A stretch of 47,139 nucleotides of DNA, taken from Hymenobacteraceae bacterium. GTDB taxonomy: Bacteria; Bacteroidota; Bacteroidia; Cytophagales; Flexibacteraceae. Position 1 is the first letter of the stretch. Every line of letters begins with the position of its first letter. The stretch lies in NCBI GenBank assembly GCA_947459175.1, contig CANHCT010000007.1:1-47139 (forward strand), written 5' to 3'. Below are positions 1-47,139 of the stretch, one piece after another. The translations under genes were made by a program, and so were the position numbers. The notes beneath the pieces are model-generated. The model had not been told where the DNA came from, searched no databases, and saw only the letters and a list, made by a program, of their open reading frames with translations.

Positions 1-332
1 AGCCGGAGGAGGCCCTCATAATTCCCCGGAAAGCGACCGGAGTATTCTTCGGCAATCCTTTTGGCAGTGGCATGAAGGTTCCGGGCCCGGGAGTAGTAAC
101 CGAGTCCCTGCCACACTTCCATTACCTCGTCCTGGCTGGCAGCAGCGAGGTCTTCAACAGAAGGAAACCGGGTTATAAACCTCTGATAATAAGCCATTCC
201 CTGTGCAACACGGGTCTGCTGGAGGATAACTTCTGAAAGCCAGATAAAATAAGGGTTCCGGGTTTTTCGCCAGGGCAAATCGCGGCAATTACCTGTATAC
301 CAGTTGATTATGCCTCCTGAGATGGGGTGCAA
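1..332 (-). CDS. mutY: A/G-specific adenine glycosylase MutY, N-terminal part (cut by window edge)
   Basis: MutY removes adenine mispaired with 8-oxoguanine or guanine in base excision repair. The reverse-strand translation contains the motif RDLPWRKTRNPYFIWLSEV, then LQQTRV, then VWQGLGYYSRARNL, all typical of the first 100 residues of MutY, including the catalytic-Glu helix of the HhH-GPD fold. The gene continues past base 1, so the Fe-S cluster and NUDIX-like C-terminal part are not visible. The start is unclear: no ATG lies in frame, a TTG at 330-332 is the nearest choice and another TTG lies at 363-365. It is divergent from the HU gene, and this mutY/HU pairing is familiar in Bacteroidetes genomes. 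The family call is firm; the start is not. Confidence 0.88.
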   Translation of the reverse strand, partial: MHPISGGIINWYTGNCRDLPWRKTRNPYFIWLSEVILQQTRVAQGMAYYQRFITRFPSVEDLAAASQDEVMEVWQGLGYYSRARNLHATAKRIAEEYSGRFPGNYEGLLR

Positions 333-410
333 GCGGTTGAATAATTTATTAAAATTGAAGTGCAAAGCTCTGAATTTGAGCTCAAAATTTTAAAATTAAA
401 AAACTGCCCT

Positions 411-418
411 TATTTTTG
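411..418 (+). promoter_or_regulatory. Bacteroidetes -7 promoter box (TATTTTTG) of the HU gene
   Basis: TATTTTTG is an exact match to the Bacteroidetes housekeeping -7 consensus TAnnTTTG and lies about 55 bases upstream of the GTG start of the HU gene. I see no convincing TTTG -33 box at the usual spacing of about 19-20 bases. The flanking DNA is very AT-rich. Confidence 0.55.
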
Positions 419-472
419 CGCTCCGAAAATTTTGATTTTTAACTATTTAAGTAACCTAAAAAGAATACTCCG

Positions 473-766
473 GTGACTAAAGCAGAAGTAATCTCTGAAA
501 TCGCTGCCAAGACAGGCATTGAAAAAGCTGATGTATCAGCTACCATTGAAAAGTTCTTCGAAGTTGTAAAAAGCTCGATGGCTTCAGGCGACAACATCTA
601 CGTTCGTGGATTTGGAAGCTTTGTGAACAAAAGGCGTGCAGAAAAAGTAGCACGGGACATCAGCAAGAACAAGGCCATAAAAATCCCGGCCCACTTTGTT
701 CCTTCTTTCAAACCCTCCAAGGAGTTTGTAAAGCAAATCAAAGAAAGCAAAAAGCTGAAGGCCTGA
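473..766 (+). CDS. HU/IHF family DNA-binding protein
   Basis: A 97-residue histone-like nucleoid protein. It bends and compacts DNA as a dimer. The sequence starts TKAEVISEIAAKTGIEKADV, has the helical dimerisation half, and then the DNA-binding arm region with VRGFGSFVNKRRA and a proline in the NKAIKIPAHFVPSFKPS stretch, as in HU. The length is normal for the family, with a short lysine-rich tail. The start codon is GTG (473-475); no upstream ATG is in frame and the family N-terminus fits this start. It lies 41 bases before the TPR gene and has its own TAnnTTTG promoter box upstream. Confidence 0.93.
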   Translation: MTKAEVISEIAAKTGIEKADVSATIEKFFEVVKSSMASGDNIYVRGFGSFVNKRRAEKVARDISKNKAIKIPAHFVPSFKPSKEFVKQIKESKKLKA

Positions 767-807
767 TTGTTTCAGAAGCCGCGGCCCAAAACTAAGGTTA
801 TCGAAAG

Positions 808-1635
808 ATGTCTGTAGTCAATCGAAATTTAGTTTTGGGCCTTGCTGTCTTCGCAGGGTTGGGTTTGCTCATATTTTTTCTGCCCAAAGCGGTAGTGAGC
901 ACAAGGCAAACCGCGGCCCGGGATACAGTAAAAACCGAAACCACCGGGTCCGGGGAAGACAAAAACCATGAAGCCGAACCGGCAGACATGGCCAAAATCG
1001 AGACCCTGAAGAAAGATTTGAGTGCTGCGGCGGGGAAAAAAGAAAAAACCACCCTCCTCGAGCAGCTGGGAGATGCCTACCTGAAATCAAACCGGTTCGA
1101 CAGTGCCGGGGCATATTTCGAAAAAGCAGCCCTTCTTTCTTCTGATTCCAAACTGATGTTTAAATCAGGAAATGCCTACTTCGAGGGAATCGCTTTTGCT
1201 GCACAGCCCTCCAAAGTAGACTTTTTGGCCCGTAAAACACGGGAAGTTTTGGAGAAACTGCCCACCGGCGACCCGCTCGCTGCAGAAGCACAGGCCCGCA
1301 TTGCTCTCACCTGGGTAAATTCAGAAGCCCCGATGAAGGGCATTTTGAAGTTGCGGGATCTGGCCGGCAAAAACCCGGAAAACGAGTTTATCGTCTATCA
1401 ATTGGGGTTATTGTCTTTCCAAAGCGGGCAGCACGACAAAGCGGTTTCAAGATTTGAAAAGGCGGCCCAAATTAATCCGGGAAATGTAAACACCTGGTTT
1501 TATTTGGCCCAGAGCCTGCAGCAAACCGGCAGGAAACAAGAGGCCTTAAGTGCAGCACAAAAAGGTTTGGCTTTGGCAAAAGAGGAAGACACAAAAGCCT
1601 CTTTTCAGGAGTTGATAAACCAATTGTCTCAGTAA
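808..1635 (+). CDS. membrane-anchored tetratricopeptide repeat protein
   Basis: A 275-residue protein with one N-terminal hydrophobic segment (about residues 8-26) followed by a charged linker and several TPR units; one reads AYLKSNRFDSAGAYFEKAALL and a clear pair lies at about residues 195-270 (VYQLGLLSFQSGQHDKAVSRFEKAA, WFYLAQSLQQTGRKQEALSAA). The likely topology is a short cytoplasmic N-terminus with the TPR part in the periplasm. TPR proteins act as binding scaffolds; the partner here cannot be told. It sits between HU and the COX24-like miniprotein/RNase G pair on the same strand. No enzyme motif is visible. Confidence 0.8.
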   Translation: MSVVNRNLVLGLAVFAGLGLLIFFLPKAVVSTRQTAARDTVKTETTGSGEDKNHEAEPADMAKIETLKKDLSAAAGKKEKTTLLEQLGDAYLKSNRFDSAGAYFEKAALLSSDSKLMFKSGNAYFEGIAFAAQPSKVDFLARKTREVLEKLPTGDPLAAEAQARIALTWVNSEAPMKGILKLRDLAGKNPENEFIVYQLGLLSFQSGQHDKAVSRFEKAAQINPGNVNTWFYLAQSLQQTGRKQEALSAAQKGLALAKEEDTKASFQELINQLSQ

Positions 1636-1664
1636 TTCATTCATTTTAAACAACATAAAAAATT

Positions 1665-1754
1665 ATGCCTTGCGGTAAAAAAAGAAAGCGGCACAAGATT
1701 GCCACCCACAAAAGGAAGAAGCGTCTTCGTAAGAATCGCCATAAGAAAAAATAA
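1665..1754 (+). CDS. COX24/AURKAIP1-like basic miniprotein (29 aa)
   Basis: A tiny ORF of 29 codons, ATG at 1665 and TAA at 1752-1754. The product is almost entirely basic, with the core RKRHKIATHKRKKRLRKNRH. This matches the short conserved AURKAIP1/COX24 C-terminal domain proteins that Bacteroidetes genomes often carry just upstream of RNase G. The related mitochondrial protein is a component of the small ribosomal subunit, so a ribosome-bound role is a reasonable inference but is not shown here. An A-rich stretch precedes the ATG and no Shine-Dalgarno site is seen. It lies 33 bases ahead of rng, likely in the same transcript. It is easily missed because of its size. Confidence 0.82.
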   Translation: MPCGKKRKRHKIATHKRKKRLRKNRHKKK

Positions 1755-1787
1755 TTTTCTCATTTTTTAATTTAAACACTTGATACC

Positions 1788-3347
1788 TTGAGTAATGAAC
1801 TTCTGATTGGTTCAGCTCCCAAAGGTTATCGGATTGCGCTACTCCAGGATTCACGCCTTGCAGAATTTCATTATGAGCAAGGCTCTTCCGGTTTCGTAGT
1901 AGGCGAGGTATATCTGGGCGTGGTAAAAAAAGTTTCTCCCGGACTCAACGCTGCTTTTGTGGATGTTGGGTACGAGAAGGATGCTTTTTTGCATTACCTG
2001 GACCTTGGCCCGCAAGTAAAATCGCTCGTTAAATTTACGAAATCCATTCAGACTCAGAAGAATGCTTCGTACAAACTGAGTAATTTAAAAAACGAACCCG
2101 ACATTGACAAACTGGGCAAAATAGACCAGGTTTTGACCAAAGGGCAGCAGATACTAGTGCAGGTGGCCAAAGAGCCCATCTCCAGCAAAGGCCCCCGGCT
2201 GACCTGCGAAATTTCGCTGCCCGGCAGGTATGTGGTTTTGGTTCCTTTTTCCAATGCCATCAGCATCTCCAAAAAGATTGTTGAAAAAGAGGAAAAGCAA
2301 AGACTGATAAAAATCATTCAGTCAAAAAAGCCGAATAATTTCGGTGTCATCATCCGGACGGTGGCCGCCCACAAGGATACCGAGGAGATTGAAAAAGACC
2401 TCAGGACCCTGATAAACAACTGGGAAGAAGGCATGAAAAATCTTCGGATTGCCAACCCCAGAGACAAAGTCATCGGTGAAATGAGCAAGGCCTCTGCCCT
2501 GCTTCGGGATGTGCTGAATGAAAATTTTGATTCCATCACGGTAGATTCCAAAGAAATCTACGATGAAATCAGGAGCTACATCATGTCGGTAGAGCCGGAC
2601 AAGGAAAAGCTTGTAAAGCTGTACCAAGGCAAGGCCAAGTTGTTTGAGGCCCGCAACATTGAAAAACAGCTCAAGCTATCGTTTGGCAAAACAGTGAGCC
2701 TGCCCAGCGGCGGTTATCTGGTGATAGAGCACACCGAGGCCCTGCATGTGATTGATGTGAACAGCGGCAGCTCGGCCAATAAAGCCGACAACGAAAACCA
2801 GGAAACCACCGCCCTGAATGTAAACAAGGAAGCGGTAAAGGAAATTGCCCGTCAGCTGCGGCTTCGGGATTTGGGCGGCATCATCTGCATCGATTTCATC
2901 GACATGAAAAACCTGGACAACCGGAAGGTGATCTACGATGCGATGAAAGATGAAATGGAACAGGACAGGGCCAAGCATACCGTTCTGCCACTTTCCAAAT
3001 TCGGGCTGATGCAGATTACCCGTCAAAGGGTAAGGCCGGATATCGCCATCAGCACCCAGGAAACTTGCCCCACCTGCAATGGTTCGGGCTCCATCTCCTC
3101 GAGTTTAAATATCGTGGAGACCATTGAGCAAAACCTGGATTTTGTGATGCGGAAGCAAAATGAAGGCAGCATCACCCTTTCGGTACATCCGTATTTGTAT
3201 GCCTACTTTACAGAGGGCATGGTGTCCAAAAGAATGAACTGGTTTTTCAAATTCAGGAAATGGATTAATCTGGAAAAAGACAGCTCGCTGGGCATTTTGG
3301 ATTACCATTTTAAAAACAAAGCCGGAGAAGAGATAGAACTGGAGTAG
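1788..3347 (+). CDS. rng: ribonuclease E/G family endoribonuclease
   Basis: A 519-residue RNase G-type enzyme that cuts single-stranded RNA in rRNA maturation and mRNA decay. The N-terminal part has the S1-type fold (GEVYLGVVKKVSPGLNAAFV). Two candidate metal-binding aspartates are D323 in HVIDVNSGS and D369 in IICIDFIDM. The zinc-link motif CPTC lies at residues 427-430. The length fits RNase G rather than RNase E, which has a long scaffold tail. The start is TTG (1788-1790); the first ATG nearby is out of frame and the N-terminus SNELLIGS fits the Bacteroidetes family. The gene ends just ahead of a clear intrinsic terminator. Confidence 0.93.
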   Translation: MSNELLIGSAPKGYRIALLQDSRLAEFHYEQGSSGFVVGEVYLGVVKKVSPGLNAAFVDVGYEKDAFLHYLDLGPQVKSLVKFTKSIQTQKNASYKLSNLKNEPDIDKLGKIDQVLTKGQQILVQVAKEPISSKGPRLTCEISLPGRYVVLVPFSNAISISKKIVEKEEKQRLIKIIQSKKPNNFGVIIRTVAAHKDTEEIEKDLRTLINNWEEGMKNLRIANPRDKVIGEMSKASALLRDVLNENFDSITVDSKEIYDEIRSYIMSVEPDKEKLVKLYQGKAKLFEARNIEKQLKLSFGKTVSLPSGGYLVIEHTEALHVIDVNSGSSANKADNENQETTALNVNKEAVKEIARQLRLRDLGGIICIDFIDMKNLDNRKVIYDAMKDEMEQDRAKHTVLPLSKFGLMQITRQRVRPDIAISTQETCPTCNGSGSISSSLNIVETIEQNLDFVMRKQNEGSITLSVHPYLYAYFTEGMVSKRMNWFFKFRKWINLEKDSSLGILDYHFKNKAGEEIELE

Positions 3348-3372
3348 CAACCGAATTTCTCTTTGGGACTGC

Positions 3373-3413
3373 AAAAACCCCGGGCCGGGAAGGTCCGGGG
3401 TTTTTCTTTTTTT
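3373..3413 (+). terminator. rho-independent terminator after rng
   Basis: An 11-base inverted repeat, AAAAACCCCGG at 3373-3383 and CCGGGGTTTTT at 3395-3405, with an 11-base loop and a T-rich tail (TCTTTTTTTT). It lies 25 bases after the rng stop codon. Confidence 0.88.
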
Positions 3414-3453
3414 TCTCGGTCAGGCGAAGCATTTTGCCGAAAAATTCAGAGAC

Positions 3454-4413
3454 ATGAACTTTGAAAACAACCGCATCTGCCAACTTTTTGGCATTCAATA
3501 TCCCATTGTGCAGGGGGGCATGGTTTGGTGTTCGGGATGGAGGCTGGCTTCGGCCGTTTCCAATTCAGGCGGTTTGGGCATCATCGGGGCGGGCTCCATG
3601 TATCCGGAGGTGTTCCGGGAACACATTCAAAAGTGTAAAGCGGCAACCAACAAGCCGTTTGGTGTCAATATACCCCTCCTGTATTCCGATATCGAAGAGT
3701 TAATTTCCATCCTTGAGGAAGAAAAAATCAAAATTGTATTCACCTCGGCCGGCAATCCCAAAACATGGACACCCGTCCTGAAGAAAATGGGTTGTACGGT
3801 GGTGCATGTGGTGGCGAGCAGGAAGTTTGCCCAAAAAGCGGAAGAAGCCGGAGTAGACGCCCTGGTAGCCGAGGGTTTTGAAGCTGGCGGACACAACGGC
3901 AGAGAAGAAATTACCACTTTCAATCTGATTCCGTCCATACGGCAAATCAGCAGGTTGCCGTTAATTGCTGCAGGTGGTGTGTTTTGCGGCGCTTCTGTTT
4001 TGGGGGCTATGGCCTTGGGGGCAGAAGGCGTTCAAATCGGGACCTTGTTTGCTGTGAGTGAAGAATCTTCGGCCCATGCGGTGTACAAAAAAATGGTACT
4101 GGATTCTCAGGAAGGAGATACCAAGCTGATGCTGAAGGCCCTGCATCCGGTGCGGTTGCTGCGGAGTCCCTTTTTTGATGCGGTGGAAAAAGCAGAAAGT
4201 GCGGGTGCAAGCGTTGAAGAACTAAAAACCCTGTTGGGCAGGGCAAGGGCAAAACGAGGTATTTTTGAAGGCAATGTGGAAGAGGGAGAATTTGAAGTGG
4301 GGCAGGCCGCTGCCTATCTGGACGAAGTAAAACCTGTGGCTGTTATCATGAAAAACCTTTTGCGGGAGATGGAAGAAGCCAAACGGCATCTGATGGAGCA
4401 AACGGGGGTGTAG
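3454..4413 (+). CDS. nitronate monooxygenase / FabK-like FMN enzyme
   Basis: A 319-residue TIM-barrel flavoprotein of the 2-nitropropane dioxygenase/FabK superfamily. The N-terminus reads FGIQYPIVQGGMVWCSGW followed by SNSGGLGIIGAGS, a typical FMN-binding start. Further on are EGFEAGGHNG and PLIAAGGV, then ALGAEGVQIGTLF, the phosphate-binding end of the barrel. Members either oxidise nitronates or reduce enoyl-ACP (FabK). The GGHNG motif holds the conserved histidine seen in both groups, so the sequence alone does not settle the substrate. It stands alone between the rng terminator and a tRNA gene. Confidence 0.82.
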   Translation: MNFENNRICQLFGIQYPIVQGGMVWCSGWRLASAVSNSGGLGIIGAGSMYPEVFREHIQKCKAATNKPFGVNIPLLYSDIEELISILEEEKIKIVFTSAGNPKTWTPVLKKMGCTVVHVVASRKFAQKAEEAGVDALVAEGFEAGGHNGREEITTFNLIPSIRQISRLPLIAAGGVFCGASVLGAMALGAEGVQIGTLFAVSEESSAHAVYKKMVLDSQEGDTKLMLKALHPVRLLRSPFFDAVEKAESAGASVEELKTLLGRARAKRGIFEGNVEEGEFEVGQAAAYLDEVKPVAVIMKNLLREMEEAKRHLMEQTGV

Positions 4414-4424
4414 AGGGTATAAAA

Positions 4425-4463
4425 TCAGGAAACAGGACCGAAAGCGGCCATTTCTATTCCTGA
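4425..4463 (+). other. inverted repeat after the flavoenzyme gene
   Basis: TCAGGAA (4425-4431) pairs with TTCCTGA (4457-4463) across a 25-base loop. A run of A and T follows at 4472-4484. It may be a weak terminator for the upstream gene, but the stem is short and the tail is A-rich first, so this is tentative. Confidence 0.3.
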
Positions 4464-4525
4464 AAGCCGGTAAAAAAAAATTTTCACCATTTTGGCAGGA
4501 GATCGTATCGGTATTAAAATTTGAT

Positions 4526-4533
4526 TACTTTTG
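4526..4533 (+). promoter_or_regulatory. -7 promoter box (TACTTTTG) of tRNA-Arg
   Basis: TACTTTTG is an exact TAnnTTTG match ending 10 bases before the first base of the tRNA, a fitting distance for transcription to begin at or just before the tRNA. No clear -33 TTTG box is seen at 19-20 bases. Confidence 0.6.
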
Positions 4534-4543
4534 CAGAAGAAAA

Positions 4544-4617
4544 GGTCCCGTAGCTTAATTGGATAGAGCATCTGACTACGGATCAGAAGGTTAGGAGTTC
4601 GACTCTCTTCGGGATCA
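4544..4617 (+). tRNA. tRNA-Arg (anticodon ACG)
   Basis: A full cloverleaf of 74 bases. The acceptor arms are GGTCCCG and CGGGATC (one G-T pair). The D arm contains GCTT...GAGC. The anticodon stem TCTGA/TCAGA holds the loop CTACGGA with anticodon ACG, which reads CGN arginine codons after A34 deamination. The T arm is AGGAG/CTCTT with loop TTCGACT. The CCA end is not encoded. Edges are taken from the acceptor stem and discriminator base A. Confidence 0.95.
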
Positions 4618-4661
4618 CAAAAACGAAAACATTTTTATCCGCAACACTATAAGGAAGCACC

Positions 4662-4721
4662 TCTACATTAAAGTAGATTAATTATGACTTGAAATTTTAC
4701 GTTTTATCATTTAAGCGTAAA
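4662..4721 (+). promoter_or_regulatory. two inverted repeats ahead of the sigma factor gene
   Basis: TCTAC-N6-GTAGA (4662-4677) and TTTACG-N14-CGTAAA (4696-4721) lie between the tRNA and the sigma factor ATG at 4726, the second ending four bases before the start codon. They could be operator sites or mRNA hairpins acting on translation. The arms are only 5-6 bases in AT-rich DNA, so chance is possible. Confidence 0.3.
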
Positions 4722-4725
4722 TTCA

Positions 4726-5328
4726 ATGAAAACGAAGCATGCTTCCACCGACTCTGAACTGATAGAGTCTTTCTTTAATGAAGATTTCAAATCTTTTGAA
4801 ATTCTGGTAAAACGGTACCAATCCCGTGTGTACACAACGGCTATGCTGGTGGTGAGAGACCGTTATGCAGCAGAAGACATTGTGCAGGATACCTTTCTGA
4901 AATTTTATCAGGTTTTGGCTGAAAACCGCTATGTTCACCATGAAAAGACAGGCGCTTATCTGGTGCGAATTTCCCACAATCTGGCCATAGATCATGTGCG
5001 CCGGCAGAGCCGCAATCCCATCATCACCAATGTGGACGGAAAAAATATTTTCGACTTTTTAAATATCGGAAAGGAAATCTCGTTTGATGATTTTGACAAA
5101 GACAAAAGAAAAGAACAACTGAAGTGGGCCATTTCCCAACTGCCTGAAAGAGAGCGGGAAATCCTGATGCTTCGCTATTTTGCCGGTATGAAATTCAAGG
5201 AAATCTCTGAGTTTACCGATGTGAATATGAACACTTGCTTAGGCCTGATGAGGTCGGCTGTGAAGCATTTGAAAAAATATCTGCTGCCAAAAGAAAAAGT
5301 TTATGACAAAAACCTTTACCCAACATGA
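4726..5328 (+). CDS. ECF-type RNA polymerase sigma factor
   Basis: A 200-residue sigma-70 family protein with region 2 (AAEDIVQDTFLKFYQ, the core-binding and -10 recognition segment) and region 4 (LPEREREILMLRYFAGMKFK then EISEFTDVNMNTCLGLMRSA, a helix-turn-helix that reads the -35-like element). There is no region 1 or 3, so it belongs to the ECF group. It directs transcription of a specific regulon, which cannot be deduced here. The downstream ORF starts inside its last codons, which suggests coupled translation. The C-terminal region ends soon after the HTH, as is usual. Confidence 0.9.
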   Translation: MKTKHASTDSELIESFFNEDFKSFEILVKRYQSRVYTTAMLVVRDRYAAEDIVQDTFLKFYQVLAENRYVHHEKTGAYLVRISHNLAIDHVRRQSRNPIITNVDGKNIFDFLNIGKEISFDDFDKDKRKEQLKWAISQLPEREREILMLRYFAGMKFKEISEFTDVNMNTCLGLMRSAVKHLKKYLLPKEKVYDKNLYPT

Positions 5329-5545
5329 TATCCTGAAAGCCCAAAGCGGCGAATTGCCCGCCGGAGAACAGGCCTTTCTGGAAAGTATTCTGCCTGAGTC
5401 AATTGAATTGGAATCGTTTCGCGATTCTGCCGAACAGCTGAAGTCGGAAATGGAAAACCTGCTTTGCGAGCCGGGGGTAAAGCCTCTTGAAAACATCATG
5501 GCCTTTGTAAAAAAGGACATGGAAATTCGCCGGCTGCGGGTCTGA
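5303..5545 (+). CDS. small acidic protein coupled to the sigma factor, unknown function
   Basis: An 80-residue ORF whose ATG lies 26 bases inside the 3' end of the sigma factor gene, a layout typical of sigma/anti-sigma pairs. The product is soluble and mostly helical, with a short acidic stretch (FLESILPESIELESFRDSAE) and a basic end (KKDMEIRRLRV). It has no zinc-binding HxxxCxxC motif and no membrane helix, so it does not look like a standard anti-sigma factor. A regulatory role is inferred only from position. I do not recognise a family. Confidence 0.6.
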   Translation: MTKTFTQHDILKAQSGELPAGEQAFLESILPESIELESFRDSAEQLKSEMENLLCEPGVKPLENIMAFVKKDMEIRRLRV

Positions 5546-5614
5546 AACCTCGCCTGCATGGAGATGCCGTTTGGCAAATTTTAATCAAATCGCTTGTCTC
5601 CGAAGGTTTGTGCA

Positions 5615-5622
5615 TATCTTTG
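5615..5622 (+). promoter_or_regulatory. -7 promoter box (TATCTTTG) of the PSP1-protein gene
   Basis: TATCTTTG matches TAnnTTTG exactly and lies 47 bases before the ATG at 5670. A CTTG at 5593-5596 stands 18 bases upstream and could be a -33 box with one mismatch to TTTG. Confidence 0.55.
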
Positions 5623-5669
5623 GGGTTCGGGCCTGATTGGCCTTTTCGATTTTAATTTACAGATAATCA

Positions 5670-6860
5670 ATGGGTTGTGGTTCGTGTTCTGGCGGTTCTT
5701 GCTCAACAAAATCCAAGGGCGGTAATTCCGGCGGAGGCTGCAGTGGTGGTTGCAGCAGCGGTTCATGCAACATTTTGGGCTCTACCGACTGGCTGGGCGA
5801 TATTTTTGATTGGGTAAACCAACCGTACCGAAATTTGGTGGAGGTTCGGTTTAAGGCCGGCCGCAAAGAATTTTTTATCAACAAGACAGGGAAAAGGCTA
5901 TACACCGGTGACGGAGTGATGGTAGAAACAGGGGCAGGATATCACCTGGGCTTTGTTTCCCTGCAAGGCGAGATGGCCCACCTTCAGCTGAAAAAGAAAT
6001 CGCCCGGTCTGGCCAAAGAAGAGCTGCGTTCGATTGTAAGAACGGCCACCGACAAAGATTTTGAAAAATACGAGGAAAACCGCAATCGGGAACTTGGCTG
6101 TGTGTACCGTACGCGTCAGATTATCACCACATTAAAACTGCCGATGAAGCTATCTGATGTAGAGTTTCAGGCAGATGGCACGAAGGCCACCTTTTTTTAT
6201 TCTGCCGAAGAAAGGGTAGATTTCAGAGAGCTGATCAAAATGCTGGGCAGCGAATTTAAAATAAGGGTAGAAATGCGGCAAATCAGCTTGCGGCAGGAGG
6301 CCGGGAGGCTGGGAGGCATCGGCACCTGCGGCCGGGAACTGTGCTGTTCTACCTGGCTTACCGATTTCAAGGGTGTGGCCACTTCGGCAGCCCGTTATCA
6401 GAACCTGTCGCTCAATCCAACAAAACTTTCGGGGCAGTGCGGTCGACTGAAATGTTGTCTGAATTACGAATTGGAAACCTACCTGACAGAGTTAAAAGAT
6501 ATTCCCAAAGTAGAACGGGACTTGCAAACTCAAAAAGGCAATGCCCGGCTTCAGAAAACGGATATTTTCCGTAAACTGATGTGGTTTGCCTATGGCGGCG
6601 ATGAAAGCAATTGGTACAAAATGGACATTGCCAGGGTAAATCAGATTTTGGAAATGAACAAAAAGGGTCAGAAACCTCAGGCCCTCACCGAAGACGAAGA
6701 AGTGGCCATAGCCGAAGCCGAAACGGAGGTAAAAAATGAAGATTTGATTGCTCTGGATAAAAAATATTCGAAAAAGAAAAAGAAGAAAAAGAAGAGACCC
6801 GGACAGGGCCCAAGGCCGGGAGGAGGAGGCAATCCCTCAGCAGCTCAGGCAAAGGCCTGA
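5670..6860 (+). CDS. PSP1-domain protein, RicT/YaaT family
   Basis: A 396-residue protein. The centre is a PSP1 C-terminal domain with two cysteine motifs, CGRELCC (220-226) and CGRLKCC (257-263), as in Bacillus RicT (YaaT), which acts with RicA and RicF in Fe-S cluster binding and RNase Y control. RNase Y has not been seen in this window, so the partner here is unknown. The N-terminus is a glycine/serine-rich leader with six cysteines (positions 3, 6, 11, 24, 28 and 33). The C-terminus is a lysine run followed by a Gly/Pro-rich tail. Both low-complexity ends are extra to the core family. The stop codon lies inside the following terminator hairpin. Confidence 0.85.
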   Translation: MGCGSCSGGSCSTKSKGGNSGGGCSGGCSSGSCNILGSTDWLGDIFDWVNQPYRNLVEVRFKAGRKEFFINKTGKRLYTGDGVMVETGAGYHLGFVSLQGEMAHLQLKKKSPGLAKEELRSIVRTATDKDFEKYEENRNRELGCVYRTRQIITTLKLPMKLSDVEFQADGTKATFFYSAEERVDFRELIKMLGSEFKIRVEMRQISLRQEAGRLGGIGTCGRELCCSTWLTDFKGVATSAARYQNLSLNPTKLSGQCGRLKCCLNYELETYLTELKDIPKVERDLQTQKGNARLQKTDIFRKLMWFAYGGDESNWYKMDIARVNQILEMNKKGQKPQALTEDEEVAIAEAETEVKNEDLIALDKKYSKKKKKKKKRPGQGPRPGGGGNPSAAQAKA

Positions 6861-6867
6861 GTTTTTT
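6844..6867 (+). terminator. rho-independent terminator overlapping the stop codon
   Basis: A perfect 7-base stem, CTCAGGC (6844-6850) with GCCTGAG (6855-6861), loop AAAG, followed by six T. The TGA stop codon of the PSP1-protein gene (6858-6860) is in the 3' arm, so the hairpin is shared with the last sense codons. Confidence 0.88.
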
Positions 6868-6995
6868 CTCGGACAATCCAGGGATGTTCTTAATTCCAAA
6901 ATGCAGGAACCGTTTTTCGGGATTGGACTGAGTTCTATTTAAAATTCTGGTAATCAATTTTTTACCGAGAATTATTAGAACTCCGTTTTTACCTT

Positions 6996-7003
6996 TATTT
7001 TTG
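6996..7003 (+). promoter_or_regulatory. -7 promoter box (TATTTTTG) of the polysaccharide locus
   Basis: TATTTTTG is an exact TAnnTTTG match, 19 bases before the GTG start of the Wzz/BY-kinase gene. It would make a very short leader. It is the only exact box seen ahead of the run of polysaccharide genes from 7.0 to 17.1 kb, so these may form one long transcript. Confidence 0.5.
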
Positions 7004-7022
7004 CAGCCCGTTTTGTATCTTA

Positions 7023-9464
7023 GTGACAGACCATAAAGGCACACAGGCAGGCAATGACCTGCTTCGTATTTTTTACCGGCTATCCAATTATTGGCTTCTC
7101 TTCCTCGTTTCACTGGTAGCGGGATTGTCCATTGCATTTGCCTATTTGAGGTACACTGAATCGATTTACAGGGTTACCACCTCGATTTTACTCCGGGACA
7201 ATGGCCAAAACGATGCCGGTATGGACAACTTATTCAAGGAGTTGGGGATTGGTTCTGGCAAAAAGAATCTGGAGAATGAAATTGAAGTTTTGAAATCAAC
7301 CCCGATGATTTCAAAAGCAATTGAAAGACTGGATTTTAAAATTTTGCACTTTGCCGAAGGAAACATCAGCACTTCAGAAATTTACCATAAAAACCCATTT
7401 TCGGTTTTCATAGATACTTTAGGAGAGGAATACACCAATTTTCCCATTTACATCAAGAGGCTGAACCACAAGGAATATCAACTTCATACCAAAAATGAGA
7501 AAGAGTATTTTGACCCTGAAAGCCATTCATTCTCACAAAAAAATCCCGGGACCCTTCCGTCCAGATGTAATCTGCAGTTCGGCATATCTTATCAGCTCGA
7601 CGGTTCCCGATTTTTCATAACCTGCGACAAACTCTTGTTGAAAGAGTTCAAAAATAAACCGGCTTTCTTTTTTGTTTATGCAGATTCGAGAGGGATTGCG
7701 GATAATTACAAATCTCGATTGAGCGTCAGGCAAATCAATAAAATGTCGACCATTCTGGATTTGAGCCTAACCGGCAAAAATCTGCTCAAGGAAACCGATT
7801 TTCTCAACAAACTGGTGGAGGTTTACACAGAGACACTTTTAGAACAGAAAAACCTTGTGGCCTCCAATACCATCCGTTTTATCGATGATCAGCTCACGGA
7901 GATAACGGTTTCGCTTCAGGATGCAGAGGAAGAATTGAAGTATTTCAGGGCCAACAACAAAATCATGGACCTGAGTTTTGCAGCAAGTAATGCCTTTAAC
8001 AAGCTTGATGCACTTGAAACTGAAAAAGCTACCGTTGAAGTAAAGCGAAAATACTACGAGTACCTTTTGAAATATGTAAAAGCCAATAACGCCGTAAAAG
8101 ATGTAGTGGCACCCTCTTCTATTGGAATCGATGATCCTCTGCTCACCTCTCTGATTCAGCAATTATCAAAGCTTGGAACCGAAAAATCGGTACTTTCCAT
8201 CTCGGCAAAAGAGAAAAACCCATCCTGGTTTGTACTTGAAGATAAAATCAATTCCGTGAAAAGGGAATTGGTGGAAAATATCCGGGGACTAATTGCCAAC
8301 TCAAACATCAACACCGTAGAACTAAACAAGCGTATTTCAGTTCTGGAGAAAAGCGTGAATCAACTTCCTGATAATGAGCGTAAACTCGTTAACATTCAGC
8401 GTAAATTCAACTTAAACGACAACATCTATACCTATCTCCTTCAAAAGCGGGCGGAGGCCGGTATTGCCAGGGCTTCCAACATGCCCGATTGCCAGGTTGT
8501 AGAAAAAGCAGATGACCTTACGGCCACCCTTGTGTCTCCAAAAAAGGTGATTGTATTTTCGGTGGCCTTATTTTTCGGATTGCTGCTGCCTACGCTGTTT
8601 GCCCTGATCCGGATTTGGATGAACGACAAGATTCTGAGTAAGGAAGATCTGGAAAGCGAGTCCTCTATTCCTATTGTTGGGATGGTGGGCAACAAAACCC
8701 AGCCCGGCAATCTGGTTACCTACAACAATCCCAGGGGGCCCATTACCGAAGATTTCAGGTCCATTAAACTGAATTTGCCCTACATGCAGCCAAACCGGGA
8801 CCTAAAGGTTATTTGTGTTACATCTTCAGTTCCGGGTGAGGGAAAAACATTCTGTTCGGTAAATCTGGCCTCCGTTTTTGCCCTTTCGGGTAAGAAGACC
8901 CTGGTTCTTTTTGCCGACCTGAGGAGACCAAGAATTGACAAGGACCTGGGTGTAAATACAGAAATGGGTTTGAGCAATGTCCTGATAGGAAGAAACGACC
9001 TGGACCAGGTTGTGCAGGAATCGAGCATTCCAAATCTGTATATCCTGCCGGCAGGGCCCACCCCCCCCAATCCGGCAGAGTTGCTTGGCACACCGGCGAT
9101 GAAAGAAACCATCGAGACCCTGAAAAAAGAATATGAAATCATTGTTATTGACACACCCCCAATAGGACTGGTGGCCGATACCTTGCTGATGCTGGAGTAC
9201 AGCGATGCCAATTGCTACATTGTTCGCCATAACTATACACGAAAAGTTTTCCTCAGAAAAATTAATGAAATGTATGAGGAAAAAAGAATTCAGAATGTCT
9301 GCCTGGTTATCAACGACATAGAGGGCGAAACAGTAGGCTATGGGTATGGATATGGATATCGATATGGAGGATATGGATATCAGTACGGCTATTTTGAGGA
9401 GAAGGAAATGACCTCCTGGAAAAAATTAACGGGCAAATGGTTTGGCAAAGGCAACAATTCCTGA
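7023..9464 (+). CDS. wzc: Wzz-type chain-length protein fused to BY-kinase (Wzc-like)
   Basis: An 813-residue inner-membrane protein that controls export and chain length of surface polysaccharide. There are two membrane helices, at about residues 24-43 and 509-530, bracketing a large periplasmic part with coiled coils. The cytoplasmic C-terminal kinase has Walker A SSVPGEGKT (about residue 600), Walker A' VLFADLRRP and Walker B IIVIDTPP. The tail is tyrosine-rich (about ten Tyr in GYGYGYGYRYGGYGYQYGYF), the usual autophosphorylation cluster. The start is GTG. It heads the polysaccharide operon, 7 bases before wecB. Confidence 0.92.
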   Translation: MTDHKGTQAGNDLLRIFYRLSNYWLLFLVSLVAGLSIAFAYLRYTESIYRVTTSILLRDNGQNDAGMDNLFKELGIGSGKKNLENEIEVLKSTPMISKAIERLDFKILHFAEGNISTSEIYHKNPFSVFIDTLGEEYTNFPIYIKRLNHKEYQLHTKNEKEYFDPESHSFSQKNPGTLPSRCNLQFGISYQLDGSRFFITCDKLLLKEFKNKPAFFFVYADSRGIADNYKSRLSVRQINKMSTILDLSLTGKNLLKETDFLNKLVEVYTETLLEQKNLVASNTIRFIDDQLTEITVSLQDAEEELKYFRANNKIMDLSFAASNAFNKLDALETEKATVEVKRKYYEYLLKYVKANNAVKDVVAPSSIGIDDPLLTSLIQQLSKLGTEKSVLSISAKEKNPSWFVLEDKINSVKRELVENIRGLIANSNINTVELNKRISVLEKSVNQLPDNERKLVNIQRKFNLNDNIYTYLLQKRAEAGIARASNMPDCQVVEKADDLTATLVSPKKVIVFSVALFFGLLLPTLFALIRIWMNDKILSKEDLESESSIPIVGMVGNKTQPGNLVTYNNPRGPITEDFRSIKLNLPYMQPNRDLKVICVTSSVPGEGKTFCSVNLASVFALSGKKTLVLFADLRRPRIDKDLGVNTEMGLSNVLIGRNDLDQVVQESSIPNLYILPAGPTPPNPAELLGTPAMKETIETLKKEYEIIVIDTPPIGLVADTLLMLEYSDANCYIVRHNYTRKVFLRKINEMYEEKRIQNVCLVINDIEGETVGYGYGYGYRYGGYGYQYGYFEEKEMTSWKKLTGKWFGKGNNS

Positions 9465-9471
9465 GCAAAAA

Positions 9472-10617
9472 ATGAAAAAAGTGCTGATTGTTTTCGGAAC
9501 CCGACCCGAGGCCATCAAAATGGCACCTGTCGTGAAGGAGCTTCAGAAAAAAACAAAGCTTTGGAAAACTGAAGTATGCCTCACGGGTCAACACAGGCAA
9601 ATGCTGGACCAGGTGATGGAATTTTTTGAAATTGAGGCTGACTATGACCTTAATGTTATGAAATCCAATCAAAGCCTCTACGAACTTTCGGCCAACATTC
9701 TGGTGGGAATGAAGGAGGTTTTAGAGCAATCGAAGCCGGACCTGGTACTGGTACACGGAGATACCACCACATCCACCATGGCAGCTTTGGCAGCTTTTTA
9801 TTTCGGGGCAAAAGTGGGCCATGTGGAAGCAGGTCTGCGAACCTTTGACAAGTCGGCACCCTTTCCCGAAGAAATGAACCGGGTGCTGACCGGTCGCCTC
9901 ACTGACTATCATTTTGCTCCGACCGATAGAGCAGCTCAAAATCTGAACGAAGAAAAAGTAAGTCCTGAAGCCATTCTGATTACCGGCAATACGGTGATTG
10001 ATGCCCTCCTGTTTTCCGTTGAAAAAGTAAGGGCAAAAAAGAGCCAAAGGGCAGCTGAAATTGAGAAGTTGGTAAATTTTTCGAAACCCCTGATTTTGGT
10101 AACCGGCCACAGGAGGGAAAACTTCGGAGAAGGCTTCCTCAACATTTGCAGGGCCCTGCTGAACATCAGCCGGAAAGCGGATGTGGAAATTGTTTATCCG
10201 GTTCACCTGAATCCGAATGTGCAGAAGCCGGTAAATGAACTGTTGGCCGGACAAGCCGGCATTCATCTGATAGAACCCCTTGATTACGAAACCTTTGTAT
10301 GGTTGCTGGACCAGTGTTATCTGGTAGTCACAGATTCAGGGGGTGTGCAGGAAGAGGCACCTTCTTTAGGAAAACCTGTATTGGTAATGCGGGATAAAAC
10401 CGAAAGGCCGGAGGCTGTGGAAGCCGGAACTGTCATTTTGGTAGGGACTGATCCGCAAAAAATCGAAACGGAGACCCTTCGGCTAATAGAAGACAAAGCC
10501 TGGTACGAAAAAATGAGCCACCTTCACAACCCCTATGGCGATGGAAAGGCAGCAGGGCGTATTTCGGCCTTTTTGGAAAAGAAATGGGCAGTGGATGTCC
10601 AATACGAAACCATGTAA
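9472..10617 (+). CDS. wecB: UDP-N-acetylglucosamine 2-epimerase (non-hydrolysing)
   Basis: Converts UDP-GlcNAc to UDP-ManNAc in the cytoplasm. The 381-residue product begins KKVLIVFGTRPEAIKMAPVV, with VHGDTTTSTMAALAAFY, VGHVEAGLRT and TGHRREN, all standard WecB motifs. I chose ATG at 9472 rather than the TTG at 9442, which would run into the preceding gene and add residues unlike the family. It is directly followed by wecC, so the product is most likely passed on to UDP-ManNAcA. UDP-ManNAc made here could also feed the nonulosonate-like genes downstream, but no hydrolysing NeuC-type epimerase is present. Confidence 0.95.
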   Translation: MKKVLIVFGTRPEAIKMAPVVKELQKKTKLWKTEVCLTGQHRQMLDQVMEFFEIEADYDLNVMKSNQSLYELSANILVGMKEVLEQSKPDLVLVHGDTTTSTMAALAAFYFGAKVGHVEAGLRTFDKSAPFPEEMNRVLTGRLTDYHFAPTDRAAQNLNEEKVSPEAILITGNTVIDALLFSVEKVRAKKSQRAAEIEKLVNFSKPLILVTGHRRENFGEGFLNICRALLNISRKADVEIVYPVHLNPNVQKPVNELLAGQAGIHLIEPLDYETFVWLLDQCYLVVTDSGGVQEEAPSLGKPVLVMRDKTERPEAVEAGTVILVGTDPQKIETETLRLIEDKAWYEKMSHLHNPYGDGKAAGRISAFLEKKWAVDVQYETM

Positions 10618-10624
10618 CAGATAA

Positions 10625-11830
10625 ATGGAGAAAAAGGAAAAAGTTTGTATTCTGGGCTTGGGCTATATCGGTTTGCCAACGGCAGCGCTTTTGGCCAACA
10701 GGGGATATCATGTACTTGGAGTTGATGTATTGCCGGAGGTAGTGGATACCATAAACCGGGGAGAAATCCACATTGTGGAGCCGGACCTGGATGCCTTTGT
10801 GCATGCAGCAGTTCATTCGGGCCAATTGAAAGCCAGTCTTTCCCCCCAAGAAGCCGACATATTTGTGATTGCCGTACCCACACCCATTCACGAAGACCAT
10901 TCGCCCGACATCGGCTATGTGCTGTCGGCCAGCCGAATGATTGCCCCTTTTGTAAGGCCCGGCAACCTCATTATATTGGAGTCAACCTCACCCGTAGGTA
11001 CCACCGAAAAAGTAAAAGCCGAATTGGAAAAAGCCGGGGTGAACACAGAATCATTGTTTTTTGCATACTGTCCGGAGCGGGTTTTGCCAGGGCAGGTCAT
11101 GAAGGAATTGATTGAAAATGACAGGATTGTGGGGGGGCTCAATCCGGCGGGTACCCAAAAAGGGGCGGCTTTCTACAAAACCTTTGTAAAAGGTGCCGTT
11201 TTGGAAACCAATGCCCGGACAGCAGAGATGTGCAAACTAACCGAGAATGCAAGCCGGGATGCAGGCATCGCCTTCGCCAACGAATTATCCATCATTTGCG
11301 ATGATTTGGGCATTGATGTTTGGGAGCTGATCAGTTTGGCAAACAAACATCCAAGGGTGAACATTCTCAGGCCGGGAACCGGCGTAGGCGGACATTGCAT
11401 TGCTGTAGACCCCTGGTTTATCGTATCCCGGACTCCGGAAAAAGCCAAACTCATCCGTCAGGCAAGGGAGGTAAACAACTATAAAACCCATTGGGTAATT
11501 GAAAAAATCATCAACGCCTGCCTGAAATTCAGGATAGACCGCAACAGAAAACCCAAAGTTGCCTGTCTGGGACTGGCTTTTAAGCCCGATATTGATGATT
11601 TAAGGGAATCACCTGCACTGGAAGTAGTAAGGAAGCTAAAAGAAGAAAAAACAGAGTGTCTGGTGGTGGAACCCAATGTAGACAACCATCCGGAATTTGA
11701 ATTGACCGATCTGGAAGATGCGCTGACAAAAGCCGACATCATTGTGGTTTTGGTTGGCCATAGTCCTTTCAAAAAAGCAAATTTGCCCGAAGACAAGCAA
11801 GTGCTTGACTTTGTGGGTCTTCATCATTAA
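10625..11830 (+). CDS. wecC: UDP-N-acetyl-D-mannosamine dehydrogenase
   Basis: NAD-dependent four-electron oxidation of UDP-ManNAc to UDP-ManNAcA, a building block of surface polysaccharide. The 401-residue protein has an N-terminal Rossmann motif (ILGLGYIGLPTAALLANRGY), the middle segment FAYCPERVLPGQ, the catalytic cysteine in GTGVGGHCIAVDPW, and a C-terminal UDP-binding domain (CLGLAFKPDIDDLRESPALE). It belongs to the UDP-glucose/GDP-mannose dehydrogenase family; pairing with wecB supports the ManNAc specificity. It lies 7 bases after wecB. Confidence 0.93.
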   Translation: MEKKEKVCILGLGYIGLPTAALLANRGYHVLGVDVLPEVVDTINRGEIHIVEPDLDAFVHAAVHSGQLKASLSPQEADIFVIAVPTPIHEDHSPDIGYVLSASRMIAPFVRPGNLIILESTSPVGTTEKVKAELEKAGVNTESLFFAYCPERVLPGQVMKELIENDRIVGGLNPAGTQKGAAFYKTFVKGAVLETNARTAEMCKLTENASRDAGIAFANELSIICDDLGIDVWELISLANKHPRVNILRPGTGVGGHCIAVDPWFIVSRTPEKAKLIRQAREVNNYKTHWVIEKIINACLKFRIDRNRKPKVACLGLAFKPDIDDLRESPALEVVRKLKEEKTECLVVEPNVDNHPEFELTDLEDALTKADIIVVLVGHSPFKKANLPEDKQVLDFVGLHH

Positions 11831-11866
11831 TTCCAAGCCCCAATAATTGATTTAATCCGAAATATC

Positions 11867-12751
11867 ATGTTCAATTTTCAATATCAGGCACCGAAAGTCA
11901 TTGCAGAAATCGGATGCAACCATATGGGCGATTTTGAAATCGCCAGAGAGCTGATCCGCCTTGCAAAAGAAACAGGAGCGGATGTGGCCAAATTTCAAAA
12001 AAGAAACAACTGCGAACTTCTGACTGAAGAGCAATACAATGCTCCTCACCCCAATCCCTGGAACAGCTACGGCGATACTTACGGAGCCCACCGGGAGTTT
12101 CTCGAATTTTCGGCAGCACAGCATGCTGAGCTAAAATCCTATTGTGAAAGCATTGGTATTCAGTATTGCACCTCCGTATGGGATGTCACTTCGGCCAAAG
12201 AAATTGCTGCTTTGAAGCCCGGGTTTATTAAAGTTCCCTCTGCATGCAACAACAACTTCCGCCTGCTCAAGGTCCTTCGGGATGAATATGAAGGTGAAGT
12301 GCATATCAGCTTTGGTATGACTACCCACGGGGAGGAGGAACAAGTAGTGAAATTTTTTGAAGAAACAGGCTCGGCCAAAGACCGTTTGGTAGTGTACTCC
12401 TGCACCTCCGGATATCCTGTTCCGTTCAAGGACATTTGTTTACTGGAAATCAATCGGTTGTATGCCTCATACGGTGACAGGGTAAAAGAAATCGGCTTTT
12501 CGGGCCACCATTTGGGAATCGCCATGGACATTGCGGCTTATACTTTGGGAGCCCGCTGGATTGAAAGACATTTCACCAAAGACCGGACCTGGAAGGGCAC
12601 AGACCATGCCGCTTCTCTTGAAATACCCGGATTTCAAAAACTTGTCCGCGATCTTCACCATACATTCGAAGCGCTTCATTACAAGTCTGACGAAATTCTG
12701 GAAATTGAAATGGTCCAGCGCAAAAAGCTCAAAAACCAAAAAGACAACTGA
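11867..12751 (+). CDS. NeuB-family ulosonate synthase lacking the SAF domain
   Basis: A 294-residue member of the sialic/legionaminic/pseudaminic acid synthase family, which condenses phosphoenolpyruvate with a six-carbon sugar. Matching features are PKVIAEIGCNHMGD at the start, AKFQKRN, YCTSVWDV, IKVPSACNNN, SGHHLGIAMDIAAYTLGA and WIERHFTKDR followed by GTDHAASLE. Typical NeuB proteins run to about 340-350 residues with a C-terminal SAF (antifreeze-like) domain that helps hold the acetamido sugar; this protein stops at the end of the TIM barrel. The substrate may therefore differ from ManNAc, perhaps a phosphorylated sugar. Next in line is a CMP-sugar synthetase, which supports a nonulosonate or related keto-acid sugar product. 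Confidence 0.85.
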   Translation: MFNFQYQAPKVIAEIGCNHMGDFEIARELIRLAKETGADVAKFQKRNNCELLTEEQYNAPHPNPWNSYGDTYGAHREFLEFSAAQHAELKSYCESIGIQYCTSVWDVTSAKEIAALKPGFIKVPSACNNNFRLLKVLRDEYEGEVHISFGMTTHGEEEQVVKFFEETGSAKDRLVVYSCTSGYPVPFKDICLLEINRLYASYGDRVKEIGFSGHHLGIAMDIAAYTLGARWIERHFTKDRTWKGTDHAASLEIPGFQKLVRDLHHTFEALHYKSDEILEIEMVQRKKLKNQKDN

Positions 12752-12768
12752 TTCGGGTGGCAGAGCAC

Positions 12769-13491
12769 ATGGAGGTTTTGGCCCTTATTCCGGCAAGAGG
12801 AGGGTCCAAGGGACTGCCCAATAAAAATATCCTTCCTCTGGGCGGGCATCCGCTTATTGCCTGGTCGATTGCCGCGGCAAAGGCAACTCCCGGAATCGGG
12901 CGTGTGGTGGTGAGTACAGATTCTCCTGAAATCGCCCGAATATCCCGCGAATACGGTGCAGAAACCCCATTTTTAAGGCCGGCTGATCTGGCCGGTGATT
13001 TCACCACCGACCTGGAGACCTTTGTTCATGCCCTGAATTGGTTGGATTCAGAAGAAGGCTACAATCCGGACCTGGTATTCCAATTGCGGCCCACCTCTCC
13101 GATTCGTTTTCTCACTGAAATGCAAACCTGCCTGCGCCTTTTGCGTGAGCACCCAGAAGCCCAATCGGTTCGTACGGTTACCCCCTCACCCGTTACTCCC
13201 TACAAAATGTGGCTGGTTGACGGCCCCGACCAACCCATGCGCCCGCTGCTTTCGGTGCCCGGCATGGCAGAACCCTACAATATGCCAAGGCAAAAATTGC
13301 CGGCTACATGGTGGCAAACAGGCACTTACGATCTGATTCGGACTGAGGTTATCCGGAAACAAGGGTCAATGTCCGGGAGTTGCATTTTGCCGGTATGTAT
13401 AGAAAATCATCTGGCCATTGACATCGACGATCTGAACTCATTTAACCGGGCCGAAGCACTCATCTCCCAAATTGACTGCATACGCCCATGA
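12769..13491 (+). CDS. CMP-sugar (acylneuraminate-type) cytidylyltransferase
   Basis: A 240-residue nucleotidyltransferase that activates a keto-acid sugar with CTP. The start EVLALIPARGGSKGLPNKNI is the CTP-binding loop of the NeuA/PseF/LegF family; further motifs are VVVSTDSPEI and LVFQLRPTSPIR. I took the ATG at 12769; a GTG at 12757 would add four residues. The last bases overlap the next gene by four (ATGA), so translation is likely coupled. It is shorter than fused NeuA proteins that carry a phosphatase domain; a separate KdsC-like phosphatase is encoded nearby. The exact sugar cannot be told from sequence. Confidence 0.9.
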   Translation: MEVLALIPARGGSKGLPNKNILPLGGHPLIAWSIAAAKATPGIGRVVVSTDSPEIARISREYGAETPFLRPADLAGDFTTDLETFVHALNWLDSEEGYNPDLVFQLRPTSPIRFLTEMQTCLRLLREHPEAQSVRTVTPSPVTPYKMWLVDGPDQPMRPLLSVPGMAEPYNMPRQKLPATWWQTGTYDLIRTEVIRKQGSMSGSCILPVCIENHLAIDIDDLNSFNRAEALISQIDCIRP

Positions 13492-14465
13492 ATATTTTTC
13501 ATACCGATCCCTTGCTGGTAATTGGTGCCGGTTCCATTGGTGAAAGGCATATCCAAAATCTGCGCAGCCTGGGATATTCCAACCTTTTGGTTCTCCGGTC
13601 GAGGCAGCTGCCCATGCGCAATGTGGGCGAAGATTCTTTGGAAATCCTCACTTCCTGGGATGAGGTTATGGAAAGGAAACCCAAAGCTGCCTTTATCTGC
13701 ACCCCCACATCCATGCATCCGGAGCAGTCGCTCAGATGTCTGGAGGAAGGCATTCATGTGCTGGTAGAAAAACCAATATCTCATACCCCGGATTGTATGG
13801 ATCTGCTTATCAACGCAGTAAAGGAAACGGGGGCCTGGTTTCAGGTGGGGTATATGATGCGGTATCATCCTTTTGTTGCGCAGGTTTTGGATTGGACAGG
13901 CAATGGCCGCTACGGAAATCTCATTTCATTCTCCACTTACTGGGGAGAACATTTGCCTTACTGGCATCCCTGGGAAGATTACCGGCATTCCTATGCAGCC
14001 CGAAAAGAGCTGGGCGGAGGAGCAGCCCTTACCCTGAGCCATGATTTGGACCTGGCTCTGCACATGATAAAATCACCTTTGGTAAGCCACTCTTCCTTGC
14101 TGAGTTTTCGGTCTGGTCTGGAAGTGAATACCGATTCGGGTGCCGATTTTCTTTTGGGATTTGAAAACGGGATAACCGGCCATGTACACCTCAACTTTTT
14201 TCAGAAAACTCCAAGAAGGGAGTATCGTTTTGAGTTTGAAGAAGCTTCTGTATTGTACCGGTATTTTGATAACGAACTGGAAATCATAACGGGAAAAGAA
14301 AAAGAAGTGCTGGTCTATCCGAAATTTGACCGCAACCATTTGTTTCTGGACCAAACCCGCGATTTTTTCCGAAATGTAGAACAGGGCAGCATTGAGGACT
14401 CAATTGACAACATTCGTAATGCATTCCGAATCGTAGCTTTGTGCCTTGGCGAACCTTTCCATTGA
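13488..14465 (+). CDS. Gfo/Idh/MocA-family sugar oxidoreductase
   Basis: A 325-residue NAD(P)-dependent enzyme. It has a Rossmann motif (LLVIGAGSIGERHIQNL), the EKP signature in VLVEKPISHT and a C-terminal sheet domain with GGGAALTLSHDLDLALHM, the catalytic His/Asp region. Members oxidise or reduce hydroxyls of sugars and nucleotide sugars. The ATGA overlap with the cytidylyltransferase gene and the following SDR suggest that the two oxidoreductases act in the same sugar pathway. From general knowledge, the Campylobacter legionaminic acid (ptm) locus also carries a pair of oxidoreductases. The substrate here is not known. Confidence 0.85.
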   Translation: MNIFHTDPLLVIGAGSIGERHIQNLRSLGYSNLLVLRSRQLPMRNVGEDSLEILTSWDEVMERKPKAAFICTPTSMHPEQSLRCLEEGIHVLVEKPISHTPDCMDLLINAVKETGAWFQVGYMMRYHPFVAQVLDWTGNGRYGNLISFSTYWGEHLPYWHPWEDYRHSYAARKELGGGAALTLSHDLDLALHMIKSPLVSHSSLLSFRSGLEVNTDSGADFLLGFENGITGHVHLNFFQKTPRREYRFEFEEASVLYRYFDNELEIITGKEKEVLVYPKFDRNHLFLDQTRDFFRNVEQGSIEDSIDNIRNAFRIVALCLGEPFH

Positions 14466-14469
14466 AGAT

Positions 14470-15288
14470 ATGAATTTTTTCGATATACAAGACAAAGTCA
14501 TTTTGGTGACCGGCGCTCTGGGCCTAATTGGAAAGGAAATCTCCTGTGGATTCCTGAGTCAGGGCGCAAAAGTTGTATTGGCCGACCTGAACGAAAGCGC
14601 CATTCCCGGCGTACAAGCCGATCTGGAGAGCCGGTATCCTGCCGACCGTTTTTTGGTTCTTCCTCTCGATATAACGCGTGAGGAAAGTATAGGTCATTGC
14701 ATTTCAAATATTATTTCTGCTTTTGGGCGGATAGATGTGCTCATCAACAATGCCGCGATTGATGCCAAGTTTGACAAAGAAAACAGCAGCAACATCAATC
14801 CAAGCCGATTTGAACATTACCCCATTGACCTTCTTCGGCGATCGGTAGAGGTTAACCTTACGGGTACGGTGCTGATTACCCAGCATGTATGCCGGCAAAT
14901 GCTGGCGCAGGGACAAGGCAACATTATCAATGTAGCTTCCACCTATTCCCTGGTAGCTCCGAATCAAAGTCTTTATGATTTCGGCGAGGGAATAAAAAAC
15001 TTTAAACCCATTGATTATATTGCCACCAAGTCATTTATTCCCAATTTTACCCGATACATAGCTACCTTTTACTCCAAAGACAACATCCGTTGCAATGCCA
15101 TTGTTCCTCACGGCATTTATAATCAGCACGATGAAAAGTTTCTGGTAAATTTTTCGAAAATGTCTCCTTTGGGCAGAATGTGTGAGCGTGGCGAACTCAA
15201 CGGACCTTTCACCTTTCTGGCTTCAGAAGCCAGCAGCTATATGACAGGCTCGGTATTGGTGGTAGATGGTGGCTGGACTGCCTGGTAG
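14470..15288 (+). CDS. short-chain dehydrogenase/reductase
   Basis: A 272-residue classical SDR. The cofactor motif is TGALGLIGKEI near the start, then NNAAI, an active-site serine in NVASTYS, and the YxxxK pair in YIATK. The C-terminal part is the usual VVDGGWTAW. I chose the ATG at 14470, four bases after the upstream stop; the earlier TTG at 14446 lies inside the upstream gene. It probably reduces or oxidises a sugar intermediate together with the Gfo/Idh enzyme. It sits 17 bases before the KdsC-like phosphatase gene. Confidence 0.88.
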   Translation: MNFFDIQDKVILVTGALGLIGKEISCGFLSQGAKVVLADLNESAIPGVQADLESRYPADRFLVLPLDITREESIGHCISNIISAFGRIDVLINNAAIDAKFDKENSSNINPSRFEHYPIDLLRRSVEVNLTGTVLITQHVCRQMLAQGQGNIINVASTYSLVAPNQSLYDFGEGIKNFKPIDYIATKSFIPNFTRYIATFYSKDNIRCNAIVPHGIYNQHDEKFLVNFSKMSPLGRMCERGELNGPFTFLASEASSYMTGSVLVVDGGWTAW

Positions 15289-15305
15289 ACAAAAAAGGAA
15301 GCGAG

Positions 15306-15779
15306 ATGGCAAAAATTAAATTGTTTCTAACAGATGTAGACGGCGTTTTAACGGATGCCGGCATGTACTATACCGAGTTGGGCGATGAGTTTAAAAAATT
15401 CAATACCCGGGATGGAATGGGTATGAAAATGCTGCGGGAGGCAGGGATTAAGGTGGGCATCATCACCACAGAGAATACAAAAATTGTGGAACGCAGGGCG
15501 CAGAAACTGAAGGTGGACTACCTCTATCAAAATGCCTATCCCAAGGTGGAGGCCGCAATGGATGCCTGCGCCAAAGCCGGGGCAGACATACAGGAAACGG
15601 CCTACATCGGCGACGATGTTAACTGTTTGGAATTGCTGTCGATTGTGGGACTGGCCGCTTGTCCGGCCGATGCCGTAGCCCGGATAAAGGCCATTCCCGG
15701 CATTTTGGAAATGAGCAAAAAAGGAGGGGAGGGTTGTGTGAGGGAATTCATTGAGTTGATTTTGGAAAAACACCTATGA
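15306..15779 (+). CDS. KdsC-like HAD phosphatase
   Basis: A 157-residue HAD enzyme of the KDO-8-P/nonulosonate-9-P phosphatase type, normally a tetramer. Motif I is DVDGVLTD with nucleophile D10 and acid D12; motif II lies in IITTEN; a lysine in AYPKVEAA fits motif III; motif IV is YIGDDVNCLE. In most relatives motif IV reads GDDxxD, so a cysteine replaces the last aspartate here. The pattern ERRAQKLKVDYLYQ resembles phosphatases linked to CMP-sialic acid genes. It would release phosphate from a keto-acid sugar phosphate made by the NeuB-like synthase. It overlaps the next gene by four bases. Confidence 0.85.
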   Translation: MAKIKLFLTDVDGVLTDAGMYYTELGDEFKKFNTRDGMGMKMLREAGIKVGIITTENTKIVERRAQKLKVDYLYQNAYPKVEAAMDACAKAGADIQETAYIGDDVNCLELLSIVGLAACPADAVARIKAIPGILEMSKKGGEGCVREFIELILEKHL

Positions 15780-17107
15780 AACTGGGGCTTTTAGTCCATT
15801 TTTTTGATTTCAGGAATGATGTCAGGCAGTGGATTCTGTCCTTGGCCAAATGGTACGATGTGGTACTTTTTGTTAGGCCGCAGGATTTTGAAACACTCAA
15901 AGCCATGAGCCCGCCTGAACTGGAAATCAGGCTGGTAAAGGAAAAAAAACAGGGTCTTTGGAACAGGTTTTGGGAACTGGCTTTCAGGTTTTTAGGAAAA
16001 CTGCCTGCAAGCCGACAAAACTTTTACCTCATGGAGCAATTCAAAATTTCGGTAATCCATGGTGATGAAAAAGGCAAAAAAGTTTCGAGAATGCTGGATT
16101 TCCGCATGACATTGCCCGGAGTATTGAGTTATGATGACTTTCTGAGCCAACTGGTTTACACAGGCGATACCGCCATTTCCGATATAGACCATTTTGTTTG
16201 TTTCACAGAACTAAGTGACCATTACCTCATTGCAAGGCTTCTGGCGGAAAAGAGATCTGTTCTCACCTATGTTTATTCCTGGGACCATCCCTGCAAGCAC
16301 ACGCGTTTTTCCGGCCGGTTGCAATACCTGGTCTGGCACAATGGAATTTCTAAGGATTTAATTGAGTTGCAGCACATTCCTTCCGGCAATATTCGGGTAT
16401 TCGGAGCCACCCAAATGGCATATGTTGATAAATGGCTGGCTCAAAAAGAGGCTATGGCCCGACCTTTTGATTACGACTATATTTATTTCGGATGTGCGAT
16501 TGGGGTTCCACAATTGGTACCCGATGAATTGGAGATTGTGAAGTTGGTGGCAGAAGTAATGAAGCAAAAAACACCACATTTAAAATTAGTGGTAAGGCCT
16601 TATCCGGTTTTGAAAGACTGGACGCCGTACGAAGAATTGAAACAACTGGAAAATGTATTTGTAGATGATGGATTTCGCTCGGCCAAAACCAATAACATTT
16701 CGGTTTCGGACGATGCGATTATGGAAAAATTCAACAAAATCCACCATGCCAAAGCCTTTCTGCATCTGGGCACTACCCTTGGAATTGAAGCTGCTTACAC
16801 AGATGCTCCCTCGGTTTTGCTGGATATGAACGAATTCAATCATCCCGAAGCGATTCTGAATCTCCATCATTTTATCCACCAATATCAAAATGATAAGTAC
16901 CTCAACCTGAAAGAATATCCAAATGTGGTGAATTCAATTGCCGGACTGGAACGTTTTTTTTATCGGCTTTTCAACAATCCCGAAAGTTTGCAGGCCTACA
17001 ATAAAAAGGTCTCATCGCAGTTAAAGCCACAGTCTTTTGAAGAACTGGCTAAAAATCTACGACTCACCATTGGAAGCTCCCAAGCTCTTCCAAACATAAA
17101 TATTTAA
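15776..17107 (+). CDS. probable GT-B glycosyltransferase, unassigned family
   Basis: A 443-residue protein with no signal peptide or membrane helix. The N-terminal half begins like a Rossmann fold (KLGLLVHFFDFRNDVRQW). The C-terminal half shows features seen in GT-B transferases of surface glycans: a strand followed by RPYP, HLGTTLGIEAA and PSVLLDMNEF, resembling the donor-binding part of several polysaccharide transferases. The start overlaps the phosphatase stop (ATGA). As it is coupled to the genes that make a CMP-activated sugar, a role as the transferase for that sugar is the best guess, but I cannot name a family. Confidence 0.6.
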   Translation: MKLGLLVHFFDFRNDVRQWILSLAKWYDVVLFVRPQDFETLKAMSPPELEIRLVKEKKQGLWNRFWELAFRFLGKLPASRQNFYLMEQFKISVIHGDEKGKKVSRMLDFRMTLPGVLSYDDFLSQLVYTGDTAISDIDHFVCFTELSDHYLIARLLAEKRSVLTYVYSWDHPCKHTRFSGRLQYLVWHNGISKDLIELQHIPSGNIRVFGATQMAYVDKWLAQKEAMARPFDYDYIYFGCAIGVPQLVPDELEIVKLVAEVMKQKTPHLKLVVRPYPVLKDWTPYEELKQLENVFVDDGFRSAKTNNISVSDDAIMEKFNKIHHAKAFLHLGTTLGIEAAYTDAPSVLLDMNEFNHPEAILNLHHFIHQYQNDKYLNLKEYPNVVNSIAGLERFFYRLFNNPESLQAYNKKVSSQLKPQSFEELAKNLRLTIGSSQALPNINI

Positions 17108-17447
17108 GTAATAACAACCCATTTTTAAAGAATCATCCAAAATGCTCTACTCCCAATCATTAACCGAAAAATTGTGAATTATGAAAATTGTCATTCTTTA
17201 CACCATTGTTATCATACAAGTTGTCAAAAAATATAGGTTAAGTCAAAAAATGTTTTAAAAATGCAACTCAAATATAAATCCAATAAAAAATTTAATTTGT
17301 GGTTAAAAACTCATTCATTCTTTAAACTAAAATATTCTACGTTTACGGATATTTAACATTGGAGAGAACCAAAACAAAAAATCTGCAATAGGGCTAAAAA
17401 TTAAAGAATTGTATATTGAACGATCCAAATTTCTAAAGAACAAATTC
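17108..17447. other. AT-rich gene-free gap at left edge of the AT-rich segment
   Basis: About 340 bases without a supported gene. The base composition falls sharply from the preceding genes. A 25-codon ATG ORF starts at 17180 (MKIVILYTIVIIQVVKKY...) but has no support. No exact TAnnTTTG box or terminator was found. This is a plausible junction of transferred DNA. Confidence 0.5.
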
Positions 17448-18419
17448 ATGAAAATTATTGATACCTTCCTGTTTAGCGAACCTTTTGAAAAAGAGATATT
17501 ATTTATAAAAATTTTTTTGGGGGCAAATATTGTAAATGAATGGTTAATAATTGAGAACTCATTTACATTTCAAGGGAAATATAAAGGGCTTTTTGCGCAA
17601 GATATTATTAATTCAGATTCCCGTTTTGAACCATACAGGAGCAGAATAAAAATCATCTCGGAAAATTATAACCCCAAAAACGAAGCAAGTTCTGATTCTG
17701 AGGCTTTTAAAGTTGAATATTGGCAAAGAAATCTGGCGACAAAATTTATAAATAATCTAACGGATGAGGACTATTTCTTCATTTCAGACGCAGATGAATG
17801 TGTTGATGGCACAGATGAAAAAAGAAAGGAAGAACTCTTAAATGCATTGAAAAAAAATCCATACAACATTTATCATGTATCTTGCTTGAGATATTGGTAT
17901 GATTTTGACAACCAATATGAAATTTTATACGGAATACCATTGGTTTCAGTTCGCTATTTTAAAGCTTCAGGAAAACAAATTTCCGAACATAGAAAAGAAA
18001 ATATTGGACCATGCAAACAAAAATGGAATAATATTATATGTTTTGAATATTCTCATTGTTTAGATATGGCAAGTATTGTCCAAAAATATTCCTCTTTCTC
18101 GCATATTGGAGCGACTTTAAGCGACATAAAAGAGGGTTTAATGAACAACTGCAGAATATTACCACAAAATAAAAAGCAACGACTGGATTACGGTCCGAGA
18201 AATTTTTTCAAAATTGTTCAACTCAATAACTATAATTCACCTTCTTATGTAAGAGAGAACTTGAACTCTTTAAAAACAAGGACAGTTGATGTAAATTATT
18301 CTGAAAACAGAAAGAAAAATTTCCCTGAAATTTTTTCAACTAAAAATATAATCAAATACTATATAACCTTCTATCTAAATTATGTTTTATTGAACATTAA
18401 AAAATTCATATTTAAATGA
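17448..18419 (+). CDS. GT17-like glycosyltransferase
   Basis: A 323-residue protein that begins MKIIDTFLFSEPFEKEILFI and continues with WLIIENSFTFQGKYKG; the metal-binding motif FFISDADECVDG (DxD) follows, and then SSFSHIG near the C-terminus. This order resembles family GT17 (beta-1,4-N-acetylglucosaminyltransferase-like) as found in bacterial surface glycan loci. I prefer the ATG at 17448 over TTG at 17409, because the family begins at MKI(I/Y)D. The gene is strongly AT-rich compared with neighbours up to 17.1 kb, suggesting recent acquisition. It overlaps the flippase gene by four bases. Confidence 0.7.
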   Translation: MKIIDTFLFSEPFEKEILFIKIFLGANIVNEWLIIENSFTFQGKYKGLFAQDIINSDSRFEPYRSRIKIISENYNPKNEASSDSEAFKVEYWQRNLATKFINNLTDEDYFFISDADECVDGTDEKRKEELLNALKKNPYNIYHVSCLRYWYDFDNQYEILYGIPLVSVRYFKASGKQISEHRKENIGPCKQKWNNIICFEYSHCLDMASIVQKYSSFSHIGATLSDIKEGLMNNCRILPQNKKQRLDYGPRNFFKIVQLNNYNSPSYVRENLNSLKTRTVDVNYSENRKKNFPEIFSTKNIIKYYITFYLNYVLLNIKKFIFK

Positions 18420-19981
18420 AGATAAGATATAAAAAACTGGCCTCTCTGATGGGTCTGAATGGAGTTAACGCCATTCTTGGAATTTTTTATTCTTATATAA
18501 TGATGCATCATTATGGAACATCCAATATAGCCAAAATTTTTTTTGCAGCTTCACTCATTAATCAATCCATAGTTAAACTTTCTCAAGCCGGAAACTTATT
18601 AGAATTTATTGTCCCGATTTATTTTAGGGAAAAAAATTTAAGAGGTGAAAAAGCGGCTGATAATATATTTGCAATAGTAATCAATAATATGCTATTGATT
18701 ACATTAGTCATTTTATTGATTATTTCTTTTTCAATACATATAATCACTGAAATTTATTTTCCAGGCTTTTTGACTTCTGATCAAGAAATGATTAGGCATA
18801 CCTTTATTATAATTTCTGGTCTGACTATTTTTCAAGTAGTTAATGGAATGTTTCAGGGATTATTAATTGCTAAAAAATACTTTGGGCGGGCAGAATTTAC
18901 AAACTCTGTGTCTTTAGTTTTTTCTTCTTTGGTTTTATTTCTTTTGGGAGATGCCAATTCTATTTATCCCTTAATAACAGCGATGTTTATAAGTACTGGC
19001 ATTCAATCTTTATCTATTTCAATAGCGCTTTTTGCAACCAAATACAAACATAAATGGGCTTTAAAATCCACTCACTTTACCACAAAACAATTGTTTAAAA
19101 GTTTATCAACCACATCGGTTTATGTTTTTTCAACACAGGTGTACAGCATATTTTTTAACTCTGCCCTTTCATTTTTACCTGGTAATATTTTCACTATATT
19201 CCGGTACTCAGAGATGATTTGGACTCGGGTATCAAGCTTGATTTTAACTCCATTTAATACAATTTTTTTTAGTGATTTCAGTCAGTTGTTATCAGAATCA
19301 TCTGATACAGCAAAAATTAAAAATTACTTTTTGAACAATTTAAATATTGTAATTGTTCTTTCGCTTTTTGTGTTTTTATCATTTTACGCAGGTAGTTTTC
19401 CCATGTTTTGGCTTTTATTCAAATCTAAAAATATGCCTTTTAATGATGTTTATTTACTTTTCATTGTGGTTATTGTATTTATTGGAACAATGCTTCTGAC
19501 ATCTCTTCAGTCAATATACAGAAAAGTTGTCTCATCTGCTATTCTTGCGGACAAACAATATCTTTTTTACGCTGTCTTTCATGTATTTTCTGCTTTCATT
19601 TCTAGTTATTTATTGAAATTATTCTATTTTAATGGCTTGATAGTTTCCATAATCTTTCATTCGGCTCTAATGCTTTTTGCTTCAGTTTTAGTTTTGGTTT
19701 TGTATAAAAAAGAATTGTTTGTTTTTGTTTCTTTAAATCAATTTATTCGTATTGTATTTGCAAACATATTGGCTTTTTTATGTATTTATTTTACAAAAAA
19801 CAGAATACCTTCTATTGAAAACTTTCCACCCGTGCACTTGTTTTTTCTTTCTTTTGTTTTATGTGCAGAATATATTGTCCTGATATTTGTTCTGTACCGT
19901 ATTTTTGGCATAAAATATTTGGATAAATTTTTTCACATTACCTTTCAGCAATTAAAGTCCAGATTAGGAATTATTGCCTGA
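18416..19981 (+). CDS. polysaccharide flippase, Wzx/MurJ (MOP) superfamily
   Basis: A 521-residue integral membrane protein with about 12-14 hydrophobic helices. The start, SLMGLNGVNAILGIFYSYIM followed by the conserved-looking YGTSNIAKIFFAASLINQ, resembles MVF/MurJ-type transporters, which move lipid-linked sugar units across the inner membrane. No other Wzx-type gene is seen in the locus, so this may be the unit flippase. The gene is AT-rich like its upstream neighbour. It starts with an ATGA overlap with the GT17-like gene. Confidence 0.8.
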   Translation: MKIRYKKLASLMGLNGVNAILGIFYSYIMMHHYGTSNIAKIFFAASLINQSIVKLSQAGNLLEFIVPIYFREKNLRGEKAADNIFAIVINNMLLITLVILLIISFSIHIITEIYFPGFLTSDQEMIRHTFIIISGLTIFQVVNGMFQGLLIAKKYFGRAEFTNSVSLVFSSLVLFLLGDANSIYPLITAMFISTGIQSLSISIALFATKYKHKWALKSTHFTTKQLFKSLSTTSVYVFSTQVYSIFFNSALSFLPGNIFTIFRYSEMIWTRVSSLILTPFNTIFFSDFSQLLSESSDTAKIKNYFLNNLNIVIVLSLFVFLSFYAGSFPMFWLLFKSKNMPFNDVYLLFIVVIVFIGTMLLTSLQSIYRKVVSSAILADKQYLFYAVFHVFSAFISSYLLKLFYFNGLIVSIIFHSALMLFASVLVLVLYKKELFVFVSLNQFIRIVFANILAFLCIYFTKNRIPSIENFPPVHLFFLSFVLCAEYIVLIFVLYRIFGIKYLDKFFHITFQQLKSRLGIIA

Positions 19982-20004
19982 AAACCCGTAAGTCGTCTTA
20001 CCCT

Positions 20005-20223
20005 ATGTGTCATCTGTTTTCCTTTTCCGTGGCTGCCGTTTGGCTCTTAAAATTCTGGCTCTACAGTCAGACCTGGATTCTGGCCATGGGCTGGGTGCCG
20101 GTGATTTCGATTTCCGGCTTGTTTTCCCTTGGCATTCTTTCCTTCTTTACTTTTGTTTTGCGTCTGGAAGAATTTTCACTCCTTTCCGGACTGATCAGAA
20201 AAAATGCTGCCCGATTTTTTTAG
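20005..20223 (+). CDS. small hydrophobic protein overlapping the acetyltransferase gene
   Basis: A 72-residue ORF with two likely membrane helices (SVAAVWLLKFWLYSQTWILA and VISISGLFSLGILSFFTFVL) and a basic end. It lies in the 220-base gap between the flippase and the acetyltransferase and overlaps the latter by 20 bases, which would allow coupled translation. No family is recognised. The composition returns toward that of the chromosome here. It could be a real small membrane partner or a remnant; support is only moderate. Confidence 0.45.
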   Translation: MCHLFSFSVAAVWLLKFWLYSQTWILAMGWVPVISISGLFSLGILSFFTFVLRLEEFSLLSGLIRKNAARFF

Positions 20224-20752
20224 AAGCGGTAACAAAGGCCAGTTTTTCAGGTGGATTGCCAATGCCTGGATTGGAAAAATTCCTTTCAGGGCTATGAGAA
20301 TGGGATATTACCGCCTGTTTTTTCCCATTGGCAAATCTTCGGTCATCCTTATGGGCTTAAGGTTGCGCAAAATGAAAGACCTGGAAATTGGCCATACCAG
20401 CAACATCAACCCATTCTGCATGTTCGACACCCGTGGCGGACATATCCGCATCGGAAACTGTGTGGACATTGCACCGGAGGTTAACATTTGGACACTCGAG
20501 CATGATTTCCAGGACCCTGATTTCCGGACAAAAAGCGGCTCTGTGGAAATCGGTGATTTTGTCTGGATTGCCAACAGGGCCATTATTCTTCCGGGCGTAA
20601 AAATCGGAGAAGGAGCTGTGGTAGCAGCCGGAGCCGTGGTAACCAAATCTGTGGAACCCTGGACACTGGTAGGCGGCGTACCGGCCAAGCCCATAGGCAA
20701 AAGGAATCCGGAGCAGAATCCGAGAAAACCTTACAACCCGTTCTTGTGGTAA
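20204..20752 (+). CDS. hexapeptide-repeat acetyltransferase (WcaF/maltose acetyltransferase type)
   Basis: A 182-residue left-handed beta-helix acyltransferase. Hexapeptide turns run through IRIGNCVDIAPEVNI, the catalytic histidine is in TLEHDF, and VEIGDFVWIANRAIILPGVK and IGEGAVVAAGAVVTKS follow; the end is VGGVPAKPIG. Such enzymes put O-acetyl groups on sugars using acetyl-CoA. It closes the polysaccharide locus and probably decorates its product. The start at 20204 lies inside the preceding small ORF; an ATG at 20294 is in the frame but would cut the helical N-terminal arm. Confidence 0.87.
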   Translation: MLPDFFRSGNKGQFFRWIANAWIGKIPFRAMRMGYYRLFFPIGKSSVILMGLRLRKMKDLEIGHTSNINPFCMFDTRGGHIRIGNCVDIAPEVNIWTLEHDFQDPDFRTKSGSVEIGDFVWIANRAIILPGVKIGEGAVVAAGAVVTKSVEPWTLVGGVPAKPIGKRNPEQNPRKPYNPFLW

Positions 20753-20810
20753 CCTGTAAAATCAGGGCCTTAGGCTATGTAACCGAAGTGCCTGACTCTT
20801 TTATTGGCCC

Positions 20811-20818
20811 TATATTTG
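20811..20818 (+). promoter_or_regulatory. -7 promoter box (TATATTTG) of ubiE
   Basis: TATATTTG is an exact TAnnTTTG match, 58 bases before the chosen ubiE start. No TTTG is found at the -33 position. Confidence 0.55.
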
Positions 20819-20876
20819 CAACTTTCCCGGCTCTCTGTTGTTGACTAGACCTGAGTTGTCTTTTTTTGATAAATAC

Positions 20877-21608
20877 ATGCCCACAACCCCTATTGTTCCA
20901 TATTCCGGTTCGGATGCCTCCAAGAAAGATCAGGTGGCCACCATGTTCAACAACATCTCCTTCCGGTATGATATATTGAACCGTCTGCTTTCCTTTGGAA
21001 TTGACATTTGGTGGCGCAAAAAAGCGGTTGCCCAGCTTCGGGAAGTGAATCCGGATTTGCTGCTCGACATAGCTACCGGCACTGCAGATCTGGCCATTGA
21101 GGCCCTGTCGCTTCGGCCCGGTAAAATTATCGGCATCGATATCAGCGAAGGAATGCTTGAAATCGGTCGTAAAAAGCTGATTCAAAGAGGCTTGCAGGAA
21201 AAAATAGAACTCCTTACCGGGGATTCCGAAAAATTACGCTTCCCCGACAATCATTTTGATGCTGTAATGGTCAGTTTCGGAGTGCGCAACTTCGAAAATC
21301 TCGAGACCGGTCTCGCTGAAATTCACCGGGTTCTGAAGCCGGGCGGAAAGCTGATGATTCTGGAGTTTTCAAAGCCTAAAAATATTATAATCAAGGTTTT
21401 ATATAACTTTTACAACCAAACCTTATTGCCGGCAGCAGGCCGGCTGATTTCGGGAGATACGGCTGCCTATTCTTACCTGCCGGCTTCGGTAGAAGCATTT
21501 CCGGAGGGCGACAGTTTTTTAAAAATACTCACATCGCAAGGGTTTGGCCGGGCAAAGGCCCTACCTTTAACTTTTGGAATCAGCAGCATTTACACTGGTT
21601 ATAAATAA
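20877..21608 (+). CDS. ubiE: demethylmenaquinone methyltransferase UbiE/MenG
   Basis: SAM-dependent C-methylation that makes menaquinone, the main quinone of Bacteroidetes. The 243-residue protein has KKDQVATMFNNISFRYDILN, RLLSFGIDIWWR, the SAM motif LLDIATGTADLAIEA and LKPGGKLMILEFSKP, all typical of UbiE. I chose ATG 20877 (MPTTPIVPYSGSD) over the TTG at 20838 because the N-terminus then fits the family. The downstream gene is PorT-like and lies 29 bases away; a ubiE-porT pair is also known in other Bacteroidetes. Confidence 0.94.
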   Translation: MPTTPIVPYSGSDASKKDQVATMFNNISFRYDILNRLLSFGIDIWWRKKAVAQLREVNPDLLLDIATGTADLAIEALSLRPGKIIGIDISEGMLEIGRKKLIQRGLQEKIELLTGDSEKLRFPDNHFDAVMVSFGVRNFENLETGLAEIHRVLKPGGKLMILEFSKPKNIIIKVLYNFYNQTLLPAAGRLISGDTAAYSYLPASVEAFPEGDSFLKILTSQGFGRAKALPLTFGISSIYTGYK

Positions 21609-21637
21609 CTCATCATTCTTTTCGTTGTAAAAACCGG

Positions 21638-22420
21638 GTGACATTCAGGGACCATATTTTATTTTTTGCTTCGCTTTTTTTGATGCTTGGCTTAGGTTCC
21701 TGGAATGCTTATTCTCAGTCTCAATCCCAGTTTAAAAAGGATGGGGATGACTCTAAAATTGTGAAAAGGAAAGGCCAGAATCTGGTGGGCTACGACAGCA
21801 AAAAGATTCATTACGGCTTTTTTCTGGCCTTGAATCGATCCAGTTTCAGGACAACCGCCTCACCCTTCTTCAACAACCAGCTCTCGGACCCCAATCTGGA
21901 TTCGGCAAGCCGGCTGTTCTCCATCAATCCCGAACCATCAGTAGGCTTTACCACTGGCTTTATTTTTAATTTTCGCCTGTTCAACCTATTGGATGTAAGG
22001 GCCTTACCCTCTGTTTCGTTTTACCAGCGCTCGGTGATTTTCAGATACCAGAATGATTCTACGACCCGCGAACTGAGCCAATCAACATTCAGTTTCATGG
22101 AGCTTCCCATTCTCCTGAAATTCAAATCGGTTCGGCGCAACAACACAAGGATGTACATTATCGGAGGCATCAAACCGGCAGTAGAAGTGGGCTCAAAAAA
22201 GAAAGAAATCCAGCAGGACAGACTCCGAGCCACCACTTTCGATTTCTGCGTGGAGTATGGACTGGGTTTCGACTTCTATTATCCCCTGTTCAAGTTTTCT
22301 CCCGAAATCCGCTTTTCCCACGGCTTCTCCAACCTCCGCAATGTGGACCCGAATGTATATTCACGAAGCATCAGCACAATGTATACCCATACGGTCACCC
22401 TCTATTTCAATTTTGAATAA
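21638..22420 (+). CDS. porT: PorT-like outer-membrane protein (type IX secretion)
   Basis: A 260-residue outer-membrane beta-barrel protein. A signal peptide runs to about residue 27 (FFASLFLMLGLGSWNAYSQ). Then come alternating strands, and the end is TVTLYFNFE, a barrel-like C-terminus. PorT is needed for type IX secretion and gliding in Bacteroidetes; the match rests on length, architecture and the ubiE neighbour. It starts with GTG at 21638. It overlaps the convergent aminotransferase gene by 19 bases at their 3' ends. Type IX cargo candidates occur elsewhere in the window (31.5 and 46.1 kb). Confidence 0.78.
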   Translation: MTFRDHILFFASLFLMLGLGSWNAYSQSQSQFKKDGDDSKIVKRKGQNLVGYDSKKIHYGFFLALNRSSFRTTASPFFNNQLSDPNLDSASRLFSINPEPSVGFTTGFIFNFRLFNLLDVRALPSVSFYQRSVIFRYQNDSTTRELSQSTFSFMELPILLKFKSVRRNNTRMYIIGGIKPAVEVGSKKKEIQQDRLRATTFDFCVEYGLGFDFYYPLFKFSPEIRFSHGFSNLRNVDPNVYSRSISTMYTHTVTLYFNFE

Positions 22421-23565
22421 TCGGCACGGTTGAGATGGTCGGCTGCCTGAGAAAGGGTTTCTTCTTTTTTTGCAAAGCATACCCGCAAAACGCGGTTGTC
22501 GGTCCGGTCGCGGTAAAAGGCCGAAACGGGGATAGTGGCCACGCCTGTTTCGGAAGTGAGCTTTTCGGCGAGATCAAAATCGCCTGTGCCGGCTTCGAAG
22601 GTAAAGCATTGAAAATAAGAACCCCGGCAGGGCAATGGCTTCAGAAAAGGGGTCCTCAGTTCGGAAAGAAAAAAATCGCGTTTTTTCTGAAAAAATGCAG
22701 GCAGAGAGAGATACACCTCCGGGTCCTGAAGGTATTGGGCCATTCCCACCTGCAAAGTGGAGCCCACCGAAAATACATTGAATTGATGGTGATTGCGAAA
22801 TTCCTTCATCAGGTACGCCGGTGCTACAGAATAGCCTGTTTTCCAGCCTGTGCAGTGAAAAACTTTGCCTAAAGAAAATGCCACAAAAGACCTTTCGAAA
22901 AGTTCGGGCTCCGAAAGAATACTCAGGTGTTTTTCACCGTCAAAAACCAAATGTTCGTAAACTTCATCGCTCAGTATCAATATGTTGGTATCCCGAACCA
23001 GATGTTTCAGTTCCTGCAGATCGGCCCGGGTAAGGATGGTTCCGGTAGGATTGTTGGGCGAGTTCAGCATAATCATCCGGGTTTTGGGGTTGATGGCTTG
23101 CCGGACCTTCTCCCAGGGAATGGCATAGGATGGGAAATCCAGCGGAACCGGCACGGCTTTGGCCCCTGTGATTTCAATATTGGGAATGTAGGAATCAAAG
23201 CATGGCTCAAAGAACAAAACCTCATCACCGGGCCGCAAGACAGCAGTCAGGGCATTGGAAATGGCATAGGTTCCGCCCGGTGTAATGGTAATTTCGGTAT
23301 CCGGAGAAACGGGGTTGCCGTACAGGGTTTTAATTTTTTCAGCAATCACTTCCCGCAGAAGGGGGTAGCCGTTCGAGTGCGCATATTGGTTGAATCCGTC
23401 CCGCATGGCCTTGTAAACCAGGTCCTGCAAACGGGCATCCATGGGAAAATCGGGAAATCCCTGTCCCAGATTGATAGCCCCGTGTTCGGCGGCCAATTGC
23501 GACATATGGGTGAAAATGGAAACCGGAAGGTCCGGCAATTTGCTGTTTATCTGTACTTTAGACAT
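22402..23565 (-). CDS. methionine/kynurenine-type PLP aminotransferase
   Basis: A 387-residue fold-type I aminotransferase of subgroup I-beta/gamma. The N-terminus has INLGQGFPDFPMD; later NSPNNPTG (cofactor/substrate site), LSDEVYEHLVFDG, and the PLP-lysine region SLGKVFHCTGWKTGYSVAP. Relatives transfer the amino group of methionine or kynurenine. It may act in methionine salvage. It points toward porT and shares its last 19 bases with it. Its upstream region holds no exact promoter box. Confidence 0.87.
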   Translation of the reverse strand: MSKVQINSKLPDLPVSIFTHMSQLAAEHGAINLGQGFPDFPMDARLQDLVYKAMRDGFNQYAHSNGYPLLREVIAEKIKTLYGNPVSPDTEITITPGGTYAISNALTAVLRPGDEVLFFEPCFDSYIPNIEITGAKAVPVPLDFPSYAIPWEKVRQAINPKTRMIMLNSPNNPTGTILTRADLQELKHLVRDTNILILSDEVYEHLVFDGEKHLSILSEPELFERSFVAFSLGKVFHCTGWKTGYSVAPAYLMKEFRNHHQFNVFSVGSTLQVGMAQYLQDPEVYLSLPAFFQKKRDFFLSELRTPFLKPLPCRGSYFQCFTFEAGTGDFDLAEKLTSETGVATIPVSAFYRDRTDNRVLRVCFAKKEETLSQAADHLNRADYSKLK

Positions 23566-23634
23566 AAATCATGTACCCTTTCTGAATCCGGAAGCTGTGC
23601 CGGGATGCGATTTTAAAGAAAAAGAAATTGGGCC

Positions 23635-25617
23635 TTACCTTTTTTTCAAAAACCAAATGCCGTTGATGGTGAAATACGGCCAGAAGCGGTCATCGCGGAA
23701 GGCAAGCTGGTCGGCAGTATAGTTGTTGCCCAAAAAGGTTTCGTCCGATTTTTTGTAGGTAAAAAACTGAGAGGAAAACTGCAGCCAAAACTCTGCCGAA
23801 ACCGATAATCGCCCGTTTTTCGACCACATATACCGAATCTGCGGACCCTGCTGAATGATGACCGTTCGCAGAAAGATGAGTCTGGAGCCGATGCCCGGGT
23901 CTATCAAACTGGCCTTGGCTTTTCGCACCTGCCAGTATGCCCTGTAGCCAAGCTGAAAACCCTGCTCACTAAAGGCTTGGTTTTGAGATAATTGTCCTTT
24001 CAGCGAAATGTCATAAATGGTAACAGTATCTATCGGACTCTCCGAAAAACGCTCCCAGTTCAGCTGACTGAGGCGGTTTTCACGACGCAGAAAATCACCC
24101 AACATTTTCCATTTCTGATTGAACCGATATTCGCCCTGATGGGCAAAAATCAGGACCCTGTTGGACCGGTTTTTGTCTTGCTGGCTTTCAAAATCCCGCA
24201 CCTGGTAGGTGGCCCAAATGCCCATTTGCCCTGCCCATGAAAATTGCCTGCCCTGCCAGCGGAAGCCGGGCTCCCAACGGATAATGCGGTCGGTAAAATT
24301 TTCTGAACTCTGGCTGGCCTCTATGAAAATGAGGTGCCGGAAACTGACTGAATACTTATTGATCAGCCGAAATGCAGGCAAGATTTTCCATTCATGGCTG
24401 AGCTCACCGGCATAAAGAATTTCATCTCTGTCCTGATTGTTCAGTTCGGAGCGGGTATCTACCCGAAGCAACTGGGCCACATAATGCAGGCGCAGCACAT
24501 GGTTTTTGCTTAGCACAGCCCGGGCATCGGTGGTGTAGGTGGTAAACTGCTCCCGGATGTCCTTGATTCTCTCTTCCTTTAATTTCTGATTGAAAATCTG
24601 CAGATCCGACCCATATCCGGGAGATTTGGGGTCAAGGCGGTTGATGATGTCATAGGTTCGGTTGCGGAGCTTCGATTCAAATGAAAACTCGGCCCTTATG
24701 CGTGAAGTCAAAAACCGGAGGCTGTTCAGACTTTGATATTCATCCTGAAAATACCGCACATTCCGGGTTTCATTCCGGGTTTGAGTATTGAGGTAATAGA
24801 ATGTCCGGTTTGGTGTAGTAATCTGATTTTCAGATGAGAACATCAGATTTCTCATTACCTGATACCGAAGCATTATTTTTCCAAATGCCGTATCGCTTGC
24901 AATGGACTGAATGTCGTTGCCCAAAAAATCTTCTACGCGGCTTCTGAGGATGCCTGCTTCGCCCGAAAGCGAGCCCTGATTCTGAAAGTCTTTTGACAGT
25001 CCTGCACTGGCCATGAGGCGTTCATTTTTTCGGGGTGCAATGTTGGTTTGAAAGGCAACTGCACTTAACCTCAGGTTTACGCTGGTATCGCCCAATTGCG
25101 AAAAGAAATCCAGCCCAGCCTGTACCTTGAGACCGGTATTGTTGTTGCTCAGACGTTTATCGTTTACTATACCCAACCCGGCCGAAACACTCAGCATGCG
25201 CTTTCCGGTCTGTACCGGCATAAAAACCAGCTGACTCAGGCCCTGGGCCAAACGGGTTTTGTTGGCAAAATAAGAATATTGCCATGCCTCCGAGGCGAGT
25301 TTCCATCTGTGTGAGATTTGCCAGGAATGCTGGGCGGCATTCCATAGATTATTGATAATGAATCGGTTGGAGGGCAAGGCACGGTTGTACACCCAATACT
25401 GACCGGCCATCAGGTGAATCCGCTGATTATGGGAGAGATTTTTTCTCCAGTCGAGGGCATTGCCAGAGCTGAAGGTGTTGATACCCAGACGCTGCGACTC
25501 AGAACGGACAGAGGACGAATCGGCCTGCGGCTGTGCCAGAACCTTGATTTCCAAAAAAGTAAGACAGAAAAACAGCCCAAAAAAGGACAAAGGAAAGATC
25601 TTTCTTTTGGCCGGCAT
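23635..25617 (-). CDS. large outer-membrane protein of unknown function
   Basis: A 660-residue protein with a signal peptide (LSFFGLFFCLTFLEIKVLAQ). The rest is rich in aromatic/polar alternation, with many predicted strands such as RIHLMAGQYWVYNRALPSNR and FGKIMLRYQVMRNLMFSS, as in large outer-membrane barrels. No plug, TonB box or type IX tail is visible, so it does not look like a SusC-type receptor. The end is FTINGIWFLKKR, slightly unlike typical barrel ends. I do not recognise a named family. It is transcribed alone, divergent from the small membrane protein at 25.7 kb. Confidence 0.7.
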   Translation of the reverse strand: MPAKRKIFPLSFFGLFFCLTFLEIKVLAQPQADSSSVRSESQRLGINTFSSGNALDWRKNLSHNQRIHLMAGQYWVYNRALPSNRFIINNLWNAAQHSWQISHRWKLASEAWQYSYFANKTRLAQGLSQLVFMPVQTGKRMLSVSAGLGIVNDKRLSNNNTGLKVQAGLDFFSQLGDTSVNLRLSAVAFQTNIAPRKNERLMASAGLSKDFQNQGSLSGEAGILRSRVEDFLGNDIQSIASDTAFGKIMLRYQVMRNLMFSSENQITTPNRTFYYLNTQTRNETRNVRYFQDEYQSLNSLRFLTSRIRAEFSFESKLRNRTYDIINRLDPKSPGYGSDLQIFNQKLKEERIKDIREQFTTYTTDARAVLSKNHVLRLHYVAQLLRVDTRSELNNQDRDEILYAGELSHEWKILPAFRLINKYSVSFRHLIFIEASQSSENFTDRIIRWEPGFRWQGRQFSWAGQMGIWATYQVRDFESQQDKNRSNRVLIFAHQGEYRFNQKWKMLGDFLRRENRLSQLNWERFSESPIDTVTIYDISLKGQLSQNQAFSEQGFQLGYRAYWQVRKAKASLIDPGIGSRLIFLRTVIIQQGPQIRYMWSKNGRLSVSAEFWLQFSSQFFTYKKSDETFLGNNYTADQLAFRDDRFWPYFTINGIWFLKKR

Positions 25618-25690
25618 GCTGCTGGTATTTTTCTTGTCGGATAAATTCTCCTTACAAATTGAGGTGATTTTGAATCAATTTGAAAAAGAA

Positions 25691-26161
25691 ATGTCATTTT
25701 CGACCCAAATCGGCCGACAAATGGGCGAACGGATTTTTAAATATTTCACGGTTTTTATTGTGAGCATGTTCAAGTTCGTCATCGGACCTACCACGGGTAT
25801 TTTTGCAGGGCTCAGTATTATCGAAACCGCTACCCTTACCTGCCTTGGCATGATGACCTCCGTCACCATTTTTTCTTTTGGCGGCACAGTGGCCCGGGAT
25901 TGGTGGTTCAATACCTTCCGCCACGATAGAAAACTATTTTCGCCCCGCAACCGAAAAGTTGTAAAATTCTGGCTGCGCTATGGCCTGAAGGGCCTGGCCT
26001 TTCTGACACCTGTCGTTTTTTCTCCTATTGTGGGCACGCTGCTGGCCATTTCGTTTGGTGAAAGCAAACAGAGGGTAATCCGGTTTATGTTTTTTGCCTC
26101 CCTGTTCTGGGCTTTTACCATTTCTGTGGCCATCTGGTTCATTCACCTGGTGGTGTACTGA
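25691..26161 (+). CDS. small integral membrane protein, unknown function
   Basis: A 156-residue protein with about four membrane helices (around FTVFIVSMFKFVIGPTTGIF, ATLTCLGMMTSVTIFSFGG, LAFLTPVVFSPIVGTLLAIS, FASLFWAFTISVAIWFI). The third helix contains prolines, as in small exporter or SNARE-associated-type proteins, but I cannot place it with confidence. The ATG at 25691 is chosen; a longer frame reaching to 25460 overlaps the signal-peptide region of the opposite gene and looks non-coding. Confidence 0.65.
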   Translation: MSFSTQIGRQMGERIFKYFTVFIVSMFKFVIGPTTGIFAGLSIIETATLTCLGMMTSVTIFSFGGTVARDWWFNTFRHDRKLFSPRNRKVVKFWLRYGLKGLAFLTPVVFSPIVGTLLAISFGESKQRVIRFMFFASLFWAFTISVAIWFIHLVVY

Positions 26162-26412
26162 AGGGCCGTCCTTCGGTTTGTGCCAATAACAGCAGAATTG
26201 GATTGCCAATCCCGGGAGCCCGAACATCCCCGGGGGTTGGAAAACCTGCATAGCCCGTTTTATTTGCGAAAGGCCTGAAACTGATTCCTTTCCGGCCGGA
26301 CCTCAGAATTGCCTTTGCGGTCAGTCTGCCGGGAACATGTACTGATTGTAAAAAGTTTGAAAAAAGAAATGTGATTTTCTGGGTTTATTTGCATGTCCAT
26401 TTTTAAGAAAAT
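26162..26412. other. gene-free gap ahead of glyA
   Basis: About 250 bases with no supported ORF. A C/G-rich inverted repeat, CCCGGG near 26213 with CCCGGG near 26230, is present without a T-tract. The best promoter-like site for glyA is TTTATTTG at about 26384-26391, one base off TAnnTTTG. Confidence 0.35.
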
Positions 26413-27702
26413 ATGACCTCATCTGCCACCCGCATTACCCGTGACCAAGCCATTTTCGACCTGATTGCCAAAGAAAAGCACCGTCAGGAATTTGGTATAG
26501 AACTCATTGCTTCAGAGAATTTTACATCTCAGCAAGTGATGGATGCCATGGGCTCAGTACTCACCAATAAGTATGCCGAAGGCCTTCCCGGCAAGCGGTA
26601 CTACGGTGGTTGCGAGGTGGTTGACGAGGTAGAGCAACTCGCCATCGACAGGGCTAAAGAACTTTTCGGTGCTGTTTGGGCGAATGTGCAGCCCCATTCG
26701 GGAGCACAGGCCAATGCTGCTGTTATGCTGGCCATCCTCAACCCGGGTGACAGAATTCTGGGTTTTGATCTTTCTCATGGCGGACACCTGACCCATGGTT
26801 CACCCGTAAATTTTTCAGGAAAATTGTATGAACCCCACTTCTACGGGGTGGAGCCTGATTCCGGCCTCATTGATTGGGATAAGGTGGAAGAAAAAGCGTT
26901 GGCAGTAAAACCAAAACTGCTCATCTGCGGTGCATCCGCCTACAGCCGCGACTGGGATTATGCCCGGCTAAGGAAAATTGCCGATCAGGCAGGAGCCTTT
27001 TTGCTGGCCGATATTTCGCATCCTTCGGCACTGATAGCCAAAGGATTGCTCAATAATCCGGTTCCCCATTGCCATTTTATCACCACCACCACCCACAAAA
27101 CCCTGCGGGGCCCAAGGGGTGGTCTTATCCTCATGGGCAAAGATTTCGAAAATCCATTCGGGCAAAAAACCCCGAAGGGTGAGTTAAAACCGATGAGTAA
27201 TCTGCTGGATCTCGGGGTTTTTCCGGGCACCCAGGGCGGTCCGCTCGAACATGTAATTGCAGCCAAGGCCATTGCTTTCGGTGAATGCCTCACCGACGAA
27301 TTTGCCGACTATGTAAACCAGGTAAGGTCCAATGCCCGGGCTATGGCGGCAGCCTTTACCGAAAGGGGCTACAACATCATTTCCGGAGGCACCGACAACC
27401 ACCTAATGCTCATTGATTTGCGAAATAAAGGTATCACGGGAAAACTGGCAGAAAATACGCTCATCAAGGCAGAAATCACCATCAACAAAAACATGGTGCC
27501 ATTTGACGATAAATCTCCTTTCATCACTTCGGGCATCCGGGTAGGAACAGCAGCCATGACCACCAGGGGCCTTAAAGAGGCAGATTTTGAAAAAATTGTA
27601 GAACTCACAGACCGCGTGCTGATGCACCATGACAACGATACCATAATCGCCCAAACACGGCTTGAGGTAAACAACTGGATGAAACAATTTCCCCTGTACT
27701 GA
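26413..27702 (+). CDS. glyA: serine hydroxymethyltransferase
   Basis: Interconverts serine and glycine with tetrahydrofolate, supplying one-carbon units. The 429-residue protein has [11 protein letters not shown] near the start, [17 protein letters not shown], the substrate site HGGHLTHG and the PLP-lysine motif [14 protein letters not shown]. All are diagnostic for SHMT. The length is normal. It is monocistronic, followed by the convergent arginine decarboxylase gene after about 54 bases. Its serine supply is probably made by the fused SerB-SerA enzyme at 42-44 kb plus a SerC encoded elsewhere. Confidence 0.97.
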
Positions 27703-27756
27703 GGAAATGGCTTCAACATAAAACAAAATGAAGTTTGGGGTGTTTCGACGTCCTAA

Positions 27757-29148
27757 CTATCTGTAGCCCAGTATCTTCAGCATACTCTCGCTATCCTGTT
27801 CGGCAGCAAAGAGCTCGGTGCTGACTTTTCCTTTCGCATCCTTTTGAATGAGTACATGCTTGGGTGCGGGGATGAGGCAGTGCTGAATTCCCCCGTATCC
27901 GCCCAGCGATTCCTGATAAGCACCGGTATGGAAAAATCCCACATACAGCTGCTCGCCATTGTCGATTTTCGGAAGAAATACCACCGAACTGTGGGCCTCG
28001 GAATTGTAGTAATCCATTGAATCACAGGTAAGTCCGCCCAGGTTTACCTGGTGGTAGCGCTTGTTCCAGTTGTTGATGGCCAGCATGATGTATTTCTGAT
28101 TCAGGCCCCAGGCATCGGGCAGGTTGGTGATGAAAGAACTGTCGATCATGTACCAGAGCTCCTTGTCGTTCTGCTGTTTCTGGTCCAAAATAGAATAGAT
28201 AACGGCACCGCTTTCGCCTACTGTGTAACTCCCAAATTCAGTAAAAATATCGGGCATAGGCACGCCCTGTTCGACGCAGATGTAGTGAATATTTTCCACA
28301 ATCTGATCGATAATGTACTCATAATCAAACTCAAACTGCATGGATGTTTTGATGGGCAAGCCACCACCGATGTCGATGCTGTCGAGTTCGGGGCATATCT
28401 TTTTCAGTTCGCAGTACAGCTCCACAAACTTGGCCAGCTCGTTCCAGTAATAGGCAGTATCCTTCATGCCCGTATTCACAAAGAAATGCAGGGTTTTCAG
28501 GGTAAATTTGGCCCTGCCTTCAATCCGCTTTTTGTAAAAATCCAGAATATCGTTGTAGCGGATGCCCAGCCGGGAAGTATAAAACTCAAAATTGGGCTCC
28601 TCGTCCGCTGCAATGCGGATACCTACCTGACAATTGACTTTTATGTTTTGCTCATAATAGTCAATCTCCATCAGATTGTCCAGAATGGGAATGCAATTGT
28701 GGAAGCCGTCATTAATCAACTCGCTGATATACTGAAGATAAAGCGGGCGTTTGTAGCCATTGCACAGGATAAAGGTATCTTTGGAAACCAGGCCCCTGTT
28801 GTGCAACTCCCGCACAATCGGCAGGTCGTAGGCCGATGAAGTTTCGATGTGGATATCGTTTTTCAGGGCCTCCTCCAGCACAAACCGGAAATGGCTCGAC
28901 TTGGTACAATAGCAGTAGGTATATTTTCCTGTGTAGCCATATTTGTCAAATGCTTTGGCAAAAAGGCTTTTAGCTTTCTGAATGTGTTGGGAAATTTTAG
29001 GCAAATAACTGATTTTCAGAGGCGTACCATATTCCTCAATGATGGGCATGAGGGGAACCCCGTTAAAAACCAGTTCGTTGTTTTCCACTTTGAATTCTTC
29101 AGTCGGAAATTCAAAGGTTTGTTCAATCAAGTCGATGTATTCCAGCAT
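27757..29148 (-). CDS. speA: arginine decarboxylase, fold III (Bacteroidetes-type SpeA)
   Basis: A 463-residue PLP enzyme that converts arginine to agmatine for polyamine synthesis. The PLP lysine is likely K83 in YCYCTKSSHF; the glycine-rich phosphate site is DSIDIGGGLPI; and the catalytic cysteine/aspartate region is LTCDSMD near the C-terminus. The barrel plus sheet layout fits alanine-racemase-fold decarboxylases. It is much shorter than E. coli SpeA (about 630 residues), as in other Bacteroidetes. It lies downstream of adk on the same strand with a 149-base gap. Confidence 0.88.
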   Translation of the reverse strand: MLEYIDLIEQTFEFPTEEFKVENNELVFNGVPLMPIIEEYGTPLKISYLPKISQHIQKAKSLFAKAFDKYGYTGKYTYCYCTKSSHFRFVLEEALKNDIHIETSSAYDLPIVRELHNRGLVSKDTFILCNGYKRPLYLQYISELINDGFHNCIPILDNLMEIDYYEQNIKVNCQVGIRIAADEEPNFEFYTSRLGIRYNDILDFYKKRIEGRAKFTLKTLHFFVNTGMKDTAYYWNELAKFVELYCELKKICPELDSIDIGGGLPIKTSMQFEFDYEYIIDQIVENIHYICVEQGVPMPDIFTEFGSYTVGESGAVIYSILDQKQQNDKELWYMIDSSFITNLPDAWGLNQKYIMLAINNWNKRYHQVNLGGLTCDSMDYYNSEAHSSVVFLPKIDNGEQLYVGFFHTGAYQESLGGYGGIQHCLIPAPKHVLIQKDAKGKVSTELFAAEQDSESMLKILGYR

Positions 29149-29297
29149 GTTGGCAGCAGGTATCCCCTTTTCGGAATGTCAATTTTTTTTGGAAAGGGCA
29201 TGCGATTTAGCAATAAAATCGCAACCGGCCAAAGGCTGCACAAAATGATAACACGAGATAATGAAGACCGGGGGGCTGAAAAGCAGAATTTGGCGGC

Positions 29298-29870
29298 CTA
29301 CAGTTTGTCCATAATGGCACACAACTTAATGAATATCTCATCAATCTCGCCGATGCCGTACACCGAAAAATATTTTTTCTGGTCCTTGTAATAGCTGGCC
29401 ACGGGGGCAGTTTTGGTGTTGTATTCTTTCACCCGCATGGCAATCAATTCCTCGTTCTGATCGTCAGGCCGGCCGGAAGACTGGCCCCGGAGCAAGAGCC
29501 TGCTGATGAGTTCATTTTCCTCTACTTCCAGTGCTATCATGCCCGATATGGCGGTACTCCGTTGGGTGAGGAGGGTGTCGAGGGCGCTTGCCTGGGGAAT
29601 GGTTCTGGGAAAGCCATCGAAAATAAATCCTTTTGCATCCGGATTTTGGCTTAACTTATTGTCTATCATACCAATCACCACTTCATCGGGCACCAGAATG
29701 CCCGCATCCATCAGGCCCTTTGCTTTCAATCCCAGAGGAGTTCCGGCAGCAATTTCGGAGCGGAGCAAATCGCCTGTGGATAGGTGGATAAGTTGGTACT
29801 TATCAATCAATTTGGCAGATTGAGTGCCCTTTCCGGCGCCGGGCGGACCAAAGAGAACGATGTTCAGCAT
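29298..29870 (-). CDS. adk: adenylate kinase
   Basis: Balances ATP, ADP and AMP. The 190-residue protein starts LNIVLFGPPGAGKGTQSAKL (P-loop), has HLSTGDLLR, the NMP-binding part, and FDGFPRTIPQA; R residues in LLLRGQSSGRPDD belong to the short LID. It lacks the long zinc-type LID, so it is a short-form Adk as common in Bacteroidetes. The start is ATG at 29868-29870. It has a likely promoter box on the same strand. Confidence 0.96.
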   Translation of the reverse strand: MLNIVLFGPPGAGKGTQSAKLIDKYQLIHLSTGDLLRSEIAAGTPLGLKAKGLMDAGILVPDEVVIGMIDNKLSQNPDAKGFIFDGFPRTIPQASALDTLLTQRSTAISGMIALEVEENELISRLLLRGQSSGRPDDQNEELIAMRVKEYNTKTAPVASYYKDQKKYFSVYGIGEIDEIFIKLCAIMDKL

Positions 29871-29901
29871 ACGGTTTTGATGTTGTCTCTGAATACAAAT
29901 G

Positions 29902-29909
29902 CAAGTATA
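29902..29909 (-). promoter_or_regulatory. -7 promoter-like box (TATACTTG) of adk
   Basis: Read on the minus strand, TATACTTG has one mismatch to TAnnTTTG and ends 31 bases before the adk ATG. The T-to-C change is mild. No -33 TTTG is seen. Confidence 0.45.
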
Positions 29910-30024
29910 ACAGAAATCTCAGGGCTTTTTGCCATACTCCCGATTTTTTGCCCCCCGGAGCCTGTTCAGAATCAAAAAGAAAAAAGCGGCACAACAATTC
30001 GAAAAAAAAATGTTTTTTTAAACC

Positions 30025-31497
30025 ATGGTATCTCAAAAAACTGCCCTTGTGCTGGGAGCCGGAGTGAGCGGACTGGCGGTTTCCATTCGGTTGGCAGCCC
30101 GGGGTTTTTCGGTTAAAGTGTTCGAATCCAATGATTTTCCGGGTGGAAAATTATCCGAAATCCAGTTGGGAAATTACCGCTTTGATGCAGGGCCTTCCCT
30201 GTTTACCATGCCCCATTTGGTAGAAGAACTTTTCTGGCTTTCGGGAAAAAAAGCATCCGGTTTTCCCTTCCGGAAGCTGGATGAGGTTTGCCGCTATTTT
30301 TTTCCCGACGGCCTGCGGTTTAATGCCTCCGCCGACCGCGAAGAGCTCATCCGGACTTTGTCGGCAACACTTGGCGAAAATGCAGAAACCCTTCGGACCT
30401 ATCTGGAGCGGGGTCAGTGGAAATATGAAACCATCGGTAAAATTTTTCTGGAAAAATGTCTGAGGCAGCCCGGGGCATTTCTTAACAAAAGGGCCTTGCG
30501 GGCATATGCAGGCCTGTACAAACTGGGTTTGCTCCAAAGCCTGAACGGATACCATGCCCGGCTTTTTTCCAATCCGAAAACGATACAGTTGTTTAACCGG
30601 TATGCCACCTACAACGGCTCTGACCCCTACCAGACTCCGGCTGTGATGAGTATGATTCCGCATCTGGAATTTGGTATCGGGGCTTTTTTTCCGAAAAACG
30701 GCATGTACCAGATTGCCGATTCCCTGTACAGGCTGGCTGCGGAAACGGGGGTTGAATTTCACTTTTCATCTCCTGTCGAAAAACTGGAAATGCAGGACGG
30801 AAAAATCAGGGGCCTCTTTTCCAGGGGGCAATTTCATGCAGGCGATGTGGTGGTTTCGGCCATCGATGTAAGCCAAACCTATTCCAAACTTTTGGGCATG
30901 AACCAAACAGGAAACCGCTACCTGAAATTACCGAAGTCTACCTCTGCCATCATCTGGTATTGGGGTATCCGCCGAAAAACCAGCCTTACCGGACTCCACA
31001 ATATTTTCTTTTCATCCGATTATGAAGCCGAGTTCGAAGCCCTGTTTGGCAAAAAAGAAATGCCGGAAGATCCTACTATATACCTGAATATCAGTTCAAA
31101 AGAAAGACCCGAAGATGCACCGCCCTATGGCGAAAATTGGTTTGTGATGGTAAATGCCCCGGCCAACGAAGGTCAGGACTGGGACCTGCTGATAAAAAAT
31201 ACGCGTACCAAAGTGTTGGAACGCCTGTCCCGTGAACTGGGTTTTCGGGCAGAATCTGAAATAGAAGAAGAGACCCTGCTGGACCCGCGGGGTCTGGAAG
31301 CCAGGACAGGTGCCATCGGCGGGGCCTTGTATGGTTCCAATTCCAACGACCGTTTTGCGGCCTTTCTCCGGCATGCCAATTTCTCGAGACAGGTTCCCAA
31401 TTTGTTTTTCTGCGGGGGCACAGTTCATCCCGGCGGAGGCATTCCACTGGCCCTGCAAAGTGCTGCCATTGCTTCAGAGTATGTTTCGAAAATGTAA
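30025..31497 (+). CDS. CrtI/CrtD-family carotenoid desaturase
   Basis: A 490-residue FAD-dependent phytoene desaturase-type enzyme. The dinucleotide-binding start is VLGAGVSGLAVSIRLAARGF, followed by PGGKLSEIQLGNYRFDAGPS, and the C-terminal flavin motif FFCGGTVHPGGGIPLALQSA. It most resembles 1-hydroxycarotenoid 3,4-desaturase (CrtD) or a phytoene desaturase; the family does not settle the position of the double bond made. It suggests a pigmented organism. No other carotenoid gene is in the window. It is followed after 49 bases by a secreted repeat protein gene. Confidence 0.85.
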   Translation: MVSQKTALVLGAGVSGLAVSIRLAARGFSVKVFESNDFPGGKLSEIQLGNYRFDAGPSLFTMPHLVEELFWLSGKKASGFPFRKLDEVCRYFFPDGLRFNASADREELIRTLSATLGENAETLRTYLERGQWKYETIGKIFLEKCLRQPGAFLNKRALRAYAGLYKLGLLQSLNGYHARLFSNPKTIQLFNRYATYNGSDPYQTPAVMSMIPHLEFGIGAFFPKNGMYQIADSLYRLAAETGVEFHFSSPVEKLEMQDGKIRGLFSRGQFHAGDVVVSAIDVSQTYSKLLGMNQTGNRYLKLPKSTSAIIWYWGIRRKTSLTGLHNIFFSSDYEAEFEALFGKKEMPEDPTIYLNISSKERPEDAPPYGENWFVMVNAPANEGQDWDLLIKNTRTKVLERLSRELGFRAESEIEEETLLDPRGLEARTGAIGGALYGSNSNDRFAAFLRHANFSRQVPNLFFCGGTVHPGGGIPLALQSAAIASEYVSKM

Positions 31498-31546
31498 TCC
31501 TTTTGCAAGTAAAGCAGAGAGCCGAATTTTTTCTATCTTTCGCCAC

Positions 31547-33826
31547 ATGACCAAACCAATCTGCTGTTTTCTCCTTTTCTTTTTCATACAGATAACGGAT
31601 TTCATGGCCCAGAATTTGTCTTTTTCGCCCTTTGCACCCGGTGTATCGGTCAACGGCAGCGATTTGGCCAACCCATGGTCCGGTTCCTACAATTCGGGGC
31701 AGTTCTGGCCCTGCGACCTGAACAACGACGGAGAAAACGACCTTCTGGTTTTTGACAAAAATTCGGAACGGGTGCTGACCTTTCTGGCTGTTCTTCAAAA
31801 CGGCAATCTGGTGTGGAAGTATAATTCTGATTATGAGAATTTTATACCCGATGTAACCGGCTGGATGGCCAGTGCAGATTTCAATTGCGACGGAAAGTTG
31901 GATTTGTTTACCCAAACCGCTTTGGGGATAAAGGTCTTTAAAAACATCAGCCTCGGGCCCGGGCCGGTGGCTTTTGCATTGGAAACGGACGGACTTTTCA
32001 GTCAGGGCCTTAGCGGGCCGGTCAATATTCAGGTGAATGTGTATGGTGCGCCCTCCTTTACTGATGTGGACAACGACGGCGATCTGGATATTTTGAATTT
32101 CGATTTTTCGGGAAATACAGTGGAATACCACCGAAATCTGATTTTGGAAAACACCGGCAACTGCGGGGGCTTTGTGCTGAGAAAAGACACCTGCGTTTTT
32201 GGCCGGTTTGCCACTTCACCCGTATGCGGACAAATCAAATTGAATACCGGTTGTTTCGGGCAAATGCCGGGACCCGGAACGGGCACAGATCCCGATCCGG
32301 CAGAAAGGATTCAGCATATTGGTTCACAACTGTGCGCCCTCGACCTGGATGACGACGGCGACAAAGACCTTCTGGTGGGCGATTTGGGCTGTCCCCTGCT
32401 GAACCGACTCAGCAATGGCGGAACACCCTTTTCGGCATTGTTTACCTCCTCCGACACCTTGTTTCCGAATCCTGCCCAATATGTAAAACTTCCTTTTTTT
32501 CCTTCTGCCTATCACCTGGACATGGATTTCGACAATAAAAAAGACATTATCATCAGTCCGACCTACTTCAGCAATATTTCGGAGTCGTATGCCATCAATG
32601 GCCGCGAAGGATCCCATTTTTACCGAAACACGGGTACCACAAGTCCGGAATTTCAATGGGTGGGGAAAGATTTTTTCCAGAATCAGAATCTGGATACCGG
32701 AGAGGAAAGCAGTCCGGCCTTTGCCGATGCCGACGGCGACGGAGATCAGGATCTTTGGGTGGGCAATCTGGGCATCAGCAATGGAAGCCTGGTGCAGGCA
32801 AAAATTGCTTTTTTCCGAAATACCGGTACACCGCTTTCACCCCGGTTTTCACAGGAAACAGATGATTTTCTGGGTCTTTCCTCATTGTTCAGGAAGCGGA
32901 TGCGGCCAATTGTCCGCGATTTCAACGGCGACGGGGCCACAGATTTCGGATGGATTTCAGCCAAGGGTACCATCAGCCCCATCCTTCCCGACAGCACACG
33001 ACTTTTTGTTCTGATCAATCAAAGTCCCGCCGGGCAAGCGATGAGTTTCGGGCCGCTGAGTTCGGCCATCCGCTATCCCTTTGCCTTCGACCTGTACGAT
33101 TCGCCCGTTTGGGCAGATGTGGACGGCGACAACATCCGGGATATGCTGGTTGGAAAATACAACAACGGGCGCATTCAGCATTGGAAAATCACCGGCACCT
33201 GGCCCGACCTTCAGTTGCAATTGATCAACTCCAACTACGGCAATGTAGCCCGCTATCCGGGTGCTTCAGGCTCCAGCCTGGCCATTGCCGATGTAGACCA
33301 AAGCGGAACCTCTGATCTGGCGGTGGGCGATTTTTCGGGTAACCTGAAGTGGTTCAAAAATTTTCTTCAGATACCGGGCAATACCTTTCCTGCCGACTCT
33401 GTCTGGTACCACAACGACCTTTTTTCTCAGCGGATTTTCCGTACCTGGGGAAGGGCCATAGTACCCGCACTGGCAGACCTCAACGGGGACGGGTTTCCTG
33501 AAATGGCTTTGGGCAACATGGGGGGTGGCCTTTCCCTTTTGGTAAACCGCCTCGGTCCGAATGCCGTCTCCCGGCAGCAGCGCACAAACGAATGGAATAT
33601 TTTCCCCAATCCCCTGCAGGAGAACCGGAAAATCCGCTGGACCGGACCGGTCCCGGAACGGATTTCTCTTGTTACTCCTTTGGGTAAATGCCTGAAAATC
33701 TGGGAGCATGATGCGATTTCAGGCGAAAGAGAACTGGATGCCGGGTCCATTGGGCCGGGTGTTTACTATCTGCTTTTTTCGGGCCGGGACCAAAACCATA
33801 CCTTTGTCCTTTCCGTTTCGAAATAA
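31547..33826 (+). CDS. secreted FG-GAP/VCBS-like repeat protein with type IX sorting tail
   Basis: A 759-residue secreted protein. The signal peptide is at residues 1-22 (CFLLFFFIQITDFMAQ). About ten calcium-site motifs follow, e.g. DLNNDGENDLLVFD, DVDNDGDLDILNFD, DADGDGDQDLWVGN and DLNGDGFPEMALGN, spaced through FG-GAP/VCBS-type beta-propeller blades. The end has a type IX C-terminal domain (WNIFPNPLQENRKIRWTGP...YYLLF). I chose ATG 31547; the longer open frame to 31310 overlaps the upstream gene. It is likely exported by the PorT-containing system and bound to the cell surface. Its ligand is not known. It precedes selD by 3 bases. Confidence 0.82.
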   Translation: MTKPICCFLLFFFIQITDFMAQNLSFSPFAPGVSVNGSDLANPWSGSYNSGQFWPCDLNNDGENDLLVFDKNSERVLTFLAVLQNGNLVWKYNSDYENFIPDVTGWMASADFNCDGKLDLFTQTALGIKVFKNISLGPGPVAFALETDGLFSQGLSGPVNIQVNVYGAPSFTDVDNDGDLDILNFDFSGNTVEYHRNLILENTGNCGGFVLRKDTCVFGRFATSPVCGQIKLNTGCFGQMPGPGTGTDPDPAERIQHIGSQLCALDLDDDGDKDLLVGDLGCPLLNRLSNGGTPFSALFTSSDTLFPNPAQYVKLPFFPSAYHLDMDFDNKKDIIISPTYFSNISESYAINGREGSHFYRNTGTTSPEFQWVGKDFFQNQNLDTGEESSPAFADADGDGDQDLWVGNLGISNGSLVQAKIAFFRNTGTPLSPRFSQETDDFLGLSSLFRKRMRPIVRDFNGDGATDFGWISAKGTISPILPDSTRLFVLINQSPAGQAMSFGPLSSAIRYPFAFDLYDSPVWADVDGDNIRDMLVGKYNNGRIQHWKITGTWPDLQLQLINSNYGNVARYPGASGSSLAIADVDQSGTSDLAVGDFSGNLKWFKNFLQIPGNTFPADSVWYHNDLFSQRIFRTWGRAIVPALADLNGDGFPEMALGNMGGGLSLLVNRLGPNAVSRQQRTNEWNIFPNPLQENRKIRWTGPVPERISLVTPLGKCLKIWEHDAISGERELDAGSIGPGVYYLLFSGRDQNHTFVLSVSK

Positions 33827-33829
33827 GCC

Positions 33830-34873
33830 ATGTCTGAAAAATCCTCGATTGCACTCACCCAATTCAGCCACGGGGCCGGTTGCGGTTGCAAACTTTCGCC
33901 CGCCGTTCTTGAGCAAATTGTTCAGCGCTTCGATGCTGTTCATCATTTTTCTGATTTGCTGGTGGGCAACGAAGGCAAAGACGATGCAGCGGTTTTTAGG
34001 GTGAATGATGAACAAGCCATCATCAGCACCACTGATTTTTTTATGCCCATTGTGGACGACCCTTTTGATTTCGGACAAATTGCATCGGCCAATTCCATTT
34101 CGGATGTGTACGCCATGGGGGGCAAACCCCTGATGGCCATCGCCATACTGGGCTGGCCCATAGATAAAATTCCTGCCGAAGAGGCGGCCCGGGTGATAGA
34201 GGGCAGCCGGGTGGTTTGCTCCAAAGCCGGCATTCCCCTGGCGGGTGGTCACAGCATCGACTGCCCTGAGCCGGTTTTCGGCCTTGCCGTTACAGGGATG
34301 GTGCATCCCAAACATGTAAAGCGGAATGCAGGGGCAAGCCCCGGTTCGATGCTGTATCTGACCAAACCCATAGGAGTGGGTATTATCACTACGGCCCAAA
34401 AACGGGGTCTGGCCTCTGCTCAGGCGCTGGAAAAAGCCAGAGACCAGATGATTACCCTCAATGAAATCGGCAGCCTGCTGGGAGAATGGCCTGAAGCAGA
34501 AGCCTTAACGGATGTCACCGGTTTCGGACTTCTGGGGCATCTGCTGGAAATGTGCGAGGCTTCTGATGTTTCAGCCGAAATCAGTTTTGCCAAAGTACCT
34601 AAACTGGCGGAAGCCGAGATTCTGCTCGAAAAAGGTTGTATTCCGGGGGGAACCAAAAGAAATCTGGCCAGCTACGGTGCCAAAATTCAAGGCGGCAGCG
34701 ACACCGAAAAACACTGGCTTGCCGATCCGCAGACCAGCGGAGGGTTGCTGATTTCGGTGCAAAAAGAAGCGGCCGAAAAATTTGAAACATTTGCAAAAAA
34801 TCATGGCCTGAGCCTGAAACCTTTCGGAGAAGTGGTGAAAAAGCAGTCCCGCGCCATTTCAATATTGCCCTGA
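33830..34873 (+). CDS. selD: selenide, water dikinase (selenophosphate synthetase)
   Basis: Makes selenophosphate from selenide and ATP for selenocysteine or selenouridine. The 347-residue protein carries the active-site motif HGAGCGCKLSP, with C18 and K21; C18 is encoded by an ordinary cysteine codon (not a Sec TGA). Other motifs are GNEGKDDAAVF, STTDFFMPIVDDPF, ANSISDVYAMGG and GGHSIDCPEP. Length is normal. In many Bacteroidetes it works with the tRNA 2-selenouridine pathway; no partner is visible here. It follows the repeat protein with a 3-base gap. Confidence 0.95.
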   Translation: MSEKSSIALTQFSHGAGCGCKLSPAVLEQIVQRFDAVHHFSDLLVGNEGKDDAAVFRVNDEQAIISTTDFFMPIVDDPFDFGQIASANSISDVYAMGGKPLMAIAILGWPIDKIPAEEAARVIEGSRVVCSKAGIPLAGGHSIDCPEPVFGLAVTGMVHPKHVKRNAGASPGSMLYLTKPIGVGIITTAQKRGLASAQALEKARDQMITLNEIGSLLGEWPEAEALTDVTGFGLLGHLLEMCEASDVSAEISFAKVPKLAEAEILLEKGCIPGGTKRNLASYGAKIQGGSDTEKHWLADPQTSGGLLISVQKEAAEKFETFAKNHGLSLKPFGEVVKKQSRAISILP

Positions 34874-35011
34874 TTCCTGTCTTTCGAAAAAATTTTTTTA
34901 TTAATTTTTTAAAAAAAATCGGCTTTTTGTATCAAAATTTTAACGAAAGTGTTGCCCTCTTGCCAATTATCGAAATTTTTCTCCAATGCTTGGCCGGCCA
35001 CTTTTGGGCTT

Positions 35012-35019
35012 TACTTTTG
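35012..35019 (+). promoter_or_regulatory. -7 promoter box (TACTTTTG) with -33-like CTTG
   Basis: TACTTTTG is an exact TAnnTTTG match. CTTG at 34989-34992 lies 19 bases upstream, a fitting -33 spacing with one mismatch to TTTG. It stands in the gap after selD and points at the hairpin unit that ends in a terminator. Confidence 0.6.
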
Positions 35020-35025
35020 ATGCAC

Positions 35026-35139
35026 ATAAAGGCTGTTTAAGCCACCTTCCGAATATACCATTCTAACCAAATATTAAGCTGGTTATCAAACCAGTTCAGG
35101 AATAAAAAAATCCGGTCTTTTAAGGCCGGATTTTTTGTT
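35026..35139 (+). ncRNA. candidate small RNA between selD and sufE
   Basis: A unit of about 110 bases set off by a promoter box (35012-35019) and an intrinsic terminator (35105-35140). Inside are a 4-base hairpin GGCT-GTTTA-AGCC (35031-35043) and an 8-base hairpin AGCTGGTT-ATCA-AACCAGTT (35077-35096, one G-T pair). No ORF fits inside it. It does not contain the SRP RNA core. It might instead be a leader or attenuator of sufE, but the terminator lies only 33 bases before the sufE ATG and a separate promoter-like site follows it. No known RNA family is recognised. Confidence 0.5.
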
Positions 35140-35140
35140 T
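35105..35140 (+). terminator. rho-independent terminator after the candidate small RNA
   Basis: Arms AAAAAATCCGGTC (35105-35117) and GGCCGGATTTTTT (35124-35136) form a 13-base stem with one T-G pair and loop TTTTAA, followed by GTTTT. It ends 33 bases ahead of sufE. Confidence 0.85.
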
Positions 35141-35172
35141 TAAAAAGTTGTAGCCAACAACTTTGCAAGACC

Positions 35173-35628
35173 ATGTCATCCTCTTCTATACATCAGATTC
35201 AGCAGGAAATTATTGAAGAGTTTGAACTTTTTGAAGACTGGACCGACCGGTACGAATACATTATCGACCTGGGAAAAAAACTGCCTCCCCTGGCTGAGCA
35301 ATATAAAACCGAAGAAAATCTGATCAAAGGCTGTCTTTCAAAAGTTTGGCTGGTGCCCCGTTTCGAAGACCGCCTTCTGTACTTTGATGCCGACAGCGAT
35401 GCCGTCATTGTAAAAGGACTGGCAAGTTTGCTGGTTCGGGTTTTGTCGGGCCATACCCCTGAAGAAATTGCCTCTGCCGACCTGTATTTTATTGAGAGAA
35501 TCGGCATGACCAGCCATCTCGCCCAAACCCGGTCCAATGGCCTGCTCTCCATGGTAAAGCAAATGAAGTTTTACGGCCTTGCTTACCAGGCCAGGCAACA
35601 TTCTGATAACCAAGAAATTCCTTCCTGA
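35173..35628 (+). CDS. sufE: cysteine desulfuration protein SufE
   Basis: Accepts persulfide sulfur from the desulfurase SufS and passes it to SufB for Fe-S cluster assembly. The 151-residue product has the active cysteine in IKGCLSKVWL (C54) and the core SLLVRVLSGHTPEEIASADLYF, as in SufE. Length is about normal (138-150). A promoter-like TTTG (35134-35137)...CAACTTTG (35158-35165) with 20-base spacing lies just before it. carA follows after 7 bases. SufS and SufBCD must be elsewhere. Confidence 0.93.
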   Translation: MSSSSIHQIQQEIIEEFELFEDWTDRYEYIIDLGKKLPPLAEQYKTEENLIKGCLSKVWLVPRFEDRLLYFDADSDAVIVKGLASLLVRVLSGHTPEEIASADLYFIERIGMTSHLAQTRSNGLLSMVKQMKFYGLAYQARQHSDNQEIPS

Positions 35629-35635
35629 AAGCTCC

Positions 35636-36748
35636 ATGATAAGAATTGCCCAAAGACCCGATGCCGTTTTGCTTCTTGCAGACGGCACTTTTTTTTATGG
35701 CAAAGCCCTTGGAAAAATGGGCACCTCCGGGGGAGAATTATGTTTCAACACCGGCATGACCGGTTATCAGGAAATTTACACCGACCCCTCATATTTCGGC
35801 CAAATCATCATCCATACTATGCCGCATATCGGCAACTATGGGGTGGTAAAAAGCGAGACCGAGTCGGATTCGGTGAAAGTCTCGGGCGTGATTTGCGATT
35901 CATTTTCTGCGGTTTATTCCCGGAGCGGGGCGGATGACAATTTGGACAATTATCTTGCAGAAAACGGGATTGTGGGCATTGCCGGTATAGATACCCGCAA
36001 ACTGGTGCGCCACATCCGCCACAAGGGCGCCATGAATGCCGTCATTTCATCCATCCAAACCGATAAAAATTTGCTGAGAAGCGAGGTGGAAGGTATTCCG
36101 GATATGGAATCGCTGGAACTTGCCGGTATGGTGATGACAGCAAAGCCCTATCTGGCCGGTAATGAATCGGGCAAAAAAGTGGTAGTGCTGGATTTTGGCA
36201 TCAAACAAAACATTGTCAATCAATTGATTGACAATAATTTGTATTGCCATGTAATTCCCGGGAATTTTGAATTGGAACCCGTGCTATCGCTGGAAGCCGA
36301 TGCCTACTTTATATCCAACGGACCCGGCGATCCTGCCGTGATGGACCAAGCGGTTTCCACCATTCGGGCCATACTGAAAACCGGGAAACCGGTATTCGGC
36401 ATTTGTCTGGGACACCAACTGCTGGCCAGAGCCTTCGGAATTTCTACCTATAAAATGAAAAACGGCCACAGGGGATTGAATCATCCGGTAAAAAATCTGC
36501 TTACCGGTCACTGTGAAATCACCAGCCAAAACCATGGATTTGCTGTGGAAAAGTCAGCCCTCGTAAACCACAAAGACCTGATTTTAACACACATAAATCT
36601 GAATGATGATACTGTAGAAGGATTGCAATCCAAAGACGGCAGAGCCTTTTCAGTACAATATCACCCCGAGTCTAACCCGGGTCCTCACGATTCACGCTAT
36701 CTCTTCAGTAGATTTGCCAATCTGGTAAGCGGCCAACACCAGCATTGA
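35636..36748 (+). CDS. carA: carbamoyl-phosphate synthase small subunit
   Basis: Supplies ammonia from glutamine for carbamoyl phosphate (pyrimidine and arginine synthesis). The 370-residue product has the N-terminal CPSase domain (LLLADGTFFYGKALG; CFNTGMTGYQEIYTDPSYFG) and a C-terminal glutaminase with FGICLGHQLL (nucleophile Cys) and YHPESNPGPHDS (His/Glu of the triad). The ATG at 35636 is chosen over the TTG at 35579 inside sufE. It converges on the glycogen synthase gene with an 17-base gap. The large subunit carB is not in the window. Confidence 0.96.
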   Translation: MIRIAQRPDAVLLLADGTFFYGKALGKMGTSGGELCFNTGMTGYQEIYTDPSYFGQIIIHTMPHIGNYGVVKSETESDSVKVSGVICDSFSAVYSRSGADDNLDNYLAENGIVGIAGIDTRKLVRHIRHKGAMNAVISSIQTDKNLLRSEVEGIPDMESLELAGMVMTAKPYLAGNESGKKVVVLDFGIKQNIVNQLIDNNLYCHVIPGNFELEPVLSLEADAYFISNGPGDPAVMDQAVSTIRAILKTGKPVFGICLGHQLLARAFGISTYKMKNGHRGLNHPVKNLLTGHCEITSQNHGFAVEKSALVNHKDLILTHINLNDDTVEGLQSKDGRAFSVQYHPESNPGPHDSRYLFSRFANLVSGQHQH

Positions 36749-36765
36749 GGAGAAGTTTAATTTCC

Positions 36766-38616
36766 TCAATATCCGGTTCCCAGCTTTTCATAGCATTTTT
36801 TGTAGTACTCGTACAGGTACTCCCAATCGAAGAGGACGGAAGCCCGCTCGGTATAATTCCTCTGAGTAATCCGGTCGCGGCGGCTCTGCCTGGCAAAACT
36901 CAGCATCTGCTCCGACAATTGCTCTGCCGCATCCTGGTAACTGTTGTACCGCCGGTGGGTAACATATATGCCGTTTTTCTCGTGGTCGGGCATCGATTTG
37001 AGCACATAATCTCCAAAGCCTGAGAGATCACTGGTTACGGTAGGCACTCCGGAAGCAATCGATTCCAGCGGTGTATAACCCCATGGTTCATAATAGCTTG
37101 GAAAAACCCCCAAATGACAACCCCGCACAAACTGGGTGTAGTCCATACCAAACAGGGGATTGGTACTGGCAATAAAGTCGGGGTGGTACACCACCTTCAC
37201 TTTGTGGTTGCGGTGATTGAGGAGTCCGTGGCTCCGGATGGAATTCAAAATTTCATCGGCGGCATCGTTTACCAGATTGTGGGTCACCACCAGGGGCAAA
37301 TTGTCTGATTTCCAGGATTGGACAATCCTTCTCAGCCTGAGCTTCCAGTAGTCATCCACAAAATTGTTGAGGTTGGGAATTTGCCGGGTATCGGGGTTGG
37401 AGGCAACCGCATTGAACAGTTTTTCCCCTACTATTTTTTCAATGGAAGTGGTGGTCTGCCGGATTTCTTCCATCATGGCCCTGTTTTGAAGCGCCGTGGG
37501 ATTCATAGAATGGAATGGCTGCTTGGTCACCATAAACATAATGACCGTCATGTCGAGTCCTTCCAGTTGCATTTTCCAGTTCAGCCGGGCCAGGGCATCC
37601 AGGGTAATGTCAAATCCTTTGTTGCGGAATTCAAAGCGGCCGGAGGTAAAGAAATACAGGGTTTTATCCAGGTCGAAGGAGTAACTCTGGAAAAAATGTC
37701 CCATTACAAACTCATTGATTTTTTCCTTGTACTGCTTGTGCAGATTCTGAAATTCATGCAAAGCTGTAAAACGCTCAATATTAAGGCCATTCGGAACAAT
37801 CACATCGGGTTGCCTGCCCAACAGGTGAAAACACTCACGGGCCGTAACTTCCGATACAGTGGAAAACACGTGGCATCCGTGGGCAGCAGCCCGTTCCACT
37901 TTTACGGTATGCAGAACATTGAAATTGCCGGCCTCTTTGTGCCAGTCGTAAAAAGGCAGATGGTCATAAAAGAAAGAATCGTTCATGGCCAGATAGCGGC
38001 CAAGCAGGGTAGCGTGTGTGGTAAAAACGATTTGATAGGGAAGGCCTTCTCTCCTCAAATCGGGAATACAGGTGGAGGCCATCCATTCATGAAAATGGCT
38101 CATCATCAGGTATTCATGCGACTCTTCAACCTGAGCCAAAAAATAATGAAACAGCCTGACCGTTTCGCCGAAAGCCAGGCACTGATCAAAAAGGGTATCG
38201 CCTCCCGGGGCCTCAATGTGGTGCCTGTCGAAGAGGTTGTATTTGATTACCCCCAGATTGTCGTAGACCTGATAGGGGTTAAGCAATACCACTTTGGGAT
38301 TACCAGATACCAGCCAGCGACCATACAGAACCTGAAATCCGGCTTCCCGCATCTTCAGAACTGCCTTGCCAAAGACATCATCGTATACATCCAGAGGATC
38401 AAATTCAGAGGCATAATTTTTATGAATCAGCGGCCCGATGCAAAGGTAGTTTTCGCCCCAATGCTCCACGGCGGCCGGCACCTTGGACCGAATAACGGTA
38501 TATATGCCTCCTACCTGATTGCAGACCTCCCAGGCTATCTCCATCAATAATTTTGATTTGGGCCCGGAAACCATCGGCTTCAGGGCTTCCTTTTTAGATT
38601 TTTTGGCGTTTGGCAT
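36766..38616 (-). CDS. eukaryotic-type glycogen synthase (GT3)
   Basis: A 616-residue GT-B transferase of the GT3 glycogen synthase family, which extends alpha-1,4-glucan, usually from UDP-glucose. The start EIAWEVCNQVGGIYTVIRSK is nearly that of fungal/animal glycogen synthase. Later SHFHEWMAS, TTHATLLGRYLA, FSTVSEVTARE and VPNGLNIERF fit the same family; the catalytic EX7E motif is E-P-W-G-Y-T-P-L-E in PSYYEPWGYTPLESIASGVPT. Bacterial GlgA belongs to GT5 and lacks this start. It is transcribed as a single gene. Confidence 0.9.
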   Translation of the reverse strand: MPNAKKSKKEALKPMVSGPKSKLLMEIAWEVCNQVGGIYTVIRSKVPAAVEHWGENYLCIGPLIHKNYASEFDPLDVYDDVFGKAVLKMREAGFQVLYGRWLVSGNPKVVLLNPYQVYDNLGVIKYNLFDRHHIEAPGGDTLFDQCLAFGETVRLFHYFLAQVEESHEYLMMSHFHEWMASTCIPDLRREGLPYQIVFTTHATLLGRYLAMNDSFFYDHLPFYDWHKEAGNFNVLHTVKVERAAAHGCHVFSTVSEVTARECFHLLGRQPDVIVPNGLNIERFTALHEFQNLHKQYKEKINEFVMGHFFQSYSFDLDKTLYFFTSGRFEFRNKGFDITLDALARLNWKMQLEGLDMTVIMFMVTKQPFHSMNPTALQNRAMMEEIRQTTTSIEKIVGEKLFNAVASNPDTRQIPNLNNFVDDYWKLRLRRIVQSWKSDNLPLVVTHNLVNDAADEILNSIRSHGLLNHRNHKVKVVYHPDFIASTNPLFGMDYTQFVRGCHLGVFPSYYEPWGYTPLESIASGVPTVTSDLSGFGDYVLKSMPDHEKNGIYVTHRRYNSYQDAAEQLSEQMLSFARQSRRDRITQRNYTERASVLFDWEYLYEYYKKCYEKLGTGY

Positions 38617-38651
38617 GGTTCAATACAATGTGAATAGAAATTCAAAGATGC

Positions 38652-38689
38652 AAAAAACAAAAAAGCCCCAAACTTTACAGAATGGGGCT
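38652..38689 (-). terminator. rho-independent terminator of the tonB operon
   Basis: Read on the minus strand, AGCCCCA (38689-38683) pairs with TGGGGCT (38670-38664) across a 12-base loop and is followed by a T-rich run TTTTTGTTTTTT (38663-38652). It lies 22 bases after the tonB stop codon and ahead of the glycogen synthase gene. Confidence 0.85.
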
Positions 38690-38710
38690 GAATATGTTTA
38701 AAATTTTTCT

Positions 38711-39529
38711 CTATCGGGCCAGTCTGAATACGATGGGAATATTCATCCTGACTTTTACTTCACGGCCGCCATTTTTACCCGGAGACCATTTTGGCATGGC
38801 TTTTACTACCCGGATGGCTTCTTCGTCACAACCGTATCCAATGCCTTTCAGAAGTTTCACATCATCTACATCGCCCGAAGAGGTCACCACAAAAGTAACA
38901 AACACTTTGCCTTCGATATCCGCATTGATGGCCTTTTGGGGATAGCGGATATTTTTGGAGAAATAAGACTGTAAGTCGCCGCCGGGGGGCACGGGGTCCT
39001 GCTCGACAAAGGTGAATTCCGGCTCTGGTTCTGCCGGGGCACCAATGACATCGCCTGTTCCCACCTGATCCAGACTGAGTTCGTTGGGATCGGCATTGGG
39101 GTCGCCCTGAACCGTTTCTGTTCCGGCCACTGCCTTTTGAAGCTCTTCTTGTTTTGGTGGATCTTCTTCGATAACCTCCTCATCTGGCGCAACTTCCGGC
39201 GGTACAAACCTTACCGTAGAAACCTGCGGCGGCGGTGGTGCTGAAGGAAGCGGTGGTGGGGGCGGCGTTTTTGGATCGATGGGCGGAGGCTCTATCATTT
39301 TGGGATCCACCGTTACAATTTTTTCCTCCTGAATGACTTCTTCGGGAACCAACTTTTCCCAGATAACCGGCCCGAGGGTGAACAGAGCAAAAGCCAGCAT
39401 GGCAATGCCCATCGCCCTGAGGACATATTCATCATAAATGATTCTCAGATAAAAGGCGCCATACTTCTTGTTGCGCCCTTCGAAAACCAGGTCGTTGAAA
39501 CTTGCCTTTTTATAATCTAAACTTTCCAT
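38711..39529 (-). CDS. tonB: TonB energy-transducing protein
   Basis: Couples the proton motive force to outer-membrane receptors. The 272-residue protein has a cytoplasmic N-terminus, one helix (about residues 38-57, AMGIAMLAFALFTLGPVIWE), a proline-rich stiff segment (PPPPPLPSAPPPP) and acidic part, and a TonB C-terminal domain with FSKNIRYPQKAINADIEGKV and VVKAMPKWSPGKNGG. The N-terminal cytoplasmic part before the helix is longer than in E. coli TonB, as is common in Bacteroidetes. It is last in the exbB-exbD-exbD-tonB operon, 9 bases after exbD. Confidence 0.93.
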   Translation of the reverse strand: MESLDYKKASFNDLVFEGRNKKYGAFYLRIIYDEYVLRAMGIAMLAFALFTLGPVIWEKLVPEEVIQEEKIVTVDPKMIEPPPIDPKTPPPPPLPSAPPPPQVSTVRFVPPEVAPDEEVIEEDPPKQEELQKAVAGTETVQGDPNADPNELSLDQVGTGDVIGAPAEPEPEFTFVEQDPVPPGGDLQSYFSKNIRYPQKAINADIEGKVFVTFVVTSSGDVDDVKLLKGIGYGCDEEAIRVVKAMPKWSPGKNGGREVKVRMNIPIVFRLAR

Positions 39530-39538
39530 GGTTTCGGA

Positions 39539-40018
39539 TTAATAAGGTGCTTTGGCCAAAAGTTCTAGGTCGGCTGGAGTAATGTCTACCAAGGCATAAA
39601 TCTTCACCCCGGTAATAGCCATTTCGTCTATCACATCCACCACATTCTTGTACTTGGCTTCTTTTTTTGCCTTGATGATGATGATTGGATCCTGAATGGT
39701 TTTTACTTTTTCCAACAATACCTTTCGGAGCCCGGATTCAGAAAAATTGGTCAGTTTGACCTCGGGATTTTCGACCCCGGTGTAATAATACACTTTGTCG
39801 TTTTCGGCCAGAACAATGGTGGTGGTTTTGGATTCCTTCACCTTCATGGTTTCATTTTTCTGGTTTTTCTCCGGCATGTTTACCTCCATCGTTTGCGGCT
39901 TATTGAAGGTAGTGGTCAGCATAAAGAAAGTAACCAGCAGGAATGCCAGATCAACCATTGGTGTCATGTCTACTCGGGTGGAAACCTTTTTCCCCCCCCC
40001 GGTGTCTATATCTGCCAT
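39539..40018 (-). CDS. exbD: ExbD/TolR biopolymer transport protein
   Basis: A 159-residue ExbD with one N-terminal helix (VDMTPMVDLAFLLVTFFML), where the aspartate in MVDLAF is the likely proton-path residue, and a periplasmic domain. The residues before the helix include DTGGGKK, coded by a run of nine G then five A, which is slippage-prone. It lies between the second exbD and tonB, 29 bases after the former. It works with ExbB and TonB. Confidence 0.92.
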   Translation of the reverse strand: MADIDTGGGKKVSTRVDMTPMVDLAFLLVTFFMLTTTFNKPQTMEVNMPEKNQKNETMKVKESKTTTIVLAENDKVYYYTGVENPEVKLTNFSESGLRKVLLEKVKTIQDPIIIIKAKKEAKYKNVVDVIDEMAITGVKIYALVDITPADLELLAKAPY

Positions 40019-40047
40019 GTCATTTCGGTTTTATCAGCACAAGCCCT

Positions 40048-40647
40048 TCAAAGGATTTTGGGTTTGGCCTTGAGGTCAGTAATTAGATTAAACTTGTTGA
40101 TGTTCTGCTCCTGAAGCGTTTTAATTACCTTATCCACAACTTCATAGCCGGCATTTTCATCTCCTTTTATGGTAATCCTCAGTTTGGGATTGGCATACCT
40201 GGCATAGGCAATCCAGTCGGTCAGTTCGTTGGCGGCAGAGTCGCAGGGAATTCCCATTTGGGGAAATTGAACCTTGTCCTTTGCAGCGAGCAGTTCTCTG
40301 AGGTTTCCAACCGGAACACCAAAAGAACTCATCAGCGAAAACTGCTTGATTTCTTCCGGAGTAAAACCCACTTTATATTTTCCTGCCACAAACTCCAGCA
40401 TTTTTTCCCGGTCAAACTGACCATCGATTCCAAAGAAAACACGGCTTTGGCGGTCTATGGAGATGGTCATGATGTCTTTATCGGGCAACTTCACATCCGA
40501 GATGGAGGCAGGGGTATCTACCTGCACCGGATCTGCCGGTTTAAACTTGGCGGTCAAAATAAAGAAGGTCAGGAGAAGAAAAGCCATATCGCACATGGCT
40601 GTCATGTCCAGAGCAATGCTTTTCCGCGGAATTTTTACCTTAGTCAT
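40048..40647 (-). CDS. exbD: ExbD/TolR biopolymer transport protein, longer paralogue
   Basis: A 199-residue second ExbD. The helix is DMTAMCDMAFLLLTFFILTAK with the aspartate in CDMAF. The periplasmic part is longer than in the paralogue and holds GNLRELLAAKDKVQ and a C-terminal ExbD-like ITIKGDENAGYEVVDKVIKTL. Two ExbD genes of unequal length next to one ExbB are common in Bacteroidetes, where the pair may form heteromers. It lies 29 bases after exbB. Confidence 0.9.
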   Translation of the reverse strand: MTKVKIPRKSIALDMTAMCDMAFLLLTFFILTAKFKPADPVQVDTPASISDVKLPDKDIMTISIDRQSRVFFGIDGQFDREKMLEFVAGKYKVGFTPEEIKQFSLMSSFGVPVGNLRELLAAKDKVQFPQMGIPCDSAANELTDWIAYARYANPKLRITIKGDENAGYEVVDKVIKTLQEQNINKFNLITDLKAKPKIL

Positions 40648-40676
40648 TTGTCCTCCTGAACGAGCCTAAACTCAAA

Positions 40677-41507
40677 TTATTTGTTCACGGAACCAACCTT
40701 GGAACCAAAAGTCTGGATGATGCTGAATCCTACCTCATCAATGTTGTAGGTCAGATTGTCAATCCGGCTGGTGAAAATGTTGTAAAAGATAATGGCGAAG
40801 GCCGAAGATCCGATACCCAGGGCTGTGTTGATGAGGGCCTCAGAGATACCGGTGGAAAGGGCTGAAGAATCGGGAGCACCGGCCTGCGCAAGAGCGGCAA
40901 AAGCGCGGATCATACCCAATACCGTTCCGAGAAGACCTACCAAAGTAGATACCGAAGCCAGGGTTGCCAGGATGGTCAGGTTTTTCTCCAGCATTGGCAA
41001 TTCGAGGGATGTGGCATCTTCCAGTTCTTTTTGGATAGCAAGAACTTTCTGGTCTTTCGCCATCTGGTTTTCGCCCATCATTTCTTTGTACTTGTGCAAA
41101 ACAGCCTGAATGACATTGCCGACTGAGCCCTTTTGTTTGCTGCACTCGGAAATGGCACCATCTATATTGTCGTTGCTGAGCATCGTTTTTACTTTTCTTA
41201 CAAATTCATCCAGCGAACCGGTACCGGTAGCTTTGCCTATGGTGAGAAGGCGCTCGATGGAGAAGGTAATCACCATCAGAAAGAAGGACATGAGGACGGG
41301 AACGATTATCCCCCCTTTGTACACGGTGCCCAGCCACTTCCCCATACCTTCTTCAATGGGATGGTTGGCCACATCCCCTCCCTGAAAATTTTCGGGGTTG
41401 CCCAAAACGAACATGTAAAATATCACCGAGAAAATGAAGATAATCACCATGGTGATGCTGGCGAAAAATGATTTTGCCTTGCCGGCGTTTGATTTCTGAT
41501 TAGCCAT
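40677..41507 (-). CDS. exbB: ExbB/MotA/TolQ proton channel protein
   Basis: A 276-residue inner-membrane protein with three helices: one at about residues 12-32 (FFASITMVIIFIFSVIFYMF), one near IIVPVLMSFFLMVITFSIER, and the pair LATLASVSTLVGLLGTVLGM and INTALGIGSSAFAIIFYNIF, the latter being the conserved MotA/TolQ/ExbB channel. It forms the proton pathway with ExbD. It heads the operon. Its likely -7 box on the minus strand is TATACTTG at 41575-41582, one base off consensus. Confidence 0.93.
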   Translation of the reverse strand: MANQKSNAGKAKSFFASITMVIIFIFSVIFYMFVLGNPENFQGGDVANHPIEEGMGKWLGTVYKGGIIVPVLMSFFLMVITFSIERLLTIGKATGTGSLDEFVRKVKTMLSNDNIDGAISECSKQKGSVGNVIQAVLHKYKEMMGENQMAKDQKVLAIQKELEDATSLELPMLEKNLTILATLASVSTLVGLLGTVLGMIRAFAALAQAGAPDSSALSTGISEALINTALGIGSSAFAIIFYNIFTSRIDNLTYNIDEVGFSIIQTFGSKVGSVNK

Positions 41508-41933
41508 TGAACTTTAGAATTGGATTAACAGAATTTTTGTCTTTCAGATAATTGCTTAATTAAATTTTGCGGTCGCAAGTATATTAAATATTCCCTTTGC
41601 TGATAAACGTAATGGCCTTAAAAAAATTTGATTTATAGGCGAATGCCCATAAATCAGGGCTGAGACGTCAGCAGGAGTTCGTGTAATTTTCAAATTTTTC
41701 ACTCTGCATGGGGGTAGGCAACGAATCGAACAAGGTTTTAATGTCCTCAAAATCAAGGATTAGAAAAAATAAGTAAATTTTCATTCGTCGGTAACAACCA
41801 ATTGACCTGTCGTCCGGAAAAACAAAAAAATTTTTTTTAAAATACTCCAAAAAGGAGTGTTATGCCGACTTTTGTCCCCGAACCGGAACAAAAGGGCAAA
41901 TGAAAACCCTTTTGAAAAGCCGGCCGATTTTCT
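41508..41933. other. exbB/ybeY divergent gap with hairpin
   Basis: About 425 bases without a supported gene. A hairpin GATTTAT-A-GGC-GAAT-GCC-C-ATAAATC (41630-41655, 10 pairs with one mismatch) stands 123 bases from the exbB start. A smaller hairpin ACTCC-AAAAA-GGAGT lies at 41844-41858. Promoter-like sites: TATACTTG (minus, 41575-41582) toward exbB and GACTTTTG (plus, 41867-41874) toward ybeY, each one base off TAnnTTTG. No RNA family is recognised. Confidence 0.4.
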
Positions 41934-42371
41934 ATGGCTATTGGTTTCCACAACGCTCCTGCAAGGCATTTTCCGGATAAAAATGTTTTGAAAAAATGCC
42001 TGAAAGCATTGGCAGAAAAACACAGACACAAGATTTTGCAACTCGATTTTGTGTTTGTTTCTGACCCGGAGTTACTTGAAATGAACCAAACTTATTTGGG
42101 CCACGACTATTTCACCGACATCATCACCTTTGACCAATCGGAAAAATCCGGTGAGCTGGAGGGTGACATTTATATTTCGACAGATCGGGTGGAAGAAAAC
42201 GGACTAAAAATCGGAGCCGGTATCAAAGAAGAATACATCCGGGTATGCTGCCACGGACTCCTGCACCTCTGCGGACTGAAAGACAAAACCCCCGCTGAAG
42301 CAGAAAAAATGAGGGCCGGAGAAAATGATGGCATTGTCCTGTACTTCAGTCTTTTACAAAAAAATCAATAA
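41934..42371 (+). CDS. ybeY: rRNA maturation endoribonuclease YbeY
   Basis: A 145-residue metal-dependent RNase involved in 16S rRNA 3' processing and ribosome quality control. The diagnostic motif is HGLLHLCGLKDKT, where the histidines bind zinc; EMNQTYLGHDYFTDIITFDQ and GDIYIS also fit the family. Length is normal. It overlaps the convergent serB-serA gene by seven bases at the 3' ends. Confidence 0.94.
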   Translation: MAIGFHNAPARHFPDKNVLKKCLKALAEKHRHKILQLDFVFVSDPELLEMNQTYLGHDYFTDIITFDQSEKSGELEGDIYISTDRVEENGLKIGAGIKEEYIRVCCHGLLHLCGLKDKTPAEAEKMRAGENDGIVLYFSLLQKNQ

Positions 42372-44260
42372 AGCACCCGAAATTTAATGGTGCCCTCTAT
42401 GGATTTCAGGTCCTGAATCACCTTTTTGCTGTACTCTTTGTCGATGTCGGTTATCACATATCCGATATGGGCATTGGTTTTCAGATACTGGCCCACAATA
42501 TTGATTTGGTGACCGGCCAGCACCTGGTTGATTTTGGCCAGGATGCCGGGCACATTTTCGTGGCAATGAATCAATCTGTGCGCATTGGCAAGTTCGGGAA
42601 GCTGGATTTCAGGAAAATTCACGCTCATGTAGGTACTGCCGGTGTTGATGTATTCCATGATTTTGTTGGGAACATAATCGGCAATGTTGAATTGGGCCTC
42701 TTCAGTGCTGCCGCCGATGTGAGGGGAAAGGAGGACATTCGGCAAACCCTGCAATTCGGATAAAAATTGCTCCTGGTTGTTTTTTGGCTCCTCGGGAAAC
42801 ACATCGAGGCCGGCACCCCTAACCTTACCGGAGCGCAGGGCCCGGGCAAGGGCTGTAATATCTACCAAATGGCCGCGGGCCAGATTGAGAAAAACCACCC
42901 CGTCTTTCATTCTGGCAAATTCCTTTTCCCCGATCAGATTCTGATTGGACTTGCGGCCATCGGCATGGACGGTAATGATGTCGGCAATTTCCAGCAACTG
43001 ATTAAGATTGTGGCACTTTCTTGCATTGCCCAAAGCCAGTTTGTCTACTGCATCATAAAAATACACCTGCATACCCAGAGCTTCGGCAATCACAGACAGT
43101 TGTGTCCCAATATTTCCATAGCCGATAATGCCCAGCTTTTTTCCCCTGACTTCATAACTTCCGCTGGCAGATTTATCCCATCTTCCGGCGTGCATCTGAT
43201 TGCTTTTCTCCACGATTTTTCGGGTCAGGAGAATCATTTCTCCTATGGCAAGTTCCACCACGGAGCGGGTATTGGAATAGGGTGCATTGAATACTGCAAC
43301 GCCTTTTTTGAGACAAGTTTCCAAATCAATCTGATTGGTTCCGATGCAATAGGCACCCACTGCTATCAGTTTGTTGGCATTTTGCAATACCCTGGAAGTC
43401 AGAATTGTCTTGGACCGGATTCCCAAAATGGAAACATTTCGTATTTTTTCAGACAGTTCGTCCTCATCCATACTTCCGGGATAGGCTTCTACCTGATATC
43501 CCTCGGCTTTGAACAAATCGATGGCGTGAGAATGGATGTTCTCCAAAAGCAGAACAGAAATCCGGCTTTTGGGATAGCTTATATTCATGGGCAGCTGGTT
43601 GTCGTACAAAAATTCATCCAGAGTTGCTGACTTGTGGTCTGCCACAGAAATGACCATATCTCTCTCCACATTTTCGGTAAAGGCAAAAAATTTATTGGCA
43701 AGGCCAGCTTCCCGAATTTCATAATCGGTGTAGCCATCTCCCAAAACATATACTTCTCCCGGCAGCTGCAGTTCTTTCAGCAGCTTCACTTTTCCCTTTT
43801 CCTGACTCAGATAATTGTCCTCATCGTATCCGGTAATCCAGCCGCGGTCGTCAAACACAAAGGTATTGGCATACACATTGGATTCTTCGATGCCAAAATC
43901 AGAAACGATGGGAACAATAAACTCTTTGAAACCCGAAGAGACGATGCGGATTTGGGGGCTGAAGGCAAAGAAAAAGTCCCTATTCCGGATAAAGGATTCG
44001 GATATTTTATTTTTCAGGGTATCCACCAGCTGCGCCAGATGGGACTTATTGGCATTCAGCAGTCCCACCCGGATTTTCAGGGATTCGGCAAATGAAAGCC
44101 GGCCCGACATGGCTTGTTCGGTTACGGCCCGGATTTTTTCGTGTATCTGGTCTGCATCAGGCAAGCCTGCGCAGGAAATTCTGGCCAATTCATCCAGGGC
44201 CTCCACTTGTGTAAATGTGGAGTCGAAATCAATGACAAAAAACTTACCGGAATCTTTCAA
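42365..44260 (-). CDS. fused phosphoserine phosphatase and D-3-phosphoglycerate dehydrogenase
   Basis: A 631-residue protein with two enzymes of serine synthesis in one chain. Residues about 1-220 are a HAD phosphatase: nucleophile motif DFDSTFTQVEALDELA, SSGFKEF, a lysine in KGKVKLLKEL and the metal motif LGDGYTDYEI, as in SerB. From about 232 to the end is SerA: NAD-binding GYGNIGTQLSV, FLNLARGHLVD (catalytic arginine), SPHIGGST (catalytic histidine) and a C-terminal ACT domain (ENVPGILAKINQVLAGHQIN) that may sense serine. SerA carries out the first step and SerB the last; the aminotransferase SerC is missing here. The start is TTG at 44258-44260, since a stop lies just upstream in frame. 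Confidence 0.87.
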   Translation of the reverse strand: MKDSGKFFVIDFDSTFTQVEALDELARISCAGLPDADQIHEKIRAVTEQAMSGRLSFAESLKIRVGLLNANKSHLAQLVDTLKNKISESFIRNRDFFFAFSPQIRIVSSGFKEFIVPIVSDFGIEESNVYANTFVFDDRGWITGYDEDNYLSQEKGKVKLLKELQLPGEVYVLGDGYTDYEIREAGLANKFFAFTENVERDMVISVADHKSATLDEFLYDNQLPMNISYPKSRISVLLLENIHSHAIDLFKAEGYQVEAYPGSMDEDELSEKIRNVSILGIRSKTILTSRVLQNANKLIAVGAYCIGTNQIDLETCLKKGVAVFNAPYSNTRSVVELAIGEMILLTRKIVEKSNQMHAGRWDKSASGSYEVRGKKLGIIGYGNIGTQLSVIAEALGMQVYFYDAVDKLALGNARKCHNLNQLLEIADIITVHADGRKSNQNLIGEKEFARMKDGVVFLNLARGHLVDITALARALRSGKVRGAGLDVFPEEPKNNQEQFLSELQGLPNVLLSPHIGGSTEEAQFNIADYVPNKIMEYINTGSTYMSVNFPEIQLPELANAHRLIHCHENVPGILAKINQVLAGHQINIVGQYLKTNAHIGYVITDIDKEYSKKVIQDLKSIEGTIKFRVLY

Positions 44261-44650
44261 TTCAAAAAGTGTCTACGCGGTTAAATAAGATTGATGTTTT
44301 CCAAAAGGCGGTTCCATCGGAGCCGGAAAACTGATGCAAATAACTTCAAGGATATGCAATCAGCAAAAAGCCCTCTTTTCTTAATCAGGGAAAACGGGAA
44401 GAGAAATGGGAGCAAGAAAAAACAACGATAACAAAAAGTTTCGGAAAAGGAATGCTGATAATCAGGAGCATAGCTGAATAATCTCAAAAAGCAATCAAAA
44501 ATTTGGAAAACAAATTTTGTTTTTCTGATTTTTGTAACTTAATTTTATCAAAACAAAACTTTTTAAATTTAAGTATTTAGAAAAAAATTTGGAGTAATTC
44601 AAGATTTTTTTGAAGTTTACCAACAATTTAATTCTTAGCCATTTTTATCC
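44261..44650. other. AT-rich divergent gap before the SUMF1-fold protein gene
   Basis: About 390 bases without a supported gene. The part near 44651 is strongly AT-rich. A TTTG at 44502-44505 and GATTTTTG at 44527-44534, 21 bases apart, could be a -33/-7 promoter pair for the downstream secreted proteins (one mismatch in the -7). Nothing else is seen. Confidence 0.4.
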
Positions 44651-46081
44651 ATGAAAAAATCCATCTCATTTTTCGGGGCAATTTTTTCCACATTGTTTTT
44701 CGGCACATTGAATTTTCTATGTGCCAACAACATCTCGGTAAGCAATGTGACCCTTACGGGTCAAAATACTTCCGCAGGAACCAACAATGCCGCCAACTTC
44801 ACTCAGGTTCAATTTAACATCACATGGGAGAACTCGCACAGAGTAGCGTTTGGACCCACGAATTGGGACGCAGCCTGGGTTTTTGTAAAATACAGGGTTG
44901 CCGGAGGAAACTGGCTTCATGCTTCATTGGCAAATACCGGCCAGGTTGCACCATCCGGCAGCACGATAGATATTGGGTTGCTCACGCCCGGATCAACATA
45001 CAATGCCACGACCAATCCGGGAATGGGTGCATTTATATACCGCAATACATCCGGGTCGGGAACCTTTACAGCCAACAGTGCACAATTGCGCTGGGCATAC
45101 GGAGCAAACTCTGTTGCCGACAATGCTGTTGTCGAGGTTCAGGTATTTGCCATAGAAATGGTTTTTGTTCCGGGAGGTGCCTTTTCGGCCGGTGACGGCT
45201 CAAATGGTTTTACCAGGACCACAATCAGTACCGCAAATGCTACAACAGCACCAGCCTCCAATTCAGGAGGATATCCGACCGGCCAGACAGCACCAACTGC
45301 AGCATCCTGGCCCAATGGCTTTAACGGATTCTATTGTATGAAATACGAAATCAGCCAACAGCAATATGTAGACTTTCTCAATACATTAACCGCCTCCCAG
45401 TCTGTGAATCGATTTTCCAATTCAACTTTAGTCAGATTGGCGATTTCTGTTGCCAATGGAGTTTATTCTACAACAAATCCATTTTTAGCCTGTAATTTTT
45501 TAAGCATGGCCGACTTGGCTGCATACCTGGATTGGAGCGGTTTGCGTCCCATGACAGAGTTAGAATTTGAAAAGGCCTGCAGGGGAACACTTCCCGCTGT
45601 GGCGGGAGAACTTGCATGGGGAACAACATCCAGCACCCCTGCAACCGGTTTGACCAATCCCGGTTTGACCAATGAAATTGCATCCAACGCTGGCGCAAAT
45701 TGTATGTTGGGGAGCCAAACGGGCATAACCGGACCCGGAAGGGTTGGAATGTTTGCCGCCAGCAATACTACCAGGGTTCAGGCCGGTGCTACATTTTACG
45801 GTATAATGGAGATGTCGGGAAATCTTTGGGAGCGGACCGTTTCCATTGGAGTGGCACAAGGCCGAAATTTTACCGGACTTCATGGTAACGGGGCCATTTC
45901 ATCTGCCGGCGATGCAGATGTGACGAATTGGCCTGATGCTACCGGAACAGGTACCGGTTTAAAAGGCGGGGCTTTTAACGAAACCAGCCTAAACTGTTCT
46001 GTTTCAAGTCGAAGTCAGGCCGCAACCCTCTATTCAAGGACATCTACTACCAGCGGAAGAGGAGTAAGGTCTGTTCCTTAA
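44651..46081 (+). CDS. secreted SUMF1/formylglycine-generating-enzyme-fold protein
   Basis: A 476-residue protein with a signal peptide (SISFFGAIFSTLFFGTLNFL). Residues about 27-170 are a beta-rich domain with NWDAAWVFVKYRVAGGNW, found in several Bacteroidetes secreted proteins. From about 172 is a SUMF1/FGE-type domain: EMVFVPGGAFSAGD, FYCMKYEISQQQYVDFLN, RPMTELEFEKACRG, MEMSGNLWER and a final GLKGGAFN...SRSQ...GRGVRSVP. Compared with human FGE, the first catalytic cysteine position appears to be a glutamate while the second is kept (GGAFNETSLNC), so it is unlikely to be an active FGE. The next secreted protein gene starts 9 bases later. Confidence 0.8.
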   Translation: MKKSISFFGAIFSTLFFGTLNFLCANNISVSNVTLTGQNTSAGTNNAANFTQVQFNITWENSHRVAFGPTNWDAAWVFVKYRVAGGNWLHASLANTGQVAPSGSTIDIGLLTPGSTYNATTNPGMGAFIYRNTSGSGTFTANSAQLRWAYGANSVADNAVVEVQVFAIEMVFVPGGAFSAGDGSNGFTRTTISTANATTAPASNSGGYPTGQTAPTAASWPNGFNGFYCMKYEISQQQYVDFLNTLTASQSVNRFSNSTLVRLAISVANGVYSTTNPFLACNFLSMADLAAYLDWSGLRPMTELEFEKACRGTLPAVAGELAWGTTSSTPATGLTNPGLTNEIASNAGANCMLGSQTGITGPGRVGMFAASNTTRVQAGATFYGIMEMSGNLWERTVSIGVAQGRNFTGLHGNGAISSAGDADVTNWPDATGTGTGLKGGAFNETSLNCSVSSRSQAATLYSRTSTTSGRGVRSVP

Positions 46082-46090
46082 TCTATCCCA

Positions 46091-47139
46091 ATGAAATTCT
46101 TTATTTGCCTTTTTTTCCTGACTTATGCTTTTATTTCTTCCGGCCAGTTTTCCGGAGGAAATGGCGAAGGAAGTTTTCGGGCCTCAGGCGGGTTCAGATT
46201 GCTGAACGGCTCAGGAGACATTCCGCTTTTTACGGGAGGAAATGGTCGTGGTGATGGCAATGGCGGCGTCGGGAAACTTCTGAGAATCACTTTAAACGGC
46301 TCACCCGATCCACTTCACTACCCCGGAGGCGGCGGACACGGAAGTACCGGAGTTTATGTTCCCTACTCTTCTTTATCCGGTCAGAATCCTTTTGCATTTC
46401 CGGGTGGCAATGGGGATGGTTCATCCGGCAATATTTCCATCAGCATCAGCCTCAACGGGGAAAACAGAAATCCAAACCTGGATTTCCGGGGCGGAAACGG
46501 AAATGGCAGCTTCCGCTCCCTTTCGGGAGAGGTGTTTTTGACAGGGATCTCTGTAAATGCGTCTCTGACTTATTTCGGAGGAAACGGAAACGGCTCCTCA
46601 AGGTCTCAATCTTTAAAAGATATTGTACTCTCCGGAAGTTTTTATAACCATCCCTTTCCCGGCGGATTCGGGCGGGGCGACAGGACTCTGAAGAGTTCCA
46701 GAATTACCCTGAACGGGATCCTTGCACCCGCTTCGGTTCGGATAGCCCAGTCTGCCATCCGAGACTTTTATCATGTCCCTGATTTTGAACCAAAAAAAGC
46801 CCGCCTTTTGATTGACTTTCACCCGGAAAACCAACTGAAAGGAATCATTTTGCAGCAGAAGTCAGAGGGATTCGACTTTTTCTCTCATTCCAAAACGGAA
46901 TTTGAAAACGGTAGTCCCCAACAACTCGAAATTCCGGTGGACCTGAAAGCTGAAAATCAGATTTTTAGGGTTTTACAGATTTTTAGTGATTCTTCCAGGG
47001 CATTGAGTGATCAGATTTCTGTGGATGCTTTACCTGCCGGAACAAGCATATTTGCCTACCCCAATCCCGCTTCCGACTACCTGATTTTGGCTACCAATAC
47101 TGGGGAGACAGTAGGGAATATTGAATTGTTCGATATCCG
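46091..47139 (+). CDS. secreted glycine-repeat protein with type IX sorting tail (cut by window edge)
   Basis: At least 349 residues, open at the right edge. A short signal peptide (FFICLFFLTYAFISSGQ) leads into seven repeats of about 26-30 residues, each opening with F/Y-x-GGNG-x-G (from residues 20, 47, 77, 103, 132, 161 and 189) and carrying L-N/S/T-G in its second half. After about residue 210 comes a non-repeat part, then the beginning of a type IX C-terminal domain (IFAYPNPASDYLILATN). So it is likely exported to the cell surface. No enzyme motif is seen. It is probably co-transcribed with the SUMF1-fold protein gene. Confidence 0.8.
   Translation, partial: MKFFICLFFLTYAFISSGQFSGGNGEGSFRASGGFRLLNGSGDIPLFTGGNGRGDGNGGVGKLLRITLNGSPDPLHYPGGGGHGSTGVYVPYSSLSGQNPFAFPGGNGDGSSGNISISISLNGENRNPNLDFRGGNGNGSFRSLSGEVFLTGISVNASLTYFGGNGNGSSRSQSLKDIVLSGSFYNHPFPGGFGRGDRTLKSSRITLNGILAPASVRIAQSAIRDFYHVPDFEPKKARLLIDFHPENQLKGIILQQKSEGFDFFSHSKTEFENGSPQQLEIPVDLKAENQIFRVLQIFSDSSRALSDQISVDALPAGTSIFAYPNPASDYLILATNTGETVGNIELFDI

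Follow-up and report, generated by a model that had tools for sequence, protein, structure and literature searches.

A SerB-SerA fusion in Bacteroidota and a shorter form in Sphingobacteriaceae that has kept the phosphatase and the ACT domain

The window (the whole stretch of 47,139 nucleotides from a Hymenobacteraceae bacterium that was analysed here) contains one intact gene in which a phosphoserine phosphatase domain of the SerB type is joined in frame to a complete phosphoglycerate dehydrogenase (PGDH, SerA) with an ACT domain. Its product is, with good probability, a bifunctional SerB-SerA enzyme that would operate together with a separate SerC, and in which serine slows the SerA part and probably alters the SerB part as well. 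The gene (42365-44260, minus strand) is a single uninterrupted reading frame of 631 codons, corresponding to a protein of 631 amino acids; it begins with TTG, and its stop codon (42365-42367) is included in these coordinates. A stop lies five codons upstream of the TTG. A wrongly assigned start codon was ruled out because the start position is kept in the sister species, the sequence TTG-Lys-Asp being identical in G001 and G002 and ATG being found at the same position in G003 and G004. The start given in the sequence-only reading is thus upheld, as is its claim that a HAD domain of the SerB type is fused in frame to a complete, ACT-bearing PGDH, to which both the one open frame and the profile matches described below testify. 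Chance or misassembly as the source of the fusion was also ruled out, since 47 of the 59 genomes of the order share the full-length arrangement, at 53-82% identity. At its end, the fusion gene overlaps by seven bases with a convergent YbeY gene (41934-42371, plus strand). Elsewhere in the window, an open-ended frame (46091-47137) containing many GGNGxGS-like repeats probably encodes a surface or secreted protein.

The SerB domain (residues 1-225; 43586-44260, minus strand) belongs to the HAD-IB phosphatases, as its residues 4-196 score 53 bits against TIGR01488 (cut-off 45). Against the serB equivalog TIGR00338, the same residues reach 65 bits where 144 is the cut-off; the domain is, thus, a diverged relative, and its function as SerB has to be argued from residues and context. 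Its motifs comprise DFDST (11-15), E20, M51, F57, R64, S108, K157, D175, and D179, that is, the catalytic Asp pair, the Ser, the Lys, and the second Asp pair, together with the phosphoserine-binding Glu, Met, Phe, and Arg, in roles that we take to be those of the Methanocaldococcus jannaschii enzyme. When these residues were tallied in 43 fusions, D11, D13, E20, R64, S108, K157, D175, and D179 were invariant, whereas M51 was kept in 35 and F57 in 38. The phosphatase part aligns with the human, M. jannaschii (archaeal), and mycobacterial phosphoserine phosphatases (PSPs), and best with 3kd3, a phosphoserine phosphohydrolase-like protein from Francisella. Motifs I-IV and the substrate-binding residues are common to the domain, human PSPH, and M. 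jannaschii PSP, from which it differs in scoring below the TIGR00338 cut-off and in being joined to SerA. No HAD-IB phosphatase other than the fusion exceeds the cut-off in the source genome.

The remainder of the chain (residues 226-631) matches the PGDH equivalog NF008759 with 645 bits (cut-off 404) over positions 4-410 of the 410 of the profile. The first part of the substrate-binding lobe (residues 229-335; 43256-43576; PF00389 at 236-548) is followed by the NAD-binding domain (residues 336-522; 42695-43255; PF02826 at 340-516), by the last part of the lobe with the hinge (residues 523-560; 42581-42694; again PF00389, and with the boundary of the deletion described below near residue 526), and by the ACT domain (residues 561-631; 42368-42580; PF22629 at 563-626), all on the minus strand. 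The NAD domain carries GYGNIG (380-385), W361, and the catalytic residues R462, E491, and H514; apart from N383 within GYGNIG, all of these are invariant in the 43 fusions, which retain both the Arg-Glu-His set and the GxGxxG motif. Equally invariant (43/43) are the ACT ligands H567, N569, and N587, equivalent to His344, Asn346, and Asn364 of Escherichia coli SerA, where they bind serine; PGDHs that lack these residues do not respond to serine (PMC6300728). With a single ACT domain, the serine ligands, and no ASB domain, the SerA part belongs to type II. Solved PGDHs align across residues 230-631, and the type II enzyme of E. coli (1yba, 1psd) aligns end to end with residues 226-631, sharing with the fusion the catalytic triad, the equivalent of W139, and the serine ligands. 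The fusion differs from it by the added N-terminal phosphatase and by the absence of the Gly336-Gly337 hinge, in whose place ANAH is found. Both sets of catalytic residues noted in the first reading, those of SerB and the triad of SerA, are present, and so are the serine-binding residues of the ACT domain.

In the scheme proposed here, the N-terminal HAD-IB domain would release serine from phosphoserine, and the type II dehydrogenase at the C-terminus would oxidize 3-phosphoglycerate to phosphohydroxypyruvate; the intervening transamination would be left to a separate SerC. We infer both activities, for which the residues, their conservation, and the genome context give good support. Serine bound between the paired ACT domains of two chains would slow the dehydrogenase, as it does in E. 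coli SerA, to which the part is homologous. The same assembly of lobe and ACT domain, which would hold the chains together, probably changes the phosphatase upon serine binding, a notion that derives from the deletion form described below.

No serC was found near the fusion in the source genome. A canonical serC (438 bits against PRK05355; cut-off 253), a gene for a 315-amino-acid PGDH devoid of an ACT domain, and a DUF1015 gene lie in a row on another contig (C79; L012), and would provide an alternative route through the first two steps of serine synthesis. Contamination is an unlikely source of this contig, as its nearest relatives come from within the genus (G003, at 68% and 82% identity). 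The fusion is therefore the sole recognizable SerB of the source genome, yet not its sole SerA. Separate serB and serA genes had been named beforehand as a finding that would make the fusion redundant; for serB this does not apply, as no other HAD-IB serB is present, but for serA it does in part, given the second, ACT-less PGDH beside canonical serC.

The source genome also encodes, on contig C81 (L180:1228-2283), a diverged class-V aminotransferase, which matches 3ffr (titled "Phosphoserine aminotransferase SerC" in the PDB) at 1e-49. Proteins of this type fall far short of the cut-offs of the SerC equivalogs, and some genomes encode two paralogues. Homologues that match 3ffr are encoded directly after the fusion in G014, G018, G028, and G037, and in family f8, where serB and serA are separate, the gene for the aminotransferase either overlaps the serA end or starts within tens of bases after it. 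The loci at which such a gene lies next to serB-serA, fused or split, are L083, L084, L085, and L181-L184. Judged by this sequence and gene context, the diverged class-V aminotransferase is likely the SerC of these bacteria. Another candidate for a diverged SerC, L004 on contig C235, was rejected, as we read it as kynureninase-like. Within the genus, the diverged type of SerC alone is present in G001 and G002 and the canonical type alone in G003 and G004, and both are present in the source genome; as these are draft genomes, absences are tentative. For Echinicola, GapMind lists a gap at SerC, and none at SerA or SerB, and Echvi_1811 is an essential, diverged SerC candidate (PMC7311316). Together, the aminotransferases adjacent to the fusion and the Echinicola candidate argue that the middle step is supplied by a separate enzyme, and that the pathway would be encoded by three genes or two. 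That the SerC step is left out, as originally stated, is thus correct for the chain alone; in the wider system, a class-V aminotransferase gene adjoins the fusion in several relatives and overlaps the split serB-serA genes in others.

Among the remaining 12 genomes of the order, the two parts are separate in six, and neither part is seen in the other six. In a sample of the phylum, 26 of 395 genomes carry the full fusion, namely all 15 sampled genomes of the window's own order, nine of another family of the same class (f26), and two of a family in another class (f66). The search for the same domain order in other Bacteroidota, which had been proposed as a check, was therefore positive. Separate but adjacent serB and serA genes, overlapping or nearly so, were found in four f8 genomes and one f16 genome (L081, L083-L085). 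In the SerA tree, all fusions fall into one clade (100/97) alongside seven separate SerAs, a topology that leaves room for a single origin of the main fusion lineage followed by splits. The two f66 fusions (L049, L050) are deeply nested within those from the class to which the window belongs, and their position suggests acquisition by horizontal transfer.

A different form was encountered in Sphingobacteriaceae (f23), records of Mucilaginibacter and Pararcticibacter included, where the homologue has only 430 amino acids (loci L068-L078 and L100-L179). It retains SerB, the first part of the SerA lobe, and the final stretch of this lobe together with the ACT domain, but is without the NAD domain (residues about 334-526) and, thus, without R462, E491, and H514. 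The NAD domain is missing, and the phosphatase residues are retained, in 91 of 91 Sphingobacteriaceae sequences. In 80 of these 91, the 177 residues of the NAD domain are missing throughout, and the three ACT ligands are retained in 79, 80, and 79, respectively; the remaining sequences retain the ligands in 11 of 11. These short proteins form one clade (99) nested among the fusions in the SerB tree, which is a quick tree. In the predicted structure of the short form, strands and helices alternate in the lobe (pLDDT about 85), the C-terminus has the topology of an ACT domain, and matches to the model include both PSP and E. coli PGDH. The predicted structures were of moderate confidence (pLDDT 66-72), and the model of the full fusion was of low confidence because its alignment had been built from truncated homologues only.

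From this evidence, the 430-amino-acid form arose from a SerB-SerA fusion by loss of the NAD domain. In 10 of 10 f23 genomes checked, canonical serC and a gene for an ACT-less PGDH lie side by side, so that loss of the fused dehydrogenase could be afforded. The simplest reading would be that the second PGDH made the fused dehydrogenase dispensable and that it was then cut out, while the ACT domain was kept for its importance to the phosphatase. That SerB and a serine-binding ACT domain were retained when the NAD domain was lost speaks, on evolutionary grounds, for a role of the ACT domain in the phosphatase as well. Such control is feasible: serine inhibits SerB2, the ACT-bearing PSP of mycobacteria, with a Ki near 20 uM via a change of its oligomer (PMC10564941). 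Like the Sphingobacteriaceae form, for which it is a working analogue, SerB2 (ACT-ACT-PSP) combines PSP and serine-responsive ACT on one chain; its two ACT domains, however, are N-terminal and differ in origin, whereas the ACT domain of the fusion is C-terminal and derived from SerA.

Whether the SerA part thereby doubles as an allosteric module of SerB, one serine-sensing ACT assembly setting steps 1 and 3 of the pathway jointly, and Sphingobacteriaceae having kept the module and discarded the dehydrogenase, is a proposal that we consider evenly balanced. The retained serine ligands indicate binding, not which activity is governed. The earlier suggestion that the ACT domain controls both activities at once gains indirect support from the invariant His, Asn, and Asn and, most strongly, from their retention in the phosphatase-only form.

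The replacement that seems to have been completed in Sphingobacteriaceae might also be under way in the source genome, with its second PGDH beside canonical serC; the dehydrogenase half would then be redundant and on its way out, and the chain mainly an ACT-controlled SerB. This is unlikely, as the dehydrogenase has kept every one of its residues, and as its NAD domain shows little amino-acid change (dN about 0.115, from the single pair G000 and G001) against saturated synonymous change, which argues that the domain is still under selection.

Nor is the bifunctional reading seriously challenged by the idea that the HAD domain acts on another substrate (for example, glycerol-3-phosphate, or phosphohydroxypyruvate in a repair reaction) and that another phosphatase makes serine. 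The serB score below the cut-off would fit this idea, as would a histidine-phosphatase-family protein of the source genome with similarity to PspA below the cut-off, and there is precedent in an algal bidomain enzyme in which a PSP-like HAD domain is likewise N-terminal to an NAD-dependent dehydrogenase (PDB 6iuy; PMC7468427). That enzyme makes glycerol by consecutive steps, and its dehydrogenase, glycerol-3-phosphate dehydrogenase, is of a family unrelated to SerA. Conservation of the phosphoserine-specific residues E20, M51, F57, and R64 across the family, the fusion to SerA, the operons with SerC, and the lack of a second HAD-IB SerB all argue for serine synthesis instead, and we regard another substrate as quite improbable. 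Least probable is that the fusion serves substrate channelling, earlier imagined via a third protein and for which no support was found, or a three-enzyme complex with SerC. Even though some relatives encode SerC beside the fusion, the steps that are fused do not follow one another, neither hands its product directly to the other, and no serC lies near the fusion in the source genome.

Both halves of the bifunctional enzyme belong to known families, and fused pathway enzymes are already a known kind. The oomycete SerA-SerC fusion (PMC2705460) also joins enzymes of this pathway, but steps 1 and 2, whereas SerB-SerA joins steps 1 and 3. Neither a description nor a biochemical study of this SerB-SerA fusion or of the deletion form was found in the open-access literature; sequence databases may hold it under PGDH names. 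The present assignment locates SerB in many Bacteroidota, where the gene is likely labelled only as phosphoglycerate dehydrogenase. With the full fusion, overlapping split genes, and the dehydrogenase-less form all occurring in related bacteria, these proteins amount to a natural experiment that may show how one enzyme's regulatory domain comes to control a second enzyme. If the proposed control is true, Sphingobacteriaceae would have turned a metabolic enzyme into a regulatory domain.
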